Shown: one piece after another, positions 1 to 64,000 of the stretch | Layout: each line of letters opens with the position of its first letter | How positions within the stretch are numbered: position 1 is the first letter of the stretch | Origin: Daucus carota subsp. sativus | Lineage: Eukaryota > Streptophyta > Magnoliopsida > Apiales > Apiaceae | DNA: 64,000 nucleotides | Assembly: GCF_001625215.2 (NCBI RefSeq) | Contig: NC_030381.2 | Span: 50,987,214 to 51,051,213, forward strand | Reading direction: 5' to 3' | Notes under the pieces: generated by a model | Database searches by the model: none | Seen by the model: the letters and a program-made list of their open reading frames with translations, nothing else | Told to the model about the DNA's origin: nothing | Translations under genes and position numbers: made by a program

Positions 1-32
1 ACGTTCGAAATTGCCGGTCGAAAAGCATGAAT

Positions 33-506
33 TCATGCATAACTACACATTCCAAACACACAAACATCTCCCTTCTTGCACTTGTTATGACACCCACCAC
101 AATGCTTTCTATCAAACGACGCATTTACACATTTCCCATTACAACATATTTCACTGTACTTGCATTTTTGCCCACACATTCCACAGTTTAGCCTGTCCTC
201 CTTGACATTTACACATTTTTTCTTGCAACAATCCGGCCCGGCACTGCCCTTCACTCGACAGACTCTTGGGAATTTGTTGCAAGTGTAACTAGATGGCAGA
301 CGCTTATTTCCTCGAAAGCGTCTGGATCTACGTAAGGAGGAACTCATGGTAGTCTCGTGGAGATCGGGTAGTATGATAGTGTCATCGGCATCAGATATTT
401 TCGCGGTGACATTATGCGAATGGGTCTGATCTGATGATGCATGTGTAAATGTTGTACATATTGTTGCTAAGAGAACATTGAAAAAGAAGAGTTTGAGATG
501 ATTCAT
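33..506 (-). CDS. STIG1-like secreted cysteine-rich protein
   Basis: A single-exon gene for 157 residues. Residues 1-24 form a hydrophobic signal peptide (Leu/Phe-rich run after MNHLK), so the product should be secreted. A basic, Ser-rich linker with RRSRRFRGNKR around residues 58-69 could be a processing site. The C-terminal ~85 residues hold 16 cysteines with paired CC, CGMC and CGGC spacings, which is the STIG1 domain. Family members act in the apoplast, for example in stigma exudate where tomato STIG1 promotes pollen-tube growth; others are expressed elsewhere. The length is normal for the family and no break is seen. Which STIG1 paralogue this is, and where it is expressed, cannot be told from sequence. 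A CT-rich leader precedes the start and an AT-rich TATA-like stretch lies near 570-585. Confidence 0.9.
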   Translation of the reverse strand: MNHLKLFFFNVLLATICTTFTHASSDQTHSHNVTAKISDADDTIILPDLHETTMSSSLRRSRRFRGNKRLPSSYTCNKFPRVCRVKGSAGPDCCKKKCVNVKEDRLNCGMCGQKCKYSEICCNGKCVNASFDRKHCGGCHNKCKKGDVCVFGMCSYA

Positions 507-2055
507 TCTTTTTGAATATGTAGATGTGGGAGTTTGAAGAGTTTAGTGTAGAAAATAAAGAGAGGAGAGGTGATTTAAATAATTTTAGTATGAAGGGGTT
601 TTTATAAGGTTCTCCACAGAGTTGACATCTAAGAAGTTGCAAGTTGTTAAAAGTTTGGTGAAATGAATATAGAACAGTACCTTATTGTACGAGTTCATAT
701 TGAATTCAAGAAAAAAAAATTGTAGACTTGCTGTGATACCCGGAGGATTAGGTGTCCTGTACCGGACACGGCCCAATTCTGCAATTCAATTTAGTGAGAC
801 AAAATCTAAATTATCCAAAAATCATCTAAAAATGACATAAATACTCAAATTTTAGTTTTATTCAATTTTAATTGATTTTAGCTTAACCCGAAATCGACAT
901 GTTTATCGACATGAACAAGATTTGTTATCAGAAATTATCGGAATTTCTTAATTGTTTCCTTCTTTCAAAATATATATTTCAAATCTTATATTAGAAATTC
1001 TCAAAGTTATTACTACAACTTTGCTGCAATGTAGTCTTGATGAGAATTTGCAGAGGAATATAATAAGAAAATTCAGTTTTGAAATTTGCCTTGCAAAGAC
1101 TTTGATATCTCATTTATTAATTTGGACTACAATATTTAACGAAATCAGAGTATATAACGAAACTAAAGAATTAGGCGGATATAATTTGGGATAAACGTCG
1201 ACTTGTGAACAGGAGATTGTGAAATCTTGGACTGGATAATGGATATGGTAGAAACTAGAAAGGAATGGGCACTAAAGTTTGGGTGCGAGCTGGTTTCAAC
1301 TTTAAGTCAGATGTTGACATGGCTTCCAAAATCCTGACGAAGGTGTTTGTTTCCCCCTCAAGTTGGTCCATTTCTAATACTAATTATAAATTGTTAATTT
1401 GTGTATAAATTCCAAAATCCTGGAGTCATATGTCCAGTATGAAGTATTAGCTTGTCCTCCAAGAACTGCAATTCCGGGGCTTCACTTTATTTCTCAGAAA
1501 ACTGGAAACACACTTGCTATTGCTGCATGCATGCTGATAATGTTTAATATTATGCTCAAAGGGAATAATAAACCTGAAATTAGTCTGCAAGTAGCATTTT
1601 CATCGAGTTTTCAGCATAAAAGATCTCAGGGTGCTGCATATCATCTTGGAGATCAAGATTGGATATAATAATGTAAGGATCAATATCATTTAGAGTTAGT
1701 TTACCAAGAAACTTTTACATGATGGTATCATCAATACCATGGCAGCTGCTTCCCTTGTGAAAAAAGATCACATGAAACATTAATTCACCAGGTAGACAGA
1801 ACACAGAAAAATATAACCAGCAACATATCAAGAAACATTAACATATTAATGCAAGTTCTAAGTAGCCTCTTTATCTTAAAAAATTCAACAGGTACAATAT
1901 TAATATTCTGTTCAAAATAATACCAAGCCATCAATTTGCATCAACATCTGCCATTCTGCCTTGTCAAAGTTTAGTTTCTTCATGAACCATCGGACACTGT
2001 GCCTCATCCCCACCACAAGCAATATTGCCTGCATTGACTTGCAATCATGCTATCA
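507..2055. other. Intergenic spacer, no gene recognised
   Basis: AT-rich DNA between the divergently placed STIG1-like promoter and the 3' end of the S11 gene. Short open frames occur on the plus strand near 952-1194 and 1399-1668, but their translations match no family I know and they lack splice or start context. The stretch from about 1700 to 2055 probably contains the 3' UTR of the S11 gene on the minus strand. Confidence 0.5.
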
Positions 2056-4395
2056 TCATATACGACGCTGCTTTCGAAGTCTGCATCCATTATGAGCTTT
2101 TCGAGTTGTATCTTCGATATAGACAATTGGATTTTGATCATTGCGAGAATTCGTATAACCATCTCTGAAGCTCAAAATTGCTTGCTTCTTTTTCTTGAAA
2201 AAGGTAGATCCATTCACTTTAACCACGAATGATTTCAATCCCATATTCTTGGCAAGTCGCCCGACATGCTCTGCAGCTGTATCAGCAGAATATTGAGTAA
2301 ATTTACCTCCCAGAGATCCTGACGAAGCCCCTATTTTTTTGTTACCCTTAGAGTCTGTTACAGTAACAAAAGCATTGTTTCGAATCAATTTAATATGCAC
2401 AATATCAGCAGTTTCTTTCTCAACTTCTTGATGAGAAAACTGAGGGCCTCGGAATCCATTGCTTCTATTTTCATTCATAACTCCTCTCACAAAGTTCATA
2501 GGTCTCGAGTCTCTCCCTAACTCAAACTCATTTGGTCTACCTTCATTCGTAACTCCTCTGACAAAGCTCATCGGTCTTGAAGGCCTTCCCGTCTCAAACT
2601 CAGTTGCTCTATTTTCATTCATAACTCCTCTGAAAAAGTTCATCGGTCTCAAATTTCTTCCCATCTCAAACTCATTTGGCCTATTTTCATTAGTAACTCC
2701 TCTGGCAAAGTTCATTGGTCTCGGATCATCCCCCGACTCAAACTCCTTTGGAGAAGCAGAATGTATGTAACTTCTAAAGTTTAAAGCACTGGGTAGAGAT
2801 GCATTATCATTCACTTTAAGAAAACCCCACTTCATGCCCAAGGATCCCAAGAAGTTGGGTGATGCATTGGCCAGAGTACGGGCATGATCTTTGGAATTCC
2901 TTGAACCTGTGAAACCACATATATTTATTTGCTACAAACAACAAGATAGAATAAAGACTATAGGTTTAACATTTAAGACCTCTGCTTTCTTAAAGTCTAT
3001 ATGTCACACGTCAATTCTCAAGCAAGTACTATGTTTTGTCTTTGTTAGAAAAGAGAATGATTTTTCATTTTAGTCGCCTACTTGGTTTAATTCTGCGCTA
3101 TATTCAGTGTAATCGTCATTATCCATTCATTATTGCTGGCTAAGTCAGGAGTTGACTAACTGACAACTAAATATTCCTGTCCAAAGGAAATAAAAAATTA
3201 AAAATGTTCCAAGTATTCAGCCTTCAGGAGCCGTCATTACCCAAAAACCCAAAAACTTGCGTCGACTTTCAGATTTGCAGTTGAATAAAAACTATTTTAT
3301 TGAATCAAATATGTGTGAAGCTCAACGGTTCCTGAAGACATTTTATTTAACAAATCAATACTCCTATAAGACTAAAAAAAGTCAAATAAATGACGACATT
3401 GATAAATTATGACGGTTATTAAATATTTTGATCAAGTCTTAATTATATATCTATCATGCAAATAAATCTTATAATTTACTAGTTTTATTAAAAAAAATTT
3501 AATACTCTCTCTGTCAAAAATAGTGTGGTATAAAAACTTTAAAAGTTAATAATTATATTTAAGTTGACCATAAATTATACATTACTTATTTATAGTTTAA
3601 TAAAATTAAAATAAATATTCAAGCGAACCGCAAAACCTGTAAATACCCATCAAAGTAAGAGTTGCATATTCACAAAATTGATAGACATCGAATTAATTTC
3701 TTCTTACTCTTTAAGTTCTCAGTTCTCACCATTGAAGCCAAAACTTAGGTAAATAACCAGTACCTACAGAGTACAGACCACTATAATAGAAAGGCATCCC
3801 AGTTACACTGCAGGGTTAGCTAAGCTTAACACTATAAGCCTCCGTTTGCTAACAAGAAATATAATTCAAAGACAAGCCATATTTACACTCATCTCACCAC
3901 ACTAGTCCACATGGACAAATCTAATCAATTTCAACTTCATTTCATGTGATTAAAACCTGTCCACATACATATTTCACAACACTCAAAATCTCGATATTTC
4001 GGCTTCAAGGGGTCATCTAAAAGGCCCTTAACTCTTATATCCATCTACAAAGACACGCACATAGCTAAAACTTGAAAATATAATCAATATTTCAAGATTA
4101 ACATGAACAAGTTCAAGATCCAAACTTTCGAAATGCGGGTAGAAATCAAAACGCGCCCAATTCAAGAAAACTAAAATTACACATAAAAATATACACACAG
4201 GATATATACATACACAATACAAAAATTCACATATAAATGAAGTTGGATAAACTTACCAGAGAAAGCACTGTAGTTCTGAGAAGGAGAGTTGAGATGAAGA
4301 GGGGTGGACTCAGATTTGGAGCCAAGGATCCGAGAAGCTTGATTGAGTGACCCGACCCGAACAGAGAAGCGAGAGATGGAGCGCGGATAGAACAT
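2056..4395 (-). CDS. Mitochondrial ribosomal protein S11 (uS11m), nuclear encoded
   Basis: Two coding exons, 4395-4257 and 2906-2056, give 329 residues (phase 1 junction; donor GGTAAGTTT, acceptor TTTCACAG). The N-terminus (MFYPRSISRFSVRVGS) is rich in Arg and Ser and lacks acids, as expected of a mitochondrial presequence. The last ~130 residues are the uS11 fold: VHIKLIRNNAFVTVTDSKGN near its start, GSLGGK in the middle, and the family ending HNGCRLRKQRRI. uS11 sits on the platform of the small ribosomal subunit and contacts rRNA near the mRNA exit. The counterpart in Arabidopsis is NFD3, needed for nuclear fusion in gametophytes. Between presequence and core lies an unusual array of 24-residue repeats (separate entry). 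The intron is 1.35 kb and AT-rich, with no recognisable gene. Confidence 0.9.
2460..2745 (-). repeat. 72-bp tandem repeat inside the S11 coding region
   Basis: About four diverged copies of a 72-bp unit encode 24 residues each, with the core RPMNFxRGVxNExRxxEFE and a variable G-R/D linker. They lie between the presequence and the conserved uS11 core. Copies differ by substitutions but none breaks the frame, so the array has been under coding constraint. The repeated residues Met-Asn-Phe-x-Arg-Gly-Val look like a short linear motif. Its role is unknown. Confidence 0.85.
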
Positions 4396-5170
4396 AGCTA
4401 TGGGAATTAGGGTTTTTGGTGAAAGCTAATCAGAACAGAGTTGGGCATATTTCTATACTTGTTCTCTGATTTATTTCTCACAAAAGCGAAAAAGAAAGTT
4501 GGAATAATTAGTTTTACACTTTACCAGTGTTAAATAATTTTTTCCCTGGGTCTTGTTTTTATAAGTTCAGCTTATCAGATAATTTAAGTTTATTAAATTT
4601 ATTATGTTGTTAATAAAATATTTTAATAAAGGAATTGATTGATTAAAATATATAAAATATTATACTAATTAAAAATTTATAAAAATTAATTTTGTTTATA
4701 AAATAAATGTGCCACCTAATAAATCTAATAATTATGAATTGCATATTTACATGTCACATTTTGAACAATCCCAAATTTTTAAGATTTAATGTAAGTTATT
4801 ATACAAGAGAAGAATAAATAGAATATATATTCAATGAATTTTTTTATCGTATATTAAATCTTAGATTTGAGTACTGATAATATGCATATGATAACTATTT
4901 AAATTATATATATACAAAAATTCAACATATAAACTATTGAAAATAGAAATATATTATAGAGTACAATATTAACGATCATGGAATTCTGTTCAAAAAGTTA
5001 ATGATTAATCACTATTAATCCATGTTCTATAACTTACCGAACTGATTAAATATTCAATTGATCAATTAATCATCCAATTAATCTCAATGCAATTTAATTA
5101 ATCACCGAACACCATAGCTTCACCAATTAAGTCGATTCTCGCTTCTTACCAGACTCGTGAAATCATATTA
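4396..5170. other. AT-rich intergenic region upstream of S11
   Basis: Holds the S11 promoter and leader (about 4396-4500, minus strand) followed by very AT-rich DNA with no open frame of note. It ends at the TTA target duplication of the Harbinger-type element. Confidence 0.5.
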
Positions 5171-5282
5171 TGCCCTGTTTGGTAACATGGATTTGATTTC
5201 AAATCCAAGATTTGTGCAAATCTCTTGTTTGGCAAATTTTAAAAATTCAGAATTTGGATTTGTTCAATTCCATCCAAACTTA

Positions 5283-5647
5283 GGGTCTGTTTGGGGGTGC
5301 TGTTAAAAATTGCTGTGTTGTCAGAAAAAGTGCTGGTAAAATAAGTGCTGTTGTAGAAATCAGATAACTGTTTGGTAATTTTTTGATATTTACTTATTTT
5401 GAGTTATAATATAAAAAGTAATAATGATTTTGGTGAGGTTTTATAATGAAATCTATAACAGCATTCTGCAAAAGCTGAAAAGCAGCTTTTTCTAAAAGCA
5501 TGGGACGGCCTGCTTTTTCTAACAGCAGCTTTTCAGCTAAAAGCTGCTGTTCGGGAAAGCTGCTTTTAGATTTACCAAACAGTTTTTCACCTGCTTTTCA
5601 GCAAAAAGCTGCTGTTGCTGTCTGCAACAGCAACCCCAAACTGTACC
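5283..5647. mobile_element. Tourist-like MITE nested in the Harbinger element
   Basis: 365 bp with terminal inverted repeats: left GGGTCTGTTTGGGGGTGCTG, right inverted GGTACAGTTTGGGGTTGCTG. It is flanked by TTA at 5280-5282 and 5648-5650. The interior is built from inverted AAAAGCTGCTTTT-type blocks (5470-5610) that could fold into a long hairpin. There is no coding capacity. Confidence 0.8.
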
Positions 5648-5816
5648 TTAAACACAAGTCAAAATAGAATAATTTGAAATGCCATTCCAAAACATGTCAT
5701 TTGAAATAAAAAAACTAAACGCACACTCCAGCTCCTCCTTCCCGATCCACTCTGCTGCTCGCTCCTCTTCTCCCCTGCTTTCACGCTGCTGCTCGCTCCG
5801 GCCATCCTTCCGTCTC

Positions 5817-5962
5817 CGAAGGTGCAATTCTCCCTCTCTCCACCTCTCTCTCTCCCTCTCCCTCTCGCTCCCTCTCGCTCCCTTTCTGCCTCTCTCTCTC
5901 TCCCTCTCTCTCCCCCTCTCTCTCTCTTCCTATCGCCCTCTCTGTATCTCTCTTTCTCCCTG
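5817..5962 (+). repeat. CT-rich low-complexity tract
   Basis: A run of imperfect CTCTCTCCCT units. Open frames across it encode only Ser/Leu/Pro repeats and are not genes. Such pyrimidine tracts are common in plant 5' UTRs, so it may be the leader of the ancestral transposon gene or of a captured gene. Confidence 0.8.
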
Positions 5963-6441
5963 TCTCTCTTGCCAGTATTGGATTATATTGTTATCAATTT
6001 GTTGCTTAATTTGATATTTATATGTATATATGTGCGTGTAATTGATTTCAGTGCTCTGATTTTTGTAATTAGGGTTTAACCTTCTGTATATAATCTGTGT
6101 GTATATGTATATTGTCCAGAACTGCTAGATGGCAGGTGATTTGAATTCTATCACAAAGACCTAATCTGTTGCCTATACAGTAGACGAGGTAAAATCAGGT
6201 TTGGGTGTTATATATTGTAAAAATTTGAATTAGTTGAGGAGTAATGATTCTCAATTATAGCCTACTCACTAGGTGCGTGCCTCGATATAATATTTCGGGT
6301 ACACATTTCCGATTTGTACACATTTCGCTCAGACTATCTGCTACTGTAACATACACTGTATTCACATAAATACGTCCATCTCTCCATGTTATATAGACCC
6401 CTCTCAATTATCATTTCACTGCTAGCTTAAGTGTTTGCGTA

Positions 6442-6552
6442 ATGGCAAAACGACTAAAGCTTCGCATCTCCAGAGCAATTACATCTTCCTTCCAGTCCTG
6501 CCATTCCAAAGACCCTTCCGTTTCGAATACAATCCAATACTGGCAAATCTAG
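6442..6552 (+). pseudogene. Captured OVATE-family protein 5' fragment
   Basis: A 36-codon frame, MAKRLKLRISRAITSSFQSC followed by HSKDPSVSNTIQYWQI and a stop. The start resembles the basic N-terminus of OVATE family proteins (the MAKRxKLRISRVI...SFQSCRSKDPS type), which are plant transcriptional repressors. The OVATE domain itself is absent. About 50 bp upstream is GTTATATAGACC, a plausible TATA box, so promoter plus start codon may have been captured together. Assignment rests on remembered N-terminal similarity only. Confidence 0.5.
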
Positions 6553-6730
6553 AAACATGAAAGTTGTGCTTTTGGTCAGTTTAATTAGGAATTTGAGCTA
6601 TAGAACTAGTTACAATCCAAGGAGTCTCAGTACACGCAAACCTTACCTTTAGTCTCATAAATAAAGAGCACTTTGGAAATAAATGAAGGAATAATATAGA
6701 GAAATATATACTAATTAAATGAGCACTAAC

Positions 6731-6957
6731 CCTCTTCCGCATGAATTCGATTTCAGCAAATAGAAGTTCATTTTGCAGTTTATATATTCTGAATCAGTAC
6801 TTCAACAAGTAATTCTTATTAGGAAATAATCAGCATATTCTATGAATGTATAAGGACCTTTTTGGAGCGGACTCTGCAAAGTCCATTCTGTAGTTTAGTT
6901 TCCAGGCCTTTAAGATCCTTGGCTGGCAAAGACCCCAGGGCTTCGCCCATCAGATGC
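6731..6957 (-). pseudogene. Captured AGAMOUS-clade MADS-box K-domain exons
   Basis: Two exon remnants in correct order on the minus strand. The first (6957-6858) is exactly 100 bp and translates as HLMGEALGSLPAKDLKGLET then KLQNGLCRVRSKK. The second (6772-6731) is exactly 42 bp and reads NELLFAEIEFMRKR. These sizes and sequences match the K-domain exons of AGAMOUS/SHATTERPROOF/STK-type MADS genes. The first exon keeps a CAG acceptor and GT donor, and the second keeps its GT donor. The base pair that should be the second exon's AG acceptor is AA, so it could no longer be spliced normally. There is no MADS domain, so this is a gene fragment. Confidence 0.75.
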
Positions 6958-7328
6958 CTGTATTATATGCAGATGTTTTGAATTCTAAATCTAGAACTGT
7001 ATAATTAGGTCGTTTTGTAACCTTCTTCCTGAATTTGAAGTTTTTTCTAAGTATATAATTTAGACTTATATTATAAATAATATGTTGAGACCTGTGGTAT
7101 TTCTGTTGCGACTTTGTGCTTAAAGATTTATGATTTAATAAAAAACCTGTGAAAGTGAATTGAATAATTTTTAGAAGTCTGCCTATGTGTCTGCCTATGA
7201 TTTATGATTTCACTGCTCTCATTTTTGTGATTAGGGTTTAACTTTGTGTATATAATCTGTGTAGTTGTCATTTTAAATTTCTGCTCTCATTTTAAAATTT
7301 TAAATTTGTGTATATAATCTGTGAAAAC

Positions 7329-7517
7329 ATGGAAGAAACAACATATATGCAAGAGGTTGAAGAAGAGCTAGAAGCTATGGAAGCAATTGATGTGGAAGAT
7401 AAAGAAGAGGATTTCATCTCAACTGCTCGATCTACCAATGAGTGGACTGAATTTAGAGATCAACTTGCCAAAACAATGTTTGAAGAATATCTAGTAGGAG
7501 GGACTGGAGTTCTATGA
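7329..7517 (+). pseudogene. PIF/Harbinger transposase C-terminal remnant
   Basis: An acidic stretch (EEELEAMEAIDVEDKEED) leads to STNEWTEFRDQLAKTMFEEY and a stop soon after. The W-x-x-(F/W)-R-D-x-L-A-x-x-M-(F/W) pattern is what I know as the C-terminal tail of plant PIF/Harbinger transposases (HARBI1/ALP1-like nuclease family). None of the DDE catalytic core is present. This fits the TTA duplications of the enclosing element. Confidence 0.55.
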
Positions 7518-7959
7518 CTTTTATACATTTTTTCTATGTGGTTCTGTGGGTTGTCATGTTAAAGTGCAGCACGATTTTCGCTTGCATTTATAATGGATTC
7601 ATTTGATTGAGAAATGCCAGCATTCTTTCTATTTATTTACATACATACAGCTCATAATCTAAAGTGTGAGGGTCTGGTGTACTTGATCCTAAACACTTGA
7701 ATCAGAATGTTACTGGCCTCTTCTGCTGGGAAGTCATCATCTGATTCAGGTATACTTTTTTGTTCAAAGATAAGGTAGAATCTTTTCTGAATTTTGATTG
7801 TGATATTAACTTGTAATTCGAAACTGTTTATTGGGTTTTTGTTTTTATCAAAATCTTGGAAATTTATGAAAGATGGAAACTCCTATACTTGCTCCATGTT
7901 TTAATCTTTCTGCTTTCTCAGTCTTTTTCCTCATGCTAAAGTCTTTATGCACATTCCAG

Positions 7960-8384
7960 AATACTATTACTTGTCGAATCTCGATCAGAATATTGCTTCA
8001 ATAATTCAGACAGTGTATTGTTTTAAGCCTGATGGTGACAAGAAGAACACAGAAGGTGTTGGACTTGTTATAAGAGAATCTGAGATGGTTTACAAAGCAT
8101 TCAACTTCGATCAAGAGAAGCTAATGAGGTTAAAGAAGTTGATCATGGAAGACGGGACCATCAAGAACTGCTCCACATTTGTGGCCCTCACGGCCTTGGT
8201 GTGGCGGGCAAGAACTGAAGCTCTTCAGATGAAACCAGACCAACAACTCAAGCTATTATTTGTTGTTGACGGAAGATCAAGATTGGTGAATCCTCCCTTG
8301 CCGAAGGGCTATTTTGGGAACGGGATTGTGCTAGCGTGTAGTGTGAGTAATGCCGGAGATTTGGTGAACAAGCCATTGTGCTAG
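7960..8384 (+). pseudogene. Captured, internally deleted BAHD acyltransferase fragment
   Basis: After a splice-like acceptor (ACATTCCAG) an open frame reads [20 protein letters not shown], near the start of BAHD proteins of the omega-hydroxyacid/fatty-alcohol feruloyl/caffeoyl transferase clade. It then jumps to mid-protein sequence: [30 protein letters not shown] and [14 protein letters not shown]. The part that should carry the catalytic HxxxD motif is missing, as is the C-terminal DFGWG motif. The deletion kept the frame. The frame ends in a 50-bp tandem repeat. It cannot encode an active enzyme. Confidence 0.8.
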
Positions 8385-8457
8385 CGTGTAGTGTGAGTAA
8401 TGCCGGAGATTTGGTGAACAAGCCATTGTGCTAGCGTGTAGTGTGAGTAACGCCGGA
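8326..8457 (+). repeat. 50-bp tandem repeat at the end of the BAHD fragment
   Basis: About 2.6 nearly identical copies of a 50-bp unit that includes the codons for [19 protein letters not shown]. Copies 1 and 2 are almost perfect, so the duplication is recent compared with the gene fragment. The second copy shifts the frame and supplies the stop codon. Confidence 0.9.
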
Positions 8458-9089
8458 TTGTGCTAGCATTTCAGATATAATTTCAGGTTTCTGCAGTATA
8501 GTTATCAGTGCTTGATTAGCATTTTTGTGTTAAGGTTGAGATTCTTGAATTTGGTATTTTTGTTTGATCAATTATACATGTCTCTGTGAAGTTTTTGTAT
8601 TTTTGTTTGAATTTTATCTTAGACTTTATTTGTAATTTTGAATGAGATTAAATATCTATCTTCATGTATCGCCAACTTCAAAATATTATTTAGATAAATA
8701 TTCAAGTACGCATTTGTGATTAAATTTGGAGTTATGATTAAGTTTTTACGTAAAAATTTGTTTAAATTTCAAATTCAGCTTTTGAAATACTAAGATATCC
8801 CAAACAGTGGATTTGGATTTCAAATCCAGGATTTGAAATTCTAATATTCCCAAACAATGGATTTGGATTTCAAATTCTGGATTTCAAATTCTGGATTTGA
8901 AATCCTACATTTCAAATGAAATCCATGTTTCCAAACAGCACCTTATTGGAAATGAGGCGTGTACCATGAGTTCTGAAATATATAGCTGAATTGGTTTTAT
9001 TTGTGCGCTTCGGTTGTGCTAAAAAGGTCCAACAGCACCTCCTTATTCTTGTGCTAGTTTAGAAACATCTCGTCTATCCTCTCTCTGCA

Positions 9090-12000
9090 ATGGAGCTCCT
9101 CTCCCTCTCAACCCCTCTCTCCTCTCACTCTCTCTCCGCCCTCTCTCCCCAAAGACTCAAACCCATTTCATCTCCTTCCGTTTCCTTCACACCCATCAAG
9201 TCTTCTCAGCAATTAGCCTCCAAGCCCACTCCCCCAAACGCCCTCAGCTTCCAAACAATCAAGCCCAACCCCACTCTCCACTTCACGGCATCAGCGCCGC
9301 CGTCCCAGGCCATGAGGGGCGGAGACACAGATGCAATGGGCCTCTTGCTTAAAGAGAGAATTGTCTTCTTGGGCTCTCAAATTGATGACTTTGTTGCTGA
9401 TGCTATTATTAGTCAGCTGCTTCTGTTGGATGCTCAAGACCCCACTAAAGATATCAGGCTTTTTGTTAACTCTGTTGGTGGATCCCTCAGGTATATATTT
9501 AGTTTTTGTGTATTTTCGATGTTATCTCATGTTCTTGATATTTATTTCAGTAAAATATTTATGGATTTATTGAGTCTATAGCATCAGACCGGAAAATTTT
9601 GATAGTTTCTCTGAGGTTAAGTATACCCTTAATTGAAAAAAGTGTTCATTTGATTGAGGTTTTTGTTTCTTGATCATACATTCTTTGTGCTAAAGTAAGA
9701 ATCTGGATATGGAAGAGTTTTAAGCAATGATAAAATGTAGGATTGCGAGATATTTTGAATACGCGAATGAAAGGGGAAAGGCCTGTAATTTTATGGAGGT
9801 TCATGTTCTTTATCAATTATTTAATTTAGTAGTTATAGATTGTAATGAGAGTATAAAAATGTAAGATATGCAAGATAATTCTAATCAAGACTAAAGATTA
9901 AGAAGACTGGAAGATGCTTAACTTCTAGTGAATTAGAAATTCGGATAGTTGTTGAATTAAAGCTGAAGAGTTGGTTGTGTATCTGATGGTAATGCATAGT
10001 AGTTGGTTTTAATGGAGGATGAATACAGTAAAGCTAAGAAGTTTGTCTGAAGTTTAGATTGGTACATTAGATCTAGGAGGTGGGGTTTCAACTTTCAGGT
10101 GGGATTATTTTGAGAAGAAATAAAGAATAACATTTATAAGGTATATTGACATGCCATTTGGTTGTCTTATTAGCCAGTGTTATCTTAGTTTGAGATCTAG
10201 AATAGGCTTTTTTTGGCGTTTGTTGGTTATTAATAATGCAGAGTTGGTACATAATGGCCATGTTTGGCAATTGGCGGTTAGCAGTTAGCTATTACCGGAT
10301 TGAATGAGCTGTTTTGACTAGGTGATTGCGGTAGCTCTTTGGACTAGCAGATTAAATTAGATGGTTTGTGTGCAACTGTTTGGTAAATAGTCGTTCACTT
10401 AGTTTTTTGCATCTTTTTGAAAATTAGCTTTTTGAATCTAAACCACTATTTCAATCTGCTAACTACTAAACACCAAAATTAGATGATTCTCTTGGTCAAA
10501 TCTCTAATATGACCCAAATCTTTAATTTCTCCTCAAACCTCTAACTTCCAAACAGGGCCAATATGACTATTTTTCCTTCGTCATATCTTGTGGCAGTTGG
10601 TATATTTATTACATACAAGCAATCAACTTTATAATTCTGCTACTAGAATAATAATTCAACTTGTTGGAACTTGTAATTTTGCAGAGGAAATGAAAACTTT
10701 AATTATTGAAAACATGATAACAAGATCCTAAAACTTGTCTCCAGGTTCTGGTATCAGGGTTGAAGACTTAAATTCTTTACATTCTTTTCACCTTCATATT
10801 ATTTGCCAATTCAATCAAACTTCCTTTGTTTCTTACTATTAATATTCAGAATAGGCTGACAAGTTTGAATCTGCGAGTCTTTTGAATCACAAGTTGTAAT
10901 ATGGACTTACTTGAGTATTTTTACTCAGAGTACATGGTCAACATCTGGAAGGTTAAAAACAACGAATTGCTATCTACAGTTCTCGATGCTAGAGTTTCTC
11001 TTCTTTTTATTCTTGCATTCATAATGTCAAGAGGCTGGATTGTCAAAACTTCATAGGGCCTTAGCTTTCTTTGATTACCCTCATATTTAGTACTTGTTCA
11101 GGCACAGGTTAGGCTCAACACTGTGCCATGGCAGTGATCCTCACAAGACACACCATACGTAATTTAGTATGGGTAACTCTTGTCTAGTGTTGGATGGATG
11201 GTCGGTCGATTGCGTGTGTTACTTTGCATGAATTGGCTACGACCTGAGGAGTCGTGATTGGGTTCGCGGCTCGATATAAGGATCCCTTTTTAAAAATTAA
11301 TTTTATCAAACATTATACACATATAAATAAATAAATAAATAAATAAGCAAATACATGTTACTAATTTACCAGCTAGTTTACTAATTTACAGGTTGTAACA
11401 TCGTCAAAATATTAAGGCACAGTGCTTTCAGAAGCTCAGGATCATAGCCTTTAGTTCCATTATAGGCAAAGGCTATGATCTTGTTAAGACAAGCCATGCA
11501 TATTTTACTATGGGTTACTAATTACTATTGTCTAATAAGTAGTTAGTAGGGTATTGTATGCCCTTGGTGGTTATCTGTGCACGTCCAATTGGTTGTGGCT
11601 GCAGATTCCAACAGTTGAAAAAAAGAATTATGGAGAAGGTAGTAGATAATACATGTCGAAGACAAGTAACTATGTTACTTGGATACATATATGGGTGTCA
11701 CTTGTCACGGGTTCTGATCCAAGTGCGAAATTGGACATGGGTACGAGGACTCGCATGTTAATTATGCGTAAATGAAATTTATATAACTTATGTTCATTCT
11801 ACATTGTATGAAATAGTGCCTACTAATCATAAATTGTGTACACCTAATTTTATAGGTCAAATTCATTGCATAAAGTCACAAGGACTAAATAAATACACGA
11901 CTTCGAGATACATTTTTCTTTATAGGCAAGTTGTGGGGGTGGCTTATATTTCATGTTGAACTGGATTACTGTAAGGTGAGGTGCCCAGTTTCAAGTTAAA

Positions 12001-13347
12001 AGATATGTCTTGGATCCCACATTATATGTCAGCTCAACACGAATATGAGGAAAAAAATAGAGGGTTCGAGTAGTGGAACAAATCACAGAATTTGGTCCAT
12101 AAACAAAACTGCAACCTTTGTTAGCTTATCCATCAAACAGTTACTTTTCAGATTATTTTGAAATGATAAATAACTAAATTTAGATATGAATTAAGCTTAG
12201 GAAGCTATTGCGTATGACAGACATCTCTTAATACCATTATCTCATATATCATGTGTTAGCAGTTATCCTACCTCTATGTTCTTATTGTTTACTTATGCGG
12301 CTACTGTTGAAGTGTGCTTAGCACGCATTTAAATATGTGCCAAGAACAGATTAATGCATTATTTTTGTATCTTTGATATTTTTCTTTTTAGTTGGTCTTG
12401 GTGTCTTCAGATATATGAAATAGTTGTTTAAATTGTGTCTAATACTCCGATAAAACATTGATATAATTTGGCGATGGATTATGCTATCTGCGTCAATGTT
12501 TGAATTAGACCTCAACTTTACCTGAAAGCTGGAATTTGGATTATCCACAGTTAGTTAAACATCAAATATTATCCATTTTCTTGGCATGCCACAATTCTAT
12601 TCATTCATTAATTCGATGTAACGAGGAAAGTGTGAGATTAGAACACTCGAAATTTGATGATGGAGGAGGGGGGGAGAGACTTGTTGCAACTAGGTTATCA
12701 ACGCATCCTTAATAATACTTACTTTCATTTCTGATTTATCAATTTTAAGACATTGATTCAGGCACTCTTCTCAATCGGCATACATCCTTGGCTTGATGCA
12801 GCATTGTTGATATTTCAGCTTCCTTTTATGTTTCTAATATTTGTGATCTTAACATTCTACCAGTGCTACAATGGCCATCTATGACGTTGTAAAGCTAGTG
12901 AGAGCTGATGTCTCCACTATTGCACTCGGTATCTCAGCATCAACGGCTTCTGTAATCCTTGCTGGTGGCACCAAAGGTAAAAGATTAGCTATGCCCAATG
13001 CCAGAATTATGATACACCAGCCGCTTGGAGGTGCAAGTGGACAAGCCATAGATGTTGAAATCCAAGCTAATGAAATCATGCATAACAAGAATAATGTCAC
13101 ACAAATTATATCAGAAGCCACAGGTCGTTCATTTGAACAGGTTCAGAAAGACATCGATAGGGACAGGTACATGTCCCCGATGGAAGCAGTTGAATATGGT
13201 ATAATTGATGGTGTTATTGACAGAGATAGCATTATTCCACTCGAGCCTGTGCCAGATAGGGTGAGAGCTACACTGAACTACGAGGACATGAGCAAAGATC
13301 CAAAGAAATTTTTGACTCCAGAAATTCCCGATGATGAGATATATTAG
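9090..13347 (+). CDS. CLPP4: Plastid ATP-dependent Clp protease subunit ClpP4
   Basis: Two exons, 9090-9490 and 12864-13347, give 294 residues, close to the length of Arabidopsis ClpP4. Residues 1-70 are Ser/Pro/Thr-rich and fit a chloroplast transit peptide. The peptidase core follows, with the catalytic triad Ser160 (GISAS), His185 (IMIHQPLGG) and Asp234 (DIDRDRYMS). The C-terminus ends [13 protein letters not shown], typical of the ClpP4 type. Plastid ClpP3-6 form the nuclear-encoded ring of the stromal Clp core, a serine protease essential for chloroplast proteostasis. The intron of 3.37 kb is long and has taken up a MITE. Phase 2 junction (CTCAG|GT and ACCAG|TGC). The stop is followed by ATTGCAGGTACAC, so a 3' UTR intron is possible. 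Confidence 0.95.
10256..10559. mobile_element. MITE in the CLPP4 intron
   Basis: 304 bp with short terminal inverted repeats, GGCCATGTTTGG at left and GGCCCTGTTTGG at right (inverted). AAT occurs on both sides (10253-10255 and 10560-10562), a possible 3-bp target duplication. The interior is AT-rich and non-coding. Tourist-type is likely from the GTTTGG termini, but superfamily is not certain. Confidence 0.6.
11440..11480 (+). other. Short perfect hairpin in the CLPP4 intron
   Basis: GATCATAGCCTTT and AAAGGCTATGATC form a 13-bp perfect stem around a 15-base loop. It is too short for a canonical plant microRNA precursor on its own. It may be part of a decayed repeat: related text (aggcacag...) is seen near 11100 and 11415. 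Confidence 0.5.
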
Positions 13348-14172
13348 GGATTATATTGCAGGTACACTGAATTTTGTTTAAGATTATACATTATTTTGAA
13401 CTTTTCGCCTTTTATAGTACCTGTAACAATTAAGACAATCAGTCAATCACTTTCAAATCTGAGAGTGAACATGATGTCTGTCATTAAAAAAAGTTGTAAT
13501 TTCTGAAAAGAAATTGTTCAAAGATCTGGAAACAGTTTTTACCTTTGTTAGAAGAAAGCTGCGTCTTTAAATTATTTGCAACTCATAATCAATACAATGT
13601 GGATGCAGTATATTTTGTGAGCAAGCATATAATCATTGGTGTTTATTATTACATTCTTTTTTACTTTTGTTTTTACTTAGACTTGTTTTCGCAAATATTA
13701 AATTAGGAAAATTAAAATTTAGGATATATAATACAATTTTTCTCTTTTTATCATGAAAATAATTTACTCTTAAGAATATTGGAAATATCACTTTAATGTC
13801 TTTTTTGTAATTCAAATTGAAGAAAAAAGCTTCTGTGAAATTGTTTGTGCCAAAATACATTCACATCACTTAATTGTTACGAGGATATAAGAAATTTATT
13901 GAAGTGTCCATTTCATGACTAGTTGACAGCCAACAACTTAACTGAATTACAACAGCAAACGATCAACTTATGTCATTATATCTCAAAATTATTGTGATGA
14001 ATATGCATAAAGTTGACTGCCTGTCAACTGTAACAAAAAGATCTTCTCTCTCTCTAGTGCAAAATGTTTTTCTTGTGAGCTAAATGTAAAAAAACAAATA
14101 ACGAACACCATCAATTAAACATAGTTAGCTAGCTGATAGTACTATATAAACAAATTCTGTTGTACTTTTAAA
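13348..14172. other. CLPP4 3' region and DYT1-like promoter
   Basis: The 3' UTR of CLPP4 probably occupies the first few hundred bases. The remainder is AT-rich. A CTATATAAAC box at 14143-14152, about 20 bp before the next ATG, could be the TATA box of a very short-leadered transcript, or may simply be AT-rich sequence. No further gene is seen. Confidence 0.4.
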
Positions 14173-15037
14173 ATGGCTGAAGAAGCAGACTTTGAGAGAA
14201 AAATGGGAGGAGGCAGGGACTCGGATGATGATACGGAAGTCTTCAAATCCAAAAACCTTCAAGCAGAGAGGAGACGCCGCGAAAAATTAAGTTCAAGGCT
14301 CTTGGAGCTAAGAGCTTTGGTCCCAAATATCACAAATGTAATAAGTATTCCCCTTTCAGTAACATGTTGATTTTTTTTGTTTAGTAAAATTGAAGTGCTT
14401 GATTTTAATTTTGCAGATGACGAAGCCAACCATTATAACCGATGCCATCAGTTACATTCATGAGCTGAAGAGCCGTGTGCAAGAGCTTAGTGATCAAATT
14501 CTTGCAATGGAGGCAACAATTAATGAGCATGAACAACAAATGGAGAGGTCTGAGGTTGATGTTGCACAAGATATGAACAACTGGGGGATTGAGGTAACAA
14601 AGTTTCTAGTGGATTTAGCAGTAAATATTTATTGTTCTTGTCACAAGCTATAGAAATAGGATGGTCTAAGTTATTGATTTTGTTGAAAACATAGCCTGAA
14701 GTGAAGGTGTCTAAAATCGACACGAATAAGCTATGGATAAAGATCCTTTTCCAGAAGACAAGAGGCGGATTTACTAGAATAATTGAAGCCATGACCGTGC
14801 TTGGATTTGTTCCAGCTGATATGAGTGTTACTACCTCAAAAGGAGCTGTTCTTCTTACTTCGCACGTAGAGGTATATCTAGTTGAAGAGTAAAGTAAATT
14901 ACTAATACAAATTTGAGCTGAATGTCCGCCATGTTTTAGATTAATGAATATTTGTGTTTCAGGTTATGGATAACGGAATGCAAGGAATTGAAAGAATCAA
15001 AGAGCTCTTGCTTGAAGTCATTACTACCTGCAGCTAG
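14173..15037 (+). CDS. DYT1: DYT1-like bHLH transcription factor
   Basis: Four exons (14173-14337, 14417-14593, 14695-14871, 14963-15037), all joined in phase 0, give 197 residues; Arabidopsis DYT1 has 207. Residues 25-80 are the bHLH: KSKNLQAERRRREKLSSRL forms the basic region and helix 1 (Glu32 and Arg36 are the E-box-contacting residues), then MTKPTIITDAISYIHELKSR forms helix 2. An ACT-like C-terminal domain follows (KLWIKILFQKTRGGFTRIIE ... VTTSKGAVLLTS). DYT1 acts in the tapetum upstream of TDF1, AMS and MYB80 and is needed for pollen development. The exon pattern and C-terminal LLEV ending support DYT1 over other tapetal bHLH types, though close paralogues cannot be excluded. Confidence 0.85.
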
Positions 15038-17364
15038 AACTTCTCCCAACACAAACTATTCTGCTGTTGTTTGTAACTAAATATAGAACAGAAGCAATAT
15101 CCCATTTCTCCCCCAATTTAAATGGAGGATCTCGTGGAGTTGAACTTGGTCTCAATCTCTTTAGGTACAAGTTTGCTGGTACCAGCCCTGTCTCCAGTAG
15201 GTCTTGGTGCAATAGCTCCTTGTAATGCTATTAACTGCTACCTGGTAAAGGAATTGGACATGATAAACGATTTTATTAAGAATTCAACAAATAATATACT
15301 TGTTATATACCTTAAGAGCCATTAATACAACACTATATCAGGACAAACAGTTACATCAGTATGCCGCAGTGCAGACATTTTTAATCAGGTTTTACTTAAA
15401 ACAATTATTTGTTATTAAAAAGCTCAACTAATTTATGGTAATGATAAGTTGATAACAACCTGTCCAGAAGCCATAGATGCTCAATTTCTCTGCTGGTACC
15501 TGGAAGTCCCCTGCTGCAGCATCACAAGAGTGTCAAGCTTTCAAAAATGTTAAATAGTTGTCTCCAGGACTTACCTCGTGTTTTTTGCACACATCTCCCA
15601 CAATCCCAATTTCCTGCCACAGAATGAGGGTAAATTTTTGTTTCAAAATGTAAATTTACCAGAGTCACTCCACAACATTCTGTAGGTACTTTGCAAGTTT
15701 GTGTTGCTGGAATAATATATCAACTGAGATATTTCAGCAAAAACTGAACATGTAAATACTAAATAGTAACTGTTTCTAGTCTACTATCAGAAACAGTTAT
15801 CCTAACGCCTTAACGTGTCGGTCTTTAACTTCTTAAGAGGGCCGGTGACTTAATAATAATAATAGATAATAATTTTTATGTTTGTATATGTTTATAGCGT
15901 CACAAAAACGCAAAGACCGTGCTAAAATGCTGAGCCTGCAGGTCAGCTGTGGAGACGCCTGCAAAGATCCCTGCGCCTTTTTAATCTTGAGATGATAAAC
16001 AAAGGATTATAATTTGGATGTGTTTACATGGTACTATACTAAGGATTGTTGTCACTAGCAGAGTAGTACTTTAAAATGTTGTCAGGCCAACACACCACTT
16101 AGCATCCTGTTAGTCTGTCATAAGTTTTTGCAAAAGGTATCCGCTGAAATTCACTTCGTGGACAGCTAAACCTCGTACCCGATACACAAGGATCCTGCAG
16201 GGTCCGGGAACTTACTATTTCATTCAAATTTCATGAAAGACTAAATGTAATATACATGTTGTCGTTGTGCGTTGTTTGTGCATTTCTTAGTCTGCAGAAA
16301 TATTTGTTGATGGCTGATGGATCTTTGTTGTTAGATGGGGATAATTTCCAGGTTAATGAGACAGCAGGAAAGTTCTTTTTGTAGAGTCTCTGGGGTTGGG
16401 AAGGGAATGAAAGCCAACTATACTGGCATTATTTTAAGTCATTCAGAAATTATAAACAGAGAAATACCTTTGTTGCTACTGAGTGCCGGCACAGCCACGT
16501 TAGGTTGGACTTTAGTATTTGATATTATTATTTCATACACAGTGCATCATGACCTTTTCCAGAACCTGCACCTGAGCTTTCACCTATGATCACCTTTTAA
16601 AATAGAATTGACAGAGAGAAGTGGAGGGGAGGCGATCCTTAAAGAATGCTTTCCTTCGTTATATGTGAACTGTGATCTTTGAGGAGTCTGTGGAGGGGAG
16701 GTGATCGTCATAACTTGTCAGCATGACATTTCCGTGAACATCAGGACAAAGGATTACTTTTTAGCAAGGACTATAGTTTATATGTAGATACCAAATAACA
16801 CTACAGATAGGAAGACTAAAATGATTTTTAAGGCTTACATCACATTTTTGTGTGTGTATGTGGTGAAAGCTCCCTCTCAACAGCTACTTTATTTAATCTT
16901 ACATATAAGTAAAAAATTGCAGCAGTCCCTCTCATGGCTTCCATCACTCCCTTTTTCTTAATCCACCTACTCCCAAAGAGTTGATTGTTGAGAACCAGTC
17001 CATCTAAAACCTTAAAATGTCAGAGAAAGAGCTCTGATATTATGTTGAGAACCCGTCCATCTAAACCTTAAGGTGTCAGAGGAAGGCCCCGAGTGGATCT
17101 TATGCTATATATCAACAAGTTTGTAGGTATTTCAACTGAAATACACACATCTGTGGGATTAAATTATATGACAATATAAAATTCTTTCACACGTTATTGA
17201 CCCGTATTCTTGGTTACTTGATCAAGTGCCCTTGTGGAGTTGAGTGCAAAGAAAGAGTCCTTATTCTGTTGCTTGAAGAGGGAAATAAGCTTCTTATATC
17301 AGCAGAAAATAAGGGTTTAGTAGAACAGCTCGCGCTTTTTTAGTGTTCTAACTAGTAAGTACAT
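15038..17364. other. Intergenic region between DYT1-like and CYCLOPS genes
   Basis: Contains the DYT1-like 3' UTR and the CYCLOPS promoter. At 15100-15720 the minus strand shows several splice-like junctions around short open frames, none of which I recognise. Two imperfect copies (about 16985-17030 and 17042-17087) of a TTGAGAACC(A/C)GTCCATCTAAA text form a direct repeat. A GC-richer patch at 15900-16220 looks like repeat debris. Confidence 0.4.
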
Positions 17365-20300
17365 ATGGAGGACAGAAGGTACTCCGATTTATATAGAAAC
17401 TCAACTGAAGAGTTGTTTATAAAGACCTTGATGGAGGGATCATCTGGTATGCCAGTGCCAACAATGGATATGCTAGGTTTCAAGAATCTTTCTCAAAACT
17501 TCAGAGTAGATAGCGAGGAACTCTTCAATAGCTGGCTTACAAACGGAGAGGCAAGAACTTGTGCATATAATTATCTCTAGTATGCATTTTGAATTATCTT
17601 TAGTATATTTTGGTCTATCTGACTATCTTGATTACATAACTGACCTTGATCTGTTTTCTGTTCCTTTTCAGAATCAAGTCAATAATTCAGCAGGCATAGC
17701 TCATCGAACTCGGCAAGCATCACGAAGGTTTGTCACTTTGAGAGTCTAGAATTTTTTTTAATGAACTTTGCAGCAGCGCTTAGCATAGAGTATTTGACCT
17801 TCACAGTGCTAAACCCCCACACCTTGACATATACACTATCTGTTTTATTTTGTTTTCAACTTTTCCCCTGATTTAGGCTGTTTCATGACCACATTCACAT
17901 TCCCTTCAAATCTTTCTGATTTGCTAACATAAGATTATGTGTTATATAGCTCTGATACTACAGAAATTTCTGTTTTTGTTTGCTTATTACTCCCTTTTTT
18001 GTAAGTGCCATGTGTTTCGCTCTATTGAAATGTTTTTCATTACTGGATAGGAGATCTAATAGTCTTCAATAACTAGTAACTGCTGAATGAAGACTTTGAT
18101 TTTGATAATGCAGAATTACCTCTGAATTGCCCATTCTGCCAAATCAGCACAATGCAGCAATACCACAGAAAAGAAGCAATGAGAACCCAACACTGGAACA
18201 CGCTTGCATTGCTGAAGAATCTTTGGACCATTTCAATCAGCATCCTACCAGGTAGCTTGTTCTTGGCCTGCATCATGCATTCTTCACCAGTGCAACAATT
18301 TTGACTGAATCTATGTATCCCCTCTTTAGTTCTCTTCTTGTTTACAATATGAGCCCACCTTCTTGAATAACCAAATGAATCCCCTTTTTAACAGCAGTGT
18401 GGTGGAGACAGGGGCACCAGCTAGTAACCTTTACTTGGCTAAGGTCTGTTTACATTAAGCCATGCAAATGCATCACATTAATAAGAAACTCATTTTAATA
18501 TCTATATCTGACCTTTTAGGCATGGTTCCATAGTTCTCAGCCCATGACGAGAAGTCGCTCATCTGAATTAAGGTAAACTCCTGTGATAGCTTTCATTTTC
18601 CAAAACCTTCACATGATGATCATATATGCAAAGTAAATATACTTGCTGCGACTAAATATTTGCAGGAAACGATATGTTGCTTTACAAAATTCGCAGACAG
18701 CATTTGGCATCGAAGCTATGAATAATCTTAATGCTTCTGGACATGGTATTGGTAATTTGCAGCAGGATCTTACAAATTCAAATGGATTTAATAAAGCTTT
18801 ATTTTCTGACATCCCCAATCCGCTCAATACGTTCATGTCTCCATCAAATTCCTCGTCGTCTAATTTCAACTCCCCTCATATGGGTACGATAGATAATGTG
18901 TCTTCTGTTGTGAGCATGCTGAAAGGTTCACTGAAACGCAAACGCCTTGATAACCAGATTGAAAAATCTGGTGAAGATCGGTCATTAGGCTATTATGATG
19001 CTCAAGAGATCGTAGGTGATCCTAGTTTGATTCAAGAACAAGAAAGACATATTTACGAGGCACAAGGAAGTTTTCAAGATACACATGCTCACCAAGCTCT
19101 TGGTCCTGGGGTCCTGCAAACAGTTCATGGATTAATGGATATAGAAGAAGAAATCTTAGCTCCAGCAAATCAAGTTCAAATAAACACTGTATCTCGGGAA
19201 CAGTCACAGAGCGAATCTTGTGCTGCTACACCTGCAGTTTCCATTGGTTTAGATGCATATGATGGTCCCAGCAACTCAGGTCAGGCTCCGAGCCACTGTG
19301 AAAGCTCAAAAAAACAAGTTGGAAATGAGAATATTTCAGAAAATGGGATAAAAGCCAAAGGTAAGAGCAGCCGAGCAAGCTTATCTGAAAGTACTCACAA
19401 AATTTAACTGTTTTTTAAAATATTCCTGTTTAACTTAATCTGCTGGAAGCTACTGTCTGTCAAGTTTATCTGTAATATTAGCTAGCTTTTATCATAAAGT
19501 TAGCAACCATATATTCATGAAAAAGAAAAACAAGCATATCAGGGCAGTCCTGTAATTTTGTAAAAAGTTACATTGGTTTCATATCAAATTTACCTCTCTC
19601 ACGATTCACTGAACTTGAATATATGGAGATGCAAACTAGATTATCACACCCCTAAACTAAGAGTGCATTAGATCCGAAGAAGAGTTCAGGTCATTATTTT
19701 TTAAATATAGGACAATTTTGGTAAAAGTTATATGGCAGCCTTGTTGGCTACTACCAAAATCTCCTACAATTTCTCTTTCTCCAAGTATATCTCTAGTACT
19801 GAAGCATCTTCATTACAGATGTCAGAGAACGGATAAACAATGCCCTAAAAGACGATCGCCAGGTATTTATGACGAGCCCTTTAATTTCTTAGAGTGCCAG
19901 TGTTTTTTAAATTGTTACTGCTATTCTAAATTCGTATTTCATCACTTTATTTCCCTTCCAGCAAAAAGGAGGTTTGGTGCGATATGGCTCTGTAACATCA
20001 GCTGGTTCAGGTTATTAATTTTGTTTGAGATCTAGCATTCATAACTCTGTGCAATAAATCTGGTATTCTGTGTGATCTTAAGGTCTAAGAAGAAATGTAA
20101 TACTACCTCCGTCCCTTTTTACTTGTCACTTTGACTTTTTGCACGTAATTTAAGGTGAGTAAAAAACATAATTCCGCTCATTATTTTTAAAATTTTCTTT
20201 CTGTGAATAAAAATATAAACTATAAACTTTAATTCAGAAAAAGAAAATTTTTAAAATAATAAGTAGAAGTATGTTCTTTAATCACCTTAAGTTACGTGCA

Positions 20301-22030
20301 AAAAGTCAAAGTGACAAGTAAAAAGGGACGGAGGTAGTAGTATATAGTCATTAATATCTCGTTGAAATGTCCTAAATCATGCATATGTCCTTCGTGATAG
20401 AGTTCAAGGAATCTCTTCCTTAGATATTATACAATAGCTTGTTATTACGGCAAAAGGAAGATAAGAATTTGTAAAGAGAGTCCAGTGCAGAATTACAGCC
20501 AACCACTTGGAAAATTCTAAATATGTGATTACAAGGAAGATACATGCCCTTGGCCAAGTGTAGGGATCTCTCTTAGATGACAAACATTAGACTTGTTAAA
20601 GTTGCCAAAGGAGGAAAATATAAACTTGGAAAATGAGTCAAATGCAGACTATAACCTAAAACTTAGACAAGTAAAGGTTTGCTTACTATCATCCTGCTGC
20701 AGCTCATAAAGTGAAAGGCCTAATAGAACTGGTAGCTTTAGTACAAGGTGACTGAAGAATACTATTCAAGTCATTTAATGCCATAAGAAAATGAATTTTG
20801 TATACTGAGGATAACAAATTGTGTGCACAGACCAGCCAATACCATTTATGACTAGTGTATAACATTGGCATTTTCTCTGAGTATATGCATATGTTTAATT
20901 TTTTTTAAACATTAATTATTTTGCAGCAGATAAAACCGATCCAACAAAGAAACGCAGAGTGGAGCGGTCACGGAAGTAAGTATAGTATTGCATTCACTTC
21001 TAACTATTGTGGATTCAGTATTTATGTGCGTTTTTTTGATTATTTGAAGGAATCATAAGCAAAAAGAGAAATTAGGTGGTTCAGTGTGTGTTTGATTTGT
21101 GCACAAGAGTTCAATCATTATATGTTACCTGTGCCTGGAAACATCCAACATGACGACATGGATAAATGTTCACATGTCTGACTCAACCATATTTTACCTC
21201 TATTTTAAATTAACACAAGTTTTGGTCCAAAATGAATTGGTCCATTCCCATGTCCGATTGTGTAACCTGGACTTAGAGTAAAGTAACGTAGTTGTCGAAA
21301 GCTCTGTCAAACACTATGATGCCTAGGGAAAAACCACATCAGACTAAATTAGGTAAGAAAAACTGCTGCAACTTAATGTACAGAATGATCATCAAATCAG
21401 TTAAAGGAGACTCCAAAACAACTATGAGAGTAGCTGGAAAAAACATGATGCTCATAAATTAATTTAAAAGTAAGATGCATCTTGATATATCATTTTCTGT
21501 TCACTTATCTGCTTGAATGAATAGCAAAGAAATGACAGATGCATATGTTACTCCATTTCTTTCCTTCATTAATATTGTTAATAACTAAATTTCATATTTT
21601 CATCAAGTATATATTTTAACAGGTTAACATAAATCACTTTTGAATGATGCAGGATGGCAGAAGCAAAGGAAAGAGTTCTCACGCCAGTAATTCCATCAGA
21701 TATGCAGTCTGTTTTAAAGCGCTGCGAAAATCTTGAGAAGGAAGTGCGATCACTGAAGCTAAACTTGTCTTTTATGAATAGGTGACAAAAAACATAATTT
21801 ACTTGTCTTTTCATCACCAAACTTTCCAGTACCTTATTATTCTGATAGATTAGAGTCCAAAAGAGAACTACTTGTAACAAATAAATGCTGGTTATTAATA
21901 TTGCAGAAAGGACTCCGAACAGACAAAGCAGATAGAAGAGCTACAGAAGCAAAACAAGGATTTGATAAATGAAAAGGAACGGCTTCTGGAAGAAATCGAA
22001 AGGATATACTCGGAGACAAGCAAGATGTAA
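17365..22030 (+). CDS. CYCLOPS: CYCLOPS/IPD3 symbiosis transcription factor
   Basis: Nine exons (17365-17550, 17672-17727, 18114-18251, 18395-18443, 18520-18572, 18666-19360, 20927-20975, 21653-21781, 21907-22030) join in phase to 492 residues; legume CYCLOPS/IPD3 has about 515. The start MEDRRYSDLYRNSTEEL, the block AWFHSSQPMTRSRSSEL and the ending SETSKM are family signatures. Ser50 lies in RVDS, matching the CCaMK phosphosite S50 of Lotus; Ser157 in RSRS probably matches S154. KKRRVERSRK is a nuclear localisation signal. Two heptad-rich helices (CENLEKEVRSLKLNLSFMN and QIEELQKQNKDLINEKERL) form the C-terminal coiled coil. With CCaMK and DELLA it activates RAM1 in mycorrhiza, and NIN in nodulation. 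The first intron begins with GC (GAG|GCAAGA) and exons 4 and 7 have NAGNAG acceptors. All domains look intact. Confidence 0.95.
20103..20337. mobile_element. Stowaway MITE in CYCLOPS intron 6
   Basis: 235 bp between TA dinucleotides. The ends are near-perfect inverted repeats beginning CTACCTCCGTCCCTTTTTAC and extending about 60 bp, including CACTTTGACTTTTTGCACGT. This is the Stowaway (Tc1/mariner) signature. The arms are so alike that insertion is probably recent. It lies well away from splice sites. Confidence 0.92.
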
Positions 22031-22717
22031 GACTTGATCATGATATTTCTAGTTAGAACACTTTGTATTACCTCAAACTAAGTTACTAAACAAGGATCGC
22101 ATTCTACAAGTAATTAAGACATGTTTAACCGGACTGAATTCATATTCTTGAACAAATGGTCGATCTTGATTTAACAACTATGTTGGGTCAAATGTTCCTA
22201 AGACAGTAGCACTAAAAACATCAGTTTGTATGCTGAATTTAGGCTTATACCTTCTTTGATTTCTTTACAAGTGATGCGGTAATGATCTATCATATTCATT
22301 TTCATGGCATGCCCTTCTTTTCGTATTGACACCTGTTAAATGAGTAATTTATTTGATGATAACAGGTATTAAAACATAGTTGAATACATTATAATGTAAG
22401 AAAGTGACATATTTTATGAATCAACAGCCAACAAAGTAAATAATTCTAAAGTATAATCTCTTTCATATGATAGTTAAGGAACAATACTACAATTAATGTA
22501 TGTTTATGTTATAAGGATCAAGTAATCAACTTAGCGCCTGAAGTGCGTAATAAATCTAAGTTTGGAAATTTCTTTTAGCAATCTATGCGGATGACAATTT
22601 GAGATCAAGGATAAGTCCCATCCAATACAACAATATGAGATCAAGGAATTAGGGATTTCAGACAAGTTAGATCTTCGGGACCATCAAAATTAGATATCTT
22701 TATTACAAGTCGGGTGT

Positions 22718-22850
22718 TCTTGATTATGACGCTCCATCTTAACGGTGAATTTCAGACAAGTATTGATGTTTTCCAAATAAATTCAGAAATCAAAGTTATC
22801 TGCTATGTTCACCGTAATCTTGGAGATTCTTGTGAGCTGTGGCCCACTCG
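22718..22850 (+). repeat. Dispersed repeat copy, probably retrotransposon-derived
   Basis: This segment (from CTTGATTATGACGCTCCATC to CTTGTGAGC) closely matches the inverse of 46985-47125 in an intron of the kinase gene. Text of the type GCTCCATCT...GACAAGTATT resembles what lies near the coding end and LTR of Ty1-copia elements, but no element ends or coding sequence can be drawn. Confidence 0.5.
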
Positions 22851-23591
22851 TAAAGACATGATTCAGTTTTGTGCTGTTAAAGCAGGCAGCTAGTACCAAG
22901 AAGAACACTAAACTATGTAAACATGCCAGACTCGCAGATAATACAAGTACATTGTTGTCATAGATGAGTAACTAACAATATAATCTTTCAAGAAATCACA
23001 TGAAATCTAGCAAAAGAACACACGATGTAGAAATTTACCAATATATATGGACCTCTTCAGAAACTATCAATGTATTCAAAAAGAAAAAGAAAAAAAGGGA
23101 ATTGTATTCTTAAGGAAAAAGTTGAGATCAGCGTCTCAGTATTTTCTTGTAAACCAAAACAGATAATTAAAAGACCTCGTATATGAACAAGTCTGAAGAA
23201 AGCTTTTCAAGATCCTCTGTCTTGATGAATCTTGACATCTTTCTCATCCATCGATCAGGCATTCAATATAAGGGGTACTGTCTCAGAAGCCTTAGTATTT
23301 GAATAAACATCTATATCATAACCCTCTTTCAACTGCATCACAAAATATTTAAATAAAACATCATCAAAATTGAGACAATATTAACAAAGGCTGGAATAAT
23401 AATCAGTAGTATAAATCCCATACCTTAAAGAAGAAGAATACTACTAGGTTCTTGGAGATTCTTGGGTGTTAAAGCAGGCAGTGACAAGAAGAATACTAAA
23501 CTTCTTAAACATGCATGCAAGACTCGATCGCATAATATAACAATAACTACGTGGTTACTTACCACTTCTTGGCCATCGATCATCCCCATCT

Positions 23592-23690
23592 CTCTCCCTC
23601 TCCCCTTCTCTTTCTCTCTCTCTCATGATCTCTGACCATCGCCAATCCGCACGAGAGAGAGAGAAAGAGAACGCGAGAGAAACAGAGTCT
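23592..23690. repeat. CT-rich/GA-rich inverted tract
   Basis: CTCTCCCTCTCC...TCTCTCTCTCTC on the left faces GAGAGAGAGAGAAAGAGAAC on the right, separated by about 30 bases including ATGATCTCTGACCATCGCC. It could form a hairpin. It is simple sequence, not a gene. Confidence 0.6.
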
Positions 23691-24385
23691 CATCCATCGC
23701 TCACATGTGTTTTTGAATTAACTTTGAAAATTTATAGGCTGAATTTATAGGCTACCGTCTATCGAATTACTATATTCGATTTGTAATTTTGTTTGATTTT
23801 CGTGTTTTTATCCTTATCTTGTTATTTCTAGTGATTTTCATTTGATAGGATTTCTATTTATTTTAAATATTCGCTTATGTTATATCCATTTTTTAGAGTA
23901 GAAAATTAAAAAATACATTTTTTTGAAAAATTCATTTTTTATTTTTGATTTACCTAGTTATCAGTTTATATGAGTACTATTTGATGTGCAACTGCAAATA
24001 TGTTTTTCGGTTGGATTTGTTATTCTGAATTCCTAAATTTTCTAGGCAAGATTGTAGTTTCTGGATGATATTCCATTTATTTAAATTTTAGAAATAAGTT
24101 ACGGCTTTTTAGTTGTTTAGGTGAAGTCTAGGATAAGTCTTCTGTAGCAGTTTTTTCTGAAAAACATGCGAAAAATTGTTTGAAAAATCTAAAAATAATT
24201 TTTTCAAACAGTAACTTCTAGCTGAAAAGCTGTTTTTAAAAAAAAACAAATCTCTCATATTTTTAGAAAAAACTGCTCTTCATTTACACAAAATTGTTGC
24301 AAATATCACTATCAAACATCATCGAAAACATTACCTTTTAATTATAATTTAAAATAAATAAATATCAAAAAATTATCATCAGAAA

Positions 24386-24600
24386 CTCCATCCGTCCTAA
24401 CCAATAGTATATACTGGGGGATGGGATGCGACACAAATTTTAATACTTTCACAAAATCTAGTTCTATAACTTATTTTTTAGATTTTAAATTTTTATACAA
24501 AATAAGAAAATTTTAAAAATAAATTACATAACTATATTTTATAAGAGTTTTAAAATGATATTCCATGAAGCGTATACAATTAATTGGGACATAGGAAGTA
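24386..24600. mobile_element. Degenerate Stowaway-type MITE
   Basis: The left end CTCCATCCGTCCTAACCAAT and the inverted right end TACTTCCTATGTCCCAATTA are worn versions of the Stowaway terminus (CTCCCTCCGTCCC...). The interior is AT-rich. It appears older than the copies at 20103 and 38520. A worn Tourist-like terminus CCCAAACGGACCC just outside (24652-24664) suggests it may sit in another MITE. Confidence 0.55.
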
Positions 24601-24767
24601 TCTAATTTTTACAACAAAATTTTTTTTACCTCCACATTTTCTAACAATAATCCCAAACGGACCCTAATTTTAGGATTTTTTTTTTTTGATTTTCAGATAT
24701 TTAAATTTTATATTATCTAAATATATGGGATTATATGGGATCAGTATGGATCCGGTTTTAGAAAGGA

Positions 24768-24925
24768 AGGCGTTAATTGTGCCTTAATTGAGCGCGTTAA
24801 GTGTGCCTCCTAATCGAGTGCGTTAATTGTGCCTCTTAATTAAGAGCGTAAATTGTGCCTCCGGGCGTTAATTGTGCCTTAATTGAGGACGTTAATTGTG
24901 TCTTAATTAAGGGAGTTAATATTTT
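24768..24925. repeat. Degenerate ~30-bp minisatellite
   Basis: Six or so irregular copies of GCGTTAATTGTGCCTTAATTGAG. Copies vary in length and in the spacer (GAGCGC, CGAGTG, GGAC). No coding sense; the inverted TTAATTAA cores may form small cruciforms. Confidence 0.75.
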
Positions 24926-25468
24926 ATTAATTGTGGCTTAATTGTGAGCTTAATTGTCTCAATTGTTAGTTATCATGATTGTGGGAATATTTTGATCTGC
25001 ACTTGCAACATACACGTGTTTTTAATAATAATTATTTATTGGATATATATAATCTGTTACATATATTGACTTATATTCTTCTTGTTTTCTTTGTTTTATT
25101 TTCAGGATTCTCGGAAGAAAACTAGTTTTTTTTTCAGATATTAAAGTTTTATTGTCTAAATTTCTCCGATCATTTTACATGTCCGACGATTAGATAATAA
25201 GTTTTCTTGCATGAAAGAATTATCACGGTGAATTACCGATTCATATTCGTTGAGATTTATTCTAAATTTTAAAAAATATTGATTTAAATTCGAAAAATAT
25301 TACGTGGCCGTTAAGAGCTCCGAATCTCCCTCACCGATAAATTACTAATAATTAATATTTAATTTAATGAAATTAATTGCTACAAAAAGACCATTCACTT
25401 TCCTCTTTGCCCACAACTCTACGATACAAATACTCAAAAATAACTCAAAACCGCCCACAACCCCTGTA

Positions 25469-25478
25469 TTTTCGCGCC
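25469..25478 (+). promoter_or_regulatory. E2F-type binding site upstream of RPA1
   Basis: TTTTCGCGCC contains TTTCGCGC, which fits the plant E2F consensus TTTSSCGC exactly. It lies about 135 bp before the RPA1 start codon in otherwise AT-rich DNA. E2F control of replication and repair genes is well established, so the placement fits S-phase or damage-responsive expression. Occupancy is inferred. Confidence 0.6.
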
Positions 25479-25610
25479 CATCTCAAAAACTTCCTCAACA
25501 CTCTCCAATTTCCTAGGGTTTCAAATCTCATCTACACAGTAAAACACACAAATATAAACAGACCCATTTTCTCAAAACCCCATCTTTATTCACAAATCAA
25601 AACACTGAAA

Positions 25611-28600
25611 ATGGTGAATTTGTCAGGAGGGTCAGTTGATATGATATGCAACAGCAAAGATAAGCATGTGGATATCAACCCAATACTTCAAGTTCAAGAT
25701 GTGAGGATTGTGCAGACCACTAATTCAGCTTCTGAGAGGTACAGATTGTTGCTGTCTGATGGGGTTTTCACTGTTCAGGGGATGCTTGCTACTCAGAACA
25801 ATGATCTGGTGAAGGCTAATAAGCTGGTGAAAGGGTCTGTGGTGAAGCTCAATGAGTTTGTTTGTAATCGCATCCAGACTCGAGTGTATGTATCTTTTCA
25901 TCTCTTTGAATGTTTTTTTTGGGTTTTGTTGTGTTTTTGCTTGGTGGGTTCTTGTTTTTTAGGTTATGTGTGTGAAAGTGTTGGGCTTTTGGTGCTTTCT
26001 TGATTTAAGGTTTTACAAGATTGGATTGGATTTTGGAGATTGGTTTGTTGTTGTTGTTTGTGTGGAAATGTTGGGTTTTCGATATGGGGTTCTTCGATAT
26101 TGGATTTTGGAGATTGGCTTTCGTTCTTGTGTGGAGAATGTTGGGTTTTGATTTTGATTTTTTTTATATAATATGGGGTTCTTTAAATTTGGATTTTAGA
26201 GAATGGGTTATTGTTCTTGTGTGTGAAATTGTTTGATTTTGATTGGGTTTTTAATTGGGATTCTTTAAGACTGGATATTTGACATTGATTCTTGTTTATG
26301 AGTGTGAACTGTTTGGGTTTTAGTATCTTTTGATATTGGGTTCATCAAGATTGGATTTTGGAGATTGGTTTCTTGTTTTCCAGTGCTTATTTTTGGACTA
26401 TTTTACTTTTTTATTTGTGGAAGTCTCGGGGCCAGTTATTCTTATGTGTTTGTATTTGATCTATAAATACTTGGAATTGAATGGTGCAATAAGTCGAAGA
26501 GACCGGAAGCCAAACTTGAATTGTAATAAAATGTAGAAAACATTGAGGTTTTACGTTACTAGTAGGTGGATAACTTTGATGCAAAGCTAAAGTTCAGTAT
26601 TTTGTTGGAATTGCAAGTGGAGAATGAAACCCAAATATGATTTTATATTTTTAGAAAAAAACTAGATATAAAAATAAATTTCAGTTTGTTAAATTTCTGT
26701 ATATGTGTGTACTGTCAGCTAAATAAGAAAGATCCCTAGTTTGCTTTTATTGAACTTGTAAAACTTAATATTACGAGTAGTAATGTTTATCATCGTTTTA
26801 TCCTCGTCTAGGAGTATTTCTAAACAATTATGTGGATTCAATATTACTATGTCTGATTCAGAGACGCTCTAAGATTCAATCCTCTAAACAAATATCACTG
26901 ATGACTTATTTGAATCCATATGAAATTCTTTATTCATTTCTGATGTTGTGTTATTGATGTCAATAATTTTGATTCAGGATAATTATAATTGTCAATCTGG
27001 ATTTGGTACTAGAGCAGTGTGAGACAATTGGTGATCCAAAACCATATCCACCAATAGTTGACGGTCCAGCAAAACCTTCCCCGGCTTCTAACATAAGTCA
27101 CAGCGGAAATTCTAATAATCCTCAATATCACAATGGAAATTCAGTTGGTGCTGGGTTAATGCCTAACAATGAAAATGTAGGTGTCGGAAGTTATATGCAG
27201 GCTCCTGGACAAGGTAGGAGTTCTGGTCCGCCTTTATACAATAGCTCTCTTGGCAGTAAAGCAGAATCAGGACAATATAATCAAACAACTTCAGGCTTTG
27301 GATATTCAAACACAGAGTCTGCTACTGGAATTTCACGATCACCTATGAATAATCATGTGCGTCCTATTCAGCCAGCATATCCTCAGGTACCTCCAATGTA
27401 TGGAAACAGGGGACCAATCGCAAAAAATGGAGCACCTCCAAGGATTATTCCTATTGCAGCTCTTAATCCATATCAAGGTAGGTGGACAATCAAAGCCAGA
27501 GTGACAGCAAAAGGGGCTCTCAAACGCTACAGTAATCAGCGGGGTGAAGGGAAGGTATTTTCTTTTGATCTTCTTGATTCTGATGGTGGAGAGATACGTG
27601 CAACCTGCTTTAATGCTGCAGCTGACCAGTTCTACCACCAGATTGAGGATGGCAAAGTATATTTAATTTCTAAAGGCACGCTGAAACCTGCCCAAAGAAA
27701 TTTTAATCATCTCCCTAATGACCATGAAATTATGTTGGACAGCTCCTCCACAGTGGAGCCTTGTTTTGAAGGTGAACACTCAATCCCGCAACAGAGATTT
27801 CAATTTCGGTCTGTAGCTGAAATTGAAGGTATTGAAAATAATACCGTTATTGATGTCATTGGTGTTCTTTGCTCTATTAGTCCATCAAGCCCGATAATGA
27901 GGAAAAATGGCACTGAAACTCTGAAGAGGGCTCTCCACATCAAAGACATGTCTGGAAGAAGTGTTGAAGTAACTTTGTGGGGAGATTTTTGCAATGCAGA
28001 AGGACAAACACTACAAAACATTTGTGATTCAGGGGTATTTCCTGTTTTGGCTGTGAAATCTGCTAAAGTAAGTGACTTTAATGGGAAGGCTGTAGGGACA
28101 ATACCTACTAGTAAGGTGATTATAGAGCCAGATATCCCCGAGGCTCACAACTTAAAAGCTTGGATGGAGACTGATGGAAAGAATGCTCAAGTATCTTCTA
28201 TATCCAGGGAGACAGCAATAGGAAGGCAAGATGTTAGGAAGACTATATCACAAATCAAAGACGAAAAACTAGGGACTTCTGAGAAGCCAGATTGGATCAC
28301 AGTAGCTGCTACTCTATCATATCTTAAAACGGACAATTTCTGCTATACTGCATGTCCCCTAAAGATCGGAGAACGACAGTGCAACAAAAAAGTTATAAAC
28401 AATGGAGATGGAACGTGGCGATGTGAGAGGTGTGATCAGTCTGTTGAGGAATGCGATTATAGATATATACTCCAGTTTCAGATACAGGACCATACTGGCT
28501 TAACATGGGTAACTGGATTTCAGGAAATCGGCGATGAAATTTTTGGTATTCCTGCAAAAGATTTGTATATGATGAAAAATGAGGACCAAGATGATGAAAA

Positions 28601-29549
28601 ATTTTCAGAATACGTCCGCAAGATTCTCTTCAACAAATATTTGTTCAAGTTGAAAGTGAAGGAGGAGACATTTAGTGATGAACAGCGGGTGAAGTCCACT
28701 GTGGTCAAAGTAGATAAACTAAATTTTGTATCCGAGACTAGAGGTCTCTTGGATTTACTTAATAAGCTTCAGGGGGTTGACTCAAGTTCAGTAGCTTTGA
28801 AGTCTGAAAATTCTGTTCTGAACACTGGAACGAATAATGCTGCATATGGTAGTTTTGGGATTAAGGAGTCTGCACATCCTAAAGTCAACTATACGGGAAA
28901 TGTTAGTTCTGCTGGTCAAGGGATTGGGTTGCCAGCAAGTCAAGTAGGTCAGTTTGGGAACCAAAATGTTGGTTCTAGGCTTGCATCAACTGGGCCGACT
29001 AATGCATATATGATGTGTAGTACCTGTGGTGGAATGGATCACAGCAGTAATAATTGTCCAGCTGCTATGGATGTTCAAGAGCATTCATATGGTGGAGGTT
29101 TCAATAATCAGACGATTCCTGCTGGCAGTGGCAGCACTGGGGGTGGTGGCAGTGGTAGTGGACAGTGTTACAAATGTCATGAACATGGTCACTGGGCTAA
29201 TAATTGTCCCAATGCTAGGAGTGGGCTTCCAGGTTATGGGAGTGGCAATGTTTCTACTTCTGCTGGTGGTGGTGGCAATGGTGGTGAGTGTTTCAAATGT
29301 CATCAAAATGGTCACTGGGCAAAAGATTGTCCCAGTGCAGGGGGTGTGACTTCTGGTTATGGGAGTGGCAATGTTTCTGCTTCTGCTGGTGGTGGTGGCA
29401 ATGGTGGTGAGTGTTTCAAATGTCATCAAAGTGGTCACTGGGCAAAAGATTGTCCCAGTGCAGGGGGTGCGACTGCTGGTTATGGAAGTGGCAATGTTTC
29501 GTCTGGAAGATACGGAAGTGCTTCAAAGCAGTATGTGGGTGGCTACTGA
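25611..29549 (+). CDS. Replication protein A 70-kDa subunit, zinc-knuckle (RPA1C/E) type
   Basis: Two exons, 25611-25885 and 26978-29549, give 948 residues (phase 2 junction). Order of domains: RPA1N OB fold (1-105); Ser/Gly/Asn linker (110-245); DNA-binding OB folds A (about 250-360, from IPIAALNPYQGRWTIKARV) and B (370-480, from EIEGIENNTVIDVIGV); fold C (530-715) with the embedded four-Cys zinc ribbon (CP...RQC...WRCERC); then CCHC zinc knuckles, one weak (CSTCGGMDHSSNNC) and three canonical (CYKCHEHGHWANNC type). RPA coats single-stranded DNA with RPA2 and RPA3. In plants, forms with C-terminal zinc knuckles group with RPA1C and RPA1E, linked to DNA-damage repair rather than bulk replication. 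After the stop, ATGCAG|GTAATA could begin a 3' UTR intron. Confidence 0.93.
26015..26385 (+). repeat. Tandem repeats in RPA1 intron 1
   Basis: Four to five imperfect units of about 75-90 bp, each beginning near (A)TTGGATTTTGGAGATTGG, containing TTCTTGTGTG(G/T)AA and TTGGGTTTTGAT, and ending GGGTTCTT. All are T/G-rich on the plus strand. They produce long open frames (F/L/V/W-rich) that are not coding. Confidence 0.7.
29223..29505 (+). repeat. 123-bp tandem repeat encoding RPA1 zinc-knuckle units
   Basis: Two nearly identical 123-bp units (41 residues each), with a part of a third, each give GYGSGNVS(A/T)SAGGGGNGG, then CFKCHQ(N/S)GHWAKDC, then PSAGG. The starts of the repeated text fall at 29246, 29369 and 29492, exactly 123 bp apart. 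High DNA identity points to recent in-frame duplication or gene conversion of a Gly-rich linker plus knuckle module. Confidence 0.92.
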
Positions 29550-32500
29550 CTATGCAGGTAATATAGTCGAACATACTCTTGTAGGCTGTTATTCAAGACA
29601 CACACACACACACACATCCATTTTCTTGCCTAATTTGAGGCCTGTTATAGGGTTATCTGACCTAACAAGATAAAAGTCCGAATATGATTAATATGCAGAA
29701 TCTAGGTCATAAATAATGAAGATCTAGAACTATAAGACCTGTATGAAAAAGGTTGTGTGGCTTGTTTACAAGCCAATTAGCTGAAGCATTAGTAAGATTA
29801 TAATTACATCTGGATATTGATCATTTGTTACCCTGGAAAGTGGCAAGTTAAGTTTTTTCTGCTATTAATTTTAAAGTTGTTGATACTTGCTTGCATATCG
29901 AAGTTGCCTGTTATTTGCTAAGTATAGTTCAAGCTAAAGGTATGATGATCAGTGTCAACGAGTTTACTATTGCTATTGTGATATACAGAAAGAAAATCAG
30001 CAAGCTAAATAATGTAACATTGTTAATATTACCCTATATGAAGACTAACTTACAGTTTAGGACAAAAACAGTCAATAATATGAAATCAAGGTTGCTTGTA
30101 GGTAGCAGCCTTATTCTTTCCTTATCATATTTATGATACCATTGTGCTGATAATGGTTTCTCTTGTTTTTGCTTTTCAGTTGGCAGCTAATCATAAAATC
30201 CTGGTCACTGGGCTCAAACCTTTGATATTGGAGATTTTTGGAACTACTTTTGTCTATAATGACCAAGCTTGCTGTAATTGGCACTTAGTTGGCCTTTTTA
30301 TCTTTGATCAGATCTTTGTTTTCTTGTTTACTTGTGTTCCCGTACATTATTTGTTATCTGTTTTCTGCTACATGTGTTTATAAATTTACTGATGTATGGC
30401 TTTCTTGTGTGCTTGACATTGAATGTTTAGTTAAATTCTTAATGTGGCAAAACGGGCAGATGTTTTTAGCAACATCTTGCTGCTGCTTTATGTTAGAACT
30501 GCTTCACCACAAGAATTATGTTCAAGTGTTACTGATATAGAAAGCATCGGAGTCGGTAGACATCGTATATTTTTTCAAGTCTGCTGTCACAGAAAACCAT
30601 CTTATATTCTAAATTAATTTTTCTTTTTTACTTCAGACAGTTTCTTGCATACAGTCTGTTTCTTTGTTATACTGGCAGCATCATTGTTGTTTATAGTACA
30701 AGTTCATGTGTATCTAGAGCAGGCATGATACTTAATCACTCAGACAATTAGTATAATTTAAACCATGTTTTGTACTTAGTCCATTGATTACCCTGCTTAC
30801 TTGCTTTTATCATAACAAATTTAAGTTTACAAGTGGTAAAGCAGAATTTATTTATTTATCTCTTATAGAAGATTAATTTCAAAATTATGGTTTAGTCATG
30901 TATCGCTTTTTATCAGCTAAATTAGAACAATCTATCGATTTAATCAACTCCTGGAGATGATTCAATAAATAATCTCTTTAATAAAAATACTGTATTAGAA
31001 GGGCCCTTTTAAAAAGAGTAGATTGTCAGTTAAGCTTTTGCAAAACTAGATCTAAAACACTTTAACTTTCTGGATTCTTTAATCACAACAAACAAACACG
31101 ACACATATTTATACACCAATAATCGATATATAGCACTGCATATGACAATGCCAAGTAAAGAATAAAGTAAAGCCTTGAAAACCGATTTATACTGTCGGTG
31201 CTCCAGTCCTTTTCGATACTGAAATAAATTATATCTGCATGCTGCGAGACTAGTGGTGCTTAGAAACGACATCGTGCGTGCATGTATTTTTGTTATATAC
31301 ATGCCGTGTTTTTATGCACAATTTAATCACTAGACGATGAATCTTTATTTCATTTTCGAGATTTATTAATCAGAGTCACGCTGTCTTATCTCCATGTGAT
31401 ATGGCACGATTTAGAACATGATATCAATTATTGAGATGGGAGATGGTGTGTTTGATTAAGCTCTCAACATCCTTTAGTCATATTCTTCTTTTATCTTTAT
31501 ATCTGTATATTTGCGCGTTATGATTCAACGACGCTTGTTTTAATCTGGTCGAAATTATAGTTCTTAAAAATAATTCATTAGATAATAAAAGACATCGTAT
31601 GATAAATATGAATTTAATCTGAATATTATCAATTTTTTAAATCGGGTATCTGGGCCCATTTACACACAGCTTGACTGATCTTGTACGACATCCAACCAAT
31701 TTGGGAAGATATATTGCTGCGATAAGTTGAGAGCACGTTTAGTTTCTAATTCGGACATGGCAAGGACTGAAAAAAAATCTGGGAATGTAGCAAGTGGAGC
31801 CTCATAAACAGTGCAGGATTACCCGGTGAAACCAAACTAAAAATATCTACTGTATATTCATTCTTTGGGTTCTTTCTTTTTTCTAAAGAGTGAGTAAATG
31901 CTACTGCAAATGAATACAGAGATTTTTGGATCATCAGTGACAATGAAAATCAGGAATAGAAATGAAAGATAAATATACATTTCATAAATATGAAGCAAAT
32001 GATTTTCTCACTAGATGTAGATCAGATTCTCATTTCATATAATAAATTTGTCAATGCAAATATTAACATATAATTTATGATTTTCAATTCTTATTAACCA
32101 ATTCATTAATCATGATCCAAATATCCAAAATTGTCCAGAGCAGCTTAGCAATGCACATATTGTAAGAATCTGCATCAACCTGGTGCCGGCCCCTTGTCGA
32201 ACAGACCTGTATCTTCTGATCTTCATCTCCATTACTCCTCATATAATGATAGTAGTATAAAATTGCAACCTGTTTGGGTTGTACGGAATTTTTGGTTTTA
32301 ATTATACTTTATTTTATTTTTTTTTGAACGAATTAAAGACATTTGACATTTGTATGGTGAGCTAATATGTTGACCATAGTACAACAGCTATATAGTTTAT
32401 GTCAAAAATAATTTACTAATATTCAACAGATTGGGTTGAGTAGAAGAGTTGAAATTGAATGTTAGAAATAGAAAATTGAACAAGTTAGTTGCACTACACC

Positions 32501-33740
32501 AACCCATACAGTTTTGCAATATTATATGATGCGGTAATGCATTTATTGGTCATCGTGGTTTGTTTCCACCGTCAACAATGCTTCGGACTTCTTTTTCTAC
32601 TTTCATCTTGAACTTTTTATCACACTTACCTTTATAAATTTTATCTTAAAAAATTTATTCTCATATATATTCACATACATATTTTCTTTATAATATTTTA
32701 TTATATCTTGTTCTTATTTCGATTAAATCCCCAAAATTATAGAGGTGAAACAAAGATTATACATATAGGTATGCACAGCTGAGTTGACGGTGATTTGGCC
32801 GATTGATAATTTGATACTACTTGTTGCGACTTGTGAAACTTTTGCACATCATTAGGTGTCAACGTTTTAGTGGGAATTTTCTTTGATGCACTGTAGCTAC
32901 CTTGCTCAGAAATAATCATAAATTTAAGGTTTCATCACATGTATTTAAATTTTGTGTTGTAGTAATTTTCTGTCACCGTCACACTTGATTTTAAGCTTTG
33001 AATACAGGTTTCAAATTTTTTTTTAATAAATAAAGTCTGTTACCAATTTATTATAATTACTAATGATTCATCAATTTTTTGGTTATCTTGCCCAATTCCT
33101 AGGCGACAAAAAACCATTATACTAAAAAATGAACCTTTCTTTGTAGCGAGACATACTTGGTCTACTATAATGTTTCTGTAATTGCAAATTTGCAACATAT
33201 GGAAAATTTGCTCGATGATATATACACACAATTTATGCGTATATAATCAAATATTTATGCGAACAAGTTGCTAGATTGTCGAATTTATTCTCAAAATGAA
33301 TTTCAGATATCATACATTATGATTTAATTTATTATTATTTTATTGGACCCTACATGCACAATAATAACACTATTTAAAAATATTTCAAATTAATCTAGTT
33401 TAAGAAAGAAACGTGAAACAATAAGAATATTTCAGCTATTTTTGTGCGTTCACAACTGCACATAGCACAGAACAATCAACCAAGGATACCATTTATTGCA
33501 AAACTACAAACTGTGTGTCAGTTACAAACTTATATTACCACCTTTTTTTATTGTAATAAAAATAAAAACCATATTTTTGACAGAGGAGAGAGAACTGAAG
33601 AGAAGGAAGAAACAAGGAAGGAACCTTTGAAATGATGTCAGATGGTAATTTATCAAGACAAAGAAACAAGAAAATATAAATACAATGAATAAGACAGCTA
33701 GGTAGAAGGTAAAGAACCAGTTCACTTTTTTTTTAAGGTG
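29550..33740. other. Long intergenic region with no recognised gene
   Basis: The RPA1 3' UTR probably continues to about 30500: a possible 3' UTR intron runs from GTAATA (29558) to CTTTTCAG (about 30180). Beyond that the DNA is AT-rich. The one frame with some gene-like character is on the minus strand at 31030-31272: 80 residues with a hydrophobic stretch (KALLYSLLGIVICSAIYRLL) and a TATATAAC about 30 bp upstream. I do not recognise it and give it little weight. Confidence 0.4.
29598..29617 (+). repeat. (AC)n microsatellite in RPA1 3' region
   Basis: About nine AC dinucleotides. It lies just past the RPA1 stop codon and is a likely length-polymorphic marker. Confidence 0.9.
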
Positions 33741-33750
33741 CTTGCTATCT

Positions 33751-33760
33751 GTATATATTC
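33751..33760 (+). promoter_or_regulatory. Probable TATA region of the PMT gene
   Basis: TGTATATATT lies some 1.2 kb before the methyltransferase ATG. The distance is explained by a likely 5' UTR intron from ACTGAG|GTACTT (donor at 33956) to CTCCAG (acceptor ending 34975), which leaves a short untranslated piece before ATG 34998. The assignment is from motif and splice consensus alone. Confidence 0.4.
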
Positions 33761-34997
33761 ACACTTGCATATGTGTGTGTATAAGCTTCTATGTGAGACC
33801 AACTAATCTATCTCTTTCTATTCACATTATCCCCTTGAGCTTTGCAGGCTTTACAGAAGAGAGCTACTTAAATTTTGAGTGTTTTTGTAGATACAAATAA
33901 ATTTATTTGCAGATTAGAAGTTGGAAAGAAGGCCTTTTGCAAATCTTTAACTGAGGTACTTCATCTGATCTCATCTATGTATGTTCTGTTTGATTTTATA
34001 TTCTTTTTTGGTTTCTGTGTGAGTTTGTATGTGATGCAATTCATTTTTCTTGCAATCTTCTTGAAGTTTGTGTAATTTTTTGTTAAATTGGTGATTAGTT
34101 GATGGGTATTAGAAAAGATAATCTTTTTTCCCACTTTTACTTTTAGTTGGCATATAATTTTGGTGGGATTGGTTTAACACTATGGTCTTTTATTGTTGCT
34201 TGAACTAGAAGGATTGTTTGTTTTTTAAGTTATTTGTGCTATTGGTATTTGATTAGTGAGAAATAAAACAGCTGACTCAGCACTAAGTAAGTGATAATGC
34301 AAGAAGTATGAGTTTCCATTAGTTTGAGTGATTAGCTACATATCCAGCTTGTATATGCAATAGTTTAGTACATATGTTTCTTTCTCGGTTTATGCATGGT
34401 TGTTGTAGTGAAGTTGATTGCTTTGATTTCCTCTCATCACTCCTAGACTTATTTGCAGGAGGGTCCCGTTAGGCCGATTGATTATCATTGTCTAGTAGTC
34501 CTGGGGCCCAGTGTCATGTGAATTGTAATAGGATATTTGCAACTAGATCTTGTTGTTATATGGGAGAACTTGAGCACATAGAGAATTGTAATGGTTGGTT
34601 GGGTTGGAACTGCATTATTCTCTTACACATGAGTACTTGTGCCTAGATAGATCTCCATATATTCTGAGGTATTCTTACAATGGTCTACAGACTTGATTAG
34701 TCGAATTTAACATTCCAGTATCGTAAGTTTTCTGGTTTAGTAGGTGTTACTATATTAGTATAAGCCATTGCTTGAATCTGTAAGTGCCGTCTAGTCATTC
34801 CTCCCTCTCTTATCCGGTCTCTTGTGCAGTTTCTGTAGCTTTTAGTAGTATATTTGATTGTGAGTACTTGGTATTTGTAAACTTGTTCAATCAGCTTTAG
34901 CAATTATCACAATTGTTGATTTCCAGAGATCTATTGAAGCTGTATTGACTCTGCACTTCGTTTGCTTTCCTCCAGATATTTAATTACTTGGGCGACC

Positions 34998-37905
34998 ATG
35001 AAGCACAAGGATGGAAAACTGATACATGACAAAAATCCCAGGATTGTCCCCCTGACAGTACTGCTGGTTGTGTTATGTGGATTCTCCTTCTATCTTGGTA
35101 AAATCTATTGTCCTGAGAAAGACAGAATTGTGGCTAATGACGTAGCCAAGGCAGTGCCATCATCGAAGGCAGTTGTTCCCGTTTCTATGCAAGTGAAATC
35201 TGTTTCCTTCCCCGATTGTGGAGTTGATTATCAAGATTACACTCCATGCACAGATCCCAAGGTACAATTTGTGACTAAACCAGTGATGTTAAGGTCTCTT
35301 CTTGGTCTAATATATTGTGAATATTTTTGATGATACATATTAAAATAACAATTTCATTTGCACAGAGATGGAGGAAGTATGGTGTTCATCGTCTTACATT
35401 TATGGAACGCCACTGCCCTCCTCTTTTTGAGAGAAAGGAATGTTTGGTTCCCCCACCTGATGGTTACAAGGTTCCAATCAAGTGGCCTACAAGCAAAAAT
35501 GAGTGTTGGTACAGGTAATATATATAATATATATCTCTTTTTTCTCTTAGTTAAGTTACTGGGTTAATTGTCTCTATCGTAATCTCCTGGTAATCAATTT
35601 TCGGTGATCTTTCAGGAATGTACCATATGATTGGATTAACAAACAGAAGTCCAATCAGCACTGGCTGCAGAAAGAAGGGGAGAAGTTTCATTTTCCTGGT
35701 GGAGGCACTATGTTCCCCAATGGTGTTGGCGCATATGTCGATTTGATGCAAGATCTAATCCCTGGAATGAAAGATGGAACTATCCGGACTGCCATTGATA
35801 CTGGATGTGGGGTAAGTCTAATCATGTGTAAAATGCTTTGGATTTCAATATGTATTAATTTGCTTAAAACAGTGTTCTGCTTCTAGTATTTATCTTAGGC
35901 AAACAAAGCTGATGAGATTAATAGGCTGGTAATTGATGGTTATTTATTACCTGTAATTTGCTAGTAATTTGTACTATAATACGTGTTGTAGGTTGCTAGC
36001 TGGGGAGGTGATTTACTTGATCGAGGGATATTAACAGTTTCACTTGCTCCAAGAGATAACCACGAGGCTCAAGTCCAATTTGCTTTGGAACGTGGAATTC
36101 CTGCAATCCTGGGAATTATTTCGACACAGCGACTGCCTTTCCCATCAAACTCATTTGATATGGCTCACTGCTCAAGATGCCTTATCCCATGGACAGAATT
36201 TGGTATGTGAACTCCTGCATCTTAAATTTATAAAATTCAGGAGGCATGTACAACATGGCTTGCTTGCTTTCTTGAATGGACGTTCCCTTCCTTAATAATG
36301 ATGCTAAGCTCTACTATCACCAAGTTTCCATTTCTCTGCAGTTCTTTGCCAGTAAAATCTTGAACCTTATTTGTTTGGTTTCTCTGCAATATGCATTTAA
36401 AAATCCACTATAATAGAAATCCATGACAACTATAAACTCAGTTCCATGTTTTGATTTTGGTACGGCAATATCTTGTGATGAAGTTGGTCATATGTAAGTT
36501 TATATGTCGGCTGCAAAAAAATATTTAGGGCTGTACAATGAACACAATGCTTTATATTTATGAATTGGCAACTGTTAGTATGTTACTTGTAATCTGTTTT
36601 TTAGAATACATTTATACTGCAACGTTCATAGGTATTGCATTAGTTGGCTACTTCTTTTTCTTCTTCTTTGTTTCTGATATGTTTGTGATTTTCTTAGGTG
36701 GAATTTACCTTCTCGAAGTTCACCGTATACTTCGTCCAGGAGGATTTTGGGTTCTATCTGGGCCACCAGTGAACTACGAGAACCGTTGGAGGGGTTGGAA
36801 CACTACTATTGCAGACCAAAAATCTGATTATGATAAGTTGCAAGAATTACTTAAATCGATGTGCTTTAAATTATTCGACAAAAAAGATGACATTGCTGTG
36901 TGGCAGAAGTCTTCAGACAATAGCTGCTATAAGAAACTTGATAGCCCAGATGTATACCCGCCTAAATGTGATGATGGCACTGAACCTGATTCAGCATGGT
37001 ACACCCCACTCAGGCCTTGTGTTGTCGTTCCAAACCAGAAGAGGAAGCTAGCACTACCTTCCCTTCCCAAATGGCCCGAAAGATTGCACACTGCACCAGA
37101 ACGTGTTGCCGATGTTCGTGGTGGAAGTGATGGTACTTTTAATCATGATGACAGTAAATGGAAAGTGCGAACAAAGCACTACAAGAAGTTGCTTCCGGCA
37201 ATTGGTACAGATAAGATAAGAAATGTAATGGACATGAATACACTTTACGGGGGATTTGCTGCTTCTGTGATCGATGATCCCTTGTGGGTAATGAATGTAG
37301 TCTCCTCCTATGCTGAAAATACTCTTCCAGTAGTCTATGACAGGGGCCTGATTGGAACCTACCATGACTGGTAATTTTTAATGCTTACAAAGTCTGCATA
37401 ATGGCACACTTCTTGCCCTCTAAGATTATAGTTTTTAATAAGACTCTATACAGATATTGAGACATTGATCATTTATTTTGCAGGTGTGAGGCTTTCTCAA
37501 CATACCCTCGGACTTACGATCTGCTTCATGCTGACAGTCTCTTTACCCTCGAAAGTCACAGGTAGGAGCTCTCTGTCTTCATATTCCTTTATCTCCTCGA
37601 TATTTCAGGCGCTTTTTGAATATTAACTCTGTTTATTTGATTATGTTTTCTTGACTTTGTCTAATGCTTGTTGTTACTTGTTCAGATGCGATATGAAATT
37701 TGTGCTACTAGAAATGGATAGAATTCTTCGACCTAACGGATATGCAATAATCCGTGAGTCAGTCTACTACACAGATGCAATTACAACCATGGCCAAGGGC
37801 ATGAAATGGAGCTGTCGTCAAGAAGACAACGAGTACGGAGTAGAAAAGGAGAAGGTGTTGATTTGCCAGAAGAAGCTGTGGTACTCTAAACAAAGCTCTC
37901 GATAA
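34998..37905 (+). CDS. Probable Golgi methyltransferase, PMT20/PMT21 (ERD3) type
   Basis: Seven exons (34998-35261, 35366-35514, 35616-35811, 35992-36202, 36698-37370, 37484-37561, 37686-37905) join in phase to 596 residues; Arabidopsis PMT21 has about 600. A short basic tail, then a single membrane anchor (residues 16-33, [19 protein letters not shown]), give type II Golgi topology. The lumenal DUF248 domain carries both methyltransferase halves: [19 protein letters not shown] at its start, the SAM-binding motif AIDTGCG (197-203), then the second half with [17 protein letters not shown] and the ending [14 protein letters not shown]. The MKHKDGK start is typical of the PMT20/21 group. Relatives such as QUA2 and CGR act on homogalacturonan methylation; the substrate of this subgroup is less sure. 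No break is seen. Confidence 0.93.
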
Positions 37906-38519
37906 ACCAACAAACAAAATACAATTGATACTGATAAATATCATGGAAGAATGGCTGCATCAACTATAGAGAAGAGAAGAAAGGTGCCGTAACATTTACA
38001 AAGAAATATAGTTTATTTATACTTTAAAATTAAGAAAGCTTTTCCATATCACATAATGTATTATTTGTAATGATCCCCAGGTTCTTGTAGTAATTGCTTC
38101 ATTCTTATTTTTTCCGCAATCTTTTGAAAATGTGAATTGTGTAATGTGTTCGGAAACTTGGAACATTACATATTGATCTTGATGTATTTAATGAGATATA
38201 TACTAATTTCAGTGGTTTGTTTTCATGAGATTGAGAAGCAAAGAATACTGCTGCTTCTGTATTCTTTTCTAAGGTTGCTATCTACGTATTCAGATCATGG
38301 TCGTAGAAATCATTTTTCGAAACTAATCAGTTGACCTATTGATGCATGATCTATCAAAGATAGTTCGGTTGACCTAGTGATTCATGATGTATTGGGATAT
38401 TTTCTGATAAATCGAATTTTTTTTATCAAATCAGAATGTAATCGGTAAATCGATAAAATATTTTTCACTAAATTTTTTTCACTAATTTGGAGGTTTTGTA
38501 GATAGTACTATAATAATTA

Positions 38520-38754
38520 CTCCCTCTTGTCCTTATTATAAGACACCAAGACTTTTTGCACACACTTTTAGGTGCTTTGACCACCTACTTAAAATTATTT
38601 TTTTTAAATTTTTCTTTTTCTGAATTAAAATATGTAATATATATTTTAATTCAGAAAAAGAAAATTTTAAAAAAAATAATCTTAAGTAGGTGGTCAAAGC
38701 ACCTAGAATTATATGCAAAAAATCTTTGTACCTTATAATAAGGACTAGAGGGAG
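38520..38754. mobile_element. Stowaway MITE downstream of the PMT gene
   Basis: 235 bp between TA dinucleotides. Inverted termini CTCCCTCTTGTCCTTATTAT and CTCCCTCTAGTCCTTATTAT continue into arms that pair for about 100 bp, including GGTGCTTTGACCACCTACTT. Length and layout equal the copy in CYCLOPS intron 6, but the internal sequence differs, so these are two subfamilies. Confidence 0.92.
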
Positions 38755-39433
38755 TAAGCTAATTATAAAATACTAGCCTTTAACCCGTGCAAAGCACGGA
38801 CGGTTATATAATTCGTAATTTATTAATTATAATTTAAATCTTAACACCATATTATTAGTATTTTAGTATTAATGAATTGGATTTTAATTAAATTATATTA
38901 ACCAACTGATTATATCTTCTAACGGAAATTCGGCTTTCACAATTTATTATATATCTATAAATATTTTTCTGATATTAATATATGACAGTATATTATTCAA
39001 TTAATTTTAAATCAAATTTTTCATATTTCATATATCTTCATATGGTATGTATTGGTTCGTGTTTGTAAAGAAATAGAACACGTTAGAGTTAAATTTCGAG
39101 TAGAATACGTTATAATTAAAAAGTAGCGTCTCCAATTATTTATATATATTTTAGACAAAAGATATTCAAAATTGTATATTTATAATTAGTTATACATTTA
39201 TCTATATAAGTATTTTTTTTTAAATATTAGTATATGTTATTAATAGTGGTTTCACCTTTTTCAACTAATTATAAATTATATTTAAAAAGATATTAATATA
39301 TATAAGGAGTGTTTTTAGTATATGTAACTGTTTAATAGATATCTACATGTTGTAGACTTTTAGTTTTAGAGGAGAGTACCAAACCAAAATTTTGTACGAC
39401 TACAAATTATACCCATGTTGGCTTTTTATAATA

Positions 39434-40455
39434 CTAGCTTATAGCCCGTGCAAGGCACGGGAGCTTTTTAATTATTTATAAATTGCTTAAATATATTTTA
39501 AATGGTGTGAAGAAATTTAGTTTATAAATAATAAAATAAAATTCGAAATTATAATTTGTTTGTAAGTTAGAACTGTGGTAAATACATCATCACAGCCATT
39601 AATGGCTTCAAATAAACTATTGTAATGAAACCATTCCTTTTCTCGTATGTACCCTGCCAAAGTATTAAATTCTTTCTATCAAATTTTAATATATTTTGAG
39701 TGGAATACGTTATTGCCAACTCTTATTAGATTATATTTATAAATGTATTTTATATTAGAAATATTACAGTGTGATTTAAATAGCCCGCAAGGGTTGGTTT
39801 AGCTGGTTAAAGAGAGGACATGTATCCTCATGGTCACAGGTTCGACTCCCAAAGAGATCCGAAGGGTAGCGGTTGCGGGTTCCTAGATTAAAAAAAATAA
39901 AAAAATATATAATGTGATTTAAAAAATTTATATGGTTCTAAATTAAAATTGATAAACATAATTTGTTTTTGAATTAAGAAAAGGAATCATAAACATGCAA
40001 TAAGAAGGTAGAATCTATTTTGGATTAAGAAAAAGTTTTTGTATTTGCTAATCACATAAATCCGGCTTATTAATTTTAAAATATATTATAAAAAAAATTG
40101 TGACGGTGAGATTTATATGATTCTACGAATAAAACTGGGAGGAAATATTTATTTGGGATTAAAAAAATCATATACACGTGAAAGACAGAATTTGTTTTGG
40201 ATTCAGAAAAAGAATTATAAATATGCAAGGTGATATCAGTTGCCTTGTAGAACAGAAGTTAATTTTCCAATCTAACGGTGCTTATTTGTTCAATATAAGA
40301 TCCAACGGATGATAAGCTTTTGGACCAGAGGACCATACGACCAAATTATCTCCCTTACGCTTATTATATATAAGTATATAATAGTATAGAAATTTTGTAC
40401 GACTACAAATTATACCCATGTATACCCATGTTGGCTTTTTATAGGATAGTATAGA
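39434..40455 (-). mobile_element. Helitron B, nested inside Helitron A
   Basis: Minus strand. It starts TCTATACTATCCTATAAAAA directly after the first nine bases of Helitron A and ends with hairpin CCGTGCCTTGCACGG then GCTATAAGCTAG. The flanking host bases are A and T, as Helitrons require, and both belong to Helitron A. The 5' 70 bp resemble those of A (AAAAGCCAACATGGGTATAA, TTGTAGTCGTACAAAATTT), so both are of one family. It contains the SINE below. Confidence 0.75.
39781..39912 (+). mobile_element. tRNA-derived SINE
   Basis: The body has an A box (TAGCTGGTTAAAGAG) and a perfect B box (GGTTCGACTCC) at tRNA-like spacing, then a short tRNA-unrelated part ending in an A-rich tail. It is flanked by an 11-bp target duplication, TGTGATTTAAA, at 39770-39780 and 39913-39923. 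This is diagnostic of LINE-driven retroposition. It is not a functional tRNA gene. Confidence 0.9.
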
Positions 40456-41029
40456 TAGTATAGATTGTGCTGAAAATGTGCCTAGAAAACAAGAAAAAAG
40501 TGGCGAACAAGTGAACAACCGAAGTTACCGAACAAGTACAACCAAACTCGCCCACGACCAACAGCTGGCACACGCATTTCTGACCGTTACCTAACATTAA
40601 ATTCACATTTGCTGCGTGATGCGCGCAAATAAGTTATTTTAAAAATAAAAAATTAATCAACACATACACATATATTTTCATAAACCAACAATTTACAGGA
40701 AGTGTGACATTGTCGACTATCACAAAAACTAGTGAAAAAAGCCGCGCTTCGCGGCGGCATGATAAATTTTGATATGAATTAGAATTATAATAGGATAAAA
40801 ATTATTTTGAGTCATCTTCCCATTAAACATATCACAAATAAAAAATATTATAATTGATATAAAAATTTGTTTAAGTGATCATCCTGTCAAACACAATACT
40901 AATAATAAAATTAGTTCGAACCCCCCTCCCGTCAAAGACAATATTAATCCATAATTATTATTTTTATGATAAATTAAATATTATAATTTAGATCAAAATT
41001 AGTTTGAGCCGCTCTCTTGTCAAACACAA

Positions 41030-41582
41030 TCTATACTATACTATAATAAGCCAACATAGGTATAATTTGTAGTCGTACAAAATTTTGGTTTGGTCATCTC
41101 TTTTGTAACTACAAGTCTGTCACGTGTAAACTTCTCTTACTCTTACAATACTATACTATAATAAGCCAATATAGGTATAATTTGTAGTCGTACAAAATTT
41201 TGGTAGCCAACATAGGTATAATTTGTAGTCGTACAAAATTTTGGTTTGGTCATCTCTTTTGTAACTACAAGTCTGTCACATGTAAATTTCTCTTACTCTT
41301 ACAATATTAAAGAGTTTTATACCGCTTAAATTACAAACACTTAGTACAAGATAAAAACTCCACCATTATTCTTTTAAATATAATTTATATACTATATTAT
41401 AATAAACCGACATTGGTATAATTTGTAGTCATCTAAAAAATATAATCAGTTGGTAAATATAATCAAGTTAAAATACAATTCATCAATTCTAAAATACTAA
41501 TAAGATGATGCTAAAATTTAAATTATAATTAATAAATTATGAATTCTATACCCGCCCGTGCTTCGCACGGGTTAAAGGCTAG
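41030..41582 (+). mobile_element. Helitron C, inserted in opposite orientation into Helitron D
   Basis: 553 bp, plus strand. It starts TCTATACTATACTATAATAA after a host A and ends with hairpin CCCGTGCTTCGCACGGG and TTAAAGGCTAG before a host T. An internal partial copy of its own 5' end (41147-41213) gives several AGCCAA(C/T)ATAGGTATAATT repeats, perhaps from abortive nested insertions. It is the same family as A and B. Confidence 0.75.
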
Positions 41583-41730
41583 TACTTATAACAAAACATT
41601 ACTCCTATAATTTAGATATTACTTTGAGTCGTTTTAGTGTCAAACACAATACTAATTAAAATTATTCTAATTATGACAAAATTAGAGATTATTTTGAATT
41701 GTGTAACAAAAAAATATATTATAACATAGA

Positions 41731-42204
41731 TAAAAATTATTTTAGCGACTTTACCGTCAAACATAATACTAATAGAAAATTTATTATTATTTGGATAAAA
41801 ATTAGTTTGGGCCTCCTCCCGTGCCCGTCAAACGATATACTAATCAAGAACCATTTACATTATCATAAAATCAATATATGATACCTATTTTTTATATATT
41901 ATTTTATTTGTTAATTATTTTTATTTTTTGATTCCAATTTATTAGTTAAAAATTATTATTCTTTTATAAAAATTATTTTAGCGACTTTCCCGTCAAACAT
42001 AATACTAATAAAAAATTTATTATTATTTAGATAAAAATTAGTTTGGGCCGCCTCCCGTGCCCGTCAAACACAATACTAATCAAGACCCATTTACATTATC
42101 ATAAAATTAATATATGATTCCTATTTTTTATATATTATTTTATTTGTTAATTTTTTTATTTTTTGATGCCTATTTATTAGTTAAGAGTTATTATTCTTTT
42201 ATGG
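41731..42204. repeat. 236-bp tandem duplication
   Basis: Two adjacent copies start TAAAAATTATTTTAGCGACT at 41731 and 41967. They share the CCTCCCGTGCCCGTCAAAC block and the AT-rich tail, with only scattered differences. They form the distal part of the Helitron D body. Confidence 0.85.
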
Positions 42205-42619
42205 TTCTAATTTTTGTTGCTATCAGTTTTTTTAATGATTATTATCTTTACAATCCTTTATTTTCTATTCAAAATTTAAGAAAATTATAAGAGTAAATCG
42301 ATAATATAAATTGTACGTATTACCTTACAAATCTTAAATATAAATTGTATTTTATCTATGATTTTGTTAGTTTGAATAAATATAATCCTATTTCTATTAG
42401 GATTACTAAATAAGAAAAGAATTGTCTTATCTTTAGAATTCAATAAGAAATACTAAATAAGAAAAGAATTGTATCATCTTTAGAATTTGATAAGAAAAGA
42501 GTTGTATTACTTTTAGAATTCTTAAACCTGATTTTTTGAATTATAACTATATTTTCTATCCGAAATTTAAGAAAAATCAGAAGACTGAATCAAACAATTC
42601 TAGAGACGTCCGCATCCTC

Positions 42620-42621
<2 letters not shown>

Positions 42622-42652
<31 letters not shown>
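42622..42652. repeat. (TA)n microsatellite
   Basis: About 14 uninterrupted TA units between the Helitron cluster and the kinase promoter. Confidence 0.95.
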
Positions 42653-42653
<1 letters not shown>

Positions 42654-42942
42654 ATAGTAGGATAATTTCAAAAATACTCGTTGATATAAAAATAAGCACT
42701 TACCTGTTTATAATAAATAAAATAAAATAAGTTTTTTTTATTTGAAGAGATAAATAAAATAGGTTAATAGCGCAATACATAGTCGCACACAATATTTTTT
42801 CGGGTGTTCACGGAAACAGACTCCCTGCGCGACCTTCCTCGAAGATATACGGGGTATGTTTAGTTTGTTTGGTTTATAGTCACATCCACGTGTCTGATTC
42901 CTTGGATAAATCCATGGCTGTCTCAGCATCCAATCATCCATG

Positions 42943-42952
42943 TATATAAATA
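42943..42952 (+). promoter_or_regulatory. TATA box of the CDKF/MHK-type kinase gene
   Basis: TATATAAATA precedes a likely transcription start near 42980. A first 5' UTR exon would end at GCCCAAG|GTACAA (donor at 43034). Further untranslated exons are suggested by TATACAG|GTTGAC (43722) and ATCACAG|GGCTG (44220) before the coding start at 44766. The whole leader therefore spans about 1.8 kb. A run at 43410-43480 rich in CGGTTCGG and AAACCGAA text is repeat debris in that leader. Confidence 0.5.
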
Positions 42953-44765
42953 CAGGGAAATGAGTAAAAGAGGGTGGCGCTAGGCGGAGAAATTGAGGAA
43001 TCAAAATTAAGAGGTCTGGAGTCATCGCCCAAGGTACAATCATACAATTACACACACCTCTCCATATACATGTGTTCGTGTTTTCATTTGATTGCTTGTT
43101 TATTCATTATGTCATTCTAGGGTTTCAAATCGGGGATTAATTTCATAGGTTTTCTTATTTTCTTTTTTGCTTATTTGATTTACCTCATGTTTTTTGATTG
43201 TTTGCCGTATTATAATATTCCTCAAATATCGAATCAATATTGTTATATCTTGGCTACACGCTAGTAATCTGTTAATTTGAAGATGGTGTATAGGCTATAA
43301 TGTGAAATTTAATCGAGTGCTGGGTGTGGCGATGAAGAGAGGTTTTAGGGCCTGCCTTTCTTTTATATTTCTTTTTCGTTAGCAATTAGGTGTAGGGCTC
43401 ATCATCCAATCGGTTCGGGCCAAAACCGAACAAAAAACCGAATTGTCAATTTGTTTGGAACCGAACCTGACCGAATCTATTTTGTTGAATACTGTAAATT
43501 GATACGGGCTTCTAATGGCATTAATATCTTGGGTTAGGTCAGTTTGGTGATATAAGTTCCTAATATAGCCTTTTATATGGGATATTTTTTTTGAGTTGCC
43601 TATAGTTATTTCTTAATCTTTATTTAACATTCTTTTTGTTTACATATGAATTTGATTGTTTTTTCATCTTGTCCACATGCTTATTTCTTAAGTCTGTTTA
43701 ATTATTTCTTTTGGGTATACAGGTTGACGCAGGCCTATATTCGAAAGTAATAATCTTCTCTAAGACATGGACAGACCATGCATATGGTCGGACTTCTTCC
43801 AAGACTGGGTGTTAAATTTTCAGGAACTGTGTGATTGGCGATTTCTCATTTTTGGAAACGTAGTTCCTGTTTCCTTTGTCAACTGCACTTAGTAAACTGG
43901 CTTTTAATCAGTACAGGAGGTGTGATGCATATTTCTTTTAGGTTGAGTGTTGATTCTCTAGCTCACATATACGAGTAAGCTATCTACCAATTACTTGTTA
44001 TAGCATGATATACTGCTTAGCTTCATCTTATTGACATTTGTGTGTCTCAATGTTGTGGGTGCTAGTGCATTGCCGTTAAATATTGATTCAAGATGCTCCA
44101 AAAAGCGGGTTAGCAGGTACTTTTGTAAAGCCACTTTTTTCTTGTGGTTTATTATATCAATCTGTTGAAATGTTGAAGATAATGCTAACTTCTATATGAT
44201 TTATCTTCTTTCCATCACAGGGCTGAATTCTGCAAATATTAGAGTCCGTTGCACTGAGTGTTTCCTAGGGCGATAACTTATTCTTCTTCTCAACAGTTAC
44301 CAGTTAGAACTGCAATACACAGTCCACTGTAGATCTGGCATCAGATTGAGTACTTTATAATGAGTTTTCTGTTATCAAACCTGTGATAACTGTTGATTGT
44401 GTTCTAATCATGGAGGTTCCAGATGCTGTCTAGCATATTGAGGCATTCTCTAAACTTCTGTCAAGATGATCTGCGTTTCTATCCTCTTTGCTTTTTGTGT
44501 CTGACACTCCCTCAAGGCCATTATTTACTATATATCGAGAATGAAGTGTTGATGCCTGTCTATCAAAAGTTCTCTGCTCTATAGTTCTGTGCTCATGCCT
44601 GGAACAGGAGAGAATTGATAGTAAATTCAGATATACGAGTGTGGCTTATAGGTTACACTATATAGGATTCTTCAAGTAGTTACCTTGTAGGAACAAACCT
44701 GATTTTGTGTATTTTCTCGTACCTTCCTTTTTAATAAGAGGTTGACAGCATCTGAAGTCGCAAGA

Positions 44766-47700
44766 ATGGAAAGGTGAGCCATGTCTTGTATTTACTTGGC
44801 GACTTTAACTTTTTGCTCTAGAATACTTATACCAACTTTGAATGATACAGGTACAATATAATTAATGAAGTTGGCAATGGAACATTTGGAAATGTCTGGC
44901 GAGCTATGAATAAGCAGACTGGTGAAGTTGTAAGTGTATATTTGGACTGAATGAACTTCTTTTAGATTGATTTGAAAGAAAGCCTTGTGGTGAAGCTGCC
45001 AGGGTATGTAATATGTACCGGTTTGTGTTTTCATTGCTTTATCCTAAAAGCTTAGTTTTAACAGGTCGCTATCAAAAAAATGAAGAGGAAATACTACTCA
45101 TGGGAAGAATGTATTAATTTGAGAGAAGTCAAGGTAGCTAATTTCATTTTTTTCTTCACAGCCAGCTTTTTCATACGAGCAAATAACATAGTCTTGTTTA
45201 TTGGCAGTCACTTCGGAAAATGAGCCATTCCAATATTGTGAAGCTCAAGGAAGTAATCAGAGAAAAGGATATTCTGTACTTCGTCTTTGAATACATGGTA
45301 ATTCGGTTTATTCCGTTTGCTTCTTCATGACCAGTTGAGTGACTTTTAAGTTAAAGTAAGATATTTTTTTCCATGTACAGGAATGCAGTCTCTACGAACT
45401 TATGAAGGATAGAAGAAAACTCTTCTCAGAAACTGAAGTTAGAAATTGGTGCTTTCAAGTATTTCAAGGTCTTGCTTACATGCAGCAGCGTGGTTATTTT
45501 CACCGGGACCTCAAGCCAGGTTACCATTTTACTTCAGCGGGTGAACTAGATTGGGAGTGCTGGAGGCAGTTCATAGTTTTTTTTTTGAAATATGAATTAA
45601 TTTCCTACCCATTTGATGTATAACACATAATAGGTTTCAAACAAATTTTATGTTAAGACTCACAATACTAAAACTGCCTCACGCATGGCAAGTCTCTCAA
45701 AGACTTGCATGAGAATGACAGTTGTGGGGGAACCTGTAAGGTATCGGTATATTTTAAACGGATAAAAGGCGTGAAGAGAGGAACAAAATGGATAAATTTT
45801 TACTAGTTCTGTAATATATTCCTCCTGGTATGACATTTTATGACAGACAAAAAGTGCTCCGTCCAAATAATAGACGAAGATAGAAAATGTACATGGCCAT
45901 AATTTGAGTTTATTACCCTTGTCCTATATATTGAACAAAAATTCTATAAGTGATATGGTAATTATTTTCTTTGTTTGTAGTTGGTCTTTATCCGGTAAGC
46001 TAAATTACAGAAATTTAAATATTTGTGCACACATGCCTCTGCTGAGACTTGAACCCTCAAACTCTTAGTTCTGTTGTTACTATTGTGCTAGTGTGCTACA
46101 TTTAGTGCAAGTGTGTTTGGGCTTGCTTTAGACAACTTAGATATTCCATCAGGACAGGTGAGTTGTGTTTGTAAAATTGTTGTAATATATTGGTATAGAG
46201 GGAATGTGGCGAAGTATGTTGCATTTGTAATTGTCAATGTCATTCAGATTCCAGGTGCATGTATTTTGTTCCATTTTTCTTTTTAATTGCCGGAACTTGT
46301 TTCTGACTTTCGTGGATTCTGCTTAGCTTATGTCTTTTATGAGACACTGCTTGCTTAGATAGGTAGTTATAATCTATTTTGAAATTTACGATTTTTAAAT
46401 CCTTAACTGGCAGAAAATTTGCTGGTTTCTAAGGACATGATAAAAATTGCTGATTTCGGTTTAGCTCGTGAGATCAATTCCTTACCACCATATACAGAGT
46501 ATGTCTCGACGCGCTGGTGAGTAAATATTTCCTAATAATGGTTCTTTCTATTGTTAACCCCTTGATCTTCTTCTTCTTTTTCCTTTTCTTCTTGGGGTGC
46601 CTGAGGTTTAAATATTTCAGGTACCGGGCACCTGAAGTTTTGCTTATGTCTCCAGCATATGGTTCTGCAGTTGGTAAGTTACAAATATAAAAGAATGTAT
46701 TATCTGCTAAACTGTTATAAAAGCACATTTTTGAAGCTTTGCATTATATTTTGCCTTGCTGGACAGATATGTGGGCTATGGGTGCAATCATAGCTGAGTT
46801 GTTAACTTTGCATCCCCTTTTTCCAGGTTTAAGGTATATTCTTCTCATTTTGTATATTACTCTGCTCACACTACTTGGGTAATTAAAATTTTGTTGAAAC
46901 TGTTTTGCCGACTACCATTTTCCAGCTGTAAGCCTGTAAAGGATTTTGTATTATCTATGTTGTAGAAAACAGATTACATATTAATACTTAAATAGGCACA
47001 ACGGCATCGCTCACAAGAAGCTCCAAGATTACAGTAAACTTAGTAGATAACTTTGATTGCTAAATTCATCTAAAAACCACTAATACTTGTCTAAAACTCC
47101 TCGTCGAGATGGAGCATAATAATCAAGAATGCCTGATGTTATAAAGATAACTAATTTGTGATCGCCCAAAGGTTTAATGAGTATATGAGGAAGTTGTTTG
47201 CCTGCTGTCACATGACATTTTGAATAACAGATTCGATCTTTTATCTATTGAATTGACAATTGACTTCAAAATCAATAGGTTATTCATTGAACTCGATTGA
47301 TGCAAACAACAGAGTGTTATGAGAACCTTAAGCTCTGATGACAAATTCGTCAGCCAAATCAACTCATATGATCATGGAACACCATATGTTCATTGTTCAG
47401 ATTCTGCACTTGAACATGGTACTGAATGTTGCTTCCTACTTGTCCAGGAAACCAGATTATTACAAATAGAGTATCTGTAGTTCTGCTCTTGTCTAGCGAA
47501 TAGGGGACCAGTCAGCATCAGAAAAACTACGATTATCATTTATCCATGATCTCCAGATTAAAAATGATACCCAGGGGCAAACCATACTTTTTAGACGCTG
47601 TAGAATTTAAGCAACTGCATCTCAGTCCCTTTTTTAGGAGAAGAGAAACTGGCCTACACCAGTAAGTAGTGAGGGAATATCTGGTCAAATAGCTGTAAGA

Positions 47701-50700
47701 TTAGTTACCTACTTATCTTCTTCATTAGCCTGGATTGTCCAGAGTTTATAGTCGAAGAAAAGAAGAGAAGGTGAGAGAAGATAAACAAAAAGAAATTGCA
47801 AAAATTTTCTTTAGTTTGCTCCCTGAGTTTAGTGTAGAGAGAAAGAGAAGAAGAAAAAATTACAAGTGTGAGAGCTTCACTCCAAATCATCCCATTTTTT
47901 GAGAGAAGATTTTTTAGGGAACTCATGGATTTTTTTCTTCATATCTTAATAAAACTGAGGAGCATGATTTAGTAAGAAAAATCTAAAATTTCTTTTCAAT
48001 TCTTCTCTTTTCTCTCAAATTTTAACTCGGGAACACAATGCAAGTGACTTTTCTGTTCTTGTTTCTAACCTGGAAGCCCTGTTTTCTCTCGCAAGTTGGA
48101 GATATGTTTGCTTTGAATGAGAACTATTTCCCTGATCTCAAATTGTCGTACTAGATGGGACTTGAGATTCTAGGCTTGCTGTTAGTCGTTTCCACTAAAT
48201 ACGGTGCCATCCGCATAGACTTCCAATTTTTTTTTCCACATTTAAACATGATGAAAGGGATCATTTTCAAATCTCTTCTTTCTAAACTTTTTTACTGCTG
48301 TGTTGAACTATCTAGACCAACCTCATGTTGACTATTTAAGCCCCTACAGTCTTTTTCAGCTTACATACCAATTTTGACCCCCGAGCTTGTAACAGGATGG
48401 TTGCTCCATTTAAATGAACTCTTTTTAGTCACCACACAAGAACGTGCCTTCAAGATTAGCTTGATGTAAGGGCGAACTTTATTTTTTTTCTTTTTCTATC
48501 AATTGGGGTGATTTTTTTTTTTCTGTCATGACTACTTGGGACAGTAATATTCTGGTTTGCGTCTGGTAAGTAATTTTTGCTTTCCTGACGACTGGGGACT
48601 GGGGACAGACATATTCTGGTTTGTTTCTGTGGTAACTGGTAACAGAATATCATTAACTATTGATATGCAGATTTCTTCTTCTCTTTCTATTATCATCTCC
48701 TTGGCATTCTAACTCAGCACGTTTTGTTTTCAATCTCTTATGCAGTGAAGCAGATGAAATCTATAAAATATGCAGTGTCATTGGCAGTCCAACAGAAATT
48801 GAATGGGCTGAAGGGATTAAACTAGCAAATGCTGTCAACTTTCAGTTTCCCAAGGTGATTTAGAATATTGCCTCCCAGTGCTGTAATGCAGGATTATCAT
48901 ACAGAAACTTTTATATCCAAATCATTGACAAACTCTATTACTATTTACTGGTTACCCAATGTGATTTATAGTTATTGCCTCCTTGTGCTGTAATGGGAGG
49001 TTATTATATGCACAAATCAATATATCCAAATAATTAATATATCCTTCTGTTTTCTAATGGCAGCTTGCGGGTGTTCCTCTTTCTTTACTCTTACCATCTG
49101 CTAGCAAGGACGCAATTAGCCTTATTACAGTAAGTTGTTCTTATATCTATTGTTTCATTCCTCCGTTGCTGCCTTTTTCTGATTCGACTTTGCTATATAA
49201 TTTGGACTTTCGCATTGTTCTCAATATTTTGCTTTCCTTTGAAACTGTCAGTCCCTGTGTTCTTGGGATCCTTGCAAGAGGCCAACAGCCTCAGAGGCTC
49301 TTCGGCATCCTTTCTTCCAGGTAAATCTATATATTTCATTTCTCCCTTCTTAAGATAAAAATTATTATAAGCTTGCTTTTGTAGATTTGATATAACTTGC
49401 CTCTTTTGGAATTACTTCAACAGAGTTGCTATTATATTCCGCCATCCCTTCGCTTCAAACCTGCTATTGAGAGGAGTCCATCTGGTATGTCTCTATCTTC
49501 TCATTTCACTTTAAAATAGAAAGATATGCAGGGCTCTGATTTTTTTAATTTTGTTGCAGGTGGAACTAGAGGTGCTGTGGAGCACAAACACTCGAGATAT
49601 TCAGGGAATATGTCATATTATAAACCACAAGGTATGTTTATATGTTATTTGAAGCACATGCATCTTCATGTAGTGTCAAAGATATATGATTACACTAAAA
49701 CTTTGATAAATGAATAACCTCGTCAATTAGATAATTCTTTGGGGTCCTGACAGTGATAGGAACAATGAACTGTTAATCTTGTCAAATAAAGAATTTTGTT
49801 AAATAAATAAAATTCTCTGGTCCCATGGGTAATTTATGTCTCATGGTCTAACTATATTGTAATGTCTTCTCCCTGAGTAAAAGATAAGTGCTCTCCCTCT
49901 ACTAATAGTATGGTGTAAAACAAATTATGTCTGTCCTTCATATTTTGAATAAATATAAAATTATAGCTCTTGTGAACTTGGGTAAAAGGAAGTGTTCAAC
50001 ATACTCCGGAATAACTATTTTGTTGTGGAAAGATACATTATACATGTATATATATTGAAAATTCGGAACATTCTCAAATTTCCTAATATCATATGACCTT
50101 CCTTTGTTATGTAAACCTGGTGTAAAGGTATACCGTTTCAGTGGTGACCCTATCTCTTGGGATGCTCTCCAGTTTTTCCTTTCTAAGTTATTTTGACTTG
50201 TATTGTTCACAATTATTCCCTGACCTGATTTGACATTCTTACAGCAGCACAGCGGAAGTTGGAAATGAATTATCAGGTAGATGGCGTCCTCAATATGTGC
50301 ATTGGTTAGCCTTGACTTTATAGTAGACGCGATGGTGGATAGTTTCTCTATTTTAACTTATTTAATTATATTTTACTATGGATTTCAGGGAGCAACTAAG
50401 TATGATAAAACCTTGAAGAGCACTGCCGTGGAATCACCACCACGATACAGACCACCTCTGAGGAATAGCCCAGGTTAGTTTCTGCGTTTGAATTTTTTTC
50501 TTTCGTTTTAGTTTCCTTATCGTCTGAGGTAGCTCGCCATTATATACAGCTGAATGACCCTCTGGACCTTAAAGAATACTACTGTGTACCCATCAGCACT
50601 TGTACCGTAACCGACATCTATACTGGTATATATTGGAGGGGCAAAAACGACAATTAACCATCCGATATATACCGTTATACACCTCTGTTGCGGTACAAGG

Positions 50701-52242
50701 GTCAGTAAGTATATATTCCGTATCTTGAGGGCTAAAAGGTACACGGTCATAAACTTTAAGGGCTAAAAGGTCAATACGTAACAAATTTTTTCTTAGATCA
50801 ATAGAGGAAGTAGAATCGTAGCATAGCACAAAATCAACTTTTTTTATTTTTTATGCATTACAACACTATAAGAGTGAGTGTTAAGGAACCCAGTAACAAA
50901 AAGTATCGTGTGAACAATCATCTTTCATGTTGCACTTGGCGTCTTTTTTTGTTGAATGTGAATTGATTGATTACAAAGCCCATCTGATTGCTTATGAAGC
51001 TGTTCACGGACAAACCAAGGTAATAATAATACTTGATCACATATACCAAGACTCGAAGACATATTATACAACGACCGACAATTTGGAGGTAGGCAATATA
51101 TAAATTTAAAAAACCAGTCAAGCAATATAGGTTTCTTAGCATGCATAATTATGGCACATCTGAGAATTTTTTATGTTTAACTAATCCAAATTTAAAGAAT
51201 GCTAACTCTAGGGTCATGTCATGTCTGCACCGGTTTTATTATATATTAGAAAACATTAGTGTTTCGAATTCAGAAAAACTAAACATAATGATTTGTGATA
51301 TGAAAGCTATAATTATACTGAGATTACCTATTTTTCATATCTGAGATATTTTATCTCATGAGGGTTGTGTTAAAAAAGTATATAATTTTGGTGCACTATA
51401 ACTAATGCAATGGTTACTACTATAGATGTGTGGTTAAGTTGGAGTTCACTTCTCTCAACTTCATTATCTGTATAATTTTATTAGAATAATAAACCTTAAT
51501 TATTAATGTCTCGACCAAAAGTATTATTCTTGGTGATTAGGTTCGTTAACTCTCCTCTGGAGTATTGAGACGCATAAAAATAAGGTTGATTTTATGATAG
51601 GCTACAATTCTACTTTCTTGAAAGGTCTAATAAAGAATTATAACTTAATGACTCTTTGCCCTTGAAGTGTATAACCATGTACTTTTTATCCCCCAAGGTA
51701 TGAGACGTATACCTATTGACCCTTTTACCGCAACAAAAGTGTATAACGGTATGTAATGAAAGGTTGATTGTCTTGCCCTTCCGTATAGACGGTAGTCACT
51801 GTGTAAGGGCTAAGAGGTATATAACACATACTTTGAGAACTGAAACGAACAGTTGAAACTATTGGGGCTGATAGATACACAGTAATATTCTTTAAGGGTT
51901 GTACATTAAGCTTTTGTTTTTTCTAATTAATTTTGTTTTTGTATTATTCTTTACATTTTGACTTTTGGCTTGTGCTACATATATATAATCATACGTTAAG
52001 AAACACATAATTTTGCTGCAGCTGAAAAGTCTTTCACAATTCACGCATGGAAGGCACGTGAAGTCTCTAACACGGCTGAGAAGTTGGCAAACATGACAAT
52101 TGGCAAGGACAAAAAGCCTCCTAGGCAACAGATGCCACCACCAATGAAAGCTGGGGGATGGGATCCCCAGTCTGATCCATTTCTTGGCAGATCTCAGGAC
52201 TTTAATCATGGACGAGCGTATAGCAGGAAAGTGGCAGGTTGA
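44766..52242 (+). CDS. CDKF-4/MHK-type (MAK/RCK family) protein kinase
   Basis: Sixteen coding exons join in phase to 440 residues: 44766-44773, 44851-44929, 45065-45133, 45208-45297, 45381-45519, 46414-46516, 46621-46673, 46767-46833, 48746-48854, 49064-49129, 49252-49320, 49424-49484, 49560-49631, 50245-50276, 50389-50473, 52022-52242. Kinase domain 4-285: Gly loop GNGTFGNV (11-18), Lys33, HRDLKPEN with Asp125, DFG with Asp142, activation motif Thr156-Glu-Tyr158, and [10 protein letters not shown]. The TEY motif, lack of a cyclin-binding PSTAIRE helix, and basic Pro-rich tail place it with MAK/ICK/RCK kinases, called CDKF-4 or MHK in plants. Animal relatives control cilium length; the plant role is not known to me. 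The first coding exon is only 8 bases. Exon 14 has a NAGNAG acceptor. Intron 8 is 1.9 kb and intron 15 carries an inverted-repeat element. Confidence 0.93.
46985..47125 (-). repeat. Dispersed repeat copy in kinase intron 8
   Basis: The inverse of this stretch matches 22718-22850 (GCTCCATCT, GACAAGTATT, CAAAGTTATCT, CTTGGAG, CTTCTTGTGAGC in the same order). It is likely a retrotransposon remnant. The rest of the intron (47130-48700) has no recognisable ORF. Confidence 0.5.
50540..51905. mobile_element. Long-inverted-repeat element in kinase intron 15
   Basis: The left arm (50540-50790) and right arm (51660-51905) are inverted copies of each other with moderate divergence. Shared blocks include CCTTAAAGAATACTACTGTG / CCTTAAAGAATATTACTGTG and GTGTATAACGGTAT. 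The centre of about 870 bp is AT-rich and non-coding. Arms of some 250 bp fit a Mutator-like non-autonomous element, but the exact ends and a 9-bp target duplication could not be fixed. Confidence 0.55.
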
Positions 52243-54683
52243 AAAGAAGCAATCCAATTGTTTTAGTGGGTGGAATGTAACACTATAACTCTACTTTCAG
52301 ACTGTTTTTATTCTTGAATGTTTTGATGGCTGTCACTTTTAAATGTGTTGAAACTAAGCGTGATAGCGACTTTAAAAAGCTTCAAATGACTGTCGTAGTG
52401 TTTCAACATTTTTCCATATGTATGGTAACTTTGGTTCTTTACAGATCTTTGTTGTTTTTCTGTTTTCTTTTTCGTGTGTTCATGCTAAGAATTGTTTGAC
52501 CACCCAGTGTTAAAAATAATACATACTTCCAGAAGTTTTCTAGGATGGTTGACAAGTTAATTATGTGCTCACAAGTTCAGAAAAGTTTGTTTAAGCATTT
52601 GAGTACTACTTACGAATATGTCTGGGTTCATGTATTTAGTTAATTATGTGCAATGATATTTTATTAGACAGTGTTTCTAGTTTTCATTTTGGAGAGCTAA
52701 TTCTTTCGACCTAATATTAAAGTTGTTTGTGCTCTGTTAATCCTAAGGCACAAAAATCATTTAAAGCAGAAATTCCACAGTTACTAGTGTTTGGATCCAA
52801 TAAAACTTGAATTAGCTTGGTGGTCTGGAGAATCTAACTAAACTGACAACTGTCAATACTAAAAGATACTTACGTATTTGAGAACAAGAACTTCATTCTA
52901 ATAATCAATATACGTATATATGGAAGAACTTTTTATTTACATGAAAAATCTTGAACAACTTAGATACTTTAATAGTTTTATAAGATCTATTTATATGTAA
53001 AAGTTGAGAAGTTCAAGATAATTAATCGTAATCATTAGCTATTTCAATGGAGAATTATTTAAAATTAACAACAAATATTAGGAAAGAACTCAAGAATGTT
53101 AAAAATACCACACTTCGAATGAAAACGACTATTACAAGACCAAATTTTTACAAGCCGATATATGAAAAGTTCATATATCGACTTGTAACTAGATTTCGAT
53201 GTTATTTGAACAACGCTTTATTATTTTAAACCTGAATTGAATTATAGATTTTTGTGTAAACAATGTGCATAGATTTTAATTAGTGGATTCATGATCATAA
53301 AATATTGGATAAATTATCCTCGTCAAGATGATCCAGTTGAGGCTATATTTTCGACATTGGTTCAATCGTAATTCAATAATAAAACATAATTAGATATTTT
53401 ATCCTCGTGAAGATAACCTAGTTCATACTATTTTTTTATTTTTTTATTTTATATATAATTGAGAGTTAGGTTACTCTTTCAATCTTGGCTCAGTTATAAT
53501 TTGGAGGAAATCATTTGAACTATATGTTAAAATTTTACTACGGTTTCATATAGTGAGAATTTTCCAATAAAAAAGATCAATCTCATCAAAATCGATACAA
53601 ATGAACAAAATATTGTATATTTGTAAATGCTTTACTAAGATAAAATTAGATTACGATATCTTGATTCAATCCGGATCACATAAAAAAAATATTATGCCAA
53701 ATCTATAAAATATCTAAAGTAGGTTGGATCGCGCTCAATTGAGAACCAATTCTTAAAATAGAACAACTAAGTTTCTGATGCACAACCTTATATTTTTGAT
53801 AGATTTTCATGATCTAAACCTATGCAATCTAAATACTTATCTATCGGTCTCGTGTAGTGTGCACAATATCCGTAGTGTGTTCTCTCATATATTAAAAAAC
53901 GGAAAATGCTTGGTGTCGTAATGTTGTGTACAAAATTTTATACGTAATGATATGTTGTGACTTGTGCGTTTTAATTGGAATGAGTCTCCTATATTCATAT
54001 CAACAACCCAATTAAAGCATTTCATATCAATTACAAAATTATGTACAAACTTTTTGTACAATTATATGCCCCTAGGCCCTAGCGCTACTATTAAAACAGT
54101 GAGTTTTCAGAAAACACGGATCTACTCTTTGTTTCTTTTAAGAACATATAAATAAATGTGACATGAAAGTTCTTATTAGCCGCAACGAAATCTCATTTTT
54201 GAACCACCACGATGTTAGGGGCCGTTCATTGATACCACATGTCCAATTTCATTTGTTCACTTATCTTGCAACTCCAGACCCAGAATGCATATATATGCAC
54301 AGAGTGATAATTAAATAAAACCCTGTGTTTCAACCTGATCTCTGCAGATGATAATATCTCATGGAACTACAAGAAATCAGGACTAAAAGTTTCATAGATA
54401 CTTAAAAGGCGCCAGAGGAGAAAATGGCATTTTCCTAAAGTCATGTATAAAACTTTGACAAAGTTAAAGAGTCTTAAAACTAAATAATTGCGGTAGTGAA
54501 TACATAGATTTAATCGAAATTCACCACCTAGAACAAAGTCTGAAAAAGATTTAAAGTCACCAACACAGCTGAAATCTGAGGTGATGATTGTTCAACTTCA
54601 TTCTCCGGGTATAACACCGCATGTAAAGGAAAACCGGAAGGAGTCTACTTGCTTTCTCTAGTTAAGTAAAATTGATGTATCGT
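52243..54683. other. Intergenic region between convergent genes
   Basis: Starts with the kinase 3' UTR and ends with the BRX-like 3' UTR. The middle (52700-54400) is AT-rich. Two related texts, TAAATTATCCTCGTCAAGAT (53311) and TATTTTATCCTCGTGAAGAT (53395), suggest an old duplication. No gene is seen. Confidence 0.5.
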
Positions 54684-57600
54684 TTAAAGGTATTGAGCTT
54701 GTATTCTATCCCTGTTCTGTTCCCACCACAGCTTTGCATTCACCTCCCCGAACTTTTCTCGGCTGATATCAGTATAAGAATGTAGCATTAGTATATCAAA
54801 CAGAACAAATATCAAGATCTCTGAAAATAGAATATTTGTATATGACACTAAAACTGGGAATTTAATTCATATGACCATTTAAGCAATCTCTTAAGACAGA
54901 GAACAGAATATTTCTTCGTTCTTTGGGGGGAAAAATATGTTGCTATGGTAAACAATATATAGAACATTATGTGGTTGACCATTCATGATATGCATTCTGA
55001 TAGAATAATTTTTTAGTAGAGTGTGGACTAGGGTTAATATAAAAATCTTAAAGATAATTATTAGCCTTTTTCAGACTAACTTTATTTCCTTGACATGCTG
55101 CATAAATAATTAATGTGGGATGTCATTACCTGAATCTCATTCTCCGAAGTTCTCTAGTGCCATCTGCTAATTGTCTGATAGTAATGTATACACCAGGTTC
55201 ATCTTCCTCTATCCACTCTGATTCTACATCACTGGCATTGCTAATGGAAACTGATGCCTCATCTCGGGAGGAGGTTGTTGTCCGTGATGCTTCCATAGAT
55301 GAAGCCTCACCTTTTGGCCCAGCACCGCCATAATAACTTGAACCAGCATTGTAGTTTTGGTTGCCTCCTTGTTCTGAGGGATCTCCAGGGTAATAACCTC
55401 GACTTCCTGTAGGTTTGTAATAGTTTTTCGGGGTCCACTCTTTGTTCATCGATGGATTCATAGGGCTTTCTCTGGCTGATCCAAGTCTTGAATAAGAAGA
55501 ATCTCTCTGCCATTAAAAGTAATTCTCTTTAGCGTGACATGGTATATATATAGTTAGAGTAAATCTTCGCGTACATCCTTATACACTACTAACTCATTAA
55601 ATTATAAAAAGGTTATATAATAAAAGTTATATATGTGATCATAAAGTAAATAAATAAAACAGAAAAAAAAAGATTTAGGTTATCATTTTTGTAAGTGTAT
55701 TTTTAATCTACAGTTAACCTGAAGTGATGAGAAATCCTGAAGACTTAGACGTGGGTACAAGTTAGAACTGTTCCTAAATTATAGGTAGTGAATTAGTAGT
55801 GCATAAGGATGTACGCGAAGATTTATTAATATAGTTATATACATACGCAGATTGCTAGACAGTAGATAGACACAAAAGGCAAATGTAATCTGTCCTAACA
55901 TATACACTCCCCCATCTGCAAAAGCATGGTGTATTTACTGAAAGTAATAAAAGCTGTAGTATCTAGGAAGCCTGTCGGGATGTTCTTGGCATATATAGTG
56001 GTATCAACTAAGGAAGGTGCAAACTATGATAACTCTCAAAATATAACCTCCAGTGCTCAATATAAATTTTCAAATAGCATTAAGTTCATGAATATTAGCT
56101 GAATAGACATCAAGAACTGCTTGTAACATTGAGGTCAGTGTATGACCAGTCATTTAATATCATGGAGAGTGCACTGAAGTCTAATTATTAAGACCAAAAA
56201 AGTGAAAGTATGATATCAGTTGAGAAGGCATAAAATTAACCAAGGGATGGTTTTCAGATGAATATTCGTCCAATTATGTTTAATAAACAACTATGACAAA
56301 CTGCCACAAGCAGTATAAAAAAAATAAAAAAGTCATGCAGCAAGATGAGTAAATAAGTTGATCAAGCCGGCAAGAAAAGAACTTGGTGAAGTAGAAGGTA
56401 GATTACCCCATCCTCGGAGGCAGAGGGAGTGCCAAAAGCTTGACGATTAAATCTTTGGACATTGTAGAGCTCCATAATCCTATCATAGTTCTCACCCCAC
56501 CACCTCTGAGCTTGCCATTTATTAAACATCTCCCGGCTTCAAATTACAAAAATGCATGTGATGTAATTAACGCAAAGCTTATATAAATTCAACAAAATCA
56601 TATAATCTGTGTCATACTTGCATACAAAAATACAAGTTGAAAGGTATCTTGTACAACTAATTCAAGGAGATCCACTAGGCAGACAACTTCCTCATTCACT
56701 CATCAGTGTATGTATAAAGATGTGACTGATCGATTACAAACTACGTTGTCATCAGAAATTAAAACTACATGATCATTTACATTAATCACATCTTGCATGT
56801 TGCAGCTTTCAAGCTGGAAGCACATGCATCAAATTGTACAAGGGCCAAGTTTAATCCAAGGGAACACGGGCCAGGTTGGGTCTACAGAAAGTAAAGCAAG
56901 CACTATATTCATAATAATAAATGGCAATTACTAGGCCCTCCCACCCTTCTCTTTCAATATTTTTTACTGGATATCTTAAGAAACATATATTAAACGAATT
57001 CAATGACTTTTGATGTACAACATCACTGTATACTTTATATGGTGCCAGGAGAAAGGTATTGGTGGGTACTACATCTTGTGTTTTGTTACATCTAAATATT
57101 AATACAAGTCATTAAAATCCATCAATTGCACATGGAAAATATTAGAGATGAGTACCTGAAGCGAATCCGTTTGAGATCATTCCCATTATTAGGAAGAGAC
57201 ACAAAAGTAATCTGAACACCAGGCTCCACTTGCGCTATCCACTCTTTCGGTTCATCCTCATTTTCCAAAAAGACTTCACCAGACTGAGCTGATTCTGAAC
57301 CACCTGGGCCCCTTGCTTCTCTAGCAAACCTTGATTCGAATCCATGGGATGTGTTGTAGCCAGTGCTGGTGAAATCCCAGGCAGGTGTAGAATTTGAGCT
57401 TCCAGGTTGCAAGTCGGGGTATGGTACACCTTCTGAAATGGTATCAAAATCAGGGTACGGTCTTTGTCCTTTCCTGAAGCTTGGGGAGAAAGGCTTGCTC
57501 TGCTTACTAGATCCTGAAATTTTCAATGCTATATCCTTGATCTGCAAATAATTGAACAGAACTAGAAATTACACAAACATACAACCAACAGATAAGCAAG

Positions 57601-60355
57601 CCTTGAGCATGTTTAATACTGAAATTAACAACTCAGTTCTGAATCCTGGCATGGTCAGTGATTATCTAACTGTAGCATCTTTTTCTTAGCATATGTAATG
57701 CTTATATTGGTAAATCATGAAGCTTATTATACACTAAATTGTTAAAGAGAGATCGAAAAATTCTGTCCACTTGCAAAAGCGGCATCTAGATATAATAATT
57801 AAAATCTTCTCGTTTAAAGCATGACAAGACCGGATATAAAGAAAGCTTCAACTAAGTATTTGTTCCAGTTTAGAAGTTTCTTGGATATAATTTATGAGTG
57901 CAACTTTTAATATTTAAATCCTCATACAAGTCACCCTTCCTGGATCGACTACCTAAAACTCCTAAAGCATAATAGATTTCAGATCGAATAAAATATGTGT
58001 GGCAAGTTTGGAAATATAAAACGAAGATTGTCATTAATATGATACATGTAGGTCCTGCAATAAGTTAACCAAGTTGGCTTTTAGTAGTTTCCAGCTCAAG
58101 CTAATAATGTAACAAGAATGGAAGATATTGACACCAAATAATACAATATGCGGGCAAAAGATACAGACTCAAAAGGTTCAAATTATAATTAGTTAAGATT
58201 TAAGAACATCTGTAGGTGCTTTGTATTTTAGTTAGATATAGAAAGAAAAGCAATTAAGTGTTTCACACCCTAACCTCAATGTTAGACATGGCCATGGCCC
58301 AAGGGAGCAGGTAATGAGCTAAAGTCCCCAACATTGTGGGTCCTTAGGAAATTGTTTTATACACTTGGTATCCTTATTTCCTGTTTTTTGTCAGCTAATT
58401 ATAATCCCCATTATAAGAAAGAAATCATACGATTAAATATATAAGAGTGGCTGCTTCTGTCTTCTATAATGTTGTTCTTTTATGCAAAAACTAAAATAAG
58501 TGCTTTAATACAAGTATAGAATTAATTTAATCATACTTTATCAAGTGCATATTCCATATTCTGCTGAAAATCTGGTTTCAATTATATTTGTGTTGGTTTA
58601 CTACATTTGTAATACACTATAGCAATCTTTATTCAGAATCTGTAAGAACTACGTAAGAAATTTTTTGCATTAGCTAAACCAAAATCCAGTGGCACTAGCT
58701 AGAAAGACCTTAACTGAAATAGTATTTTCTTATTTAGCCTATCTTAAATTTCACTCTTAGAACACAGTAACAGGCCAGTATTCTACCTTTCCTCCTCCAG
58801 GTAAAATTTTGAATACTTTAGACCAAAATTCAATGGTGGGTCACATCAAGTACAGTCAGATATGTCTTCAAAATATATAGTCTTGTCTTTTCTAAATCTT
58901 CACTTTGGCATACCATCACTATTACTTGCATACATTGAATCGACCAAAGCACCTTCAGTAATACTCCAATATGATTCAGAAAGGTACACAGATCTTAGTT
59001 AAAAATCGTGACAAAGATTTTGCTGCCTACTTAAAAGAAAAGCCAAAATGCAGAGCCCTGCTGTAAATTTGCGGAAATTCTTAAAGCACAAATGAACTTT
59101 TTGTCAATAAATTGCCATTTATATAAATTTAAATAATCACTAATACTCAAACTATCGATCCCAAAAATTGATATCTGCTTTGTTACACAAACGGAACTTA
59201 TATCCGCTAGGTTATGCTTTGTTTTTGTTTTTTTTTGCTAAATAGGTTATGCTTTGTTAACGCAAAGGAAAGTGATGTCCGCGGGGGACTGTTAGGTCAC
59301 GCTTTGTCAACACAAGTAAAATTTAACCCCCACATATATGGTTTATATTACACATACAAGATAACAATCTTAGGTTTAAGGGATGATATCTCGGAGGTCA
59401 AGTTGCCGTCATTATAATTCAATAGCACGTAAAATAAATGTCGAACCCATAAAATTAGCTAAAAAAACCATTGAACCGGAGAACGGACTATTGTTCACTC
59501 TCCAACAGCAAAAATATACTCTTATTTCTGAAAAACAAGATCAGTCAAACCGTCCCATATATTCCCCAAACACATGACGGGTACAACTCAGGAAACACTT
59601 CATCATTATAGTTCAATAATACGTAAAATAAATGTCGAACATTCTAAAAAATAAGATTAGTCAAACAGTCTCATATATTCCCGAAACTTATGACAGGTAC
59701 AACTCAGGCATCACAGCATCACAAACAAATAGTACTACACAGATGAAATTTTTCCAGTCTGCAAAAGAATGTGTGCTACTTAAATCTTGTCTTTGTGACC
59801 ACTAATAGGCGTGGGGAGAAAAACATTGGACCCGTTAATGTTCCTTTTATTAAAGATAATGAACACGAAAAATCTCATGATTAATCGTAAAGATTAAAAT
59901 TGCATTCTTTCCAATGAACTTTTGCTTTATCATAAATGAGCAGAAGAAAGCCCAGCACATAGGCATTGCAAAGACCAAAGAATCATAGACACACAGAGTG
60001 GCGTAAGTAGATGGACAAATAACAGCATGCACATCCTAGTCTTTCTAGACACAAGTATGCATTTCTATGTATACATCTAAGACATAGGTGGATGTGGGGC
60101 CCATCCTAAACATTGCATGTCACAGTGGGGCTAAGTTTGTTTTTCATCAACAAGGGAAATAAAGGAGAAAAAGAAATAAAAGAGAGATTTAAAATAAAAG
60201 CGAAATATAGAAAGAATATAGGGTAGGGGTGAGTAGCATAGGATTAGAACCTGCGCCGTCAGGCTTTTGACGGCTTCTTTTGTACTGGGAGTCCCCCTCA
60301 CGCCTTCATCTCCTCCCTCATCTACTTGTTTCGAACATGTAATACACGTCAGCAT
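54684..60355 (-). CDS. BREVIS RADIX-family protein
   Basis: Five coding exons (60355-60251, 57541-57156, 56536-56407, 55506-55130, 54762-54684) join in phase to 358 residues; Arabidopsis BRX has 344. The start MLTCITCSKQ with a nearby TPSTKEAVKSLTAQIKDIAL block is the conserved N-terminal membrane-association and linker region. Two BRX domains follow: the first has EWIAQVEPGVQITFVSLPNN, then RIRFSREMFNKWQAQRWWGE and NYDRIMELYNV; the second has EWIEEDEPGVYITIRQLADG, then RMRFSREKFGEVNAKLWWEQ and a terminal NRDRIQAQYL. BRX proteins sit at the plasma membrane with PAX-type AGC kinases, modulate auxin efflux and guide protophloem differentiation; others act in stomatal polarity. Which family member this is cannot be fixed. 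Intron 1 (2.7 kb) and intron 3 contain repeats. A 5' UTR intron precedes the ATG. Confidence 0.93.
55560..55825. mobile_element. MITE in BRX-like intron 3
   Basis: 266 bp with 37-bp terminal inverted repeats that differ at only two positions or so (TAAATCTTCGCGTACATCCT at each end). If the outer TA is the target duplication, it would be Tc1/mariner-like, but the terminus is not the usual Stowaway one. The interior is AT-rich. Confidence 0.8.
59400..59720. repeat. Diverged tandem repeat in BRX-like intron 1
   Basis: Two blocks alternate: CGTAAAATAAATGTCGAAC (59428 and 59622) and a longer one with AGTCAAAC(C/A)GTC(C/T)CATATATTCCC, ATGAC(G/A)GGTACAACTCAGG (59540 and 59655). The pattern fits one duplication of about 120-200 bp followed by drift. 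Upstream (59190-59310) GGTTATGCTTTGTT-like text recurs three times. Confidence 0.7.
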
Positions 60356-60371
60356 TTCTCCCCCTTCTGTT

Positions 60372-61503
60372 CTGTCAAAAATGCATTAAAAAAAATTAGC
60401 AAAAAAAAAAAACAAAAATGCATAAAATTATGTCAGGCCTCTATGCAGATTTCACATTTATAATCACAACCGAATAAAAAAATATATGTGACCAATAAGT
60501 ATCGAAAAAATGAAAAAAGAAATTATCACATTTGCATTTAAAAAAATATATCCACATTATCATCTACATTATTATTCACCTATATTCAGTAAAAATGTGG
60601 TATATCCAGGAGGGTGAGATGATAAATTTTAATAAAAAAAATATGTGTGGAGTGATGATTTAATAATTTGGTATTGGAATTAGGGGAAAAGGGGAGGGGG
60701 GTTTGGGGATTAGAGAAATTGAAAGGGAAAGGATGAAAGGGGGAAAATATGCAGTTGCTTTAGTGTACAATGTTGGGACCGAATTTTGGAAGAATGAAAT
60801 AAAGAAAAAGCGAGATTAAAATGCAGATTTCGAGGGAGCCGAAGTTTCTGACGCATCATTATTCTCCTCCTCCTTTTCTCTCTATCATCAACATTTCTTA
60901 ACATCCAACAATAACACACATTTATTTAGCAAACAAAAAAAATTACAATCAGATTAAAATTAATATAACAAGACAGGATAGTGTATAGTACTATAATTCA
61001 AGAAGAGAGGAAAAGAGAAGCATCTGAAATCTGTACCAGTACTATTTGTTGATGATATGAGATGTATGTGCAGAGGTGACAAAAAAACACGTTCATTTAA
61101 CATTATGTGTGTGTATTTGTACATGAAAACTAAGTCACCTAACCAAACAGCGACAACTTTCCTTTGCTTCGCTCTTTCTCTTTCCTTAACTAATGTCCAA
61201 ATTACACAACTAGCGCTAATGTAACTGTAAGTATCTGTAATGACTCGAACATTCAATCATAGGAGTACAATATAGAACATACTACTAACTATGATTTGTA
61301 AAATTTGTAAAATCATACTACTAATTTGAATTTATAAAAAAAAAATACAAAAAATCTCGGAGTGAACGAGAAAATGGATGAGGTGAAATGAACAAACTGG
61401 ACTCATGAAAACAGAGTACGAGAATATATGAAACATGTTCAAGTAACTTGACAACTTCAACAATGCTTTCAACATGTGTGTCTGTATGTTTGTAAAATCT
61501 TAC
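60372..61503 (-). other. Probable 5' UTR intron of the BRX-like gene
   Basis: Donor CTCGG|GTAAGA at 61503 and acceptor TTTTTGACAG ending at 60372 leave a 15-base untranslated piece before the ATG. Leader introns are common in this family. Inferred from consensus only; a stretch of G/A-rich text at 60680-60750 inside it has no coding sense. Confidence 0.5.
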
Positions 61504-61878
61504 CCGAGACTTGGTTTGAGAACTGATTCTCCAAATCGCAACTCAAGTTCGCGAATATTCCGCAGAGATCATACGAGAACTCCGAATCAAATGTGTAGAA
61601 TATATTCGCGCACACTCTCCGTCATTTATAACGATATATAAATTACTGTGAAAAAGTAACAAACTCTTCCGAGAAAATCGCGGCCGGCGGCGAATCACCG
61701 GCGAGAAATCCGGTGAGAAAATATGAGCGTCTCAGAGTATATTAATAACTGAATATCTGAGAGAGTGAATAAAAAAAGCAGGTGAGAAGGTGTGTAAATG
61801 ATGAATGGATATATAGAGAGAAGAAAATGAAGGAGAGGGGAGATAGAGACAAGAAAAGAGAACAAAGGGTGGGAGTTG

Positions 61879-61886
61879 TATTTATA
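61879..61886 (-). promoter_or_regulatory. TATA box of the BRX-like gene
   Basis: On the minus strand TCCTATAAATAC holds a consensus TATA box. A CT-rich leader, as usual in plant promoters, follows at 61740-61870. Transcription would start near 61850. The retroposon begins about 210 bp upstream. Confidence 0.65.
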
Positions 61887-62109
61887 GGAGGATGTTAATT
61901 TGGTTCCGTCAAGTTTCTCGTCGTTATGTAACGGCACTAGTTGCATACATACGTGCTGCTGCTGCTGCACTTTTTCTTTATTTTGGAGTATTCATATGAA
62001 TGCATGTCATTCCCTTCTTTCTCTTTTGTGAATACAACTTCATTCTTTCTTCTTTGTGAATTCCAATTTATTCCATTTTTGTATTTGTATTTATCCCTTC
62101 CGCTTATTT

Positions 62110-62919
62110 TTTATTTTTTTTTTGACAAATGCAAAAGATTTCATTAACTCGAATATAATACAGTCGGGACAAACCCCCAACTGTCGATACAACCAGGTGG
62201 TAAAACAAATAGCATTCTAAAAACAATTAGATGATTTGTTTCCTGATCGTTTAACAGATAGAATTCAATAATTCTTGAAGATAAGAACGAAATCAAAGAC
62301 ATCCCAAGCGATCCAAATTGCATCAAAATCTCTGGAAACAGTAACATCGCAATTGACCATATCACATAAAAACTATTGATAGCCCAATGTTCAGAAACAC
62401 CAACCGCATAAATCGAGATCGGAGAAGTGGCACCACAGCTATCTACATGCCGGATACCAGCTATAGACTTGCCGAAGGCACCCAAGCTATCTACATGCCG
62501 GATACCAGCTATAGACATGCCGAAAGTGTAACCCCGTAAATGATGAACAATCTTTGATTGTGAAAGGTGAGCTCTTGCAATAATCACCACCGTCTCAGAT
62601 TCGATACAGTTTTTATAGATCACCAAAAATATCAATAAACTCGTTTTCAACTGATCCAACACGAAATCAACCCAATCATGACTAAACAAAGACATAACAA
62701 ACACTCCAAAAGGAGAGACACAATCACACACTCCAAGAGGAGAGACACACAACACCCAAAAGATTGGGTTTTATTGAAAAGAAATTAACGAGAGTAAAAA
62801 TTAATAATAAAAGGGTTGGGGCTTTCCACCAGAGAAAACCAGTGGAAGCCCCTCGATTTACTTGAAAAAAGACAAACCCTAGTAGGAGAGGAAGAGAGGA
62901 GAGGCGGCCGGGAGAGGGA
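62110..62919 (-). mobile_element. LINE-like non-autonomous retroposon
   Basis: 810 bp on the minus strand, flanked by a 12-bp target duplication TTCCGCTTATTT (62098-62109 and 62920-62931). It starts with a GC- and CT-rich leader (CTCTCCCGGCCGCCTCTCCT) like the 5' end of plant L1 elements. It ends ATGAAATCTTTTGCATTTGT then an A-rich tail, the usual 3' end of plant LINEs. No endonuclease or reverse transcriptase is present. An open frame of 203 residues (62144-62755) contains a duplicated 16-residue unit (SIAGIRHVDS...) but resembles no protein, and is probably chance. Confidence 0.75.
62437..62530 (-). repeat. 48-bp tandem duplication in the retroposon
   Basis: Two copies of AGCTATCTACATGCCGGATA... 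with ACCAGCTATAGAC lie 48 bp apart and are almost identical, so this arose late in the life of the element. Confidence 0.9.
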
Positions 62920-62965
62920 TTCCGCTTATTTGTTTTCCAAGCAAAATATAGTGCATGTTTGGCCG

Positions 62966-63771
62966 CAGTGGCGGAACCAGAGGGATGCTAGAGCTTTCTC
63001 TAACTTCGAAAAAATAATGTATAATTTTTTTCCAGCCCCCGCTGAATTATTCATGTCAATATAATTTAAGACACTTAGAGCGACTTCAAGAGATGCCTAT
63101 AACATGTCGTAAGTCATAATTGAGGACATTTGATGAAAAATGTTGATCCAACAATATTTATAAGGCACCTCAAGTCTTATTTATAAGGCACCTCTACTTG
63201 CTCTATCCTATATTTTATAATAAATTCTTACACACTCTCTTTTTCTTTGCTTTGGACTTGTTATTAGTCTAAAGAGCGTCTGATTAACAATTATATTCAA
63301 ACAGATACACTCAACGCACACACTTGACACTACCCTAACTCAATTTCTCACTGTGATAAATTCATTCACCCGCGACAACCTACTCATTTGCGCCACACAT
63401 GGAGATGGAGACATCTGAAAAAGGAAGAGTGAAAAGCCATGTTACTTGAAATTGGTTGTTTACGCTTTTTCTCAAAGGTCTACATCCATTATGTGGCGTA
63501 AAAAAGTCACTATTCCATAAGTCAATTTTTTTTCGTCGCCGCTTCTTATTGCTGTATCTATGTTAATGCACTTAGAACAACGTTCTCTTTCGGACCTTTT
63601 AACCAATCAATACATGCAACCTAGAAAGATGATGCAACCTAGAGAGATGGTCGTCTCTCTCTGATGAATGTGGTATCGAGGTTCGGTGTTCAAATTTCAA
63701 TCAGTCCCTTATAATCTCACTTGCTTTCAAATTTGAGCCCCCCCTAAATGTTATTCCTGGTTCAGCCCCTG
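62966..63771. mobile_element. Non-autonomous hAT-type element
   Basis: 806 bp with terminal inverted repeats CAGTGGCGGAACCAGAGG at left and CAGGGGCTGAACCAGG at right (inverted), typical of hAT elements. It is flanked by a perfect 8-bp target duplication, TTTGGCCG (62958-62965 and 63772-63779). No transposase frame is present. Confidence 0.9.
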
Positions 63772-63779
63772 TTTGGCCG

Positions 63780-64000
63780 TCCATGCTTTCGGCTTTTTTT
63801 TAAGAAGTCGGCTTCTACTTTTTTTAACCTGTATAAACAATCAGAAGCACTTATAAAAAAAATGAGAATTGTTCCTTTTTTTCAATACTTTTGTTTTTTT
63901 CCAAACACTTTAATCATTTATAAGTCTTGACTCACTTCTAATTCATTTTTTTTTATTTTAACTCACTTTTTATGAATGGGTTACTAATCATATGAATCAC
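63780..64000. other. Window end, flank of the hAT insertion
   Basis: AT-rich DNA starting TCCATGCTTTCGGC with poly-T runs. Joined across the hAT element the text reads GCATGTTTGGCCGTCCATGC, which may be the terminus of another MITE that extends beyond the window. Confidence 0.4.

Follow-up and report, generated by a model that had tools for sequence, protein, structure and literature searches.

A probable Pack-PIF element in carrot with fragments from two or more host genes

Capture of host gene fragments by PIF-type transposons has been described in maize and rice, where Gisby and Catoni (2022; PMC8903248) identified Pack-PIF elements, and in grapevine, where it was reported for Pifvine-3 (Benjak et al., 2008; PMC2528002). 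According to the passages of these papers available to us, Pack-PIF elements consist of PIF-type ends, mostly with TTA or TAA duplications, around host gene fragments, and those of the maize cluster have terminal inverted repeats (TIRs) of 15 nt, fall into groups with mean lengths of 402 and 535 bp, and carry captures of 163 and 58 bp. The same passages report that in Arabidopsis the survey did not turn up any new Pack superfamily, and they propose the fusion of neighbouring elements as an origin of Pack-TYPE elements. Pifvine-3, as presented in the accessible text, is a dicot PIF family with members containing host exons and introns; within this transposase-coding family, the extra DNA forms a 5' region that reaches up to 3.5 kb and is sometimes common to several copies.

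In animals, the so-called Pack-TIRs (PMC8277862) are likewise TIR elements with host filler, and gap filling with template switching has been proposed for the single-copy ones; however, their hosts are animals, and the word 'Harbinger' is absent from the main text. For the PIF elements of Medicago, abortive gap repair was given as a general account of rearrangement and proliferation (PMC2213677); the available text of this survey contains neither the stem captur nor the stem transduplic, so that capture does not figure among the features it notes. A review of 2026 (PMC13317346) states, in the passage at hand, that DNA transposons may capture unlinked gene pieces via a still undiscovered mechanism.

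Here we describe a locus of carrot in which a stretch of 64,000 nt (the window) contains an element of 3.8 kb (5171-8942) located exactly between two TTA duplications. Its features are collected in Table 1. In our judgement this outer element is likely a single, old, non-autonomous PIF/Harbinger-type Pack-PIF at TTA that contains fragments from two or more host genes. Host coding sequence lies between its TIRs and duplications, as seen from matches to the K-box, the Transferase family and AGAMOUS. In difference to the maize Pack-PIF elements as they are described in the accessible passages, it measures 3.8 kb, has longer ends, draws on two or three donors and contains a probable transposase remnant, whereas in comparison with the described Pifvine-3 members only a putative transposase tail is left. 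The outer element is fairly well preserved; PIF capture itself is already published, and the cases of grapevine, maize and rice are of the same kind. The sequence-only reading had presented such a capture as much less documented for PIF/Harbinger than for Mutator, Helitron and CACTA elements. The case turned out to be real, but its novelty is smaller, given the reports of 2008 (PMC2528002) and 2022 (PMC8903248) as far as their accessible parts go. The term 'Pack-Harbinger' was absent from the 30 papers listed among 76 matches, and 'Pack-PIF' was found in one paper. Among the literature passages covered, with most subscription papers outside the search, none described a PIF element that combines fragments of three gene families.

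Table 1. Features of the outer element and its borders (positions in the window).
Feature	Position	Strand	Basis and remarks
Left target-site duplication TTA	5168-5170		sequence, TTA-anchored pair scan
Left TIR of the outer element with adjoining subterminal arm	5171-5282	+	inverted repeat, TTA-anchored 31/40
Nested MITE, 365 bp	5283-5647	+	TTA at 5280-5282 and 5648-5650; pair scan, TIR match
CT-rich leader-like stretch	5731-5969	+	tandem repeat rows
Copy A of the 58-bp direct repeat, to the left of the OVATE and MADS block	6043-6100	+	53/58 against A'
OVATE-family-protein-like start	6442-6522	+	27 codons from ATG (translation), MAKRLKLRISRAITSSFQSCHSKDPSV; identity putative
21-bp inverted copy of 5969-5989	6526-6546	-	20/21; at the OVATE/MADS junction
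MADS exon 5-like, 42 nt, NELLFAEIEFMRKR	6731-6772	-	GT donor; acceptor position AA, not AG
Intron between the MADS exons, 85 nt	6773-6857	-	exon borders
MADS K-box exon 4-like, 100 nt	6858-6957	-	PF01486 E=7.7e-10; AG acceptor and GT donor
Copy A' of the 58-bp direct repeat, to the right of the OVATE and MADS block	7205-7262	+	53/58 against A
ORF, 69 codons, putative PIF/Harbinger transposase tail	7308-7517	+	ORF; identity putative
BAHD acyltransferase fragment	7947-8384	+	145 open codons; Pfam and PDB matches
50-bp tandem repeat	8325-8457	+	2.7 copies; first two identical
Right TIR with the subterminal repeats next to it	8766-8942	-	repeat and pair scans
Right target-site duplication TTA	8943-8945		sequence, TTA-anchored pair scan

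The inverted ends and TTA duplications that the sequence-only reading had placed at these coordinates were found again, with TTA on both flanks and, in an inverted-repeat search, arms of 39 nt (5175-5213 and 8900-8938) that are complementary at 33 positions (85%). When anchored at TTA the ends agree at 31 of 40 positions, which is the top score among the 409,831 TTA pairs lying 150-8000 bp apart in the window; the runner-up reaches 26/40. The best TTA-anchored pairs in 30 Markov-shuffled windows scored 24 to 27 of 40, and local alignment of the 60-bp ends gave a score of 51, whereas none of 2000 Markov resamples exceeded 36. Because the mutual match lies above both the shuffles and the alternative partners of either end, the outer ends belong together.

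The earlier reading had itself named an outcome that would speak against one element, namely that the ends come from two small MITEs that have nothing to do with each other, with nothing but the usual intergenic pseudogene remnants between them. Further MITE-like insertions are present in the window, indicating that MITEs are common here, but each end finds its best partner in the other one. For the left end the alternatives reach at most 21/40 (partners ending at 5270-12000 scanned) and for the right end at most 22/40 (partners starting at 2000-8840 scanned), and TTA stands at the exact border of both ends. Given these poor alternative partners in the ranges scanned, we regard two separate MITEs as highly improbable and keep to the reading as one element.

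Elsewhere in the window the left outer end has its best matches at 3838 (26/40, plus strand) and 61115 (25/40, minus strand), and the right one at 3857 (24/40, minus strand). A second good copy of the ends was not found in the window, none being present within 8 substitutions of 31-32 nt. The two ends differ from each other at three of their first four bases. A longer target duplication was rejected, as the flanks show no 8- or 9-bp duplication visible by eye. A TAA-anchored scan of the window returned a pair at 20086-20354 that matches at 32/40, slightly above the outer element; it represents a separate MITE-like element.

The left arm of the outer element is interrupted by a nested MITE and presumably resumes at 5651. 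The CT-rich stretch further inside probably derives from the parent element. The nested MITE, which is absent from the earlier reading, carries the TIR and the 3-bp duplication of DcMaster-like elements: its ends fit the DcMaster-a TIR of this carrot PIF family, taken from the table of PMC6327408 as accessible, at 21/22 (left) and 19/22 (right), the best among 3,723 TTA sites. A relative of the nested MITE is located at 24146-24664, with 76% identity over 242 nt and an additional piece of 49 nt at 80%; it is interrupted. As the MITE sits within the outer left arm, the outer element predates it.

The outer ends themselves reach only 14/22 each against DcMaster-a, a value that other TTA sites in the window score as well, and the outer element therefore probably belongs to another family than DcMaster. 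Compared with seven published PIF/Harbinger TIRs the outer ends range from 7/20 to 14/22, and the left end matches the published OsPIF1 TIR at 10/15, joint best among 3,724 TTA sites. As complete sequences the outer ends would decide little on the superfamily. PIF/Harbinger elements are marked by a 3-bp TTA/TAA target-site duplication, and TTA is found on either side. For the DDE transposase (and the Myb-like ORF1) no transposase domain was detected with Pfam in the stretches scanned; non-autonomous members of PIF/Harbinger lack a transposase by definition. We infer from its TTA duplication, from the CTGTTTGG core and from the putative transposase tail that the outer element files best under PIF/Harbinger.

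Two of the captured pieces could be assigned by profile and protein matches. On the minus strand lie the two MADS K-domain exons noticed before, and both the K-box match of the first one (Table 1) and the AGAMOUS match of the spliced peptide (E=7.9e-13, versus 0.005 for SEPALLATA3 and 0.013 for SVP) bear out this identification. Exon sizes of 100 and 42 nt are typical of MIKC MADS genes, and we take the two exons to be numbers 4 and 5. Judged by these matches, the donor was most likely a gene of the AGAMOUS clade, captured in reverse. Since the intron is kept, the fragment was captured as DNA and not as RNA.

The BAHD acyltransferase fragment was likewise recognized correctly from the start. 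With its later part it matches the Transferase family PF02458 (E=1.2e-16) at profile positions 219-319 of 434, and it matches 22 distinct PDB sequences with a hydroxycinnamoyl transferase on top. Its first part is perhaps N-terminal, where the alignment is not significant (-1.4 bits); if this is right, about 175 residues would be missing internally (PDB chain positions 60 to 243). The frame terminates within the 50-bp tandem repeat. In NCBIfam the fragment gave a sub-cut-off chance match alone (E=0.1), and none of the 120 pattern matches from a scan of prokaryote genome contigs proved to be a relative, which is what plant DNA should give.

The third piece includes a stretch that presumably encodes the N-terminal residues of an OVATE family protein. 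It returned 0 Pfam families at E<=10 and 0 NCBIfam families. A TATATA is located at 6390, ahead of the ATG at 6442, and a bacterial promoter scan of 6200-6460, which is not apt for plant DNA, found 0 promoters. The outer element probably also carries an OVATE promoter with the beginning of its gene. The earlier statement of one Harbinger element with pieces of three host genes therefore stands for the single element, the TTA duplications, the host DNA and the MADS and BAHD donors; only two of the three donors are verified, and the OVATE start, which has no Pfam or NCBIfam match, is probable.

The 69-codon ORF to the right of the block may correspond to the C terminus of a Harbinger transposase of plant type. 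It gave sub-cut-off matches only in Pfam and NCBIfam (NCBIfam E=0.094) and none in PDB at E<=10. The transposase tail remnant claimed before could thus not be confirmed by any match above the cut-off in the three databases, and its identity is putative.

The OVATE and MADS block is bordered by repeats; neither these direct repeats nor the inverted ones are mentioned in the earlier reading. The 58-bp direct repeat is far above chance, with a score of 43 versus 15 for the best of 100 shuffles of 5976-8740, and extends weakly by some 40 bp more. Given this extension the repeat could predate the capture. An age estimate from the 5/58 mismatches between its copies was not adopted for this reason. 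The 21-bp copy at the OVATE/MADS junction is possibly filler DNA from element sequence.

The inverted 21-bp pair (5969-5989/6526-6546, 20/21) encloses the OVATE-like stretch and could be read as the trace of another capturing element, of Helitron or Mutator type, that brought the gene pieces and is nested in the PIF element. However, the pair is marginal, as 5 of 100 shuffles were as good, no matching flanks are visible by eye, and both the MADS and the BAHD pieces lie outside of it. We consider such a nested capturer very unlikely.

Another route to the present structure is the fusion of two neighbouring PIF-type elements that were mobilised as one, with the inner ends lost or mutated and the intervening DNA carried along. 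This Pack-TYPE model is set out together with PIF examples in the accessible part of PMC8903248, and the repeated subterminal units of the right arm could be scars of such inner ends. Fusion would nevertheless require several events, as the pieces come from unrelated families, one of them is reversed and one apparently internally deleted, and no inner end above 22/40 was found in the ranges scanned. It is therefore unlikely, and interrupted gap repair is the origin that we prefer over it.

By gap repair, the structure would have formed as follows. The element would have entered a TTA site in the region that separates two divergent genes, and would have lost its transposase, all but perhaps the tail. 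Following a break or an excision, host DNA would have been gained via interrupted gap repair with template switching, in which copying exits the element, takes up foreign DNA and re-enters upstream of the exit, leaving the flanking 58-bp repeat. Any remaining mobility would depend on transposase supplied from elsewhere. The captured frames are broken, and the outer element most likely makes no protein.

The flanking genes are an RPS11-like gene on the minus strand and a ClpP gene, arranged divergently. The S11 domain was found in ORF 2059-2850 (E=1.5e-10), to which a first exon with the start codon at 4395 is presumably joined; the ClpP gene (E=4.5e-16) starts at 9090. Once the outer element is subtracted, the two start codons are 919 bp apart by arithmetic. 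Between the right TTA and the ClpP start codon there are 144 bp, a position not remarked upon in the earlier reading. An Rfam scan of the whole window gave 0 matches at the gathering threshold. The main present effect of the element, if there is any, would lie in the sequence it has added directly in front of the ClpP gene. It is very improbable that the captured OVATE promoter, or the right end beside ClpP, drives a transcript through the element with the reversed AGAMOUS-clade exons, and that ClpP came under control of the element; if this were true, antisense or small RNA would silence a floral MADS gene in trans.

One example cannot settle how unlinked gene pieces are captured. The repeats bordering one captured block could, however, help to separate gap repair from the fusion of neighbours, and with two donor families verified and one intron retained the locus is a clear case of a PIF-type element that took up sequence from more than one donor.

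Other elements and genes surround the TTA-flanked PIF/Harbinger-type element that carries host gene pieces (the outer element). When inverted 40-nt ends set directly at TAA were paired across the whole window, a MITE-like element was detected at 20086-20354; its inverted ends are long (32/40 matching), and it has an end of the CTACCTCCGTCCC type found in Stowaway elements. The stretch 3838-3896 weakly resembles both termini of the outer element, the left one in 26 of 40 positions at 3838 (plus strand) and the right one in 24 of 40 at 3857 (minus strand), and is perhaps an old remnant or perhaps a chance resemblance. Within the relative of the nested DcMaster-like MITE, a further MITE-like insertion breaks the sequence; its borders, judged by eye, lie near 24383 and 24595.

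Features annotated in the window
Feature	Position	Strand	Remark
STIG1-like cysteine-rich protein gene	33-506	minus	PF04885, E=7.9e-30
Degraded DcMaster-like MITE relative	24146-24664	minus	
ORF with RPA N-terminal domain	25377-26003		next to the large ORF
Large ORF	27003-29549		replication factor A domains, then zinc knuckles

The two ORFs with RPA domains probably form a single RPA1-like gene. Translation of the RPS11-like ORF revealed an N-terminal extension with four copies of a RPMNFVRGVMNENR-type motif (about 2450-2730, minus strand).

At the right border, the ClpP start codon lies 144 bp beyond the end of the outer element (interval 8943-9090), with a TATATA at 8979 in between. Insertion of the outer element may therefore have separated the ClpP gene from the upstream portion of its promoter.
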